The notes under the pieces: model-generated
What the model was told of the DNA's origin: nothing
Databases searched by the model: none
What the model saw: only the letters and a program-made list of their open reading frames with translations
Program-made: the position numbers and the translations under genes
Assembly: GCF_018446385.1 (NCBI RefSeq)
Contig: NC_056000.1
Location: 50,066,722-50,130,721, forward strand
Direction: 5' to 3'
Length of the DNA: 64,000 nt
Source of the DNA: Zingiber officinale
Lineage: Eukaryota > Streptophyta > Magnoliopsida > Zingiberales > Zingiberaceae
Shown: one piece after another, positions 1 through 64,000 of the stretch
Layout of the letters: the number at the start of each line of letters is the position of its first letter
Numbering within the stretch: the first letter of the stretch is position 1

Positions 1-730
1 CCTACTCTTGTAGTGCCCCATCTTACCACACTCAAAACATTTGATGTGGTCCTTTGTGCTCTTCTTGGTAGTTGAGGTAGAGGGTTGAGCTTCCAAGATC
101 TCCTCTTCCTCGGATTTCTCTTCTTCCTCTTCACTTGAAGATGTGGACTCTTCCACTTATTCATCTCTTGAGGACGTGGAAGATCTCTCCTCTTCTATCT
201 CTTCCTTCTCTTTCTCTTCCTCCTCTTCCTTTTCCTCCTCGAATGTTGACCTCTTGTCAACATCGGATTGGTCCTTCTCTTCTTGGGCCAATGAGCCATT
301 CTCCTTGGGCTCTTCCACTCCTGGGATTTTTATAGGGTCTTCATGATAGACAATGATCTTTTTCCAAAGATTACTTGCATTTGTGGTTTCACCTACACTC
401 AACAAAATATTAGAAGGTAGTAAATTATGTAAAATTCTCGTTACCTCCTTGTCCGCCTCCGATTGCTCTCGTTGCTCTTCGGTCCAATGCCGAGGTCGAA
501 GACGTTTACCCTGCTTGTCCATAGGAGCTTCAAATGGATCACTCAAGACAACCCATTGGTTCCAATCCATTTGGAATCATGTCTCCAACCGCTTCCTCCA
601 ATAATTGAAGTCTTCTTTGTCGTACGTAGGCGGAATTCGGATATCCCATCTAAGCGGTCCTTCGGATTCCATATTCTTCTTCCTCTAGCTTCTTGCTCTC
701 TTGGTGGTTAGTCCGTAGAAGAGCGACCTT

Positions 731-742
731 GCTCTGATACCA
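731..742 (-). other. R1 primer-binding site
   Basis: TGGTATCAGAGC on the minus strand, two bases inside the LTR, matches the 3' end of plant initiator-methionine tRNA. It sets the element's orientation. Confidence 0.85.
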
Positions 743-744
743 CT

Positions 745-1778
745 TGTTGGGACCTTGACGTCCGCTAGAGGGGGGGTGAATAGCGTCTCACCCAAATCGA
801 TCGCTTCCTATAATGTTAGTGCACAGCAGAAATACAAAAACAAATACTAACAAGAGAAAACAAACCTAACACGTTGATTTAACGTGGTTCGGAGATAAAG
901 CTCCTACTCCACGGCTGTCCGTAAGGTGGACGATCCCGATCCGTCGGTGGATGACTCCCCGGAAAACCTCTGGCTAGCTCAAGCTCCTTGTCGGTGGAGA
1001 AACCTCGACACAAACACTTGAATACAAGCACACCGATCACACGAAGGCTTGGGAGACTCTAATAGGCTTTAACCAATTCTATTTCGTCAACACTGCCCAA
1101 GCACCTCGAGCTCCATTAAATAGAGCTCGAGAGGAAAACAGTAAGCTGTTTTCCCGCTATCAGTCGACTGGTGTATGCACCAGTCAACTGGTCCTTGAAG
1201 CCGACCGTTACCCAACATTCGACTACCAGTCGACTGCTACAGTGTACCAGTCGACTGCTACAGTAACCAATCGACAGCTATAGTACTGCTACAGTGCCAC
1301 ACCGGTGCTGCTGCAATGTCACTACAGTATTGCTACAGTAAATCCTAAAACACATAGAATTTTGCCCTGAGTACAATCACTCAGCACTCGTCCTCGCCCG
1401 ACCAACCTAGACCTAGCTTTCTAGCCTCCTCCATCAGCTTCGCGTCCCTCGGATGTCTCCCCATCCTTCACGTCTTGCCTTCTGGAGTTTCCTTCGGCCT
1501 TGTCCATATTGTCGGGTCTTCCTTTGCCAAAAGGCTCCTCATCTCCGGGACTTCATCCATTGTCAAGTCACACTTGGACTTACGTTGCCAAAACTACATG
1601 CTTGGACTTACACCGCCAAGACTCATCCTTGGACTTTTCTCCTTTGCCAAGATCACACTTGGACTTTCCTTTTGTACCTGTATCCTGCACACTCACAATG
1701 CATATCAAATACAACAATAAACTTAACTTAAACCTTTGCCCAAACATCAAAACCTAGGGCACCAAGATTGCTTCAACA
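745..1778 (-). repeat. R1 5' LTR (TGTTGG...CAACA read on plus)
   Basis: About 1,034 bp. It starts TGTTGGGACC right beside the primer-binding site and ends CTTCAACA. It contains several palindromic copies of the CCAGTCGACTGGT type (1160-1280) and repeated CTACAGT words. The same start, middle and end recur in the split solo LTR R4 (14473-14935 and 29214-29794), which fixes the boundaries. Confidence 0.8.
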
Positions 1779-2531
1779 CGTTCGAGGGACGAGACGCTGC
1801 GAAAGAGTATATTGACGGACAAGAAGGAGGCGCAGTGTTTTCGATGGACGAGAAGGCTGAGCGGAAGGTTGCTCGAAAAGGTCGAGAAATGAGTTCAGAT
1901 GAGCCCTATTCCGGATGGTCGAAATCACCCAAACGAACGAAGTTGGAGCGAACGGAGCCGGAACGGGAGGCAGTCAACAAGGTTTTTGACTTACCAGACT
2001 GGTCCCAGCGCTCGGACCCCTCGAGGTAACCAGGGCGCCCCGAGCTCGCGCCTTGTCTGCAGTCTGATTCAGCCGGGTCGGGGCACCCAGACCTGGTCCA
2101 GGCACCCGAACCATAAACCTTATTGCTTCACTAACTGTCGCGATTTGTTGCGGCGTAGATAAAGTTTTATCCACACCTAGGTGTCCGGAACCCTTCCAGG
2201 CACCCCGATCAGAGATATAAATACAATCCTGATCCCAGTAGCTAAATAGAACACTTGTAAACAATTCTTCTTTTGCTTAGTTTTGTAATTGAGTGCTTTA
2301 ACTGTTGTAAGAGAATTCTTCGCTCGAAAGAGATTTATAATGAGCTTTCAACATCTTGAATTAGCAATCTCCTGATTGCAAATTAAGTAAACCTCTTTGT
2401 TTTTGTTAATTAGTTTCTTAATTCTTTTATACAAGTATTTATTTTAATAAAATTATAAGATCGAGAAAGATATTTATTTTTTATTATGCAGGGTAATTCA
2501 CCTCCCTCTTAATGACTATAAGGGACCAACA
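1779..2531 (+). repeat. R0: remnant of an R2-like LTR split by R1
   Basis: From CGTTCGAGGGACGAG the text resembles the middle of the R2 LTR (13870-14400): the same order of 'gacgagaagctg', 'gaaggctgctcgaaaag' and 'ggtcgaaatcacc'-like phrases, a stem of GC-rich words, then an AT-rich tail ending GGGACCAACA. Only the right half is in the window; R1 inserted into it. No coding capacity is seen. Confidence 0.65.
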
Positions 2532-5500
2532 GTCAATTCTTAAAAATTAACTTTAATTATTATATTAAAAATATCATACGTTTACCATCTATACTACATC
2601 TTGAGAGCAACCTCCATTTTTAAACATACTATTGGATGACTTGAATTTTTGATTTAAATAAAAAATTTAGTTCTAATTAAAAATAAGGTTTTGACTAATT
2701 TTTTTTTTGGGGGATATATATATATATTGCCACCTTTAAAATAGTGAACTAATAAATTTATTTAGTGAATTTATAATTTTTAATGTGGTGGTAAAAATAA
2801 ACCTATCTGTGTGGTTTACTACGGGAGATGCTGCCTGTCTCTGTACATACTCATGATTTCCCGCAGCCAACTCGCCACAGGCCCACAGCCTGTCGCACCT
2901 GCTGTACCAGCTGTGGCTGTTCGAGCAGTGTTGGGCCAGCAGTAGGCCTGGGCCTATCAAGATTATAACTTTTAAATTTAAAATCTTAAGTCATATGCAT
3001 ATTTTAATTTTTAATTGAAATAAGATTATTTTGGTATCGTTTTGATGTTTAAATATATGATCGATGTTGATGGTAAATTGAAAGAAAAGTGGTGAAAAAA
3101 AATAACTTTAAGAATTACTCTCTACGGTTACTGTTTTGACATTATCTCAATTTCACATGTTAAAGGGTCTCATAGAATAATATTAAATTTAGATAATTTA
3201 CTAGAATAATATATATTGACTATTTCATCCCGTATAGAATGAGATTTTAAGTATACAAATTTTATGAAAACTTTACAGCAGTTTGGGGTCCCCATTGTAG
3301 TTTAAAGATGTATTAATTAGTTTAGGTGACTCAGATCGTATCTACTGATTGTCCTTGCTACTTCCCCTCTATTATTTCCGGTGTTTGTGAGACAAAAAAC
3401 TTGTAGTGAAGAGCCAATCACTTGTAGAACTCCAGCCCAATTGTCTTTCTTTGTTAACTTAAATTCAGGAAGTTTAATTTGAGAGTATCTAAATTAGTGC
3501 CTACAAATCACTACGATCTTCTCCCCAGTTCATCTACCGGATATATCCGAAGTACAATTTATACATACTCAGATGCCGACCTCTAAAATATTTATACTCT
3601 TACCACTTCCATAGTGGGGGCATTGATCAAATCTTCCCATGCTCGCAAACCTTCCAAGCTGCTATATCAATCTGTTGTTTTCTTACTTTCTATAATTAAC
3701 ATCTTTGCTTTACATTTCTGAAGGTCCTTTTGGATATGCTTCTTCAGAACTTAAAAGACTTGGAGGATCCTTTTGCGATATCTTTGTCAATTTTGTTTAA
3801 CTTGGAAGATCATTGCTTGTAAGACTTTGTACTTACATAATTCAACTCAGCTAATCACGTTATCCACCAAGGTAAAACTTGTAGAAGTTGAACTACTTGG
3901 AAACAAATATTTCCCCATCGAAAATCCCAAATAATGTGCTGATCCATTTTCTTTTCTTTTCTCTCTCTCTCTATTTAATTTTGAATTGAACATGATTTCA
4001 ATGTTTCAAATCATGACTCCATTCCCTAGCATTTTACTTCAAGTTATACTTTAGCGTGGATCTTCTTCTATAATGTTTTTTTCTCAACCAATATTAAATG
4101 TTCTGGCTTTTAGGTATTTGGCTTAAACGGGTTTTCGTTTAGCTCGATGTCTAAGTTCATGTGAATTATTGATTGTTCTAAGCCAAACATCATAAACTAA
4201 CCTTTGAATTTACTTGTAGTCTTGTTGAATTGGAAAGTAGATGGAGACTTGGACATGCTTTATCTGTTGGAGAATTGAGATTCTCTAACTTGGGTGTTCC
4301 AATGGACAATCGATGAGGAAATCTATAAATTAAAAACATATAAACGCTAACCACTTCAAGCTCCAAACATGATTAAGTTCTAATTAAGACTCAATTGTAT
4401 CGATACCAATTCCCTCTTCGATTTAGATTGAGACCGAAGATGAATCACTCAACAAAATATGGATCAACAATAATTTTAGAGATTAGTGGTGTTTTTAGTA
4501 GTCATGGTTTTACTAACTTGGTCAATTATGATTAATGCTTAGCTTGTATGACAATATGATTTTAGTCGCTGTGATTTTTGTAAAATTTAAGAGAATAATT
4601 TTGTTCACGTGATATCTTTTTTCCAAAAAAAAAAAGAAAAAAAAAAAAGAAAATTAGGGATTATCATAGGACAACCCAAGAGTAGCTTAATTTTTAATTA
4701 TGTTAAACTAATTTTAAAATTTTCAAAGGTATCAAATTTTGTTAAATAAAACTTTTTAAGATAATACAATGCATAAAACTTGTTAATTAGTACTTAACTG
4801 AAATAAAATTTCCATGATATTACTTTAATCTAAATTTAAATTTTTAAGGACTGCATATGAAAAATAATAAATATTGATGAATATATTCAATTTTTCTGGG
4901 ATAACAAAATACAAATTTCAGGCTTTGGATTGAGGAAGACATCTTAATTCTCTTTTTCACATAATAAGTTTCCCAAAACTTTAGCATTGTGTTTAAATCC
5001 ACTCCAAGTTATGTAATTTTTTTTATTTGTTCTTGCCCTATATCCACAAATACAACCTCAATTGCTTTACAAAATCTGTTTAATTACCAACCTTCCTTAC
5101 AATTAATGTGCACATCTATGATATTCAGTAATTGCCTTAATTTTATCTAATTCTACAGATTTCCACATCACTAATTAGCTTAAAAAATGGTTTATCCACA
5201 ATGCAGGTTTATCTAGAAGAAACAAATTAAGGTGGATTATCTCCTTCAAAGAAATCTAAATATTATTAATTGGCATTTCAATATCCCTTGCAGACTAACA
5301 ATTTAAGTTCTTGCTAACATAAACTATACATCAAACATTCAAGAGTAAACTAAATGTATATGAATTCATTAACTTTCACTAGTAGAATGACTTTGAAACA
5401 TGATCTTAATTATTCTATAAATTTATATATATATCATTAGAAACATGATCTGATAATTTAGCATTAGAAAAGTTTTCAATTCACAGTTCATGAATTCTCA

Positions 5501-5616
5501 GATCCTGAATTGCCACATCAAGTGGATGCATGCACAGTGGCTGTGCCTCAACTAGTTAATTAACTAAAGACAAGCTAATTAAAGGAAATCAAGCAGCTGT
5601 GAAGGAATTGCACAAC
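2532..5616. other. AT-rich intergenic region, no gene seen
   Basis: Mostly AT-rich DNA with short poly-A/T runs and a TA run near 2718. A GC-richer island at 2810-2960 gives only short spurious reading frames. I see no splice-consistent coding region, tRNA or clear terminal repeats. The last few hundred bases before 5617 probably hold the 3' UTR of the MYB gene, which runs toward this side. Confidence 0.6.
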
Positions 5617-6775
5617 CTAGCAATGCCATTGCAGTTGTTCCATGGATCCTCCTCCTCCTCCTCCTCCACTGTAGAAGTCTCCACAAGGCAGCAAAGAGCT
5701 GTCCATCATCTCAAGATCAAAACCACAATAGGCTTCCATCATCAACCCCTGCTTCTCGTTGCCCAGTGTGCAGGTTTGCACTTGCACCACTTCATCCTTC
5801 CTCTGCACCACTTCATCATCTCCCACCACCTCGATATGGTTCAGGGACTCGAAGTGCTGCTCCATATCGCCGCCGTCCCACACGCAGTCATCCATGAAAT
5901 TACCAGTTTGATCGTTGATGAAAGAAGAGGAGGACGCCGCAGCGTAGTTCATGGGGCCTAAGGAAGGAGAAGACGACGAAGCATTAGCGAAGCTCATCAA
6001 GACATGGCTGTCTTGGCAATGGAGGTCGGATAATGCAGCCGCAGGCACTGTGCTCTCGTGCAAGGCCACGTTAGACTGTGGCGGCGCCATCAGAGCAGGT
6101 GGAATGGCCATTTTATCGAAGCCTTTAGCCCTATCGAAGCCTCTGTTAAGGGAGCTAATGGTGAAGGGAACTGTCGTAGTAGTGGAAGATTGGAAAAGCT
6201 CATCTGAGTTGTTTCCGGCCGCGGCGGCGGAGAGCCGCGAAGCCGGCATTAGGTTGTGCGTCTTCGGATCCAAGCCCTGCGCGATCAGCTTCTTCTTTAT
6301 GCACGAATTCCAAAAGTTCTTCACCTCGTTGTCTGTTCTTCCCGGGAGATGCTTCGCTATTTGAGCCCACCTGAATGCGATCGTGAAGTGAGAAAATATA
6401 AATTAATGAAACCCTAATTGGGGATTCAGGTACTGCACCTGTTGCCTAAGATCCTGTGCACATCTATGATGACTCTCTCTTCTTCCACTGAGAAGGAGCC
6501 TCTTTTCAGATCAGGCTTCAGGTAATTCATCCACCTCAGCCTGCAACTCTTCCCACATCTCTGCAACCCTAAAAAAAAAAATAGATCATAAATTAAAGAT
6601 CTAGAGAGACTGATAAATCGAGAGAGCGATGCTATAGATAGGTACCTGCTTCTCTAGGGACAGTGCTCCAGCAAGCATGGCCGTGGACGGTGATATAGTT
6701 AAAGAGCTTTTCATCTTCCTCAGGCGACCAGAGTCCCCTCTTGACCTTGTGCTTGCTGCAACAATGGTGACCCAT
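5617..6775 (-). CDS. R2R3-MYB transcription factor, three exons
   Basis: Exons 6646-6775, 6439-6568 and 5617-6370 join across GT-AG introns of 77 and 68 bp to give 337 residues. The start [14 protein letters not shown] is typical of this MYB group. Repeat R2 (about residues 12-60) has Trp16, Trp36 and Trp56; repeat R3 (about 64-112) has Phe69, Trp88 and Trp107, with the [14 protein letters not shown] recognition-helix motif at 95-108. Both introns sit at the positions conserved in plant R2R3-MYBs. The C-terminal part is low-complexity, with Ala, Ser and Gly runs, as expected of an activation region. Such proteins bind DNA in the nucleus. By the N-terminus and the [20 protein letters not shown] stretch the closest groups I recall are MYB26/MYB103 and MYB55/MYB86, linked to secondary wall and anther programmes; that assignment is inference. 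No breaks were seen. Confidence 0.93.
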
Positions 6776-6806
6776 TAATTTCCAAGGACAATTGCTCCCT
6801 CCCTTG

Positions 6807-6843
6807 ATTTATACACCTCTGACCCAACCCTAACCCTAACCCT
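6807..6843 (-). promoter_or_regulatory. TATA-like box and telo-box run upstream of the MYB gene
   Basis: On the minus strand a TATAAAT (6807-6813) lies 32-38 bp before the MYB start, and three tandem TTAGGG-type units (6825-6843) lie just above it. Telo-box motifs near transcription starts are known in plant promoters. A TATA this close would leave a very short 5' UTR, so the true start may use another element. Confidence 0.4.
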
Positions 6844-6849
6844 CCAGTG

Positions 6850-8447
6850 GACAAGAAGCTGACGATCTTTATTCTTGTGAACAGAATTCTTTTTTTTTCC
6901 TTCCCAAAAGCATGAACAAAGACCAGGAAAATTGTGTAGCTAGCTTAACTTACACTCTTGAGTCATGACCAATTCAAAGACCCAGCTAGCAGCTGGAACT
7001 TTCTTGTGCTTCATCCAAACCCTTAATTTCTCTGTCCAACACATGAGAATATAATAATATCAGGTCAAAAGATAAAGATAGAAAATGAACACTAAGTTAA
7101 TTCTTCGAGAAGCTAGCTAGGTCGAAAAAAATATTGATCCATGTTCATGCATGTCATTTAGTTCAGCTTTCAATAATTTTCTGGGAATGAAAGACAGTTA
7201 CTATGCATTGATTTGATAATTAGTCTAGAACAAGTTAATCAAGACCTTGCATGGGAGAAATAATTTCAGTGTATATTTTACTGTGCACATGATTTCCTGT
7301 TGAGGGAGCAAGCAGTAGTCCTCAAGATAGCTATGGCACTGGTACTTGTACTGAAGTGAAAGCAGCAAATAAACAATCATCATAAGAAAAGATTTGGTGC
7401 AATATTTTTATGTATGTCACATAAACCCAGGAAATTAGGTGGCTAAATAAGTAGGATGGTTGATGATGCAGTTTATTATATGGCACATGCATGAATTTTT
7501 AATGTACACTTCCTGGCATTCAAATATGATCATCGAATGTACAATTCATTTGTTTGTTTGCAGATGTTCCGTAATGGGGATAAAGAAGAGCAGTGTGGTG
7601 TGTGTAGCTTCTCCCTTTTCCTCACTCAAAGGTTTCTTGCAATCAACACAGTTGGATGACATTTAATTTGTTAAATTCAATTGTAAAGTTGAGTGCAAAA
7701 AGTCTTATTTCTATTATTAAGAACCACTTCATTCTCACACCTAACATTGAAAAAGAAAACAATGGATGAAGCTCATATATATGAATTACATTTGAGAGTT
7801 GTAAAGGAACATGACTGATTTATGTTGAATTGCAACTGTGAATACTGTGAATTTATAGGGATGAGAGATTCTCTCTCGTACCGAGGGGATCCGAAATGCA
7901 ATTGACTCGATAGGCCTATTTAATTCGGCAATTCAGTCTCCTACTCGACCTTTTGATCAACTCGAAATTCAGCAGGTCAAATCCATCTTGGTAACCCACA
8001 GTAGAACTTCTACTGATCCAAAAAATGAAGAATCTTGCTCTATGAATAAGCATTTCTAAAGAGCATCAAGAACTCGGTAGTCAAATTTAAGGTCCTATTT
8101 ACATTTCTTTAATAACTACAAAGAAAGAAAGAAGAAGAAAATGGGTTGTCGATCGAGGATAAGGCAATGAAAATGTATATCTATCTTAATGGAAGCAAAC
8201 ATAAATTGTTGGGCAATGTCCATGTCTCTAACTGATTGATCAAGCAGTTGGAGAGTGAAGGAATCATCATTGTGTTTGGTGTTGGATCTCCATCAATTTG
8301 GAAGAACATGAGTTGAAATGAGCTAGATGGTCCTGACCCAAGATAACTACTGTGAAAGCTAAAGTTGGACGTATCACACTTGTGGAATCTTACTCAACGC
8401 AAAGCGCAAAAGAAAAGAAATTTGGAAAACTAAATCATATATAAGTG
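6850..8447. other. Intergenic region upstream of MYB and left of R2
   Basis: AT-rich DNA without a supported gene. The part nearest 6850 should contain the rest of the MYB promoter. At 7860-8430 the base composition is more even, but no frame stays open and I recognise nothing. ATTTT at 8448-8452 is the target duplication of R2. Confidence 0.55.
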
Positions 8448-8452
8448 ATTTT

Positions 8453-9395
8453 TATAAGCATCCCGGGGTAGTTTTGATGTAGTTAACCAAGTTCAGTTAG
8501 GTCCTGTTGTGTTTGATCCTTGTGTCTAAGTGTGCAGGAGCTTAGGAATATAAGAAGTTGAGCGGAAGACACAACTAGCAAAAAGAATGACATAGAGAAG
8601 GAGTCGACGGATTCAGTGCATCTGAAAGACGAAATGCTGAGGAAGAGTACTGGCGTACGAGAAGGACGTGTGCGGCGGTCTGAGGGATGAGAAGCCGGGG
8701 AGGAAGGTTGCTCGAGGAAAAGGCCGGAATTAGGTTCAAGTGAGCTCAATTTTGTATGGTCGGAGCATCACCCAAGCGAGCGGAGCGAAAAATGGTTAAC
8801 AAGGGAAGTTAACAATTTTCAGATGAACAGTATTGAAGTTGCCTTCAAAAGCTTGGAAAGCACCTTCTATGAACAGTACCGAAGGCGCCTTAAAAAGTTT
8901 GGCATGCGTCTTCCATGAACAGTACGAAGACGCCTTCAAAGGCTTGGAAGGCGCCTTCAGTGAACATTACTAGCATAAAGTAATCGTTTGTTGTCTTTAA
9001 GTTGTGGATAAAACTTTATTCACTTGAAGGCGCCCTGAACCATTTTGAAGGCGTCTTCCACCCACGGATAGGATTTTCTAGGAGTTATAAAAACCGCTTG
9101 AAGGTAGGAAATATTCAACAATTCCTGTATTCATTTCTTACCTTATTTCTGAGCGTTTAAAGAGTATAAGAGGTTTCTCGGCCTTTAACGAAGGAGACTT
9201 TTTGAGTACTTTCATTTGTCTTGGATTAACAACCACCTAGGTTGTAACCAAGCAAATTCTTAGCCTCTTTTATTTTTAGTTGTTCAATTTTTTTTGTTAT
9301 GATTGTGCTACTAATCCAAGTTGAAAGATCGAGAAAGGTTAATTTTTATTATACAAGCAATTCACCCCCTTCTTGCTGGCCCCGCTGTGCTAACA
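8453..9395 (+). repeat. R2 5' LTR
   Basis: About 943 bp from TATAAGCATCC (ancestrally TGTAAGCACC, as at 13728) to TGCTAACA. It carries repeated GGCGCCTT/AAGGCGCC palindromes between 8840 and 9060, separated by 'gaacagta' words. The match with 13728-14472 plus 29800-29978 runs end to end. Confidence 0.8.
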
Positions 9396-9449
9396 AGTGG
9401 TATCCGAGCGAGAAGCTTCAAAAAGGCCTAACCGCCAATGAAGCAAAGA

Positions 9450-10560
9450 GATGATGATCGGACTGAGCATCTATCCACCGAAGTTTGAGGGAGAATTTGC
9501 GTTATGGGAAAAACGCATGAAGGTGTTTTTTAAAACTAACTTTGAAGTTTTATTAATAATTAAAAATGGTTTTGAAGCTCCAAAAGATCAAAAAGAAGAA
9601 CGAAAAGAAGAGTATCTATGGATAAACAAAAAGCAAGCGGACTTTGTGGCAAATGGACGAGCCAAATTCTACTTACTAAGCGTATTGCCACCTCAAGAAA
9701 TCAGCATAATCAGTGCATACGCATCAATAAAAGAACTTTAGGAAAAATTCTTAGAGTCACATGAAGGAACATATGAAGCAAAGCTCGCTAGACGGGATCT
9801 TCTCCGGAACCAACTTACGAACCTCCGGCTAAAAGAAGGAGAATCAGTATCACAACTACATGTTAAACTGAAGGAACTGATCATCAGACTCACGAATCTC
9901 GGAGAAAAGATAACAAACCGAGATTCTCTAAGGTACACATTAAATGCTTTTCGAAGGACACCCGAATGGTCCTCAATTATCGACTCATATTATATTTCTA
10001 AAGATTTAGAGGTAACCACATTAGAAAGTTTATTTTTCACTCTAGAATTTCATGAATCTAGATATGCAAAATCAAAGGAGCCCAGACAAAACATCGCCTT
10101 GAAGGTAAGAACGGACAATCAAGACTCTGAAGCATTAATCAATGAAGATGAAGCAACATTATTGGTAAGAAAAATTAGTAAGTTTATTAAATCTAATAAA
10201 TTTAATAAGTCGCAGGTGAAAAAGAACTTTCGGAGTAAAAGAAAGGTTTAATGCTACAACTGCCAAGGAGAAGGGCACAACAAGAACGACTGCCCCAAAC
10301 TGAAGAAGAAGGAGAAGGGCAAGGGCAAAAGATCAACAAGATCGAAGCATAAGATCTTGAAAGCTACATGGAATGAATCATCGTTCTCCGAGTCTGAGAT
10401 TGAAACTTACACTGGACTAGCTCTAATGGCAGATCACCAAGGAGAAGATAAAAGCAGCTTAGAGATGAGCATCGATAAAGGGGGAGGATCATCAGAGGGG
10501 GAGCATCAGAACATGAAGTAAGTGAGGTACGTGCACTTTCTCCCAAACAGTCTTTCCATT
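9450..10560 (+). mobile_element. R2 gag remnant
   Basis: A gag-like coding trace begins just after the primer site: a 'PPKFEGEFALWEKRMKVFF' copia-type gag start, helical UBN2-like text, a basic Lys-rich stretch and a CCHC knuckle (CYNCQGEGHNKNDC) near 10253. The trace has about two breaks. Nothing of pol follows. Confidence 0.75.
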
Positions 10561-10649
10561 TTTTTAAAAATGCTTTCAATGAACTTAATTAGTATAATTA
10601 GAAAAAAGATAATGCTAGGTTAAAATTAAACTTAGCAAAGTCATGTCCC

Positions 10650-12680
10650 TGTTAGAGTGTATACTAAAAGCCTAGCTTTTTGTATAAAACATTCATTTAG
10701 AAATAAAGAATCACATTGGTCAATTGTCTACATTTATGCTAAGTGTAATTGTTCAATTAATTTATATTGTAGATAACATGGTGTGTGGTGTCACACACAG
10801 AAGATAATATTATCAATTCCTTATAAATCGTAAACAGTAGTCACGACTGAGATGGAAAGGAACAAACCATTGGAATAGTCGTAGTATAATTAGGTATTAG
10901 TTTATCTTGACTGATAAATTACACTAGTACACTCTAAGTGTATTGAGCAGGACCATTTAAGATAAGTTCTTTTTATACTGACTTAATAAAAGAACAAGAC
11001 CTTAGTTATTATGGAAGTGTGTGCTCTTAATCCTAATATAATAACAAGCACATATATTTAATATTTATTTCTTTGATTTATCAAAGGGTGAGATTTAGCT
11101 CGATAAATCAATAGGCCCGATAAGTTGGGAAATGATATTACTTATAGTGTGTGTTGTTGATTATAGAAGGAAACTGTGTCCTAATAATCTAGGTTGATAA
11201 TGCCCCCAAGAGGAGCTCATAAGGATTGTCATGTTAAACCCTGTAGGTGTACTTAGTCCGACACGACAATAAGGTTGAGTGGTACTACTCTTGGACTAAG
11301 ATATTAATTAAAGTTAGTTGTCAGTAACTCAATTAATTAGTGGGCATCCGACATCTTAAACACAGGGAGATTAACACACTCATGATAAGAAGGAGCCCAA
11401 AATGTAATTTGGGATTGGTGCGGTAATTCAATAATAATTTTCTAGTGGAATGAATTATTATTGATGAAATTAAGTTGGGTGTTCGGGGCGAACACGAGAA
11501 GCTTAATTTCATCGGGAGACCAAAACCAATTCCTCCTCTCGGTCCCTATAGTAGTCTCTTATTTATAAAGTATTATACCCACTTTTATACCCATCCTAAG
11601 GTGGCCGGCCAAGCAAGCTTGGAACCCAAGCTTGGGCCGGCCAAGCAAATAGGATGAGCCAAGTTGTGTGGCCGACCCTACCTTGAATCCAAGCTTGGTG
11701 TGGCCGGCCACATTAAATTAAAAAGGATTTTATTAAAGAAAATAAGGAAGTTTTTTATTAAAACTTTCCATATTTACCAAGACCGAGGATTATAAAAGAG
11801 AGAGAGGGGGTGCCTTCACAAAGAGAACTCTCTTTTATTCCTCTCCTCTCTTCCTTGGTGTGGTCGGCCCTCTTCTCCTTGGCCGAACCTCATCATCTCT
11901 TGGAGCTTGGAAGGTGGCCGGATCTTGCTAGGAGAAGAAGGATAAGGAGGCTTTGTTTCTAGCAACCCTTGGAACTTGGTGGTGGTGGCCGATACTTGCT
12001 ATTTCTTGGAGAAATTTGCTTGGCCAAAACTTGGAAGAAGGAAGAAGAAGGGCTTGGGTGGTTCTCATCTCGATAGATCATCGCCCACACGACGTCCGAG
12101 ATAAGAAGAGGAATACGATAGAAGACCAAGAGGTTGTTACTTACAAAGAAAGGTATAACTAATAATTATATTCCACATCATGCTAGTTTTCTTTGTATAG
12201 ATTTGAAATACCAAACACAAGAGGCTAGAGATTCTAGATATTCGGATTTGTTTCGAGTTTGTGTTTCATTATTTTTCGATCTTGTGATTTGATTGTTCTT
12301 TTTGGTTAAACCTAAAGTTATATAAGGAAATTAAATATTAAATTTCGTTAAGAGACTTTGTCGAGGTAGTGGTGGATGTTCCCATACCCAGAAGACCAAG
12401 TGTCTCATCATGTTTGACCTGGGAGCCGATTTCTGAAATTAATATTTAATTGAATTTGTAACATAGGTGGAATTAGATATATAATGTTAAGTATTGTTTG
12501 CGATCCAAGTCTAAACCTCTAAGAACAGATAAGTTAAATTTGGAATCAATAATGTTAAGTTCTGTTTGCGATTCCGAATTTAATTTCTAAAGAACACAAT
12601 AGGTTATTAGGATAGGTTCAGGACTTGTACAAAATTTTTGTACAAGGGAACCGGTACGATCTTACTAGGACCAACCAATA
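10650..12680 (+). repeat. R3: solo LTR inside R2
   Basis: About 2.0 kb beginning TGTTAGAGTG and ending ACCAATA, flanked by GTCCC (10645-10649) and TTCCC (12681-12685), probably a target duplication with one change. It has no coding capacity and no second copy, hence solo LTR. A TATAAAAG box at about 11792 followed by a GA run fits an LTR promoter. A GGCCGGCC/CAAGCTTG hairpin lies at 11600-11720. The 3' boundary is less certain than the 5' one. Confidence 0.55.
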
Positions 12681-12685
12681 TTCCC

Positions 12686-13727
12686 TTAGATTTGTTTGAT
12701 AATTTAAAATTAGGAAACAAAAAATTAAAAATATAAATAGAAAAAATTAAAAGATAATCATGCATGTTATAATTACTTTCAAAAATTAAAGTTTAGAAAG
12801 TATGGTAGAATTAATTGGTAGATTAGAAATCATCAGGGGCAAATTAGGAAAATTTTTAAAAATTATGTAACTATCAAATTTTTAGTAAATCCAGTAGGCA
12901 AAACCTATATTGAGTTCCAAAATCTTTTTTAGATTAAACTTTAATTTTTTTAAATTATTAGGATAGAAATTATCTCAATTAGAAAAATATTTAAATTTTT
13001 TCTGTTGGTATTTCGAGTTGAAATTTTTTTCTATACTATCTGATTATTTAATTTACAAACAATTTTTTTTTCAAATTTTGTTTGCTATTGAGTTTTTTTT
13101 TATAAAATTAACAAAAATCATACTTTAAAATTTAAATTTATTTCGTATACTTAAATTTTTTGTCGTTTAACAATGTGTCTCATACATCCAGGAAAAATAA
13201 TAAAATTTTTAGAGTTAAAAAAAAATATTTTTAAAGATTTATTTTTAAAAATTAGTTTCTGTAATAAAATAATTTATTTCTTTTAAAATACAAAGTATTT
13301 CTTTATGAAAATTTTTCTACCGCTCTAACTTATTCTGTTTAGATTCGACAAATATTTTCAAGATTTTTCGAAATAGAAAAGTAATGTTTATATTATTTGT
13401 GTCAAAATAGAAGCTTAATTATTAAAAATAGAATATGTTTCAAAATTATTTTTGCAAAACATTAGTCTACTAGTAATGTTTGTATTGTACTCCTAAAAAT
13501 ATTTGTTTAAATACTTTATTGTATTTTTCTTTATTTTTTTATGTGATCAAAAGAGAAGAATAGGTACAAGTTCAGGGGAGTTAGATTTTTTTTTTTAGAT
13601 TTAGATTTTTTTTTTTTGGATTTAGAACTTTTACTTATTTTGCAAGCAATTTGTTATCTACTTTCATGTTATTACATTTTTAACCCTAACTTGAACTTGG
13701 GTTGATGCACATCAAAAATGGAGAGAT
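12686..13727. other. R2 internal region, AT-rich, no coding signal
   Basis: Very AT-rich with T runs. It ends in a purine-rich stretch (AAAAATGGAGAGAT) directly before TGTAAGCACC, the polypurine tract and start of R2's 3' LTR. Confidence 0.65.
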
Positions 13728-14472
13728 TGTAAGCACCCACGGATAGTTTTGATGTGGTCAACCAAGTTCAATTAGGTCCTATTGTATTTGATCCTTGTGT
13801 CTTAAGTGTGCAGGAGCTTAAGAACACAAGAAGTCGAGCGGAAGATGCAGCTAGTGAGAAGGATGGCACAGGAAGAGAGTCGATTGGCTCGGTGCATCCG
13901 AAGGACGAGAAGCTGCGCAAGAGTAAATCGACAGACAAGAAGGACGTGCACGGCGATCCAAGGGACGAGAAGCCAGGGAGGAAGGCTGCTCGAGGAAAAG
14001 GCTGGAGTTGGGTTCGGGTGAGCTCAATTCCTGACAGCCGGAGCATCACCTAAGTGAGCGGAGTGAAAAATGGTTAACAAGGGAAGTTAATTGTTTTCGG
14101 ATGAACAGTGTCGAAAGCGCCTTCCATGAACAGTATCGAATGCGACTTCAAAAGCTTGGAAGGAGCCTTTCATGAACAGTACAAAGACGCCTTTAAAGGC
14201 TTGAAGGCGTCTTTAGTGAACAATATCATCCTGAAGTAACCATTTGTTGCGGTTGAGTTGTGGATAAAATTTTATCCACTTGAAGGTGCTTTTGAACCCT
14301 TTTGAAGGCGCCTTCCACCCACGGATAGGATTTTTCAGGAGTTATAAAAAGTCTCCTAAAACTAGAAAATATTCAACAACTCTGGTAATCATTTCCTAGC
14401 TTATTTCTAAGCGTTTAAAGAGTGTAAGAGGCTTCTCCGCCTTCAATGAAGGAGACTTTTTTGAGTACTTTC
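13728..14472 (+). repeat. R2 3' LTR, left part
   Basis: Matches 8453 onward, including the GGCGCCTT palindromes, up to 'gagtactttc', where R4 interrupts it. The LTR resumes at 29800. Confidence 0.8.
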
Positions 14473-15167
14473 TATTGGGACCTTGATATCCGCTAGAGAG
14501 GAGGTGAATAACGTCTCACCCAAAACATTGCCTCCTATAATTGTTAGTACGCAACGGAATACAAAACAACCTAACAAATAGATAGAAAAAGCCAATGACA
14601 CATTGATTTAACGTGATTCGGAGATAAAGCTCCTACTCTACAGTTGTCCGTAACGTGGACGATCCCGATCTGTCGGTGGATGACTTCTCGAAAAACCTTC
14701 GGCTAGCTCACGTATCTCCTTGTGAGTGGAGAAACCTCACCACAACTCGCACAAGCATGCTTGGAATGCTAGGGCACTTGGAAGACTACTAATAGGGTTT
14801 AACCCCCTCTATTTCGTCAATTTTGCCCAAGCACCCCAAGCTCTATTAAATAGAGCTTGGGAGGAAAACACCAAGCCATTTTCCCGCCACCAGTCGACTA
14901 GTAAAAACACCAGTCGACTGGTCCTAAGTGGAATTTGTTGGTGCAATATTCCCTAGGTCAAGGTTGACCTGGTTAACCAAGCCTGAGTCTTGGTTTGGGT
15001 TTCGATGTTTGACAATATATTGGGTTTAGATGATATGGACAATACAGGTGCAGTTGTTCATTTGGGGAGATTGTTGATACAATTCCCGTTTGATCAAAGT
15101 TGACCAGTTAAGATTGTGAAGGAAAGTCAAGTAGGTCAAGGTTGACTGAATACTTGACTGAAAGTCT

Positions 15168-15425
15168 TGGTGAGTGAAGCCAGGCAGAAGGAAATCCTGG
15201 TGAGTGAAGCCAAGTAGAAAGAAGTCCTAGTGAGTGAAGCTAGGCAGGAGGAAAGTCCTAGTGAGTGAAGCTAGGCAAAAGGGAAAATCCTGGTGAGTGA
15301 AGCCAGGTGAAAGACCTAGTGAGTGAAGCTAGGCAGGAGGAAAATCCTGGTGAGTGAAGCCAGGTGAAAGACCTAGTGAGTGAAGCTAGGCAATTGGGAA
15401 AGTCCTGGTGAGTGAAGCCAGGCAG
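15168..15425 (+). repeat. Array of ~29-bp hairpin units in the R5 LTR
   Basis: Nine units of the form CCTGGtgagtgaagCCAGG or CCTAGtgagtgaagCTAGG, with variable spacers. The two arms change together in most units. The counterpart arrays are at 27836-28130 and, more diverged, 44255-44600. Confidence 0.85.
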
Positions 15426-15724
15426 GAGAAATCCAGAGGGATCAAGGTTGACCAGACATCTAGTGAGAGTCCAAGTAGGTCAAAGGGATTGACCGGATAC
15501 TTGGCACGAGGAAGAAAAGTCCAAGTAGGTCTTAGGGAGTGACCGGATACTTGGCAAGAAGAGAAAAGTCCAAGTGGGTCAAAGGGATTGACCAGACACT
15601 TGGTGAGAAAGTCCTAGCTGGTCAAGGGTGACCGGATGCTAGGTCTTATATACCAACAAGTCATGATTGACTAGATGTTGGTTTAGGGGGCTTTGGACTT
15701 AGTTTTGGGCAAAAACCAAGATCT

Positions 15725-16035
15725 GGATTGATCAGCCGATTGATCCAGCAGATTTGGATTGATCCGTGGATCGATCCAGTGACTGGATCGATCGGTGGAT
15801 CGATCGGAGATCCTGATCTATCGGTCGATCGATCCGGTGAGTCCTCGCGAAGAACCCCTCCGGATCGATCGGTGGATCGATTCAGAGGTCCCAATCGATC
15901 GCTGGATCGATTGGGACGCCTTACGCGATAAGCGCCGGATCGATCCGTGGATCGATCCGTGGTTCGATCGCGCGAAGGCGCTGGATCGATCCATGGATCG
16001 ATCCAGCCTCCCGATCGATTGGGAGCATTCCAATC
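15725..16035 (+). repeat. GATCGATC-armed palindrome cluster in the R5 LTR
   Basis: Repeated units such as CTGGATCGATCC..GGATCGATCCAG and CCAATCGATC..GATCGATTGG. Similar clusters occur at 19668-19845 (inside R5), 28435-28705 and 44975-45200. The apparent Ile-Asp-Arg-rich reading frames here are a by-product. Confidence 0.85.
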
Positions 16036-16535
16036 GATCGGGATCGACCGCTAGCGTCGATTTAAGCCGCAGCGTTCATTTCCTTCTTCCACGATGCAGC
16101 TCAGATCTTCACCAGCGACTCCACAGAGCTCTCCACGCCAGTTCTTGAAGTTCTTGGAGGTTCTTCCAAGTCAAGAGGCAGATCTATTGCAAGAGGAAGA
16201 AAGCTAAGGTTAGGGTTTTCTTGTACTCATTGTAAGCTTTGTGCTTGTATTTTGTATCCTTTCCCCTTCCTCTTGTAGTGTGAACTTGTAGGGCTTCTCC
16301 GCCTTCGGTAGTTACCGAAAAGGAGGGTTTTATTAGTGGAGGGTGCGTGAGTAGGTGTGGATCCTTGGACTAGTCACCTCTTGTGAGGTGGATACCAAGT
16401 AAACCAACCTTGTTAGCGTTGTGTGGTTTATTTCTTGTATTTCCGCTGCACATCTTTGAAGAAACAAGCAACGACGAGCACCTAGCGAGCGACTAGCTAT
16501 TCACCCCCCCTTAGCTACTTTTCGGTCCCAACAAG

Positions 16536-16547
16536 TGGTATCAGAGC
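16536..16547 (+). other. R5 primer-binding site
   Basis: TGGTATCAGAGC two bases after the LTR end, complementary to the 3' end of initiator-methionine tRNA. Confidence 0.88.
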
Positions 16548-16628
16548 AAGGCTGCTCTTCACCGGAATCATCGCCGGAAGGGTCAAGCATAACAAGAAGA
16601 GCTAGAGGGTGAAGAAGTTGAAGCAAAA

Positions 16629-18335
16629 TTGTCAAAGTCAAAAAAATTCAAAAGCTCAACTTCTTCAATGGAATTCCGAGATGGGCTCGGATTCGACACG
16701 AGGGTGGCTCCACCATACACTTCCACGAACTTCGATTCTTGGAAATCAAGAATCAAAAATTTTCTTATGATGGAGATAGAGCAATGGTTTGCTATTATGG
16801 AAGGCTTCAAGACTCTAACAAACTCAAAGGGCAAAGTTCTCAAGAGGAGCAAGTGGAGCAAAGAGCAAGTTCAAAGGTGCGAGGCCAATGACAAAGTGAC
16901 CAAGCTTTTGGTCAATTTATTGCCAAGCACCATCCTTTGCAAAATTGGAGAATTTGAAGATGCAAAGGAATTATGGAGTAAATTGGCCAAGCTTCATGAA
17001 GAGATCCCCTCCACTGTACAAGAGCAAGAAGAATCCAGAGAGGGTGACTCTTTGGAGCAAGGCCAAGAGGAGGACTCCGAGGTTGAGAGATGTTCAACCT
17101 CCGAAGAAGAAGTCCAAGAAGAAGCTTCATCTTTAAGGGAGTGCAATGAAGAGAACAAGGAGGGAGCATATTCCTTGTTCCATGTACAAGATGATGAAGC
17201 CTCCACCTCTAGGATTGAGGGGGAGTGTAGATCAATGAACCCGGAGCAAGAAGAGGCCTCCACATCTGGGTCAAGTGAAGAAGAAGAAGATGGTGCCACC
17301 TCCAAAATTCAAGAAATATCAAATGGAGGAGCAAGTGTCATCCCTACACAAGAAGGTATAAATGTTTCAATTAAAAATAAAAATCATATAATATGTTTTG
17401 AGTGTAGGGAAAGTGGGCACTACAAGAGCAAGTGTCCCAACTTGGCCAAGAAGAAGGGTCAAGTGACACAAAAGGGCAAGGAGAAGCCCAAGGAGACCGA
17501 AGTCAATGCCCCAAGGGGAAGAAGATGGTCAAGGCTCAAGGAGGCACTAGTCAAGGGGGAGCCTCCAAGGTAAAGAAGAAGGTAACATTTATTGAGCCTA
17601 CCCCTTTACGTTATGGTAAAAAAACATGATAGTTCTAATTTTTATCATTTTAATGCAATTTACCATAAGAATAGAAAGCATGAGGACATTAAGGAAAAGC
17701 TTGTGGCCCTACATGCCAAGACTACCCAACCTAAGGTTAGGAAGGTAGATAGACATTTGGGCAAGAACACTAAGGATAATAGATACAAGCCCAAGAATAA
17801 AAATGCTCATGGATCAAATGAAAAATCAAATACTAAGGACTTAGTGAGGGAAAGTCAAGTCTTGAGGTCAAGACTTGATAAATTAGAAAAGACCCTAAAA
17901 AGATTGGAAAATATCCTATTAGGGCAAAATGAGCATAACCTAGGTTTAGGGGTACAAAAGCCATCAAATGGCCATAGAGGTTTGGGATACAAAACCAAAG
18001 CAAAAAATGATGTGCCTAGTTATCATAGGGTTCCATATAGTTATGGAACAAACCCTAAGTCTAGAGGTCAAGTTAAGAATACAAGGGAAGATATCCCTAG
18101 AAGTATCTTTGCAACCAAAGTGACTAAGACTTTTAAGAAGTCTAAGAAAGTCACTAACAAGGTCACAAGGGAGGCTATCCCTAGAGTTGACCTAGAAAAT
18201 GTGACCAAGGCTTCTAAGAAGCCCAACAAGGTCACTAGGAAGGTATCTAGGGGAGTTATCCCTAGTGAGTACCTAAAGGATCCAAGGAGCACAAATAGGT
18301 GTTGGGTTTCTAGGAACATCTTCTCTACCCCATAG
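16629..18335 (+). mobile_element. R5 gag region
   Basis: The first part reads as a copia-type gag: an N-terminal 'APPYTSTNFDSWKSRIKNF' capsid start, a UBN2-like helical core (about residues 30-130), an acidic Glu/Ser-rich middle, and a CCHC zinc knuckle (CFECRESGHYKSKC) near residue 255. A second segment (from about 17592) is very Lys/Arg-rich with a short coiled coil and repeated KVTK-type units. No protease motif (DSGA) or pol follows. Function in the family: packaging of element RNA. The region has at least one break in frame between the two segments. Confidence 0.82.
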
Positions 18336-20662
18336 ATGGGTTAGAGAGTGTCAACTCCGATTAGAAGGGTAGTTAACCCAACTTAGAGGAAATTGACACT
18401 CAAGGAGCATTTTCAAGGTTTTTGTTAACCTTTGAAAATGAAATGGAATTATTATTTACTCCTTGAAAGAGTAAAATGTGTCTAATGGTGGAAAAATTGA
18501 TTTTATCTTAAAATGGCATAAATTGGGAAAACCTAGAGAAATACCAAGTTGAGATTTTGGTATTCTCTTAGAAATTTAAGGCAATCCGAACCTTGATTTA
18601 TGTGATTACTCTTGAAAAAAAAATGGAATATGCAAACATTTGAGGATATGCTTAATTTTTAAGTGGCATAAACAAATCAAGAGAAATATAAATGTTAATT
18701 TAGGTTTTGGCATTTCTTTGAAGCATTTAGGGCAATCTAGGTTTAACGTTTTAAGTTAAAACAAGTGGTATATTTTGAGTTAGCTAAGTGGTTAAGGATA
18801 CTTAACATGGAAATCTAGGTATATTTTATTTACGCTAAACCTTGCCATGATTGTTTGCCCATCATATGCCATGACATCATGTCTATTTTTGCATTCATGT
18901 TTTATTATGAAAAATCCAAAAATACCATGTCATGACATTCATACATCATGTAGTTATAGGATATTTTCTTTTGAAAATTATTTCCTTTTGATGTATGTCA
19001 TAACATAATCATGCATTAAGTTTAATTCCTTGTAATTAAGGACAAATGACATTTAACAACACTTATTAACAAGTGACATCCTAGATGGATGTCTAATATA
19101 TCTAAAATGACTAGATAGATATGCATGATCCCTAGAATAGGGCAAAACCAAATTTTACATCTCACAAAGACCTATAAGATGACTTGTATCTGTTTTGTCC
19201 ATAATAGATACAAGTGAGATGTTAGTATGATGAACAAAACTCAACATGTTGATTTAGTGCATTTCTTTGAGTTTTAAGTTCATCAAAACACATAGTTATG
19301 TGTTTTCCCATCATTGGGAAAGCTAATGTACAAGTCATGTGCATTAAGCCCAAGGAACATGGTGGGATATTGGTTTTGAAAATGTTTTTAAAATAATTTT
19401 GGAAAACCTTGGTGAAGGCTATCTTTTGATAGTAATCACCATTGAATAGTTAGACACAAACATGAAGAAAACACTAAAGTTTTTACAAGTTCTCAAGTTT
19501 GTGTCAATCTTTGAAAATATGATGTATTTTCATAGAAAACTATTTTTCCATGATAAATTATACCCTAAATAATGTCTAGACAAATTTATACGATTTTTGG
19601 AATTTTGTAGAATTTTCTAGGGGTTTCTGAAATTGGCTGAAATTGAATTTCAGCAATTTCAGGCCTCCAATCGATCAGTGGATCGATTGGAGTGCCTCAA
19701 TCGATCAGCCGATCGATTGGGAAGGCATTTCTCGCGAGCAAAAGCTTGCTGGATCGATTAGCCGATCGATCCAAGAAGACTGAATCGATCAGTGGATCGA
19801 TTCAGCAGGGTTCAATCGATTGGAACCCAACTCCAATCGATTGAAGATGCTGATTTTGGCTGGGAAAGCTTATTTTCAGCATTTTGAACCTATTTTAGTC
19901 TAGGTAACCATTCCAAACCCCTGAAAATACATTTGTATACATAAAATGGGTGTTTTCGTGTGGAAAACAAGGATGGATTGGTTAAGGAAGGCTAAGTTGA
20001 AGTTTAGGTTGAGCTTTGTTTCAAATTTTGAATATTTGAACCTCAAAACTTCTAAAATTGGGTTTCCTAAAGTTTTAGGGATTCCAAGTCATTGTTGGTG
20101 CAATGACAGAAGTTACCACCATATCTTTAGGGGGAGGGACTCTTTAAAGACATGAAAATTATTTTTCATGAACCTTGGAAGGTGTTTAACCTTCCGTTAA
20201 GAACATGCTCAAGGTTGAGCGTTTGAACTTTAATGGGGAGTGGATATCCTCATTGTTCAAGTGGTTTCAAGTGGATAATGCTCAAGGATGGACATTTGCC
20301 TACATTGGGGGAGAATGTAGGGTTAAGGATAATGAAGGGTATGGGATCTTCATTATCCTGTTGATTACAACGAGTGAAGTTGTGAACAACGATGAGCAAC
20401 TCTTCAGGGGGAGAGTTTTCAATAAGTGAATTTGTTGATGTGTGCCCAAAAATGGGGCATGGTTTGATGTGTGCCAATAGGGGGAGAATGAAAGGAAATA
20501 AGTTAGGATTTCATTACCTAGAGGGAGTTTGCTCTCTTAGGGGGAGAATGAAGGGCTTAACTTATGGATTCATATATTGGCATGAAGGGAGTTGAGGCTA
20601 TGGGAGTAGCCTAATTTCCTAACTTAACAAGAGGTATTGTCAAACATCAAAAAGGGGGAGAT
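18336..20662 (+). other. R5 non-coding interior with repeated purine tracts
   Basis: AT-rich, no coding signal. GATCGATT-type hairpins lie at 19668-19845. From 20130 on, six GGGGGAG-centred purine tracts (about 20133, 20307, 20406, 20479, 20538, 20653) precede the 3' LTR; the last (AAAGGGGGAGAT) is the polypurine tract that abuts it. Confidence 0.75.
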
Positions 20663-20778
20663 TGTTGGTGCAATATTCCCTAGGTCAAGGTTGACCTGGT
20701 TAACCAAGCCTGAGTCTTGGTTTGGGTTTCGATGTTTGACAATATATTAGTTTTAGATGATATGGACAATACAGGTGC
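20663..20778 (+). repeat. R5 3' LTR, left part
   Basis: TGTTGGTGCAATATTCC onward is nearly identical to 14936-15051; it is interrupted by R6 after GGTGC (20774-20778). Confidence 0.88.
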
Positions 20779-21592
20779 TGATCCTGTCCGAGTGCTGAAC
20801 CAATGGACGCTGGGCACGTGGCGCTCCCCGGCTGCTTATGTGGATCTTCGACTGGTAGCACGAAGCTCCGACAAACCTGCACAGAAGTTGGGCCGGGAAG
20901 GGGTTCCCGGCGGCGACCCTCCGACGCTCAAGTCAGGCAAGCAAGTAGTGACAAAGTGGCTCTCGAAATATTAGAACGTGTACCTCCGGCGAAGGATGAG
21001 GGCCTTTATATAGGGCAGCAGAGAAGCGAGTGCACACATATCGAGGTGTACACGTGTCCGTAGCCCATACCCCAATAAGGGCTTGTCAGTGAGCTTACCT
21101 GACCCATACTGCTACAGTCCAAGCATGTCCTCGATGGGACAGCGGAACCCCCTGTCACATGATTTGGAGTATGACCATATCACGAAGCATGCCAGCTGTC
21201 AGAAGATGTCCCTTGTCTTTTTTCCCCGAACTCCTGCCGGGCGTCCGACCGACCCACGTCCACCTTCCGTCCGACCGGTCATATATGATGATCCACTCGG
21301 GAAATTATCGGTAATGTGTTTTGTGGCGGCTGTTAGCAGTATGCTTCATGTCTTCGGCCGAGCGTGAGGTCCGCTCGGCCCTACGGTCTTGCTCAATGAG
21401 CGCCGGAACCCCGACTTCCATAGGGGTGCCTTTTGCCATCGGCTAAACACCGGGCGGCCGCCCGGTGGGTCAGACCCCTTTCTCCGGTCGGCCTAGTTGG
21501 TCCGACCTTCTTCGATGGACCGCCCGGCTCTTTGACTTCCACGTGGCGTTGACCCCTTACAACGAGGGTCCCCTGTTCGTACCGCCGGATCA
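20779..21592 (-). repeat. R6 left LTR (3' LTR in element sense)
   Basis: 814 bp, nearly identical to 26910-27722. A minus-strand TATATAAAG-type box lies at about 21005-21013. Confidence 0.9.
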
Positions 21593-21958
21593 CTTGCCTC
21601 CCCTTCAAGTCTACTCGAAGGAGGCGATTAGTCCGACTGACTAGACTGCGAATCTGGCCGGGTGGCTCCTTCGTGCTAGTATCCTCCGATCGGCCTACCG
21701 CAGAGATGGCCTTGAGTGAATCAACAGTGGCCTTCATCGGATCTCCTCGTAATCTGCGCCAATCTTCGACATTAAGGCTGAGCATGCGTTCATTAAATGC
21801 TTCGAATAGTCGAATGCCACGTGGCGCACTGTCATCATCGTACGGCGGCGGTGGCATGGTGCTTTGATGGGATCGAAGCGATTCGAAATGGACGGCACGA
21901 TGCACGCTTTGATTCCCGTGACCTGGATCCAACGGTGGAGGCCGCCCGGCCTCCACCC

Positions 21959-21965
21959 TATAAAT
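21959..21965 (+). promoter_or_regulatory. TATA box candidate for the R6 antisense ORF
   Basis: TATAAAT followed by a long TC-rich leader, about 270 bp before the antisense start codon at 22228. R7 has the same arrangement (TATAAA at 39598-39603). Confidence 0.5.
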
Positions 21966-22227
21966 TCTTCGTTTTCTTCTCTTTCTCTCATTTGCCTCCG
22001 TGATTTCGACCCCTGCCTCTTGCGCTTTGGAGCTCCGGCGATTCCGCTTCTGCTTTCCGACGACCTTCGGCGCCTCTTTTCCACTCCTTCTCATCGTAAG
22101 GCCATCTTTCCTTGTTTCCGGTGCTTTCCTTACATTCCTTTTCCATATTTTCATCCTCGGGATATCCTTTCGTTCGCTGTCTTCCTCCTTTTGCCTTTTT
22201 GCCTTTTCGATTCCTTCCGATCGGACC

Positions 22228-24481
22228 ATGGCTAGTTCTTCTCATCCGGAAGACCAGTTCCTTGGCCCATGGTACACCACCATGCAGTCCCGATTCGACC
22301 GGCGTGACTTTGATATCCTGACTGATAATTTTGATATTCTCGACGATTTTGAACTTCTTTTAGCCGGTCCCTCCGCTCGGCCACACAAGCCGCCGCGCGG
22401 AGCATTCTGTGTCTTCCGCGACCAGTTTACCGCCGGTCTGCGCTTCCCTGTACATCCTTTCATCATAGACGTTTGTAATTTTTTCGGTGTTCCGCTCGAC
22501 AGTCTAGTACCCAACACCTTTCGTCTCCTCTGTGGTGTTGTTGTTTTATTCAAGATTCACAACATCCCCCTCCGACCGGAGGTCTTTTTTTATTTTTATT
22601 ACCCCAAGCAAGCCGAGCCGGGCACCTTCATGTTCCAAGCTCGACCCGGCTTAGTCTTCTTCAACAAGCTACCTACTTCCAATAAACATTGGAAGGATTA
22701 TTTTTTCTACATCCGTATGCCCGATCAGGCTAACTTCCCGACCAAGTGGCAGGTCAGCTTGCCCCCCACTCCCGAGCTGAAGAAATTCAAGACCCGACCG
22801 GACTATCTCCATGCTGCAAATATACTAGCCGGTCTGCGACTTGACATCAATAAGCTTCTTCATGAAGGAGTAATGTACATCTTCGGTCTGAGTCCCATAC
22901 GGACTCCTCTTCCGACCGGCTTCGGTAAGAATTTTGCTTGGGCATTTGCTTTAATTGCTAACTGATTTCTTTTCTTTCCCTTGCAGCGGACATCGTCATG
23001 GATTCGGTGATGGCCGGCGTTTTGAAGAGAAAGGCGGCAGCGCTAGAAGCCGCGGCGGCCAGAGAAATGGAAGCGTTGGGTATCTAGCCGGTCGGATCCC
23101 ACGAAGGAGAGAGCGAGACTCAAGCCGAGTCGGTTGCTCAAGCTTCTCAACAAAACGTGGCCAGCGGAGCCCCCCCCCCCCCCCCCCCCCGGAGAACCAA
23201 CTGCCCCCGAGGAAGGTTCCGCTCGGGAGGAGGAGCAGCCTCTACAAAAGAGGCGCAGAGTGGAGACTCCCCTGCAGTCGGCTACCTCCGCGGTCCAACC
23301 ATCCGAGCGGGTCACTGCGACTGCTCGGGGCAAGGCGCTTGCTCGGGGCAAGGCGCCAGAGGCCGAAACCATTTCATCCGACCGGACGCCTTCTGACTGG
23401 GACGAGCCAGCTGCTCCAGTTGAGGCTACTCCGATCAGCACCCTTCCGCCCGCTCGTCACTCAGTCCAGCGCTCGACCATTCATTCCCAGTTTTCTGCGC
23501 CGGCTTCTGATCCCCTTCCGACCGCCGGTCGGACGACCCCCGGTCATGGCCGCACGATTCGGGTCACTCTTCATCTCCCGACTGAAGAGCTGCTGCCAGA
23601 GGCCGACCGACCAACCGTGCCCGAGAACACCATTACCTTGAAAGGGCCCCTAGCTGAGATGTGGGCCGATGCTCGGGCACGTACAGCGCTGATCCCCCTC
23701 CGAAACTTGGCCAATAGCCACATGCGGGAGGCCACGGGGGTAAGTTCGCTCTCTCCGAAGTTTTGTATGCATTCTTTCCGATCGGCCGCTAAAAATTCTA
23801 ATTTTCTTTTGCCAGAGATGGGTGGAGGAGATTGCAGTCTCCAACCGCCTAGCCATGGTGGATGAGGAGTTAAGGCAGCTGAAGGCGGCGTGCGGTCCAT
23901 CCGACTCTCAAGGCCCATCGTACTCCGAGCTGCAGAAGGAGCTTAAGAGGGCTCAGGATATGCTGGCGGCCGAGCAGAAGAAAACAACCGATCAGGCCCA
24001 CGCCTTGGCCGAGTCCGAGCGACAAGTCAAGTCGCTTGACACAAAATTAACCCTGGCCACCACTCGAAAAAATATGGCCATCTCCGATCTGGAGAAAAAG
24101 AACGTGGAGGCTCGGGGCCTGGAGCTGAAGGTAAAAGAGCTGATGGAGCAGCTCGACAGGGAGAAGGTGGGCCGCTCGGCCGACGCGGCTAAGATTCAGA
24201 ATCTGAACGAGGCCCTTACTGGCTCCCAGGCGGCGTTCAAAGAATATCAAGATGCCGAGCCGAGTCGGATCGCGGCCTTAAGACAGAGCTACATCCGCTC
24301 GCCTGAATTTTCGGAGAAAATATGCGAGCAGATGTATACAGCCTTCGACTTGGCTATGACCGCCACCACCACTTATTTGAAGTCTAAGGGTCTTCTCCCG
24401 GAGTCTACTGCTATTCCGGCCGGCGATCAGGTGGCGCTTCTGAATAACATTCCCAGGGACCTTTATAATTATATTGAGTAG
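22228..24481 (+). mobile_element. R6 antisense ORF region (Transposase_28-like plus coiled coil)
   Basis: The first block starts MASSSHPEDQ and contains 'RGAFCVFRDQFTAGLRFPVH', 'PNTFRLLCGVVVLF' and 'KHWKDYFFYIR', the pattern of the plant 'putative gypsy-type transposon' domain (Pfam Transposase_28). A Pro-rich, basic middle block follows, then a long heptad-type coiled coil (from about 23822) ending in a short conserved C-terminal module. The coding signal comes in three blocks with short non-coding gaps and is not one continuous frame. It is antisense to the element's LTRs. Function in the family is unknown; 'transposase' is only a database label. R7 carries a diverged, degraded counterpart. 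Confidence 0.75.
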
Positions 24482-24844
24482 CTTTCTGTAATTCGGCCAG
24501 TCGCCAGGATATCATCCTTTTTTGTAATTGGGCCGCTCGGCCTAAAGCTTTAACTTTAATGCAATGTTTTCCTTATATTTGTTGTCTTTTTACATAACCA
24601 AAATATGTGTTCATCCGCTCTCCCATTATCACCCCTCTGGTATTCGAAAGGGATTTTTACCAAGTGCCTGGCATTGCCCTGCCGTTTGGCTAAACATGTA
24701 ATACTTCGCCTACTTAATTTTCCGCTCTGATAACAGAGATCCTTCGCTATGTATCGAGCAAGTACTTTTTGGCTCTGGGCCGAGCGGAACGTAGAGACGA
24801 TTTAATGATATTGAGGGTGAGTTTCTGGGGCAATTGTATTCCCT

Positions 24845-25820
24845 TTATAGGCATTCCCCGCTCGGAGGGTTTATAGACGCCGGCTCGTCTCTCGATTTTT
24901 AACGTCGGAGCTCGACGGTCTTCCGCTCGGTCGTTTATAGATGCCGGCTCGTCTCTCGATATTTAACGTCGGAGCTCGACGGTCTTCCGCTCGGACGTTT
25001 ATAGACGCCGGCTCGTCTCTCGATTTTTAACGTCGGAGCTCGACGGTCTTCCGCTCGGACGTTTATAGACGCCGGCTCGTCTCTCGATATTTAACGTCGG
25101 AGCTCGACGGTCTTCCGCTCGGACGTTTATAGACGCCGGCTCGTCTCTCGATTTTTAACGTCGGAGCTCGACGGTCTTCCGCTCGGACGTTTATAGACGC
25201 TGGCTCGTCTCTCGATTTTTAACGTCGGAGCTCGACGGTCTTCCGCTCGGACGTTTATAGACGACGGCTCGTCTCTCGATATTTAACGTCGGAGCTCGAC
25301 GGTCTTCCGCTCGGACGTTTATAGACGCCGGCTCGTCTCTCGATATTTAACGTCGGAGCTCGACGGTCTTCCGCTCGGGCGTTTATAGACGCCGGCTCGT
25401 CTCTCGATATTTAACGTCGGAGCTCGACGGTCTTCCGCTCGGATGTTTATAGACGCCGGCTCGTCTCTCGATTTTTAATGTCGGAGCTCGACGGTCTTCC
25501 GCTCGGACGTTTATAGACGCCGGCTCGTCTCTCGATATTTAACGTCGGAGCTCGACGGTCTTCCGCTCGGACGTTTATAGACGCCGGCTCCTCTCTCGAT
25601 ATTTAACGTCGGAGCTCGACGGTCTTCCGCTCGGACGTTTATAGACGCCGGCTCGTCTCTCGATATTTAACGTCGGAGCTCGACGGTCTTCCGCTCGGAC
25701 GTTTATAGACGCCGGCTCGTCTCTCGATATTTAACGTCGGAGCTCGACGGTCTTCCGCTCGAACGTTTATAGACGCCGGCTCGTCTCTCGATATTTAACG
25801 TTGGAGCTCGACGGCCTTTA
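24845..25820 (+). repeat. 64-bp tandem array in R6
   Basis: About 15 copies of a 64-bp unit (GGTCTTCCGCTCGGACG, TTTATAGACGCCGGCTCGTC, TCTCGATATTTAACGTCGGA, GCTCGAC). The spacing is constant, and copies differ at a few positions (ATATTT/ATTTTT, G/A). Confidence 0.95.
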
Positions 25821-25949
25821 AGGCTACTTTTAACACAGTCGATCGGCGAAGATATTTGTCATCTTTATAATTTTGCTTCCTGCATTACAAGGACATAGGC
25901 AACCGAAATGTATATAAATTTACATTTAGCGCACCTTTCACCCAGTTTG

Positions 25950-26520
25950 GATAACATACTCCTGGCCGAACGGCCCGGGATCTTCTTCGTCAAGCGCTTG
26001 GCTCGGATAACATACTCCCGGCCGAACGGCTCGGGGTCTTCTTTGTCGAGCGCTTGCCGGGGTCTTCTTTGTCGAGCGCTTGGCTCGAATATTATACCTC
26101 CGGTCGAACGGCGCGGGGCCTTCGTTATCGAGCGCTTGGCTCGGATATTATACCTCCGGCCGAACGGCTCGGGGCCTTCGTTATCGAGCGCTTGGCTCGG
26201 ATATTATACCTCCGGCCGAACGGCTCGGGGCCTTCTTTATCGAGCGCTTGGCTCGGATATTATACCTCGGGCCGAACGGCTCAGGGCCTTCGTTATCGAG
26301 CGCTTGGCTCAGATATTATACCTCCGACCGAACGGCTCGGGGCCTTCTTTATCGAGCGCTTGGCTCGGATATTATACCTCTGGCCGAACGGCTCGGGGCC
26401 TTCGTTATCGAGTGCTTGGCTCGGATATTATACCTCCGGCCGAACGGCTCGGGGCCTTCGTTATCGAGCGCTTGGCTCGGATATTATACCTCCGGCCGAA
26501 CGGCTCGGGGCCTTCGTTCG
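25950..26520 (+). repeat. 56-bp tandem array in R6
   Basis: About 10 copies of a 56-bp unit built from GGCTCGGATATTATACCTCC, GGCCGAACGGCTCGGGGCCT and TCGTTATCGAGCGCTT; the first copies are shorter or divergent. The unit has no stop in any plus frame, so the array gives three long overlapping but spurious reading frames. Confidence 0.93.
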
Positions 26521-26529
26521 GAAAATTAC

Positions 26530-26880
26530 GATGAATTCTATGCCCGAAAGAAACTATATCTGAAAGACTAACCTGCCGATCAGCATAAGATCTGACTCAA
26601 TTTCTCAACTCCCGAATACCCGTGGAGTGAGGTGGATACAATGTACTCGTCGAAATTTATCAAGGCCAGGAGGATGGCGAAACTTCCCGGTCGGTCCTCC
26701 ATGGCCGCTCGGCCCCCCAGAGGTGGAGGCGGCCTGCTGCGTTATCCTTTTACTTGAGCCTTCTGCTCCTGTTGCTCCACGAGCCTACCTACTCTTGCCT
26801 CTATCAGAGCGTCGAGTTTCTCCACGGAGAGCATCACCATGTGTGGTCGTCCAGCTTCATCCATCAACTCCGATCGGATG
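26530..26880 (-). mobile_element. R6 gag start (sense strand)
   Basis: After the primer site the minus strand reads a short acidic/amphipathic start (about 'MDEAGRPHMVMLSVEKLDAL') like the beginning of Tat-lineage gag. It then stops being recognisable; the rest of gag and all of pol are absent. Confidence 0.55.
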
Positions 26881-26909
26881 CAGGAGCGTTCCCACAGACG
26901 ACGCCAAAT

Positions 26910-27722
26910 TGATCCTGTCCGAGTGCTGAACCAACGGACGCTGGGCACGTGGCGCTCCCCGGCTGCTGATGTGGATCTTCGACTGGTAGCACGAAGCTCC
27001 GGCGAACCTGCACAGAAGTCGGGCCGGGAAGGGGTTCCCGGCGGCGACCCTCCGACGCTCAAGTCAGGCAAGCAAGTAGTGACAAAGTGGCTCTCGAAAT
27101 ATTAGAACGTGTACCTCCGGCGAAGGATGAGGGCCTTTATATAGGGCAGCAGAGAAGCGAGTGCACACATATCGAGGTGTACACGTGTCCGTAGCCCATA
27201 CCCCAGTAAGGGCTTGTCAGTGAGCTTACCTGACCCATACTGCTACAGTCCAAGCATGTCCTTGATGGGACAGCGGAACCCCCTGTCACATGATTTGGAG
27301 TATGACCATATCACGAAGCATGCCAGCTGTCAGAAGATGTCCCTTGTCTTTTTTCCCCGAACTCCTGTCGGGCGTCCGACCGGCCCACGTCCACCTTCCG
27401 TCCGACCGGTCATATATGATGGTCCACTCGGGAAATTATCGGTAATGTGTTTTGTGGCGACTGTTAGCAGTATACTTCATGTCTTCGGCCGAGCGTGAGG
27501 TCCGCTCGGCCCTACGGTCTTGCTCAATGAGCGCCGGAACCCCGACTTCCATAGGGGTGCCTTTTGCCATCGGCTAAACACCGGGCGACCGCCCGGTGGG
27601 CCAGACCCCTTTCTCCGGTCGGCCTAGTTGGTCCGACCTTCTTCGATGGACCGCCCGGCTCTTTGACTTCCACGTGGCGTTGACCCTTTACAACGAGGGT
27701 CCCTGTTCTTACCGCCAGATCA
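26910..27722 (-). repeat. R6 right LTR (5' LTR in element sense)
   Basis: 813 bp, starts TGATCC, ends GATCA, with the primer-binding site just inside. It pairs with 20779-21592. Confidence 0.9.
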
Positions 27723-27727
27723 GGTGC

Positions 27728-29208
27728 AGTTGTTCATTTGGGGAGATTGTTGATACAATTCCCGTTTGGTCAAAGTTGACCAGTTAAGATTGTGAAGTAA
27801 AGTCAAGTAGGTCAAGGTTGACTGAATACTTGACTGAAAGTCCTGGTGAGTGAAGCCAGGCAGAAGGAAGTCCTGGTGAGTGAAGCCAGGCAGAAGGAAG
27901 TCCTGGTGAGTGAAGCTAGGCAGAAGGAAGTCCTGGTGAGTGAAGCTAGGCAGGAGGAAAGTCCTAGTGAGTGAAGCTAGGCAGAAGGGAAAATCTTGGT
28001 GAGTGAAGCCAGGTGAAAGACCTAGTGAGTGAAGCTAGGCAGGAGGAAAATCCTGGTGAGTGAAGCCAGGTGAAAGACCTAGTGAGTGAAGCTAGGCAAT
28101 TGGGAAAGTCCTGGTGAGTGAAGCCAGGCAGGAGAAATCCAGAGGGGTCAAGGTTGACCAGACATCTAGTCAGAGTCCAAGTAGGTCAAAGGAATTGACC
28201 GGATACTTGGCACGAGGAAGAAAAGTCCAAGTAGGTCTTAGGGAGTGACCGGATACTTGGCAAGAAGAGAAAAGTCCAAGTGGGTCAAAGGGATTGACCA
28301 GACACTTGGTGAGAAAGTCCTAGCTGGTCAAGGGTGACCGGATGCTAGGTCTTATGTACCAACAAGTCATGATTGACTAGATGTTGGTTTAGGGGACTTT
28401 GGACTTGGTTTTGGGCAAAAACCAAGATCTGGATTGATCAGCCGATTGATCCAGCAGATTTGGATTGATCCGTGGATCGATCCAGCAGATCTGGATCGAT
28501 CGGCCGATTGATCCGGTGAGTCCCCGCGAACAGAACCCCTCTGGATCGATCGGTGGATCGATCCAGAGGTCCCAATCAATCAGTGGATCGATTGGGACGC
28601 TGCTGCTTCGTGTGATAAGCGCTGGATCGATCCGTGGATCGATCCAGGCGTTTTTCCAGAGCACAGAGGCGCTCTGGATCGATCCGTGGATCGATTCGAG
28701 CTCCAGCGATCGATGGCTGCGTAGAGAACTTCACCGATTCATCTCATTTCCTTCATTGCTTCCACGACAGAGCTCAGATATTCACCAGCGACTCCACAGA
28801 GCTCTCCACGCCAGTTCTTGAAGTTCTTGGAGGTTCTTCCAAGTCAAGAGGCGGATCTATTGCAAGAGGAAGAAAGCTAGGGTTAGGGTTTTCTTGTACT
28901 CATTGTAAGCTTTGTGCTTGTATTTTGTATCCTTTCCCCTTCCTCTTGTAGTGTGAACTTGTAGGGCTTCTCCGCCTTCGGTAGTTACCGAAAAGGAGGG
29001 TTTTATTAGTGGAGGGTGCGTGAGTAGGTGTGGATCCTTGGACTAGTCACCTCTTGTGAGGTGGATACCAAGTAAACCAACCTTGTTAGTGTTGTGTGGT
29101 TTGTTTCTTGTATTTCCGCTGCACATCTTTGAAGAAACAAGCAACGACGAGTACCTAGCGAGCGACTAGCTATTCACCCCCCCCTCTAGCTACTTTTCGG
29201 TCCCAACA
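27728..29208 (+). repeat. R5 3' LTR, right part
   Basis: Resumes with AGTTGTTCATTTGGGG as at 15053 (after the second GGTGC, 27723-27727) and runs to CCCAACA. All three hairpin tiers are present; unit numbers and the GATCGATC cluster differ somewhat from the 5' LTR. Confidence 0.88.
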
Positions 29209-29799
29209 GAATTCGACCGTTATAGGCTAACGACTCGATACCAATTGACTGATAGAAGTATCAGTCCACTGCTCCACATGGGTTGAGCGAACAGAGACAT
29301 TTTGTTCGCTACCAGTCGACTGATAAAATATTAGTCGACTACTACAGTATTACTGCAGTAATTGCTATAGTAAAACCCTAAACGTAGGATTTTAACTTCC
29401 GAGTACATTCACTCAGCACTTGTCCTTGCTCGACCAACCTAGACCTAATCTTCTAACCTCCTCCATCAACCTTGCATCCCTCTAATGCTTCCTCATCTTT
29501 CACACCTTGCCTTCAAGAGCTTCCTTTAACTTTATCATTGTTGTCAGGTCTTCCTTTGCCAAGACGTCGTGCCTCCTAGACTTCAACCTTTGTCAAGTCA
29601 CACTTGGACTTACGTTGCCAAGACTACATACTTGGACTTACACCGCCAAGACTCCTCTTGGACTTTTCTCCTTTGCCAAGATCACATTTGGACTTTCCTT
29701 GTTGTACTTCACAATGCATATTAAATACAACAATAAATCTAACTTAAACCTTTACCCAAATATTAAAACCTAGGGCACCTAGATTGCTCTAACATTTTC

Positions 29800-29978
29800 A
29801 TTTATCTTGGATTAACAACCAAATAGGTTGCAACCAAGTAAATTTTTAGTCTCTTTTATTTTTAATTGTTTAATTTTTTTTGTTATAATTGTATTACTAA
29901 TCTAAGTTGAATGATTGAGAAAGATTAATTTTTTTATACAAACAATTTATCCTCTTTTACCGGTCCCATGCGTCAACC
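29800..29978 (+). repeat. R2 3' LTR, right part
   Basis: Resumes with 'atttatcttggattaacaac', which matches the R2 5' LTR from about 9206, and ends at GCGTCAACC before the ATTTT duplication. Confidence 0.78.
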
Positions 29979-30157
29979 ATTTTCATATAATTTTATAACA
30001 TAAATGTATAGATAATTGTTTAATTTAGTAATAAGTTAATTGCATTTAATACACTTTTTAGAGTGTGAATTTGTATGATAGTAGTAGTACTTTTTTTAAA
30101 AAAACTTTGTTAATTTAGTTTTTTTTTTACTAAGATTTAACCTATTAGCATCCCCAT

Positions 30158-30174
30158 CACGTGTTTTCCACGTG
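30158..30174. promoter_or_regulatory. Inverted pair of G-boxes
   Basis: ATCACGTG and CACGTGAT, two CACGTG cores (30158-30163, 30169-30174) five bases apart in a near-perfect palindrome, 184-200 bp upstream of the start at 30358. G-boxes bind bZIP and bHLH factors. Confidence 0.65.
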
Positions 30175-30195
30175 ATATGTGAAGACGTTTGAAGC

Positions 30196-30241
30196 CCCAA
30201 CGGTCGAATTGTTCCGTCCATATTCCCACGACCAACGGTCA
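30196..30241 (+). promoter_or_regulatory. Two MSA-like elements
   Basis: CCCAACGGTCG (30196-30206) and ACCAACGGTCA (30231-30241) each match the mitosis-specific activator consensus YCYAACGGYYA at 10 of 11 positions. They are 35 bp apart and 117-162 bp before the start codon at 30358. In plants MSA elements bind three-repeat MYB (MYB3R) proteins and drive G2/M expression. Confidence 0.6.
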
Positions 30242-30357
30242 CTACCCCCTCTTAACTCATTCCCTCATCTCCTTGCTCTACTTCGTCGCGGTGCCACCGC
30301 CACCTCCAGCGCTATAGCTGCTTCCGTGCCCCAACTTCTCTGCTTCTTCTGAGAGAC

Positions 30358-30774
30358 ATGGTGAAGGAGCGGGTGATCACGGTGGAGTACTTGGAGCCGT
30401 CCATGTCGGTCGAGCTCCTCGGCAAGTTCCCAGACAACGCTGCCTTGGGCTTCGACTACTCCCAGAGCGGCATTTGGTCTCCCCTGCTCCCCCGCGGTCG
30501 CCATGCCCCTGCTTCCCTCCTCCGCAGTCAGGTCCGCAAGAAACTGTTATACGGGTCTCCGGTGACCATCCGGAAAGTGAAGGCAAAGTTTTCTAAGAAG
30601 AAGAAGAAGCAGAGTGCTAACGGGAAGAACCTGGACTTCACTCAGATTCCTTCCCCTAAACTTGTATGCCCATTCTGGAATTCAGTTTGCTGGAAGAGAG
30701 TGCTGAGAGCAGCAGCCAAACGTTTCAAAATTCCTGGGAAATCGCCATTGCAGATGGTGCCGCCTACCTCATGA
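30358..30774 (+). CDS. Small basic plant protein, function unknown
   Basis: 138 residues, one exon. The conserved-looking start MVKERVITVEYLEPSMSVEL is followed by 'KFPDNAALGFDYSQSGIWSP', then a basic middle with KFSKKKKKQ (about residues 78-86, a likely nuclear localisation signal), and a C-terminal 'WKRVLRAAAKRFK' amphipathic helix. I recall a family of short uncharacterised angiosperm proteins with this order (start, FDYxQSxIWSP, basic run, KxLKAASxxFK), but no function. No domain, signal peptide or membrane segment is seen. The region before it carries two MSA-like elements and a G-box pair, which hint at cell-cycle regulation. Start choice: first ATG, after a pyrimidine-rich leader. It sits between retrotransposons R2 and R7. 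The 3' UTR probably extends to about 30900. Confidence 0.75.
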   Translation: MVKERVITVEYLEPSMSVELLGKFPDNAALGFDYSQSGIWSPLLPRGRHAPASLLRSQVRKKLLYGSPVTIRKVKAKFSKKKKKQSANGKNLDFTQIPSPKLVCPFWNSVCWKRVLRAAAKRFKIPGKSPLQMVPPTS

Positions 30775-30899
30775 AGGATTTGAGAAGTATCTTCTTCTTT
30801 AATCTAATTTTTACGACTTATTTGTGTTTTTGTCGATCCAATTCTACTGGAACATCCATTTGTCTTCACTGTAAGAGCAATATCACCTACCATCTCTGA

Positions 30900-32032
30900 A
30901 CAAATTGACAGATTTTCAGTACGATCATACACGTGAAGAACAATGATGACGTGCCCAAACTGCAATTTGTCTAATTTAGGTGTGAAAAGGTTGATCGATG
31001 ATGATGCTTTTAGGTTCAATATAAAGGAATCAAATGCTCTGTGTTTTAGAAAATGGAAGGAGGAATAAAGTGTGGTGTTACCTGTCGCAAAAGCTGCTTT
31101 AGTTTGGATGAATTCTAATCACATTTAACTGGATTTTAGCGTGCTGATGGATGATTATTTAAAACTGTCCCAAGTCAACGACGTCAACCATAAGAAAGAT
31201 TGTCCATTTTAGTGGATTATGTTCTTGCTTTTCTACTTTTTCTTTATTGGGTGCCATTAGCACTGTTAGCCAACTGTTCGTCTGCAGTGGAAGGATTATT
31301 ATTTCAACTCAAACTGTAGATTATTATATGTTTGCTGATTATTTCAAAGTTTCATCAGCAATCTCTATTTATTCTCTAACTATGCATTTGATATATTTGT
31401 AGGTTCGGAAAAAAATTATACTACCAAAATTCAAAATGACAATAATGATATTGGGGCAGGCTCACCTTTTCCTATTGTTGATTATACCTTACCTTTTCCT
31501 CTTCATGTTAAAGATGTTGAATGTATAGAATTGAACATTCACACTTGAAAGAGTCTTTCCACCAAACTTTTTTTTTACTGAATGAAGCATCTACACTTGG
31601 TCTTACGAGGGCAAAGTGGATGGTACTATGTATTTTTAGATGGATGCATATGTTTAAGAGGTATAAATAACATAAATTAATATACACATATTACTGCCAT
31701 AGTTAGGTTGGAATCGTGAAAACAGACTTTTATAAAAGAGCAATAATATGAACAAAGAAAAATCTCAAGTAAATATTTAAGGGTAAACATATAAATTCAT
31801 GGTCAATCATTTCATTTTTTATAGGCTCCGTCGTTTTATACGAGTATTTTCTTGAGATTCTTTACTTACGCATATCATTTTTCTTTATAAAATACAAGAC
31901 AAAATTACATACAATTGATCTGATTCTGAACTTCAGTGTATAGGATTGTCCTTCCCCATAATCCCAAACTCTTATACCTGAGTACTAACTACCGAACAAC
32001 ATACATCCTATATATGGTCTGATACATGTATC
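30900..32032. other. Intergenic region, no gene seen
   Basis: AT-rich, with no open coding region or terminal repeats that I can support. CTAAC at 32033-32037 is the target duplication of R7. Confidence 0.55.
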
Positions 32033-32067
32033 CTAACTGATCCTGTCCGAAAACGGGAAGGTGGTTG

Positions 32068-32803
32068 TGTTGGTTCCGGTATCTTCCGGAGTGCGCAAAC
32101 TGATATTGATCGTCGAGGCTAGTGTTCGACACTATCTCCGTAAACGATATTGCTCCGCTATGGTGCTAACGGATAGCAACAATTCGTTCCCAAGATACAA
32201 CGACGAACGTCTCGGAATCGTAGCACTCCGAATTCCGAGACCAGTGAACCTTCTCATAGGCTATTTGGACTCTTTATGCACAAGATGAGATGAATGCTCA
32301 AGAGAGAGTAGATTAGATGAATTCGATGATTCGAATGAATTTTCCAGCATCTGGAGGGTTCTATTGGATGTGTTCTTTGGGCTGGGTGTGTACGTGCGAA
32401 GTGCAAAGTGCGCCTACAAAGCACCCATTGCGCACGTGGCGGGTGGCGGGCTCACAGCCTGCTCGCCCCTGAGAAGAGAGCACCTGGTCTTTTTCTGAGT
32501 TAACTCCATTAACACAGCATCATTAATAAGCAAAGAATGCACATCGAAAATTTCCAATGTGGGACTATTCTCCCATGTATTTCCTTATATATCATTAATG
32601 AGTAATTAATATTTATTTGGGCCGACTTTAAATAATTAATTTCTCATTCACCTTTAATCGATTTTGAGCAAATTAATAGTCTAAATCTATCTACGCGAAA
32701 CGTAGATTTCAATTTTGAAGTCAATTATGACTTCTATCTATTGATGGCATTCCGATTTTTCCATAAAACCGATATTGGTCCATTAAGGCTCCAATATCCA
32801 ACA
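32068..32803 (-). repeat. R8 left LTR (3' LTR in element sense), shortened
   Basis: 736 bp, TGTTGGTTCC to CCAACA. It aligns to 37278-38457 at both ends but lacks two internal stretches. Confidence 0.88.
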
Positions 32804-35800
32804 ATCTCCCACATAAATGGAAATTAATGCAATGCGTGTATGCATGCTGACACTTTACAATAGTCCAATCGATAAGTCACTGCATCGGGAGAGGTAGCTT
32901 GTGGCTTTGAACCTTCCGTAGTGGAATGCTATCGAGTATACTAAGCTGCGCAGTGAACGTGATGTCTTGAACTGCTTAGCTGTTGGTGTATACTAAGACA
33001 ACAACACCCACACAGAGACCTATCTCACCTACTTTAGGTTCTCATGGTTGGTTCCGTTTCGGCCATGGACACCATCTTGGATTCATGAGTGTTTCATTGA
33101 AGCGGCCTATCTTCACACTCATATAGGTGACACTTCTATCAGGAGTATCCTACCATACTCTACCTTATAAGGTATAGAAGTCACTACATGAGGTAGGATA
33201 GCACAAATTCATCCTAGGATTGGGATAGAGATAAAATATCTCATGTGCTGTAACACAACTTCTGTAACTTTATTGTCCCTTTAAACTAAGATCTTGGGAT
33301 CTCCAGTCAACAAGGTTGGGTTACCACTACAGTCGTTTTTAGTTGTAGATTTTTAATCCCAATCCTCTTGATGAGCAGTATACTTGATCTCGACTCAACC
33401 CTTTCGTAAGAGGATCTGCCAAATTATCTTTGGACTTAACATAGTCGATTGCAATCACTTCATTCGAGATCAACTGCCTAATGGTATTATGTCTACGATG
33501 TATATGTCGTGACTTCCCATTGTACATATTACTTTGTGCCCTTCCAATCGTCGATTGACTATCACAGTGGATCAGTACGGCAGACACAGGTTTCGTCCAG
33601 CTCGGAATATCTTCCAAGAAATTTCGCAGTCATTCAGCTTCCTCAGCTGCTTTGTCTAGTGCTATAAACTCGGATTCCATAGTTGACCGAGCAATGCACG
33701 TCTGCTTAGTGGATTTCCAATATACTACTCCCCCACCGATCGTGAAAACATATCCACTAGTGGATTTGGAGTCTTTTGTATCTGATATCCAATTAGCATC
33801 ACAATATCCCTCCAGCACAACGGGATATTTTCCATAATGTAATCCATAGTTCATAGTATATTTCAAATATCTAAGAACTCGCATCAATGCTTTCCAATGG
33901 GTGTCATTTGGATTACTCGTAAAACGACTCAGCTTGTTGACCGCATAAGCAATATCCGGACGTGTGCAGTTTGTGAGATACATCAAACTGCCTATTATTC
34001 GAGAATATTCCAACTGCGATAAGGTCTCACCATGGTTTTTCGCTAAGTGTTAACTTAGATTCATAGGTATTTTTACTGTAGAGAGATTATACGCATTGAA
34101 TCTTTTCAATACTAACTCTACATAATGGGATTATGTTAGAACTATCCCTTCTGATGTCCTGAGAATTTTAATTCCCAATATAACATCTGCTTGACCCATA
34201 TCTTTCATATCAAAATTTTTTGTCAACATTTTCTTTGTAGTCATGATTATATCATAATTACTGCCCATTATCAGCATGTCATCTACGTATAGACAGATGA
34301 TTAGATAACCTTTAGGTGTGTCTTTGACATAAATGCATTTGTCACATTCATTTATTCTGAATTCGTTTGACAGCATTACTTTGTCAAATTTTTCGTGTCA
34401 TTGTTTAGGCGCTTGCTTAAGTCCGTACAACGATTTAACAAGTCGACACACCTTTTTCTCATTTCCTGGAGCCACGAACCCCTCGGGTTGCTCCATATAA
34501 ATTTCTTCTTCCAACTCACCATTTAAGAACGCAGTCTTAACATCCATTTGATGTATTTCAAGGTCATACAGTGCTGCAATGGCTATTAGCACTCGTATGG
34601 ACGTAATCCTTGTCACCGGTGAGTAGGTATCGAAATAATCAAGGCCTTCCTCTTGCTTGTACCCCTTGGCTACAAGTCTGGCCTTATACTTGTCAATTGA
34701 TCCATCAGCTTTATACTTGCGTTTTAGTATCCACTTACAACCTAATGGTTTATTACCAGAAGGAAGGTCTACTAATTCCCAAGTATGATTATTCATGATG
34801 GATTCAATTTCACTATTGACAGCTTCTTTCCACATTGGAGCATCGGGACTAGAGAGAGCTTCACTTAATGTTCTTGGGTCCATTTCCGGCATGAAAGTCA
34901 TGAAATCTGGCCCGAACGATTTCTCAGCTCTAGCCCGTTTGCTACGACGTGGCCCTTCGCTATGATCGTCAATAGTCATTTTATAACAGCTAAGTTCGGC
35001 AACGTCATTTTTGTTTGAACTTCCGTTGTTATCATTTTCAACGTTTCCCTTCTTATTTGAGAATTCATTTTCAAAGAATATTGCATTCCGAGATTCTATG
35101 GTTGTTCCCACATGAATATCAGGAATGTCTGATTTGTGAACTAGGAAACGATATGCACTACTATTATGAGCATATCCGACAAATACCGCATCGAACGTTT
35201 TAGGTCCGATCTTTACTTGTTTTGGTTTAGGTACTTCGACCTTTGCCAAGCACCCCCACACTTTCAGGTATTTGTATGATGGCTTGCAACCTTTCCATAG
35301 CTCGTATGGAGTTTTATCACTTTTCTTATGAGGGATCTTGTTGAGAATGTGATTTGTCGATAATATTGCTTCCCCCCACAAGTTTTGAGGTAAGCCTGAA
35401 TTTATCAACAAGGCATTCATCATCTCTTTTAGTGTCTGATTTTTACATTCAGCAACACCATTCGATTGAGGTGAGTAAGGCGCCGCCGTTGTTTGATGGA
35501 TAATGCCAGAATCTGAACAAAATTAATCAAACGGTGCACCATATTCTCCACCTCTATCGCTACGAATTATTTTAATTCGTTTGTCAAGTTGATTTTCAAC
35601 TTCTGTTTTATAGGTTCTGAATGCCTCTAAGGCTTCGTCTTTACTTCTTAAAAGAAAGACATAACAGAACCTCGTGCAGTCATCGATAAATGTAATGAAA
35701 TACTTTTTACCTCCTCTAGTTTGCACAAATTTCAAATCACATAGATCACTATGTATTAATTCTAGAGGAGTCGTTGACCTTTCCACCGAATGGAAATGTA

Positions 35801-37277
35801 GTTTCGTCATTTTAGCCTCCACACACACTTCACATTTGTGTGTTTCGTCAAGATTGACGTTCGGTAATAAATTTAGTTTGACGAGACGTTTCAGAGTATT
35901 ATTATGTACATGTCCGAGTCGATCATGCCACAAATTAAAACACTCAACCGCATAGCTGGAAGCAATTATTTTATTACCATCAAATTTTCGGAGTACAGTC
36001 ATTACAACCATTTTGAATAGACTTTATTCTAAGTACCCCTTTCCTACGAAGACACCATTCTTCGTAAGGACAAAGTTGTTGGACTGGAACACTAGTCTAA
36101 ACCCGACCTTAACAAGTGCCGATCCAGAAACTAGGTTCTTTCTGATGTCGGGAACATAGAGCACATCAATCAGAGTTAGCTCATTTCCAGACGTTGTCTT
36201 CAGAACAACTTTTCTGAGTCCGACTATCAGAGATGTCGTGGAATTGCCCATATAGAGCTTCCTTCCATTTATCGGAGTATACTTGGAGAACATCGCTTTA
36301 TCTGAACAGATATGACGAGTTGCTCCAGTATCGACCCACCACTACTTCGGGTTATCCTCCACTGTATTGGATTCAAACACGACCGCAGTGAGATCCAAGT
36401 CCTCAAGAGAGGTTGTGACGTGGTTTGCAACATCTTTTGGCCCCTTGGTCAGCTTCTTCGGGCGTCTGCAGTCCTTGGACATGTGTCCTGACTTTCCACA
36501 GTTGTAGCAAGAGCCCTTGAACTTCTTTACTTGAGCCTTCTTCTTGAACTGCTTTGGCTTTTTGACGTTTGGCTCGACCAGGTTGGACATTTCGTCAATA
36601 GTTCGCTTGGTTCCTCTAGAGTCGGATAATTTTCGATTATCCTCCTCTATTCTTAGCCTCAGGATCAGGTCTTCTAGTCTCATCTCCTTTTGCTTGTGCT
36701 TGAGGTAATTCTTGAAGTCCTTCCATGACGGAGGGAGCTTCTCAATTACTGCAGCTACTGCGAATGACTCATTCAGCTTCATGCCTTCGGCGTCCAGATC
36801 ATGCAGTATTAATTGCATATCTTGGACCTGAGCTGAGACGCTTTTAGAGTCCATCATCTTGAAATCCAGAAACCGACCGACGATGAATTTCTTCAATCCG
36901 GCATTTTCGATCTTGTATTTCTTCTCAAGTGATTCCCATAAAGATTTCGCCGTCTCCAATGAATAATACACGTTATACAGCGTGTTGTCCGAGGCGTTGA
37001 GAATATAGTTGCGGCACAGGAAATCTCCATGTGACCATGCATCGCTGGCAGCCTTACTACCTTCCGAAGCGGCTGGCGAGTTTTCCTGTAAAAACCGTAC
37101 AACGTTTAGCGTCGTTAGATAAAACAGCATCTTCTGCTGCCATCTTTTGAAGTCGGCTCCGGTGAATTTCTCCGACTTTTCTCCGTGCGGAATTGATGTT
37201 GGCGGAATGGCGGTCGGAACGACCGTCAGAACGTCGTTGGAAGTAGTCATATCAGTTTGCATAATATCGTTTACGAC

Positions 37278-38457
37278 TGTTGGTTCTGGTATCTCCCGGA
37301 GTGCGCAAACTGATATTGATCGTCGAGGCTAGTGTTCGACACTATCTCCGTAAACGATATTGCTCCGCTATGGTGCTAACGGATAACAACAATTCATTCC
37401 CAAGATACAACGACGAACGTCTCAGAATCGTAGCACTCCGAATTCCGAGACCAGCGAACCTTCTCGTAGGCTATTTGGACTCTTTATGCACAAGATGAGA
37501 TGAATGCTTAAGAGAGAGTAGATTAGATGAATTCGATGATTCGAATGAATTTTCCAGCATCTGGAGGGTTCTATTTATACCAAATGAAACGGTTGAATGC
37601 CTTTTTGGGTGAGTGGATGTGTTCTTTGGGCTGGATCGATCTAGATCGTCCATTCTGAAGAGTTATAACCCTTCACATATCCCACTTTAATCTCATCCAT
37701 TAGATCTGAAGAGTTGTGACTCTCAGATCTCGCCTATTGTCATCAGCCATCGGATCTGAATCTACTGATCCATTCGATTTAACGCTTCAGATCAAGTCTC
37801 ATCCCAAGTGGTCAGATCGTGACTCTTCGCGATCCAACGCTCTAGATCACATCACCGGCGATCCATCACACCTCTTTGATCAACGGTAGCCATCCGTTTG
37901 TCCCAATCAACAGTCCAGTCATCTCTTCTTGCCCACGTAGATGCCACATAGGCATTGCCATGTCAGATACGATACGTCACCCGAGTGCCACGTAGACACT
38001 GCAATGTCATCTGGAGGATAAATTTAAGCTCCTCCATGCGTACGTGCGAAGTGTAAAGTGCACCTACAAAGCGCCCATTGTGCACATGGCGGGTGGCGGG
38101 CTCACAAGTGCGAGCAGGAGCCCTGAGAAGAGAGCACCTGGTCTTTTTCTGAGTTAACTCCATTAACACAGCATCATTAATAAGCAAAGAATGCGCATCG
38201 AAAATTTCCGATGTGGGACTATTCTCCCATGCATTTCCTTATATATCATTAATGAGTAATTAATATTTATTTGAGCCGACTTTAAACAATTAATTTCTCA
38301 TTCACCTTTAATCGGTTTTGAGCAAATTAATAGTCTAAATCTATCTACGCGAAACGTATATTTCAATTTTGAAGTCAATTATGACTTCTATCTATTGATG
38401 GCATTCCGATTTTTCCATAAAACCGATATTGGTCCATTAAGGCTCCAATATCCAATA
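37278..38457 (-). repeat. R8 right LTR (5' LTR in element sense)
   Basis: 1,180 bp, TGTTGGTTCTGG to CCAATA. A minus-strand TATAAATA box lies at 37572-37579. Confidence 0.88.
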
Positions 38458-38462
38458 GGTTG

Positions 38463-39023
38463 TTGCGCTGACTGATTGTAGACTGTGCTCCGCTTTGTAA
38501 AACAAGCAACGTCAGTGCTGAAGTAGGGAAGGAATCCCTGACGTTGACCCTCCGAGCGCAAGTCAGTCATCGGAACAGTGGAAGAAAGTAGAGTAACAGT
38601 AGCACTAGTGCAAACAGTGAATAATACGTACCTCCGTTGGTGCTTGGACTCCCTTAATATAAAGTCCTAGTGGGCGATGTGCATGTTTCTCGAGGCATGG
38701 ACACATTCTCCATTGTGTCCTATGAAAGGACCTGTCAGGAAAGTGCCTTTGACACTATCTTAACAGGGCATGTATAACTCTGACAAGATAGTAGAAGATT
38801 ATGTCGTACGATCTGCCTGTTGATCATGCCTCGTGTCAATGGCACTATCTCCCAAAAGGATATCAAGAGATATAACAATGGTACCCCGCTCGACCGGGAT
38901 CGGATACTGATTGTCCTGACCGATCGTTGTAGTCGACCTTCGCTCGGACAATGTAGGCGAGCCTTTTGACACCCTGGCATTGACCACCTTGACCCGCGTC
39001 GGACCCCCTTTATCGTCGCATCA
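38463..39023 (-). repeat. R7 left LTR, main part (first 30 bp at 32038-32067)
   Basis: R8 split this LTR 30 bp from its edge. The remainder (TTGCGCTGACTG...GCATCA) matches 47930-48731 but is shorter. The element's purine tract follows at 39024. Confidence 0.75.
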
Positions 39024-39768
39024 CAAGCCTCCCCCTCAAGTCTAGTCGAATGAGGCTGCATGTCCGACTGACTAAACAAGTAGCATCCTCGATGGCTTCT
39101 ATGCTCGATCCGATCATCTATGCTCCCGAGTTTTTGATCGGATCACATGTCTTCGTCGTTCGGCTTCCTTTCGCTTGTTTGGGTTTGTAGCTACCGTTCA
39201 TATCATACCTCCCAAAGCAGATGGTGAATTGGTCGCTCGGCTGTGTGATAACCCACTCTCTATGTCGATCATGGGTGACAACACTTAGCGAAATTTCTCC
39301 TTTCCCTATGCTCTCTCGGATGAGCACCCTTTCATTAATGTCATCCAAATAACTTGAAAATTGTGCAAATCTCCGATCATTATGGCCGAGCACACGACCA
39401 TACCTTTGAAATAAGCCTCATTAATGTCTTTCAATACCTGAACGTCACGTGCCCCACTTTTTGCCTCCGCACGTTTAACGTGATAAGTGGATATTCGCTA
39501 ACGATGTGACAAGCGTCTTTTCAAATTCTACGGTCGGATCTTCTCCTAATTTTTCAAACCCTGGATCGGACGACTCAGGGCGATCGATCGCGAGGTTTAT
39601 AAACCTTACTTCGTGTTGTCGTCGTCTTCATTCCTTGCGCTTTCGCCTTCGCCTCTTCTCTGCAACACTTCATCTCTTCTTCTTCTCCAGCGATCATTTT
39701 CTGTAAGTGTCTTCGCTCTTTCCTCATCTGAATCCGTTTGTTGCTCCTTCTTGAATCCTTATTTTTCG

Positions 39769-42750
39769 ATGGCAAGTTCTTCGCAACCCCCCGTCCCCGT
39801 CCCTGGGCTCTGATATACTTCCACCGAGTCCAGGTTTGATGAGGACAACATTGAAAATATGAAATCTGCCAACCATTTTTCCTCTAATTACCAAGTTGTC
39901 ATTTCATCTACTTACGATTAGTCACACGAACCACCAGCGAGTTTTCTGTGTTTTGTTTAAAGATCAATTCACCACCGTTCATCCCTTTTTTTTGTTGTAT
40001 GTAAATACTTTCATATTTTCCTTAATCAGCTATTGTCGAACTCCTTTAGACTGCTGTGTCTGGGCCTGCCCGAGTGGGTTCGATCTTTTTTGATAAAATG
40101 TCATTCTCCAATGAGTATTGGAGAGAACACTACTTCTTTCTTCATTTTCCTGAGTGGCCAGAATTCCTGACCGGTTGACAGATGGAAATGATGAATCCTC
40201 CATCGCTTGGGAAGTACAAAAGCCGATCGGACTTTCTCCAAGCAGTTTCCTGTTTAGCCGGTTAGAAGTATCATATTCACCAATTGCTGTTGGAGGGCAT
40301 CCTTTACGTGTTTGGCTTGAGCCTGATCCGCACGTAGCTTCCGTCCAGCCTAGGTATGCCCTTTCTTTTCTTCATTTTTGAATCTAACTAATTTTGCCTT
40401 CTTTTTTGCAACCCATATCATGTTGAGGGCACGTCTGGTCATCAAGAGCAGGCTTGTAGACGCCGAGATCAATGCCGAAGTAGTGGCCGAACCGGAGAGT
40501 CGAGGCCTATAGACGGTCGGCTCCCACCAAGATCCACTCGGCGACACCGAAGGAATGCAAGTGTTCTCCACAATTGTATGATATTGTCCCCTCATGGTTT
40601 TGCTCTTGGGCTTTCCCCTAAAGGCCTCATATCAATAGAGATATCTTTTCTCTTATAAACCCATGATCTTTCCCATGTGTTTTCAATATAGGACTATGTT
40701 TGTAACCTTGCAACCCCAACAATCCCCCCTCAAACAAAGGACCATGTCAATGGAGATATCTTTTCTCTTATAAACTCATGATCTTTTCCATGTGTTTTCA
40801 ATATGAGACTATATTTGCAACCTTGCAACCTCAACAATCCCCCCCTCAAACAAAGGACCACAAGCTTTCCACGTCTGATCCTCAACCCATCAGGTCTTCC
40901 TACCCCTCGGTCCACCCAACCTACTAAGACTTCCTTGCCTAGCCGCAACTAGGACTTCCTGCCTGGTGTATGGTCCTCTTGATCCAAACATAAGAACCCC
41001 CACTTTCTTTGTTCGAGGTCAATATTGTACCCACATGATTCAATCAGACCATATCTCTTGTGCACAGTCGGCGGTTAAACCTTTTGGTAGTCCGGACTCT
41101 GATACCAATTGTTTGATCGAAAAGAATTTAGATATTTCCACAATGGTATGATATAATCCACTTTGGGCATAAATACTCATGGTTTTGCTCTTGGGCTCTC
41201 CCCAAAAGGTCTCATGTCAATGGAGATATCTTTTTTCTTATAAATCCATGATCTTTCCCATATGTTTTCAATATGAGACTATGTTTTCAATATGAGACTA
41301 TGTTTGCAACCTTACAACCCCAACAGCAAATGCCGGCTAGTGAGGGTGGAAGAAGTCAGACTGCGGCTAGTGATGCAATGGCCGCTACAACAGACCTTCC
41401 TCTCAAACAACCCTCGATGCTGCCGATCGTGATGGCTTCTGAGTCGACCACTTCTAGCGAACCCTAGCAACGACACAAGAGGCGCTGCGTGCAAGTGTCC
41501 TCCTGCTCTCCCACTTCCTCTCTACAAACTCCAGCCCAAGCCGGTCCACGACCATCCTCCGAGTGGGGCAAGACATCTATGCCTGTTCTTCTTGAGCAAG
41601 GAGCCGCAACACTCCACATCTCACTATCATCTGACCGGACACCGTCATTGTCCGGGCTACCGTTGGGGACAATTTGTGCACTACCGGTCGCCTTCATGTA
41701 GCCCCAATTCTTGTCAGCGGACCAAGTGTCCCGCATCCGACCGACCTCAATGCCCAGTCTACTGGCAGAGCTACCTCAGAACCCTCTGGTCTGAGCGTCC
41801 AGAGACAAATAACGACAATTATGCATTTGCTGTCCGAGGAGTGGCGTAATCCGGACGACATTGAATCCCGCACCCCGAGAACCATATACGGATCCAAGGG
41901 CCGCTCGCACAAATATGAGCCGATGTCCGAGCCCGTGCGGCAGTCATCTCTTCCGGGGAGCTCGCGAACAACCATACCTAGATGCCCACTAGGGTATGTA
42001 TATTGCCTTTGTGCTTACTTCCTTTTATCTGCTCGGCCCTTACTATTTTTCAATTGCTGCAGTACTGGGTTGAGAGTCTGGTCATGTGCTAGAGGCTTGC
42101 CTTTTTGGAACATGAAGTCTAATAGATGTATGCTCCGAGCGGTTAGTCAGCGGCTTCTGAGGCATGCTTGGAGCAGCTGACTAGCAAGGTAACCCAATTA
42201 AAGGCTGATTTGCAAAAGAGTGTCGAGCTACTAGAGGCAGAGAGGGGCAAGAGCACTAAGCAGGCTTCAGAACTGGCAAGACTCAATAATCAGGCCAACT
42301 CTTTTGAGGTGAAGATCCATTCAGCCAATACCAGGAAGCTTTGAGCCATTGAGGGCATAAAGATCAACAACAAAGAGGCTAAGATCCTGACTCAAAATTT
42401 GAAGGAAGCAAAGACAACTCTAAAGCCGAGCGGGAGAGCCGATCCGCTGAGCAAGCAGCTGACTACTTTGAAGGCAGAGCTGGAGGCTTCCCGAACAGCA
42501 TTGGAAGTTCATCAAGGCACCGAGTCAAGCCGATTAGAGATTCTGAAGCGAGACTACCTCCTCTCTGACCCTTTCAATGACCATCTCACTGATAGGGTGC
42601 TCCGCCTCTTTAACCTCACCATTGATAGGATGCTCGACCAATTGAAGGGCGGTGGCTATATCCCGACCACATTGACCTACAAGGTAAGGTCATCAGTTGG
42701 GACAAGCTGACCGAGTCGCTGCCCGATGATGTGCTGGACTACCTTTAGTG
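39769..42750 (+). mobile_element. R7 antisense ORF region, degraded, interrupted by R9
   Basis: Starts MASSSQPPVPVPG, followed by traces such as 'HEPPASFLCF' and 'NSFRLLC' in the order seen in R6's antisense ORF. The last part (42180-42750) is a coiled coil whose end ('SDPFNDHLTDRVLRLFNLTI') matches R6's C-terminal module in position and style. There are many breaks. A TATAAA at 39598-39603 precedes it. Confidence 0.6.
40562..41325 (-). mobile_element. R9: TRIM-like miniature LTR element
   Basis: 764 bp with terminal repeats 40562-40721 (shortened) and 41110-41325 (216 bp, TGTTTGATCG to CCCCAACA). On minus, TGGTATCAGAG lies beside the right repeat (primer site) and a GAGGGGGGAT purine tract beside the left one. 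Flanks GCAAG/GCAAA are a probable target duplication. It has no coding capacity. A stretch of about 100 bp (terminal-repeat end plus purine tract) is duplicated in tandem at 40745-40857. I see no 5S-rRNA-like box, so it is not a clear Cassandra. Confidence 0.75.
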
Positions 42751-43214
42751 AACCGCCCCCTGCGAAGCTCGCCTCCTTTTGTACTGCCCTTTGCTAACTT
42801 GTAAAAATTTTCTAAGTTTTAATGCATGATCGCCCGTTCGACGTATCTTTGTTTATTTGATTCTGTATTTCATTATGCATCGTCGTTCGACGTTTCTTTG
42901 CTTTGTTGGTTGTCACACTTGTTTATGCATTCTTCGTCGCTCAGCTCAAGTAGGACTACGAACCACTTACCATGTTACAAAACTTTCTAAGTGTGGTTCC
43001 ATGTCGTCCCGATCGTTGATGTAACCAGTTGCTGGGATGCCCGAGCGATCACTTTAACGTTACCGAATAGCCTTATTTTAGTGAAAATTGTTGCTTTTTG
43101 GAGCAGCACGTTTTCTGGACAACCTTATTCTCGGCTTATATATTCGTCGATCCTCTTCATTTGTCATAGACTTGGTTTTAGAGCGGTCGATCAACCATTA
43201 TTCGTTATAGACTC

Positions 43215-43930
43215 GGGTTTATTGCCACCGCTCGGCTGTTGAAGATGCAGACTTGGGTTTAAAGTTGTCACTCGACTGTTGACGAAGATCGGGGTTTAAA
43301 GTCGTTGCTCGACTATTAATGAAGATCGGGGTTTAAAGTCGTCGCTCGACTGTTGACGAAGACCGGGGTTTAAAGTCTCCGCTCGACTATTGACAAAGAC
43401 TGGGGTTTAAAGTCTCCACTCGACTGTTGACGAAGATCGAGGTTTAAAGTCACCACTCGCCGCTCGATTGTTAATGAAGATCGGGGTTTAAAGTTGCTAT
43501 TCGACTGTTGACGAAGACCGGGGTTTAAAGTCGTCGCTCAACTATTGATGAAGACAGGAGTTTAAAGTCGCCGCTCGACTGTTGACGAAGACAGAGGTTT
43601 AAAGTCGTCGCTCGACTATTGACGAAGATCGGGGTTTAAAGTCGCCGCTCGACTGTTGACGAAGATAGGGGTTTAAAGTCACCACTTGATTGTTGACGAA
43701 GACCGGAACTTAAAGTCGCAGCTTGACTGTTGACGAAGATAATGTTTTAAAGCTGCCACTCGACTATTGATGAAGATGGGGGGTTTAAAGTCGTCACTCG
43801 ACTATTGATGAAGATGGAGGGTTTAAAGTCATCACTCAACTATTGATTGGCGTAGATAAGGGTTTATAGTCGTCGCTCGACTGTTGATTTGCGTAGACAA
43901 GGGTTTATAGTCGCCGCTCGACTTTTAATT
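43215..43930 (+). repeat. 37-bp tandem array in R7
   Basis: About 19 degenerate copies of a unit like GACGAAGATCGGGGTTTAAA-GTCGCCGCTCGACTGTT. It follows the antisense ORF, the same place the arrays hold in R6, but the unit is different; 'TTTATAG/TTTAAAG' and 'CGCTCG' words are shared. Confidence 0.88.
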
Positions 43931-44039
43931 TGGTCGGTTGGCACAAGAGTCTGGAACACTTGGGATTTTTATTCATTCTCTTCCTGCTTCCATAAGACAT
44001 ACACTTATACAATTACGTCTAGATTTATTTGTTGGTATA

Positions 44040-45698
44040 ATATCCCTAGGTCAAGGTTGACCTGATTGAGTAAGATTGAGTTGGCTCAAACTTGAGTCTT
44101 GATGTTTGGATTTCAATGTTTGCCAATACATGAAGATTGCAGATGCAATCGTTTGATTGGGAAGATTGTTGATACAATTCTCCTCTGGTCAAGGATTGAC
44201 CAGTTAGATGTGAAGAAGAGTCAAGTAGGTCAAAGAGTTGACCGGATATTTGACTGGGAAAACCCTAACTAGAGGTTAGGCAAAGGCAAGTCCTTGTGAG
44301 TAAAGCCAGACAGTTGAAAAAATCCTGGTGAGTGAAGTCAGATGAAAGACCTAGTGAGTGAATCTAGGCAATTGGGAAATCATGGTGAGTGAAACCAGGT
44401 GAAAGGCCTAATGAGTGAAGCTAGGTAGGTGAAAGTCCCGGTGAGTGAAGCCGGACAGTGAAAAAATCCTAGTGAGTGAAGCTAGGTGAAAACCCTAGTG
44501 AGTGAAGTTAGATGAAAAGCCCAGGTGAGTGAAACCAGGCAGATGGAAAGTCCTGGTGAATGAAACTAGGTAGATAAAAAGACCTGGTGAGTAAAGTCAG
44601 ACACGTGGAAATCTAGGTGGTCAAGATTGACCCAACACCTAGTGTTGGGAAGCCCAAGTAGGTCAAAGGATTGCCTAGATACTTGGCACGAGGAAATCTA
44701 GATAGGTCAAGGGTGACCAGATATCTGGTGGAAGTCTAAGTGGGTCATGGAGGATCGGACATTTGACACAAGACGGTAAGTCCAAATGGTCAAGGTTGAC
44801 CAGACACTTGGCATGAGAAGAAAAGTCCAAGTGGGTCAAAGGGTTGACCGGACACTTGGCAAAGAAGTCCCGGCAGGTCAAGGTTGATTGGATGTTAGGC
44901 ATGAGGAGTTCCAACAGGTCACAGTTGATCGGATGTTGGATTTGAGGATCTTAAACTTGGTTTAAGCAAGTCAAAAGGAAGTCAATCAATCAACCGATCG
45001 ATTGGGAAGCGAAATCGCGACCACAGAAGCTCTCCCAATCGATCGGTCGATCGATTGGGGGGATGGAATTCACGCGAGTTACGATAAACGTTGAATCGAT
45101 CAGTCGATCGATTCAGGTCTTATTCTAGATAGCGCAGAGGCGCTCTGAATCGATCAGTCGATCGATTCAAACCTCCCCAATCGACTGGTCAATCGATTGG
45201 GTTGTGACCGTTGCGAATGAAGCGTCGGGTTTAAAGTCGTCTTCCTTGCAATGATTATATATCTCTTCCTCTCCACTTCTCTCAATCACTCTCACAGGTT
45301 CACGCTAGTTTCTTGAAGCTTCTTGAAGCAAAGTATTGCTGCACTTCCAGGATCAAGAGGCATTCCACACAAGAAGAAGAAGCTTGGGTTTCAGTTGTAT
45401 GTTGTAAATCTTGTAAGATTTTACTTGTATTTGTTTCCCTTTTCTTCTTGCTGTATTGTGAGCATTATGCAAGCCTTCTCCGCCTTCGGAAGTTACCGTA
45501 AAGGAATGTTTTCATAGTGGATGAGTGAGTGAGGGTCGGATCCTTGGATTAATAACCTTTTCTTGAGGTGGATACCAGGTAAATCCTAGCGTTAATGTTG
45601 CTTGAGTGTTTTCCACTGCATATCATCATCACGAAGCAAGCAAACGGCACACGACGAGCTATTCACCTCCCCCCTGTAGCTACAAATTGACCCTAACA
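44040..45698 (+). repeat. R10: solo LTR related to the R5 LTR
   Basis: 1,659 bp from TGTTGGTATAATATCC to GACCCTAACA with an exact duplication TTATT (44035-44039, 45699-45703). It has the same three hairpin tiers as R5 in the same order (44255-44600, 44600-44960, 44975-45200), but sequence divergence is large, so it is a sister family or much older. Confidence 0.85.
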
Positions 45699-45703
45699 TT
45701 ATT

Positions 45704-47850
45704 CACGCACCTTGCCTCCGACCGGCTGAGGTGGATCTAGATCTCCTCCTTCTCCTTTAGACCAGTGCGAGAGGTTCCTCCTTGATAGCATTCACCTCTA
45801 AGTGTGGGTTCTTCCAAGTGGCCCTTGCTTCAGACTTGACCATTTCGATGTAGCATTGTCGAGTAGCCAACTAGTCGCCTTTGACTTCGCCCACCTTGTT
45901 GTTCACCGAAAACATAATCTTCTGGTAGAAGGTAGACACCACCTCTCGGAACTCGTTGAGGGATGGTTGACCCAGTATGATATTGTAGGCGGATGGTGCA
46001 TCCACCACAATGAAGTTCGTGGTCCTGGTCCTCTTGAGCGGCTCCTCTATGAGAGAAATGGTCAGCCGTCCCTAGTCAATCGGCAACACTTCATTGCCTG
46101 TGAAGTCGTAGAGTGGGGTCGCCATTGACTGTAACTCGCTCCAGTCGATTTACAGTTGGTTGAACGCTTTCTTGGATATAATATTCACCGAGCTTCCTAT
46201 ATCAACAAAGGTTCGGTGAATAGTATAATTAGCGATCATTGCTTGGATAATCAGGGTATCATCGTGAAGGATCTCTACTCCCTCTAAGTCTCGGGGGTCG
46301 AAGCTTATTTCAGGTCCTTCGGCCTTCTCCTTGTTGCCCCCTACAACGTGGATCTCTAGTCGCGGAGCGTACGATTTCCTTGCTCGGGAATCACCGCCAA
46401 TCAGCCCACCATCAATCATTTGAATTTTTCTCCGAGCGGTGTTACTCCTATTTTCTTCCTCCCGAGCCGAGGGTCTACTCCGCTCAACAGAAGCTCGGGC
46501 GGGACTCGTGTCGTTCCTCTACTGGGGCTGATGATGGTGGCGCTTGGACACCCCTCTTGCTTCCTCCCTCCGACTGGTTAATCGACGTCTGTGATGCCGA
46601 TCGGGTGATAGTGACCGATGACAATATCCTCGAGGAGCTGGTCGGCTTGCAATCGGAGTCAGATCATAGCAGTCGCATGTGTTGTGCATCGCCGACTGAT
46701 AGAAGGAGCAGAACAGTGGCGACCATGCCTTGCCTTTTGTAGCCTTTGGGCGACCGGCTGCCACATGTTGCACGACATGCATCCTGGGCTCGTGGTGTGG
46801 CTATGCTCCCCCCGATCGAGGTCCCTTGGGTTGTTGATGACTACTCGATGGTCGCCGCTCGGGCGCTGCAGTGGGCTCGACAAACGTTTCCTTTCTTCTG
46901 GTTGCTTGGGCTTCTTCCACGTTTATATATTTTGTTGCCCTCCTGAGCAGATGGTTGAAGTCCCTCAGCGGCTTCCGGATGAGTGACCGGAAGAACTCCC
47001 CTTCGGTGAGACCTTGGGCAAAGACGTTCACCAATACCTCTGAGGAGACTAATGGAATATCCATGACCACCTGGTTAAAGTGCTGGATGTAGGCCTTCAG
47101 TGCTTCCCTAGGCCCTTACTTCAAGGAGAACAGATTGACGCTTGTCATATGGCAGCGGCTACTACTGGCAAAGTGGTGTAAAAATGTCGCTTGGAAATCC
47201 TTGAAGCTGTGAATTGATCCGTTCAGTAATCTCTTGAACTAACGTTGTGTTCACTTCACCTCATCGGTGTACTGATGAAGTGTGGCCTCGTTGTCAAACT
47301 TGGCCAAGTGGTTGTCCGGATCGGTAGTTCCGTTGTATTCTCCGATCGCTAGCGGGGTGTAGTGTCTGGGCAGAGGGTAATCCAAAATTCCCTGTGAGAA
47401 TTGTTGATTGATTCGCTCAAGTGAAACATTGTCCCTTGGTGCCTTCCCCTTTCGTGCGTCCCGAACGGGTATGTCATCCGAGGAAGATCCCTGGTCCTTG
47501 TCTACTTGGCCCCGTTCCTCTGATGTAGTCCGAAATAGTGCTTGATGAAAGGGGATCGACGCATTGGTTGCCTCACCGTACGTGTCGATCGACTTCTTGT
47601 TCTGTCCCCGAGCGGATGCATGCTCCACTCGGTCTCCATATCTTGCTTGATGCCCTACCGCTGATGCCGCGGGCTCATGCGCTCGGCGCTCGGCACTCGG
47701 CACTCGGCACTCGGCACTCGGCTAGCGCTTGTTATTGTTGTTACTCCACTATCCTTACCACTCGGACTTGTATAAGCATATCGAGCTCCTCCTTTGTCGG
47801 CGTCACTGTGGTGAGTCGTCTAACGTTCTCCATCTTCTCGTCTCAGATGT
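45704..47850 (-). mobile_element. R7 gag and protease remnant
   Basis: On minus: a Ty3-type gag core ('LPRHYTPLAIGEYNGTTDPD', then 'LVNVFAQGLTEGEFFRSL', 'ATKYINVEEAQATRRKE') and further down an aspartic protease trace with 'RTFVDIGSSVNIISKKAF', near 46150-46200. Several breaks. No reverse transcriptase follows. Confidence 0.78.
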
Positions 47851-47879
47851 AGACTACGTTCCTATAGACGACGCCAAAA

Positions 47880-48731
47880 TAATTCTATCCGAAAACGGGA
47901 AGGTAGAAAGCTGGAGATGTGACTGCTGCGCTGATTGGCTCTAGACCGCTCTCCGTTCGCTCCGCTCTGCAAAACAGGTAATGTTAGTGTCGAGTTAGGG
48001 AAGGGGTTCCCGACGTTGGCCCTCCGACGCTCAAGTCAGTCACTGGAACTGTAGAAGAAAGTGAAGCAACAATAACACTAGCACAAATAGTGAATAACGC
48101 GTAACTCCGCCGGTGCTTGGACCTTCTTTATATAGAGTCCTGGTGGGGGACATACATGCTCCTTGAGGTGTGGACACATTCTCCAATGTGTCCTATGAAA
48201 GGACCTATCAAGAAAGTGTCTTTGACATCATACCTTAACATGACATGCATATCTCTGACAAGAGAGTATAAGCTTTCGCCGTACGATCCGCCTATTAACT
48301 ATGTCTAGTGTCAGTGGCATTATCTCCTAAAAGAATATCGAGAGATATAACAATGGTCATGCTGCTTGACCGAGCGGGGTAGCCCTCATAGGGACTCCTC
48401 CGCACTGTCGGCCTCAGCTGCTCTTCATTGCAGTGACTGGACGTAGTAGCTTGTCCCTCTCGATCGGATAAGCTCTTAGGTCTGCTCAGCGTCCTGCCGT
48501 TCCGCACTGAGTGTCTAGCTGTCTTACCATCTTATTCCGAGCTAGACGGTTAACCCGCTTGGACAAGTCTCTTGTCGATTGGTCACTGATTGTCTAGACC
48601 AACTGTTGTAGCGATCTCCGCTCGGGCACTGTATGCGAGCCTTTTGACACACTGCCGTTGATCATCTTGATTTTGACCTTCACCTTAATATTTAACCCGC
48701 GTCGAACGGATCTCCTTTTATCACCGCATCA
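47880..48731 (-). repeat. R7 right LTR (5' LTR in element sense)
   Basis: 852 bp, starting TAATTCTATCCG (from TGATCCTGTCCG) and ending CCGCATCA. A minus-strand CTATATAAAG box lies at about 48127-48136. Confidence 0.75.
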
Positions 48732-48783
48732 CTAACCACTCGAGCCTTTCAATTTCTTAATCATGAATTATTACAAGATATTA

Positions 48784-49914
48784 GGGGGCGTTTGGTTTAG
48801 GAGAATAGGAGTGGGGAATGAGAATGAGAATCATTGATTGTCATTGTTAATGTTTGGATTATAGGAATAGGAATGCAAATAAGGGAATGAATTCTTGAAA
48901 TTGGGTAATGACTCATTCCCATGTACCTCCCCTTCAATGAGTCATTACCCTATTTTCATCAATCAAAATATTTCCTTATTCCAAAAATACCCTTGACCTA
49001 AAACTAAAATTTTCTCACTTAATACCAAATATCAAAATATATTTATTTATTTTTCCTTTCATATTACTTCTCTCTCCTTGTTCTCTCTAATCATATTTTC
49101 TCTCTCATCATTTTATCACACACTTTCTCTCTCCTTAATCTCTCCTATCACTCTCTTTCCTTTTTTTCCTCATTACACTTTCTCTCTCATCATACTTTCT
49201 CTCTCCTCAATCTCTTCCTTTTTTCTCTCATCATACTTTCTCTCTCCTCAATCTCTCCCATCACACTATCTTTTCTCTTTTTTTTTATCACACTTTCGCT
49301 CTCATCACATTTTCTCTCTCCTCAATCTCTCTTGTCACACTCCCTCTTTTTTTCCTCAAACATACTTTCTCTCTCATCATATTTTCTCTCTCCTCAATCT
49401 CTCTCATCACACTCACTGCTCTCTTTTTTCCTCATCACACTTTCTCTCTTATCATACTTTCTCTCTTCTCAATCTCTTTCATCACACTCTCTCCCCTCAT
49501 TTTTCTCATTACATTTTCTCTCTCTTCATCCTCTCCCATCATATTTTCTCTCACATCATATTTTCTCTCTCATCTTCTCTCATCATGATCTCTCCTATCA
49601 CACTCTCTTTTCTCATTTTCTCTCATCACACTTTCTCTTTTTTCATTCTTTCTCATCACACTTTCTCTCTCATTAGACTTTCTCGCTCATTATTCTCTTT
49701 CATCATATTTTTCTCTCACATTCATCTTTTTCTCACATCTAATTTTTTCTCTTATTTTCCTTTAAGGGTAAAAAGAGAAATTTTGATTTATTCCTATAGA
49801 AAATATGCAACTAATCAAACATTACTTTTAAGAATGATATTCATGTTCATACTCATTCTTATTTCACATGATTCTCATTCCGATTCCTATTATAAAAAAG
49901 AATCAAACGCCCCC
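48784..49914. mobile_element. Harbinger/Tourist-like MITE with a CT-rich core
   Basis: Terminal inverted repeats GGGGGCGTTTGGTT and (reverse complement of the right end) GGGGGCGTTTGATT, flanked by TTA and TCA, a probable 3-bp TTA duplication with one change. Subterminal parts are also inverted (AGGAATAGGAATG / CATTCCGATTCCTAT type). The middle (about 49060-49740) is a degenerate array of CTCTCATCACACTTTCT-like words. No transposase is encoded; the long frame on plus is low-complexity Ser/Leu/Phe/His text. TIR and TSD suggest PIF/Harbinger. Confidence 0.75.
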
Positions 49915-49917
49915 TCA

Positions 49918-50364
49918 ATCTATTTCTATTTGAATCATCAACAAATTCATGTCTGTTTGTATTTGAATCATCAACCGATTCATGCGACTGCATGGAAAGG
50001 ACTCATGGCGGGAACGATTTCGATGCTAAATTAAATAATTAGTTAGAACGTGCGGCTGTCAAGGCGCATCGACGCGCTTTCACCCACTTCGCCTCTTTTG
50101 TTTTCCCTTTTGGATGCTGACAAAGAATAATCTTTAGAGCAACAATGAAAAAGAAAGCCACTATGAAGCATCGCCAAAAGAGGGGCATCAATGAGTGTGA
50201 ACTAGTCATGGAAGAATCTTACAGGATAGAGGTAGCATAATAGCGTTAAGATTTCCTAGATCTTTAATCGTGCCTTTATAGCTGCTGCTTCTCTTTTCTT
50301 AGCTCTATCTAATCTTGTTCGAGCGCACCAGAAATCGCTTGTTTTTGGCTTGGGACCATCGATT
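49918..50364 (+). promoter_or_regulatory. Upstream region of the lectin receptor kinase
   Basis: About 450 bp between the MITE and the start codon. No strong TATA box; a weak CTTTATAGC lies near 50272-50280. The MITE ends within this promoter-size interval, so it could influence expression. Confidence 0.35.
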
Positions 50365-52392
50365 ATGAGTGGAAATTACTTTGTTCTCTGGTTTTTGACT
50401 CTGATCTCGGCGGCGACGTCGCTCTCCTTCGACTTCTCCGGCTTCAGCAAGAACAGCTTGTCGAGCTTGGAGTTCCAGGGCGACGCGTCGCTGCAGGGCG
50501 CCGAGATCAACCTCACCAGCTACCCGATGCTTTACAGCGTGGGACGAGCGGTGCACCGGGAGCCGCTCCGGCTGTGGGACGCCAAGACGCGGGCACTGGC
50601 CGACTTCACCACCCGATTCTCCTTCGTCATCAACGCCTTCGACCGCTCGCCGGCGGCGCAGCACGGCGACGGCCTCGCTTTCTTCCTCGCGACGCACCCC
50701 TCCACCATCCCGGTCTACTCCCGCGGCGCCTTCCTCGGCGTCTTCGGCAACAGCTCGCTCGGCGGGGGCGGGGTGAAGGCGGTCGCCGTGGAGTTCGACA
50801 CCTTCCGGAACGCGTGGGATCCCTCCGGCGACCACATCGGCATCGACGTCAACTCCATCGTCTCGAAAGCCGTGCTAGAGTGTAACGGCAGCCTCAAGGA
50901 CGGGCGGAAGGCGCATGCGTGGGTGAGCTACAACTCCACCACCCACAACTTGAGCGTCTTCTTCACTTACGAATCGAACAGAGCCTTCCGCGCCGGCGAC
51001 TCCAGTCTTAACTTCATCGTCGATCTCAGAAACGAGCTGCCGGAGCTGGTGGAGGTCGGCTTCTCGGCGTCGACGGGCAACTTGACGGAGGCGCACAGCT
51101 TGCTGTCGTGGTCCTTCGACTCGAGCTTACGCGTAAAGTCAAACAGATCATGCCAAGTCGCACTCGAGGTCGGGCTGGTGACCGGGGCGGTGGTCTTGAC
51201 GGCCGCGTCGGGTCTGATTTGGTTCATCTTCTTCCGGAAGAAGGCCATGAGCTCCAAGGGGAAGGAAGTGGACGAGATAGAGAACGACGAGATCATCGAC
51301 GACGAATTCGAGAGAGCTGAAAGGGGGCCGAAAAGGTACCCGTACGAGGAGCTCGCCGGCGCGACGAGGAACTTCTCCAAGGAAGGCAAACTGGGAGAGG
51401 GAGGATTCGGGTCGGTGTACAAAGGCTACCTCAAGGATTTAAAGCTGGACGTCGCCATTAAGAAGATCTCGCGGGGATCGAAGCAGGGGAGAAAGGAGTA
51501 CGTCTCCGAGGTCAAGATCATCAGCCAGTTGAGGCATCGGAACCTGGTGCAGCTGGTGGGCTGGTGCCACGATCGTCGAGAATTCCTGCTGGTTTACGAG
51601 TTCATGCCCAACGGAAGCCTCGATTCTTATCTCTACTCCGAGAGGAAGACGATGGAGTGGCCGGTAAGGCACAAGGTCGCGCTGGGCCTGGCCTCCGCTC
51701 TGCTTTATCTCCACGAGGAGTGGGAGCGGTGCGTGGTGCACCGCGACATCAAGCCCAGCAATGTCATGCTGGATTCGGCCTTCAACGCCAAGCTCGGGGA
51801 CTTCGGTCTCGCCAGGCTCGTCGACCACGACAGCCACTCGCAGACCACGGTGTTGGCCGGCACCATGGGCTACCTGGCGCCGGAGTGCGTCACCACCGGC
51901 AAGGCCAGCAAAGAGACCGACGTGTACAGCTTCGGCGTGGTGGCGCTGGAGATCGCGTGCGGAAGGAGGCCGATGGAGCCGGCGGAGGAGAAGGGGAAGG
52001 TGAGGCTGGTGGAGTGGGTCTGGGAGCTGTACGGAAGGGCGGCGGTTCTGGAGGCGGCCGACCCGAAACTGCAGGGGAAGTTGGACGCGAGGCAGATGGA
52101 GTGCCTGATGGTGGTGGGACTCTGGTGCGCTCATCCGGACTGCAACATCCGGCCGTCGATCAGGCAAGCCATCAACACGCTCAACTTCGAGACTCCGTTG
52201 CCGGAGCTTCCGCCGAAGATGCCAGTGCCGATCTACTTCGCGCCGCCGGTGGAGCTGGTGGCGGCGAGCTTCACCCACACCTCGTCGCTCACGGACTCAT
52301 CGATGTTGAACTCTTACGTGACGGATTCTTCCAACTCCATTTTGATGACCGCGGATGTAGTGAAGCCGCAGAAGACTGAAGCGACTCAATAA
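50365..52392 (+). CDS. L-type lectin receptor-like kinase (class IX-like)
   Basis: 675 residues in one exon. A signal peptide (about 1-21, FVLWFLTLISAATS core) precedes a legume-lectin domain (about 22-255) with the HGDGLAFFL strand and the metal-site residues Glu143, Asp145, Asn149, Asp152 and His157. A transmembrane helix lies at about 269-291, followed by basic stop-transfer residues. The cytoplasmic Ser/Thr kinase (about 337-610) has the P-loop GEGGFGSV at 344-351, Lys366, HRDIKPSN at 459-466, DFGLAR from Asp479 and GTMGYLAPE. All catalytic residues are present and HRD marks an RD-type kinase. Such proteins sit in the plasma membrane and act in defence or development signalling. Length and lack of introns fit the family. 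I chose the ATG at 50365; the frame extends five codons upstream without ATG. Codon use is very GC-rich, so antisense frames are shadows. Confidence 0.96.
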   Translation: MSGNYFVLWFLTLISAATSLSFDFSGFSKNSLSSLEFQGDASLQGAEINLTSYPMLYSVGRAVHREPLRLWDAKTRALADFTTRFSFVINAFDRSPAAQHGDGLAFFLATHPSTIPVYSRGAFLGVFGNSSLGGGGVKAVAVEFDTFRNAWDPSGDHIGIDVNSIVSKAVLECNGSLKDGRKAHAWVSYNSTTHNLSVFFTYESNRAFRAGDSSLNFIVDLRNELPELVEVGFSASTGNLTEAHSLLSWSFDSSLRVKSNRSCQVALEVGLVTGAVVLTAASGLIWFIFFRKKAMSSKGKEVDEIENDEIIDDEFERAERGPKRYPYEELAGATRNFSKEGKLGEGGFGSVYKGYLKDLKLDVAIKKISRGSKQGRKEYVSEVKIISQLRHRNLVQLVGWCHDRREFLLVYEFMPNGSLDSYLYSERKTMEWPVRHKVALGLASALLYLHEEWERCVVHRDIKPSNVMLDSAFNAKLGDFGLARLVDHDSHSQTTVLAGTMGYLAPECVTTGKASKETDVYSFGVVALEIACGRRPMEPAEEKGKVRLVEWVWELYGRAAVLEAADPKLQGKLDARQMECLMVVGLWCAHPDCNIRPSIRQAINTLNFETPLPELPPKMPVPIYFAPPVELVAASFTHTSSLTDSSMLNSYVTDSSNSILMTADVVKPQKTEATQ

Positions 52393-55228
52393 TCGGATTA
52401 AAACTACAGCAATGGGCGCGTGTTCTTCCCTGATTAGCTAGGAACAATGTGGTGTGTCTGTATCTGATCATAGTTGAACTTTTATTATAATGCATTTTTT
52501 GTACTTCAAATCATATGTTTCTTTGAGAACAAGGTTGAAGGCTTTAACATTTTAAGCTCTTGGTAATTTACCTAGTCTTTTTATTTTCGGTGATCCAAGT
52601 ATCCTGCTTTTCAGATTCGACTAATCCTCAGATTGTTTATTGAGAAAATAGCTATTATGGTTAAGCTAGATTAGTGTCAAGGCATTATCCTATTGCAAAC
52701 CTCAACCTATATAGGCTTATTCGATTGCCTCATTTTAAGGGATGGATTTGCAACAATTACACATTTAACACGTCGTAGACCCTTGAGTAAGAGCAAAATT
52801 CCAAACCTATCTTTCATGTCGGCGAACATTTTAAGTATGTCGGTGAGAGAATTTAAGACCGTATATTGACCCGCTCTAGTCAATCATACACAATCCTACA
52901 CTGTATAGTGAATTACCAAAGTCAGTACAGTTCGCAAAGAACTTTGGATTGACAAGAGAGAATAAGAATGAGAATCCATATTGCTGGGCGTCAGCATTCA
53001 ATTAAAATCCAACCAATCAAACTGAATACACTGAAATGGAATAAATCAAAATTTTTTTAACTAAATGAGCTGATCAAATTTAAAAAAAAAAATGAAGAAA
53101 CCAAACTGAAAAAAACATCAATGAACCGAACTTCTAAATAAAAAAAAATCGATATCTCCTGCTTGTAAGAGGCCATCATTCACACTGTACTCATTCGGCT
53201 GGCATTCCTTGGTAATCCATTCTAAAACCCTACAAATCAAGTCGGCATTCCATCTCAGCCATGCTATAAATTATAATGACTCGGAGTTTCAGATTGGCAA
53301 GGCCATTCAAAAGCAAATAGAACAGAGATGTAGTCCCATCTTCTAAACTTTCGAGTCCGTAGGAATCCTGTTGTCAATGGTGCATCACATGAAGAATAAA
53401 AGAAAGAGGTATAAAGAGAATGCCATAACTGCACAAGCTCATCTTCCAAGGTTCTTGGTGAGGTAGCAATCTTTCACAATGGTGATGGAGAATTTGTTGT
53501 GTTATCGGTCGCTCATTGGCTGTATCTTGCGTGAAGATGAGGGGACTCAAAGTACTATTAGTGATAGTCTCACCGACGGCGATAGCAACTGGAGGAGAGA
53601 GAGGGCTTCATAGAGTTGTCCATTCACTGGCTACCGTCTAGATGAGGACAAGGGAATTCAAAGGGTTGCCAGCAACAGTCTCACCGGCAGCAAGAGTGAG
53701 AAGAGGAGGCTAGAGCATCGGGAGGAGAGGCAAGAGCAAGAGTCACAAGAGGAGGCCGACGACGCCGAGACGAATGAGATCGGGAATTATGAATTTTAAT
53801 TTTTAAACTCACATTCTGTTTCAGTTTAATCAGCTTAATTGATTTCGGATTTTTAAAACTAAAACGGAACCGACTAAACCAAACTAATTGATATTTTTTA
53901 AAAAATAAATAAATTTGTGAATACCTATTGAAGGACAAGAGAAGCTCCATACCCCGTAAGGATCTAAAAAATCTAACAAATTCTTCACAATTATGACTTA
54001 TATAGATTAATAAAAAAAGGTTAGAGAACCCACCTCTCTGTTCTCTGATTATCCTAAACTTGATTTGTTTAAGCAAATGGATAAATCATCAGCCTTTTTC
54101 ACAGCTGACCAGCTTCAAGTCGACTATGGAAGTGGCCAGTTCGTAAATAGCATTAATATAACCAATTCCTAATCAACTCACAGAAGGAAAACCTCCATAC
54201 AGTAGATTTTTGTTATCTCTATTTTCTTAGGCCTAGATGACCTTAAACATGGGCAATGTGAATCCAAATTGTTCATGCTCACAGTTTAGTCAATGAGATG
54301 CACATCACCACAAAATAATCTTAGAAAACCATAGTTTTAAATCCCTAACTATTATAAGAGACTTCTAACTCACATCATTCCTAACTTGGTTTCTCGGTCT
54401 TGAGCAAAGAAGGGCATGAGAAAGGAAAGTTTCTGATGCACTCTTCCCTGTTGTTTTATGAGCGAGGCAAACTACCTTAACCAGGGAAACCACTAAAAAT
54501 TTCATTTTGATAATAAAAAAAATTTCATTTGAGCATTAGCACATATTCACACTTGCCCAAGATCAAATACAGGAGATGCCTATCTAAATCACTGGGCATA
54601 TTCAGATAAAAAGAAAAACTAAAATCTATTTGTAGTCCTAAGTGGAAAGATCAGAAGCAAGTTTCAAGGAACATAGAATCGACATGTATATAACTATATG
54701 CATTTTTCTCATCATGTGCATCCTTTAATAGTTCAATCCTCTTTGCATGATTATCTGAGATGCCAAAGTCCAATCAAAACCTACTACACTCCAAGATCAC
54801 ATGCCAACACTGAATTGCAAATGCCATCATGTTTTACACATTGTTTGAACTTTGAACTAAAATTCTATGTTTCAATTGTTATATCCTAGCAAAATTTCAT
54901 TTTCTGGTTCCATGTAGCGCGATAGAAAGACATGAAGAGTGATAAGGTTGCAGCAGCAATTCCATGAGATCAGCCATATCATGTAGTGACTATGGATGAA
55001 TGGCTTAGGAGATTGAAGAGAACTCTCTCACAAGTTTGCAATTTTAGTTCATGCACACCAATAGATTAGAACCATTAATGACAAATGAAAAAAAAAAGGT
55101 ATATATCTGCACAACTATACTTCATGCTCAGAATCAATAATGTCTATATTTGCTAAGATGCTCATAGGAAGAAGAAAAGGAAGATACTTGAGGAAAACCT
55201 TGGAGGAGGAGAAATCAGCAGATGATAA
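52393..55228. other. Intergenic region between LecRK and VPS28
   Basis: AT-rich, apart from a GC-richer part at 53480-53770 that has short frames only. The left end holds the kinase 3' UTR, and the right end (toward 55228) the VPS28 3' UTR. I see no tRNA, transposon ends or coding exons. Confidence 0.5.
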
Positions 55229-55873
55229 TCAAGATCCAGCATTGGGGAGGGCAGCCATAAAGGCGCTATAAGAGGACTCAAGGTCAAAGTTGAGTTGGCG
55301 GGCCTGTTGCTCGGTGAGCTCTTCGGCGGCACCCATCTTCGCGAGTTGCGCGAGCCAGTCGCGGACCTTAGTACGGCCCTCGAAGTCCGGGGGGAGTAGG
55401 CCGTTGCCAAGCTTGGCAAGGGAGGTGGACAGATCGGAGAGAAGGGGGTGAACCTGGTCAACGGCGACCATGTTGAGTTTGACGGAGTCCATGGCGGTGA
55501 TGAAGTGCTGGACGCATTCCGCGACGGCAGCAGTGGAGGCGGAGAGGTTTCCCGAGGAGGCGGCGGCGGCACGGTGCTCGACGGTGGCGGGAACGCCGGA
55601 GACGAAGAGGCGATTGATGGCGGCCGGGGCATCGAGGCGGTAGGCGTCCGCAAAGCGGTCGAGGGAAGGCACGGCGCCGCGGAGGGCGGAGTGGAGGGTG
55701 CGGAACTGGGCGATGAGCTTGAGGCACTCCGCCTCGTACTCGGCGGAGGGGACGAGGTCGCGGACGTAGGCCTTCTCCAGCTTCTCGGTGGTCTTGATGA
55801 TGGCGTACAGGTCCGCGAAGCTGTCGTACATGTCGCGTTCCCGCTTGTCGCGCCATAGCTTCACCTCCTCCAT
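55229..55873 (-). CDS. VPS28: VPS28, ESCRT-I subunit
   Basis: 214 residues, single exon. The start MEEVKLWRDKRERDMYDSFA matches plant VPS28, whose usual length is about 210; the reading frame continues upstream, but that part is not conserved, so the ATG at 55873 was chosen. The N-terminal core (about 10-100) includes 'DLYAIIKTTEKLEKAYVRD' and 'EYEAECLKLIAQF'; 'GVPATVEHRAAAA' forms the linker; the C-terminal four-helix domain (about 115-210) includes 'FITAMDSVKLNMVAVDQVHP' and ends 'ELTEQQARQLNFDLESSYSA..FMAALP'. VPS28 joins VPS23 and VPS37 in ESCRT-I, which sorts ubiquitinated membrane proteins into multivesicular bodies; the C-terminal domain contacts ESCRT-II in yeast. No damage is seen. 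It is divergent from the RNA-binding gene at 56529, sharing a 655-bp spacer. Confidence 0.96.
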   Translation of the reverse strand: MEEVKLWRDKRERDMYDSFADLYAIIKTTEKLEKAYVRDLVPSAEYEAECLKLIAQFRTLHSALRGAVPSLDRFADAYRLDAPAAINRLFVSGVPATVEHRAAAASSGNLSASTAAVAECVQHFITAMDSVKLNMVAVDQVHPLLSDLSTSLAKLGNGLLPPDFEGRTKVRDWLAQLAKMGAAEELTEQQARQLNFDLESSYSAFMAALPNAGS

Positions 55874-56459
55874 CGCCGGCCGGTGGCTCTCCCCCCTTTC
55901 TCCGATCAATTGCCTCTCCGCCCTCTTCAATTCGCTGCAATCGAATCCGATCGAGCGGAAGCCGAACGAGAAAGGGAAAATTTGGGGGACGGGGTGGACG
56001 GGGACCGCGTTAGGCAACGAAGACTTGGGATTCGATCCACGATTAATTTTAACTCGAATCATGCTGGCACTGGATCGCAAATCGTACGGTATCAGATTTT
56101 TTGACCGATTCTTTTGTTCTTTTTTTTATTCTCGTCCAAGTCTTTTTATTGTTATTATTTTTGGCCCGCTTAAATTCTCTCTTTTGTAAAATGCTCTCGG
56201 GGTCTATTTCTCAATTTTCTCTCCTCCCCTTCTTTCTTACGGGCTATATAAAATAAAATTTTAATTGAATACATTTAAAATATATTTTTTAATACCTAAA
56301 TTTAATTTTAATTTTTAATCCATTTAATAATTTAATAAATACATACTGTGTTGAATAGAAATAGATGAGCACTATCATTTGATTGAATATGTATAATGCA
56401 AATAATTGAGATAAATGATGTGGTAAATGTGGTATTATTCCAGCCCAGCCTGAGCTTGC

Positions 56460-56467
56460 TATAAATA
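56460..56467 (+). promoter_or_regulatory. TATA box of the RNA-binding protein gene
   Basis: TATAAATA, 62-69 bp before the ATG at 56529. The spacing leaves a 5' UTR of about 30-35 bases. Confidence 0.6.
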
Positions 56468-56528
56468 CGGCCCGTTTAAGAAATGGTCACCAGTGAGCCC
56501 CTCCGCCTGGTTGCCGCTTGCGCTGTCC

Positions 56529-59500
56529 ATGGACGCCACGCCGGCCGGTTACTACCACCCACCAACCTCCACCGGATACTACCACTCTCCTCCGACCTCC
56601 TCCCGCCACCCGTACTACTCTCTGCCTCCGGTTCAGGCTTCTCCGCCGTCTCACAGAGCTCCTCCACTCCCGTACAGCCGCACGCCGCTACCTCCGCTGC
56701 GCCAGTCCCATCACTCCCCACCGTACGCACTTCACCGAACTCCCCCATATGGAGCCGCCTACGCAGCGTCTGGAGAGCTGCCTTCGTTCGACGAGGTCCG
56801 GACCCTCTTCGTAGCAGGGCTCCCTGGCGACGTGAAGGTTCGTGAAGTATATAACCTCTTCCGGGAGTTCCCTGGGTACTAGTCGGCACAACTCAGGAGC
56901 TCTGGACAGTCCTTTCAGGTGCGCCTATTCGTCATTGCTCTTCTCTTGGTCTTCCCTATTCATATTGTTAGGTTTTGGACCTTGACCTCTAAGTTTAAGG
57001 TTTCAAGTTGGAGTTAGATTTTCGCACTGAAAATTTTCACAATTCCATGGTAAAAATTTGATTTTATTCCTTTTCCGAGAATCTGGGAACAGAGTTCTTT
57101 GCCTAGGATCTAAATTACAATGTTTCTCTGATGTAAACCTTCGGAAACGCTGACGTCGCTTTTTTTTAGTGTTAGGGCAAGAAGCAGAAAGAATGAACTT
57201 AGGCTTTAATTTGTGTAATGAACTCAAAACTATGTAATCTTTTCCAGTGGATTCATGTTGATTGTGAAATCAATTTCTTGAAACATAAGATTTTTATGTT
57301 ATGTTGTTTGACTTTGTAATTCAACCTGAGTCATTTCTGACTACATGTATCCATACTGGAGTGTCACTACCGTGGAAACTTAGCTTCCTAATGTAATGCA
57401 TTTATCCCAAGTTGGCCTAGGATGGATTTGAAACTTTTATGGGAACCATGGTAAATCATACATCAGAATGATAAGTTATCAATATTATTTCATTGCCTGT
57501 AGATTGTAAATATTCAAAGAGGAAATTATTAAGATCCTTGCATGGAATATTTGGTTCGGTAGCTTACACTAGTGTTTATTAGGGTTATAAAAGGATTAGC
57601 AATAGAAGCAAAGCAAGTGTGGTTCTTAGATAGAATGGTTACAGTCGAAGCACCCTTTTGTTAATTTTTTATATTGCAGCTTCAATCCCTTTGCTGGTGA
57701 TTGTTTATCATGACTAATTTGTTTCTCCTTTTTTATGTCACAGGCTTATGTATTTTCTGTCTTTACTGATCAACAATCAGCGCTTGCTGCAATGCACTCC
57801 CTAAATGTACAAAATGATATGCTTTCCTTCCAATGGATTTCTCAATGATTTTTTTATAGCCCTATTGAGTCGGTATCACAAGAATTGTGTTTCTTCTCAA
57901 AACTCAACAATTAAGTATAATTTGTTTATTAATACTTGTTTGAGAAAATGGGCCTATTATATATCAACTCATATATACATTATAAGATTTATGTTCTATA
58001 TGCTAATTGAGTTAAGTTTACTACTCTTGGAATACTTTCAGCCACTTTGTTTCAATTGATTTTCTTGACAGTGTTAATCAATTTTGCCATTGGAATATTG
58101 TGTAAAATGTGTTTAATGATCCTTAATTTTAATGGTTTAGACTTCATACGATTCTTATATATTATTACTTAACTTTTAAATGGTTGAATGTTCTAGATTT
58201 TGCTCCAGTATAATCTACTTATTTGTCAATATTATTAGGTTCCGTCATTGAGTATAATTGTTGAATATAAGCATATGTATTTCCTTTTGCATATATGTAT
58301 TACTATTGCCTGTCATGCTGCTGTTTCTGGAACATTTATATGTGACTATGCATATCATTTACATTAGGGATGCCCCTTTGATTATTCAAGAAAAATGGGG
58401 CAGTGCTTTGATTTCTGCCTATTTTAATCATTCTTTGTGACGGGGAGCCTTGGCGCAACGGTAAAGTTATTGCTTCATGACCTAAAAGGTCACAAGTTCG
58501 AATCCTAGAAATAGCCTCTTGCAAAAAGCAAGGTAAGACTGCGTACAATGAATCCTTCCCCGAGACCCCGCATGGCGGGAGCTTCGTGCACTAAGCTGCC
58601 CTTTTTAATCATTCTTTGTTTATTGCAATCTCAAAAGATAATTAGCACCATTTCTCTTCCAGTATTGTCTCCTTTTTTCTTTATAGATATCAAAACAATA
58701 CATATTCTCCTCTCCAATATCTTCTCCACACCTCTAGGCTAATATTATATGTCACTTGATCCCTCTCCCAACATTAACTTTTCATCACAAGGATAGATAT
58801 TAGAATCATAATCTATCTTTTTTCACTAACAATTTTTTTCTTGGCATTCTCATACTTCCTAAATTGTGAGGACAGAGTTCTAAATTAAGCTCATTATCAA
58901 CTCTTTTTAAGAAAGACTAAGTTGTTTCATCGTTACTCTTCTCAATCGTTTCACCAGTATTGGATCTTCATCATCTTTGTTAAGTGCCTTATCAATTTAT
59001 TTTCTATTTGTCTGACATATTTTCATGTAGAAAGTTAAACATCAAGAGAGTGTGTTAGAAGTAAGAAGTATATGTGGTTGATATAGTTAATTGGTGTATT
59101 TTATTTATTGATTGCTGTGACCTTGTTAAAATGCAATAGTATTTTACCTCTCTTAATTGATTTTCTCTATTTTGGTAACCCCGCATGATATACACATTCA
59201 CCCGGTACACTAATTTCTTATTCACATCATTTCAAAACTCGAAAGTGTAAACTCAATTTGCTTTCCATGTTTAATACTTTCGTTATTTATCATAATGTTA
59301 AAAGATGATTTACAGGGATTGGTGTTTGACATTGAGAGAGAATTGAGTATTCACATTGATCTTGCGAAATCAAATTCTAGGTCCAAATGCCCAAGAACAG
59401 GTGCATTTCTTCATTCATTTTCTTTTTGTCTAACATATATGCCACCTAATATATCTAATAGTTTCCAGAACCTTAACTTGTGTTTTTGTTGAGTAGATGA

Positions 59501-59580
59501 AAACATATATTCTTCTGATAGAGGAGTTAGAGGGTCTGCATTCTGCTGCATAGTCAAGAGATATTCGAGATTCCAGTAAT
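56529..59580 (+). pseudogene. WHI3/Scw1-like RRM protein gene, apparently broken
   Basis: Exon 1 (56529-56918) encodes a Pro/Tyr/Ser-rich N-terminus and the first part of an RRM (DEVRTLFVAGLPGDVKVREV, then YNLFREFPGY). Exon 2 (57744-57806) reads AYVFSVFTDQQSALAAMHSL plus Asn. Exon 3 (59316-59400) reads GLVFDIERELSIHIDLAKSN followed by SRSK. These match, in order, the first RRM of plant WHI3/Scw1-type RNA-binding proteins, and GT-AG sites are in place. Odd: codon 118 (56880-56882) in exon 1 is TAG where the family has Glu, and the segment from about 59494 (ENIYSSDRGVRGSAF) loses the expected frame; I cannot find the second RRM downstream. A TATA box is intact and a SINE sits in intron 2. It may be a recent pseudogene or a truncating allele; a sequencing error at the TAG would not explain the missing 3' half. 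Confidence 0.75.
58439..58602 (+). mobile_element. Au-type SINE
   Basis: About 164 bp with a tRNA-like head: A box (TTGGCGCAACGG) and B box (GGTCACAAGTTCGAATCC), then the conserved Au text 'GCCTCTTGCAAAAAGCAAGG' and 'GAGACCCCGCATGGCGGGAG'. It is flanked by a perfect 17-bp duplication TTTTAATCATTCTTTGT (58422-58438, 58603-58619). It lies in intron 2 of the RRM gene in the same strand. The perfect duplication suggests a fairly recent insertion. Confidence 0.95.
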
Positions 59581-61198
59581 AGAAGCCATTCTTTGCTAGC
59601 AGTTAAAGATAGTTATTTGGTTCACCATCGCGGTTTGTCTGCATTTTGTTGTATGCATAATGCTACTTGATAATGTAACTGAGACATACCCTACTTGAAG
59701 TTGTGGCTTTTGTAACTGACTTGCTTATGGATATTCTTTTTGCAGGCACTAATGTCTGTGATATTGGTTTAAATATTTTAGTGTAATTCTAGATATAGCT
59801 GCAATAATTCCTCACATGGGTACACATTCCTCAAAAGCTCACGTTTACACGTTTACACGTCTTGGCACAATCTTCACACTAGCAGGTGCTGGAAGCAACG
59901 CTCACATGCTTTGAATGATTTATTCTTCTTACAGTGGTTATCCCTCCACACAAAGGTTTTGCACACAGTTTTTATGCTTAATTTTGCTTATTGAAACTTG
60001 CGAAGCACATTGGTAATAATACATAGCTGCACCTAGGCTATGGAAATGATGAGCAAGTATTGAGCATCTTAAAATGATTGTAGTTCAATTGATATTTTCA
60101 GGCATGACTGACAACTATCTTGTTCCTTTAACTGCAGCAACAAACAATTGGCTTATGATTCAGAGCACAATAATTTGGTGAGTTTTGGTTCTTTACTTTC
60201 ATCTCAATTGTCATATTATATACTCTAGTTTCTCTTTACTTGTTAGACAAAACTTAAGCCTTGCACCTTTCTTGGCATAAATAGGGATTTAAATCAATTT
60301 AATTTTGGAAAGCCTGAAGGCAATTAGGATGAATTTTTACTGTTGATGGCATCACAAAAATGCCTTTTCTCCTTTTAATTGTGTTGTAATCTGTTTTATA
60401 TGATCACTGAAGGAGGTTATGGTTTTTTTTTGTTTGTTTTTGTAGATTAAGGTTAGAAGCTTAAACAAAGACCTTGTAGTCCTAGTTTTTTCAAATTAAT
60501 GTAAATTGTATATCATCGGTTTGCTTCAGAGTTTCCGGTTATCCTTGTAGTGGCATTTGGCTGCGAGATGAACCAATCAAATGACTCTCCTTTAAACAAG
60601 AATGTTTCGTCTTAAGGAAAGTTGGTATTTTGTGTTAATCTGTTGTAAACTTCCATGAATTTCTTTGTTACTTATCATATTTACAATGTAATTTCAGAAC
60701 ATGAAGAAGTTTGGTTTAAACAAAATTCTGACATCATCCATGGGCCAAATATCATTTAGATGCTTGCACACTTGAATTCTATTACTAGTGATTTCTAACT
60801 GATATTTATCTTTGTACTGTCCTTTTAGTACTCGTGCAGACTTAACATGCTGAAGGATTCCTCCATCTTTCCATTGGTGCACCTGGAATGCCATTATTCA
60901 ACACTTATGATGCATGATTTCACTGCAGAAGTTAGTTGTCTCAAGTTTTTTCAAGGTTTTACAGCTTAATGTTAAATTTGTCTACTCTTTAACTAATGAT
61001 TCTATTTGCTAATTCCAAAAACAATCTTTCTACAAAAGGTCATATGCTGACCTCGGGCGCCTCCACATGGCCGACCCCATAGTCATCTGTAGATAAGTAA
61101 ATCAGAAACCGAGCAAGTCACCACATGGGAGAGTATTTTATCTCTGTTTCGCCGTGAATTGGCCCTTGCTCATTTCTATAAATCTACCATATGGTAAC
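59581..61198. other. Downstream region of the RRM pseudogene, no clear exon
   Basis: AT-rich. It may contain eroded 3' exons of the RRM gene, but I could not identify RNP motifs or the C-terminal RRM. No repeats with clear ends. Confidence 0.45.
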
Positions 61199-64000
61199 TG
61201 TTAGAATAAGTATAGGGGTAGTTTGGTCTTTTGGCTTCTTTCTTCTTTTCTATATAAAGGCCTAACTTGTGGTTCCTAAATACACGAGATTTTAGGTTTT
61301 ACTTTGTACATGGTATCAGAGCGAGGTTAAAACCCTAAACCTAATTTCCTTATCTCAGCGCCGCGCCTCTCTCTCTCGCCGCGAGCATCCCCTTCCTCGC
61401 ACCGCCTCCAATAAGGCAACGAGTTTTCCTTTGTACCGGGAACGGGATACGCGGTCGGTGACTCCTTCCGCGGCTTCCGCCTCTCCTGGACGGTCGACGA
61501 CGCGCCGCCGCCTACGTTGCCTCGCTGCCCTCCGTCGAACGCGCACCCGCTGCCGCTGTCTTCCCCCTCCGCCTCACTGCCCTCCGTCGAACGCGCACCC
61601 GCTGCCCTCCGTCGAACGCGTACCCGCTGCCACTGTCTTCCCGCTCCGCCTCCTTCCGCGCCGCCTCTCCTTCCTCGCGCCGCCTCCTTCCGCGCCGCCC
61701 TCCTTCCTCGCGCGGCCTCCTTCCACGCGCGAGTTCTCCAGCAGCGACGGGCCTCTCTCCAGCAGCGACAACCCTCCAGCGACGACCTTTCTGTCACACA
61801 TCTTTCTCTGCTGCGAACTCTCATCCAGCGGCGCCGTCTCTTTCTGCCTCTGATGTCCATCTCAAGTAACACCTGCAAGAGACACTTCTAAATTTCGTGC
61901 AGCAAATCTGCAGCTTACCTCTTCAAGTGCTTTGCTGTCTCGCCAAGATACTCCTAGTATTTCTGCAGTATTGTCAAGTGAACCTCCACCTCAAAGTTGA
62001 AGCAACCCTTTCCGATTGAGGTGGAGCTCCTTCCAGTTGTTGTTTCCCATTTGAGAGTTCAAGCAAGCGCAGTCCGGTTCATAGTTCTATTCATGGCTAC
62101 ATCTGGCGCTCCAAAGCCAGATACCTCAATCTTTACCAACCATATTACTGCACCCCTCTCTTCCGAGCAGTTGGATGGTAAAAATTATATCTCCTGTGCA
62201 TCTCACATTGAACTTTGGCTTGTTGGACAGGGGTATGAGACACATCTCACTCAAACTGAAGAAGATGTTCAAGACGCCGATCGTCCTCTGTGGAAGAAGG
62301 TTGACGCTCAGTTGTGTTGTATTATCCGAGCCACCATCCATTCATCTCTTAGGAATGTCTTCTGTACTCACAAAACCTGCAAAGCTGTTTGGACACAAGC
62401 TCAACAACTCTTTACAAACACTTCTCGGCGACTCTATCAAGTTTGTGAAGATCTCATGACTATCCTCAACGCCAATCAGATTAAGGATTCAATGTCAACT
62501 TATCTGGGTTCAGTTTCTAGCCTTCTTTGTGACTTCAATGAACTGCTTCCACCTACGGCTGATCCTGTTGAAGAGCTTGAAAATCGGAAGAATTTTTTTA
62601 TGTCTTTAGCTTTATATGGTCTGCCCACAGATTATTCTCATGTCCGTGACCAGATCCTGGGTAGCCCCACAGAAGCTACCATGGAAAATACCTGGGCGAC
62701 TCTTCTCCGTGTCCCGGCCAAAGTCTTGACGATGCATTCTTCTGTTCCTGTCGACTCGTCAGCTTTGGTCTCTCGACACAAAGGACCTCCACCTCGCAAG
62801 GGTGGCAAAGGACGCCCTTGGTGTGATCATTGCCATCGACCGGGACACACGATTGATAAATGCTGGAGTCTACATGGTCGTCCTCCTCGTGCTGCTCAGA
62901 TTGTTCAGAGTTCTGTTGCTCCTTCAGCTTCCACCTCACAGTTAACACCTTATTCGACTTCAACACCTTCCTATACTGACTTTCTGAAATGGTTTGAGGA
63001 TCGACAGGCTTCGGGTTCCACTGCTACCATTGCAGACGCTGGTACTTCCTTTGCTGGCATATCTCGTTCTTCGGGTCCTTGGGTTCTTGATTCGGGGGCC
63101 ACCGATCATATCATTGGTAATAAATCCCTTTTTTCCTCTCTCACTACTTCTGATAACTTACCAATGGTCACCATGGCCAATGGTTCCCAAACTCAATCCC
63201 AGGGTATTGGTATTGTTCATCCTTCTTCATCTCTTTCAATTCATAATGTTCTTTATATTCCCGACGCTCCTTTTAATTTATTGTCGATAAGTCAACTTAC
63301 TCGGTCTCTTGATTGTGTCATTTCTTTTACTAACACATCTGTTTCCTTACAGGACCGGAGTACGGGGAGGATGATTGGCTTCGGATGTGAATCCCATGGC
63401 CTATATCGGCTTCAACAACCCTCTTTTGTTGGTTCGGCGGCAACATCTTCACTACTTATTCATGCTCAGTTAGGATCTCCAGGTCTTAATAAGTTGAAAC
63501 AGTTACATCCTAGTCTTTCTCACTTAGAGTCTTTATCTTGTGAGTCGTGTCAATTAGGTAAGCATGTTCGTAGTTCTTTTTCTCCTCGCATTCAGAGTCG
63601 GGCTATGTCTCCTTTTGCTTTGGTTCATTCTAATGTTTGGGGTCCAAGTCGTATTTCTTCCACAATGGGGTCAAGATATTTTGTTACTTTTATAGACGAT
63701 TTTTCCCGTTGTACATGGCTATATCTAATGCAGGATCGTTCAGAATTGTTTTCTATTTTTGAATCCTTTTTCCTTGAAATAAAAACTCAATTTGGTACTT
63801 CCCTTCGAATTTTGCAAAGTGATAATGCACGTGAGTATTTATCTACTCAGTTTCGTACCTTCTTGACATCTCATGGCGTGTTGCATCGCACGTCTTGCCC
63901 TCATACCCCTCAACAGAATGGGGTTGCAGAACGCAAAAATCGTCATCTCCTTGAGACGACTCGGACTCTTCTTCTCCATTCTCATGTCCCTCATCAGTTT
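61199..64000 (+). mobile_element. R11: Ty1/copia retrotransposon, looks whole in the window, cut by the edge
   Basis: A short 5' LTR (61199-61310, TGTTAGAATA to GTACA, with TATATAAAG at 61251-61259) abuts a primer site TGGTATCAGAGC (61311-61322). A GC-rich leader of about 770 bp leads to an ATG at 62093, and the frame stays open to the window end. In order: gag ('LSSEQLDGKNYISCASHIEL'), a CCHC knuckle (CDHCHRPGHTIDKC), the protease motif WVLDSGATDHI, the pre-integrase zinc region (HAQLGSPG...CESCQLGKH) and the integrase core (DDFSRCTW, SDNAREY, PQQNGVAERKNRHLLE). Reverse transcriptase would lie beyond the window. The very short LTR recalls the Ale-type copia lineage; that is inference. The left LTR boundary is uncertain because its partner is not visible. 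Confidence 0.85.
61251..61259 (+). promoter_or_regulatory. TATA box in the R11 LTR
   Basis: TATATAAAG about 50 bp into the proposed LTR, followed by about 50 bp of R/U5 before the primer site. It supports the sense of the element. Confidence 0.6.

Follow-up and report, generated by a model that had tools for sequence, protein, structure and literature searches.

Introduction

Why do the two arms of a short hairpin, repeated many times within the LTR of a ginger retrotransposon, change together, and is it the pairing itself that is being kept? The question arises from a stretch of 64,000 nucleotides of Zingiber officinale (NC_056000.1, positions 50,066,722 to 50,130,721; hereafter the window), in which an earlier note had pointed to nine hairpin units with a common loop and matching changes in their arms, a pattern that it took to be unusual for a plain minisatellite and to be the one expected when pairing is kept, either as RNA or as a protein-binding palindrome. 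Palindromic repeat boxes in LTRs were described before in Sireviruses, with their role left open in that description (Bousios et al., 2010, PMC2829016). According to the same source, such RM boxes occur in 13 of 21 elements, with 8 to 32 units each, and mostly start 200-400 bp into the LTR. A later Sirevirus study (Bousios et al., 2016, Genome Res., as presented in PMC10760457) tied the predicted structure of LTR palindromes to small RNAs. The pattern can thus not be called unusual for its class, palindromic LTR boxes being an already described Sirevirus feature (PMC2829016): hairpin-forming LTR repeats are known in this group, and the covariation of their arms is the variant met here. Searches of open-licence papers brought up none on covariation in such LTR arrays, and priority is not strongly claimed.

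The hairpin array and its relatives in the window

The array lies on the plus strand within a 5' LTR with TGTTGG...CCAACA ends (14936..16533), and its first loop is found 235 bp into the LTR. It consists of nine units (15166..15422, hereafter type A), each with a 5-bp stem and spaced 26-32 nt apart. As claimed earlier, the loop TGAGTGAAG is present in 9/9 units and the arms come in two forms, CCTGG/CCAGG in units 5, 7 and 9 and CCTAG/CTAGG in units 3, 4, 6 and 8, which gives seven perfect 5-bp stems out of nine (three of the former kind and four of the latter). The few imperfect units mentioned in the earlier note are unit 1 (CTTGG/CCAGG, with a U-G wobble) and unit 2 (CCTGG/CCAAG, with a C-A mismatch). 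Long and short linkers alternate among the units at 15251-15422, with a period of 57. Additionally, the stem-loop junction reads GGTGAGT or AGTGAGT at 15169-15175 and in every further unit (nine repeats), which resembles the 5' splice-site consensus.

Two further type A arrays occur on the plus strand of the window. One, with ten units, is found in the 3' LTR belonging to this element (27842..28128), and two of its units are CCTGG/CTAGG. The other (44292..44601) is a diverged array with more broken stems, located in a different LTR that starts at 44030. A CCCGG arm, which the earlier note had ascribed to a relative, occurs in this third array, at 44437; its stem there is CCCGG/CCGGA, with 4/5 pairs. 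Directly upstream of this LTR lies a 37-bp tandem array of ~18 copies (43255-43923).

The host element

Judging by its Sirevirus hallmarks, the array's home is a predicted LTR of a Sirevirus-type copia retrotransposon. The PBS TGGTATCAGAGC (16536, plus strand) directly follows the 5' LTR. At the other end, the terminal polypurine tract (PPT) AGGGGGAG (20653..20660, plus strand) starts 10 bp ahead of the first part of the 3' LTR (20663..20778, plus strand) and is followed by an AT/TG junction, as in Sireviruses; further PPT copies at 20129, 20406, 20479 and 20539 bring their number to five within 20129-20660. Likewise in agreement with Sireviruses, an 18-nt inverted repeat (17/18 matched) has its left arm at 20635..20652 on the plus strand and its right arm inside the 3' LTR, at 20727-20744; its score is 31, whereas 500 shuffles reached 25 at most. 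A run of seven C at 16504, with the LTR ending at 16533, agrees, in its presence near the LTR end, with the polyC-rich 3'-end signal of Sireviruses. The 3' LTR is split by a nested LTR element (~20779 to 27720), after which it resumes at ~27721 and ends, by estimate, at ~29208; the nested element carries two tandem arrays, one of 64-bp repeats (15 copies, 24858-25818) and the other of 56-bp repeats (~8 copies, 26058-26518).

Between the LTRs, a gag-like open frame (16629..17573, plus strand) shows a weak match to copia-type gag (PF14223, E 7.5e-4, which falls below the family's curated cut-off) and a CCHC zinc knuckle spotted by eye. Since this weak gag match is all that was found, with no pol domain in the searched pieces of this copy, the copy looks non-autonomous. 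Rfam gave zero matches at gathering scores within 14800-20800.

The same landmarks were followed in 30 close relatives of this LTR (set S3, L001-L030) and 30 relatives of the array at 44 kb (set S4, L031-L060). In S3, the PPT junction lies upstream of the array in 10/30 loci, nine of these ten having 4-5 PPT copies (pattern AGGGGGA[GA]), and the PBS lies downstream in 11/30. In S4, the PBS lies downstream in 5/30 loci, and the same pattern revealed a PPT junction upstream of the array in 0/30, a result to be expected as well from solo LTRs or from a junction that has diverged. A check for the conserved TATA box that Sireviruses have in mid-LTR, past the RM/CpG cluster, returned TTTAAG at 16061, just after the CpG-rich cluster described below, which is missing in the 3' LTR. 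TATAWA occurs once in this LTR and not at all in three S3 loci inspected; over 62 loci, its matches gather 750-850 nt past the array, as they do in the S4 loci inspected.

Covariation of the two arms

Exact matches were counted throughout the 3.09 Gb assembly (211 contigs), which appears to include both haplotypes, so that homologous copies may be counted twice. At the second pair from the loop, the G-C form (CCTGG/CCAGG) has 110,714 instances and the A-T form (CCTAG/CTAGG) 99,394, as compared with 7,846 for the mixed G/T form (CCTGG/CTAGG) and 4,783 for the mixed A/C form (CCTAG/CCAGG); a reversed-pattern control gave 0 in each of the four counts. Matched arms therefore make up 210,108 of 222,737 instances (94.3%), against 50.1% for independent arms, with a cross-product ratio of ~293. 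These counts uphold the claim that both arms usually change together.

To tell pairing apart from descent, 120 loci were sampled, with 1,113 units inside arrays. Sixty of the loci, of ~3.5 kb, came from two similarity searches scoring 40 of 4,336 and 40 of 14,348 candidates; the other 60 are stretches of 400-700 bases from contig C1 that surround listed units (37 perfect, 23 mismatched), and this stem-based choice of some units may inflate or deflate the sample ratios while leaving the genome-wide counts unaffected. In the sample, the odds ratio between the second left-arm base and its pairing partner is 37.6. When all 25 left-right position pairs are compared (1,062 of the 1,113 units retained after an identity filter), two exceed all the rest: partner pairs 2 and 3 have odds ratios of 38 and 121 (23 and 89 on distinct 33-mers), and the other 23 range from 0.20 to 6.4. 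Partner pairs 1, 4 and 5 (2.2, 1.8 and 1.8) fall within the non-partner background. Thus, covariation of the arms was confirmed at the second and third pairs from the loop and is absent at the first, fourth and fifth, i.e., at three of the five pairs. Genome-wide double mutants at pair 4 (1,227 vs. an additive expectation of ~124) and pair 1 (374 vs. ~123) were considered as further covariation and set aside, because they lack a non-partner control and the sample has no partner excess at these pairs.

The loop TGAGTGAAG is near-constant in the four sample sets (231/297, 142/175, 274/294 and 262/347 units), and the boundary of the stem is sharp, the three positions beyond it pairing in 1-10% of units. 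What the ginger retrotransposon carries is a real and very numerous covarying hairpin array.

Two further hairpin types in the same LTR

The array is flanked by hairpins of a second build (type B), in which an outer stem of 7 bp is joined to the core GGTCA/TGACC, with a bulge of 3 nt on the 3' side. On the plus strand, these are found at 15126..15158 (outer stem TCAAGTA/TACTTGA, 3-nt bulge, core GGTCA/TGACT), 15433..15463 (CCAGAGG/CATCTAG, imperfect with 5/7 pairs), 15471..15504 (CCAAGTA/TACTTGG), 15521..15554 (CCAAGTA/TACTTGG, with an altered core, read by eye), 15570..15603 (CCAAGTG/CACTTGG), 15613..15643 (CCTAGCT/TGCTAGG, 6/7) and 15652..15682 (ACCAACA/TGTTGGT, core AGTCA/TGACT). Among 752 distinct candidates, 42.8% have at least 6/7 outer pairs, compared with 13.9% (maximum 16.9%) when the right arms are re-dealt 500 times and with at most 2.8% when the bulge length is set to 0, 1, 2 or 4. 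Perfect stems seen in at least five loci include CCAAGTA/TACTTGG, CCAAGTG/CACTTGG, TCAAGTA/TACTTGA, CCAGATG/CATCTGG, CCAGGTG/CACCTGG and TCCAACA/TGTTGGA, and the imperfect stems CCAGATG/CATCTAG and CCAGAGG/CATCTAG also reach at least five loci. The mutual-information matrix is noisy (with unfiltered arms, the highest value falls on the partner in 4/8 rows and 5/8 columns; with distinct arm pairs it does so in 3/8 rows), and the case for type B therefore rests on the re-dealing and bulge-length controls. Per-pair percentages, which come from a pairing-filtered set, were not used as evidence. A two-strand scan gave a weaker contrast (at least 7/8 pairs in 33% vs. 23%, maximum 26%) because the core is itself palindromic. 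Cores of the form GGTCAA/TTGACC look like inverted W-boxes.

Farther into the LTR, an unstranded cluster of GATCGATC-NNNN-GATCGATC palindromes (type C) extends over 15720..16060, and CpG observed/expected reaches 1.60 across 15700-16070. In 712 distinct candidates, counted on both strands so that a single hairpin can enter twice, complementarity runs past GATCGATC: the next pair alternates between G-C (290) and C-G (244) and is Watson-Crick in 78%, with 42 G-G or C-C combinations and other mismatches making up the remainder. All five outer pairs are matched in 6.7% of the candidates vs. 1.9% after re-dealing (maximum 3.8% in 300). Of three CGG..CCG matches in the LTR, two lie in type C; this CGG-CCG core signature of Sirevirus RM boxes is absent from the type A and B stretches.

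When and in which molecule pairing could be kept

The reading that we tentatively favor, at a little less than even confidence, is that the array is part of a palindrome-rich LTR control region whose hairpins are kept for pairing as the element cycles, likely in its sense RNA. The control region is a chain of short hairpins of types A, B and C, in which complementarity at several pairs persists while the stem sequence varies and the loop stays nearly fixed.

Differences between LTR mates bear on the timing. In 13 of 16 LTR or array pairs, with mates assigned by place and similarity and some of them uncertain, 510 stem pairs are unchanged, 37 have changed on one side and 4 on both, and 29 fall in gaps. 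Three of the four two-sided changes come from L066/L067, two arrays ~3 kb apart with 11.8% divergence that may not be mates. The three pairs left out because of gaps or divergence comprise L077/L078, with 2 one-sided changes and 1 two-sided change, and two others with none. Some of the one-sided changes are exchanges between a wobble and a full pair, to which the comparison assigns no direction. Between lineages, in contrast, both arms differ together. Since the differences between mates are mostly one-sided, pairing seems to be maintained during the element's cycle rather than after insertion.

The molecule is harder to name. Genome-wide, G-U exceeds A-C at pair 1, the innermost (8,123:1,673), at pair 2 (7,846:4,783, or 1.64) and at pair 4 (4,083:3,364, or 1.21); at the outermost pair, the order is reversed in the sample (41:78). 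In type B, the ratio is 90:48 in the core and about even in the outer stem (filtered set). The baseline of C/T vs. A/G differences over ten LTR pairs is 1.07 or 1.33, depending on normalisation, and thus, on the sense strand in type A, it is surpassed at pair 1 and by a small margin at pair 2, but at no other pair. Wobble excess as proof of RNA was dropped once this baseline was known. The region 15030-15670 folds better than 20 shuffles on either strand, with a z-score that is stronger on the minus strand (-9.3) than on the plus strand (-5.2). Taken together, wobble and folding are weak evidence for sense RNA, and with the wobble evidence mixed, no choice is supported between the two forms, RNA and protein-binding palindrome, that the earlier note had named. 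A near-fixed, asymmetric loop on a variable stem is the main ground on which a single-strand hairpin may be preferred to a DNA dyad, and a hairpin in sense RNA is weakly ranked ahead of template-switch repair, a DNA dyad and a founder effect.

If so, the element would need pairing as it cycles, most likely because its sense transcripts, which ordinarily include U3 of the 3' LTR, fold into these hairpins. A putative protein could read the loop plus the stem, with packaging, RNA stability or host small-RNA recognition as candidate roles, and the element's own Gag, seemingly with a zinc knuckle, is one example of a candidate RNA-binding reader. The more specific proposal, that the LTR palindromes of this ginger Sirevirus are a sense-RNA hairpin array under pairing selection, in which a fixed loop on a free stem is read by an RNA-binding protein and thus serves as a multiplied RNA recognition signal and not as a promoter box, is somewhat unlikely.

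Alternative explanations

Hairpin-templated copying would produce matched arms without any selection on pairing: template switching during reverse transcription or replication, a process described for RNA genes (PMC8794818), would rewrite one arm from the other. Such copying would make stems that pair perfectly in many different sequences, would not call for G-U intermediates and would favor neither strand, in agreement with the mixed wobble data. We rate it as unlikely. Inverted loops are scarce (19 of 1,113 units are in the minority orientation at their locus, some of them perhaps in separate arrays), and two-sided changes between LTR mates are rare, although copying confined to reverse transcription would fit the latter.

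A DNA-level dyad or cis-regulatory box, i.e., paired half-sites for a dimeric factor, was considered for the Sirevirus boxes, which the ginger LTR resembles in the start of its loops, copy number and CpG-rich cluster (PMC2829016). The commonest type B core, GGTCA/TGACC (77 of 239 candidates, picked for a near match to that very core), would also suit such a box. Whereas a dyad predicts fixed half-sites, it is the asymmetric loop that is near-fixed in type A and the arms that covary, and the CpG observed/expected of 0 in the type A array argues against a DNA-level box as well. We regard this explanation as improbable, and more so than templated copying.

Finally, two or three ready-made unit types could have been duplicated, leaving the arms linked by descent alone. 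The shuffling of two such types had been named in the earlier note as the finding that would undo its proposal, and it was tested by shuffles and stratification. True unit classes do exist: two forms account for most units, spacings are 26 and 30-32 nt, and the odds ratio between flank markers L7 and R7 is 147, in our reading because both mark the long vs. short linkers of a higher-order repeat. The arm form is also linked to flank marker L6 (odds ratio ~6.8), and the right arm of S3 units shares 0.374 bits with flank position R10, nearly matching the 0.437 bits that it shares with its own partner. The arm forms, however, cross the linker classes, with odds ratios of 0.9 and 0.9 between the left-arm second base and L7 and R7, and of 0.9 and 0.8 between its partner in the right arm and R6 and R7. 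When flanks of 4, 8 and 14 nt are held identical, the Mantel-Haenszel arm odds ratio remains 28.2, 24.7 and 22.2, respectively; stratified by 4-nt flanks, the four sets give 64.8, 14.7, 136.3 and 11.6 separately, and one flank class of 38 units gives just 5.1. Unit-type shuffling keeps some standing because long exact flanks mostly bear one form: in the 44 identical-14-nt-flank classes with at least 5 units, 464 of 499 G-C or A-T units bear the dominant form of their class, and both forms are present in just 34 of 402 identical-flank classes. As the arm link survives constant flanks, ready-made types alone do not explain the pairing, and type B shows several paired stem types. The proposal that pairing is kept is thereby strengthened, the arms being linked across linker classes and within identical 14-nt flanks and a second hairpin type covarying, and the data are not easily explained by shuffling; descent alone is the least probable of the explanations considered.

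Minimum-spanning-tree tests were discarded in both types. For type A, the comparison of common with rare stems is uninformative, both single-step intermediates being common (common types show 1 both-side and 25 one-side changes, whereas the rare types show 28 and 234); for type B, a Fisher value of 3e-9 was obtained, but wrong-register objects affect it. In type A, the two arms may have changed together independently no more than a few times.

Comparison with known systems

With one short stem counted more than 200,000 times in the same assembly, the question of whether Sirevirus palindromes are promoter boxes, silencing targets or RNA signals can be put to an evolutionary test. If the trait retained is pairing, a search aimed at one invariant binding motif would look for the wrong thing.

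The closest known counterparts are the Sirevirus RM boxes as described by Bousios et al. (2010, PMC2829016), which the ginger LTR matches in its palindromic units, their start position in the LTR, the CpG-rich cluster and the PPT and junction features. In some elements of that study, RMs have extra copies in the linker, a likeness shared with ginger: a GATCGATC/CAATCGATTG hairpin cluster at 19501-20000, in the internal region ahead of the 3' LTR (44 inverted-repeat seeds vs. 2.9 expected), recalls these linker repeat boxes. At the level of single motifs, the ginger type B core is similar to the RMs of Osr8, Osr10 and Vitis (CGGTC..GACCG), and type C is similar to the RM of Tnd-1 (ACAATCGATTGT) (PMC2829016). 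In the same description, most RMs are palindromes that are well conserved inside one element (66.5-100% identity); they have short centres and, save for Tnd-1, a CGG-CCG core. The ginger types A and B, in contrast, show no such core, carry either a longer loop or a bulge, and retain complementarity as their stems vary in sequence.

Similarly, the Sirevirus LTRs of Bousios et al. (2016), as presented in PMC10760457, bear clusters of palindromes with strong predicted structure. The motif there is CACCGGACNNNGTCCGGTG, and the link to small RNAs belongs to that study, whereas the ginger array is known from its sequence alone. RNA stems maintained by template switching (PMC8794818) likewise combine compensatory stem changes with conserved loops; those stems, as described there, belong to RNA genes, whereas in ginger the same combination is found in the LTR arrays of a retrotransposon.
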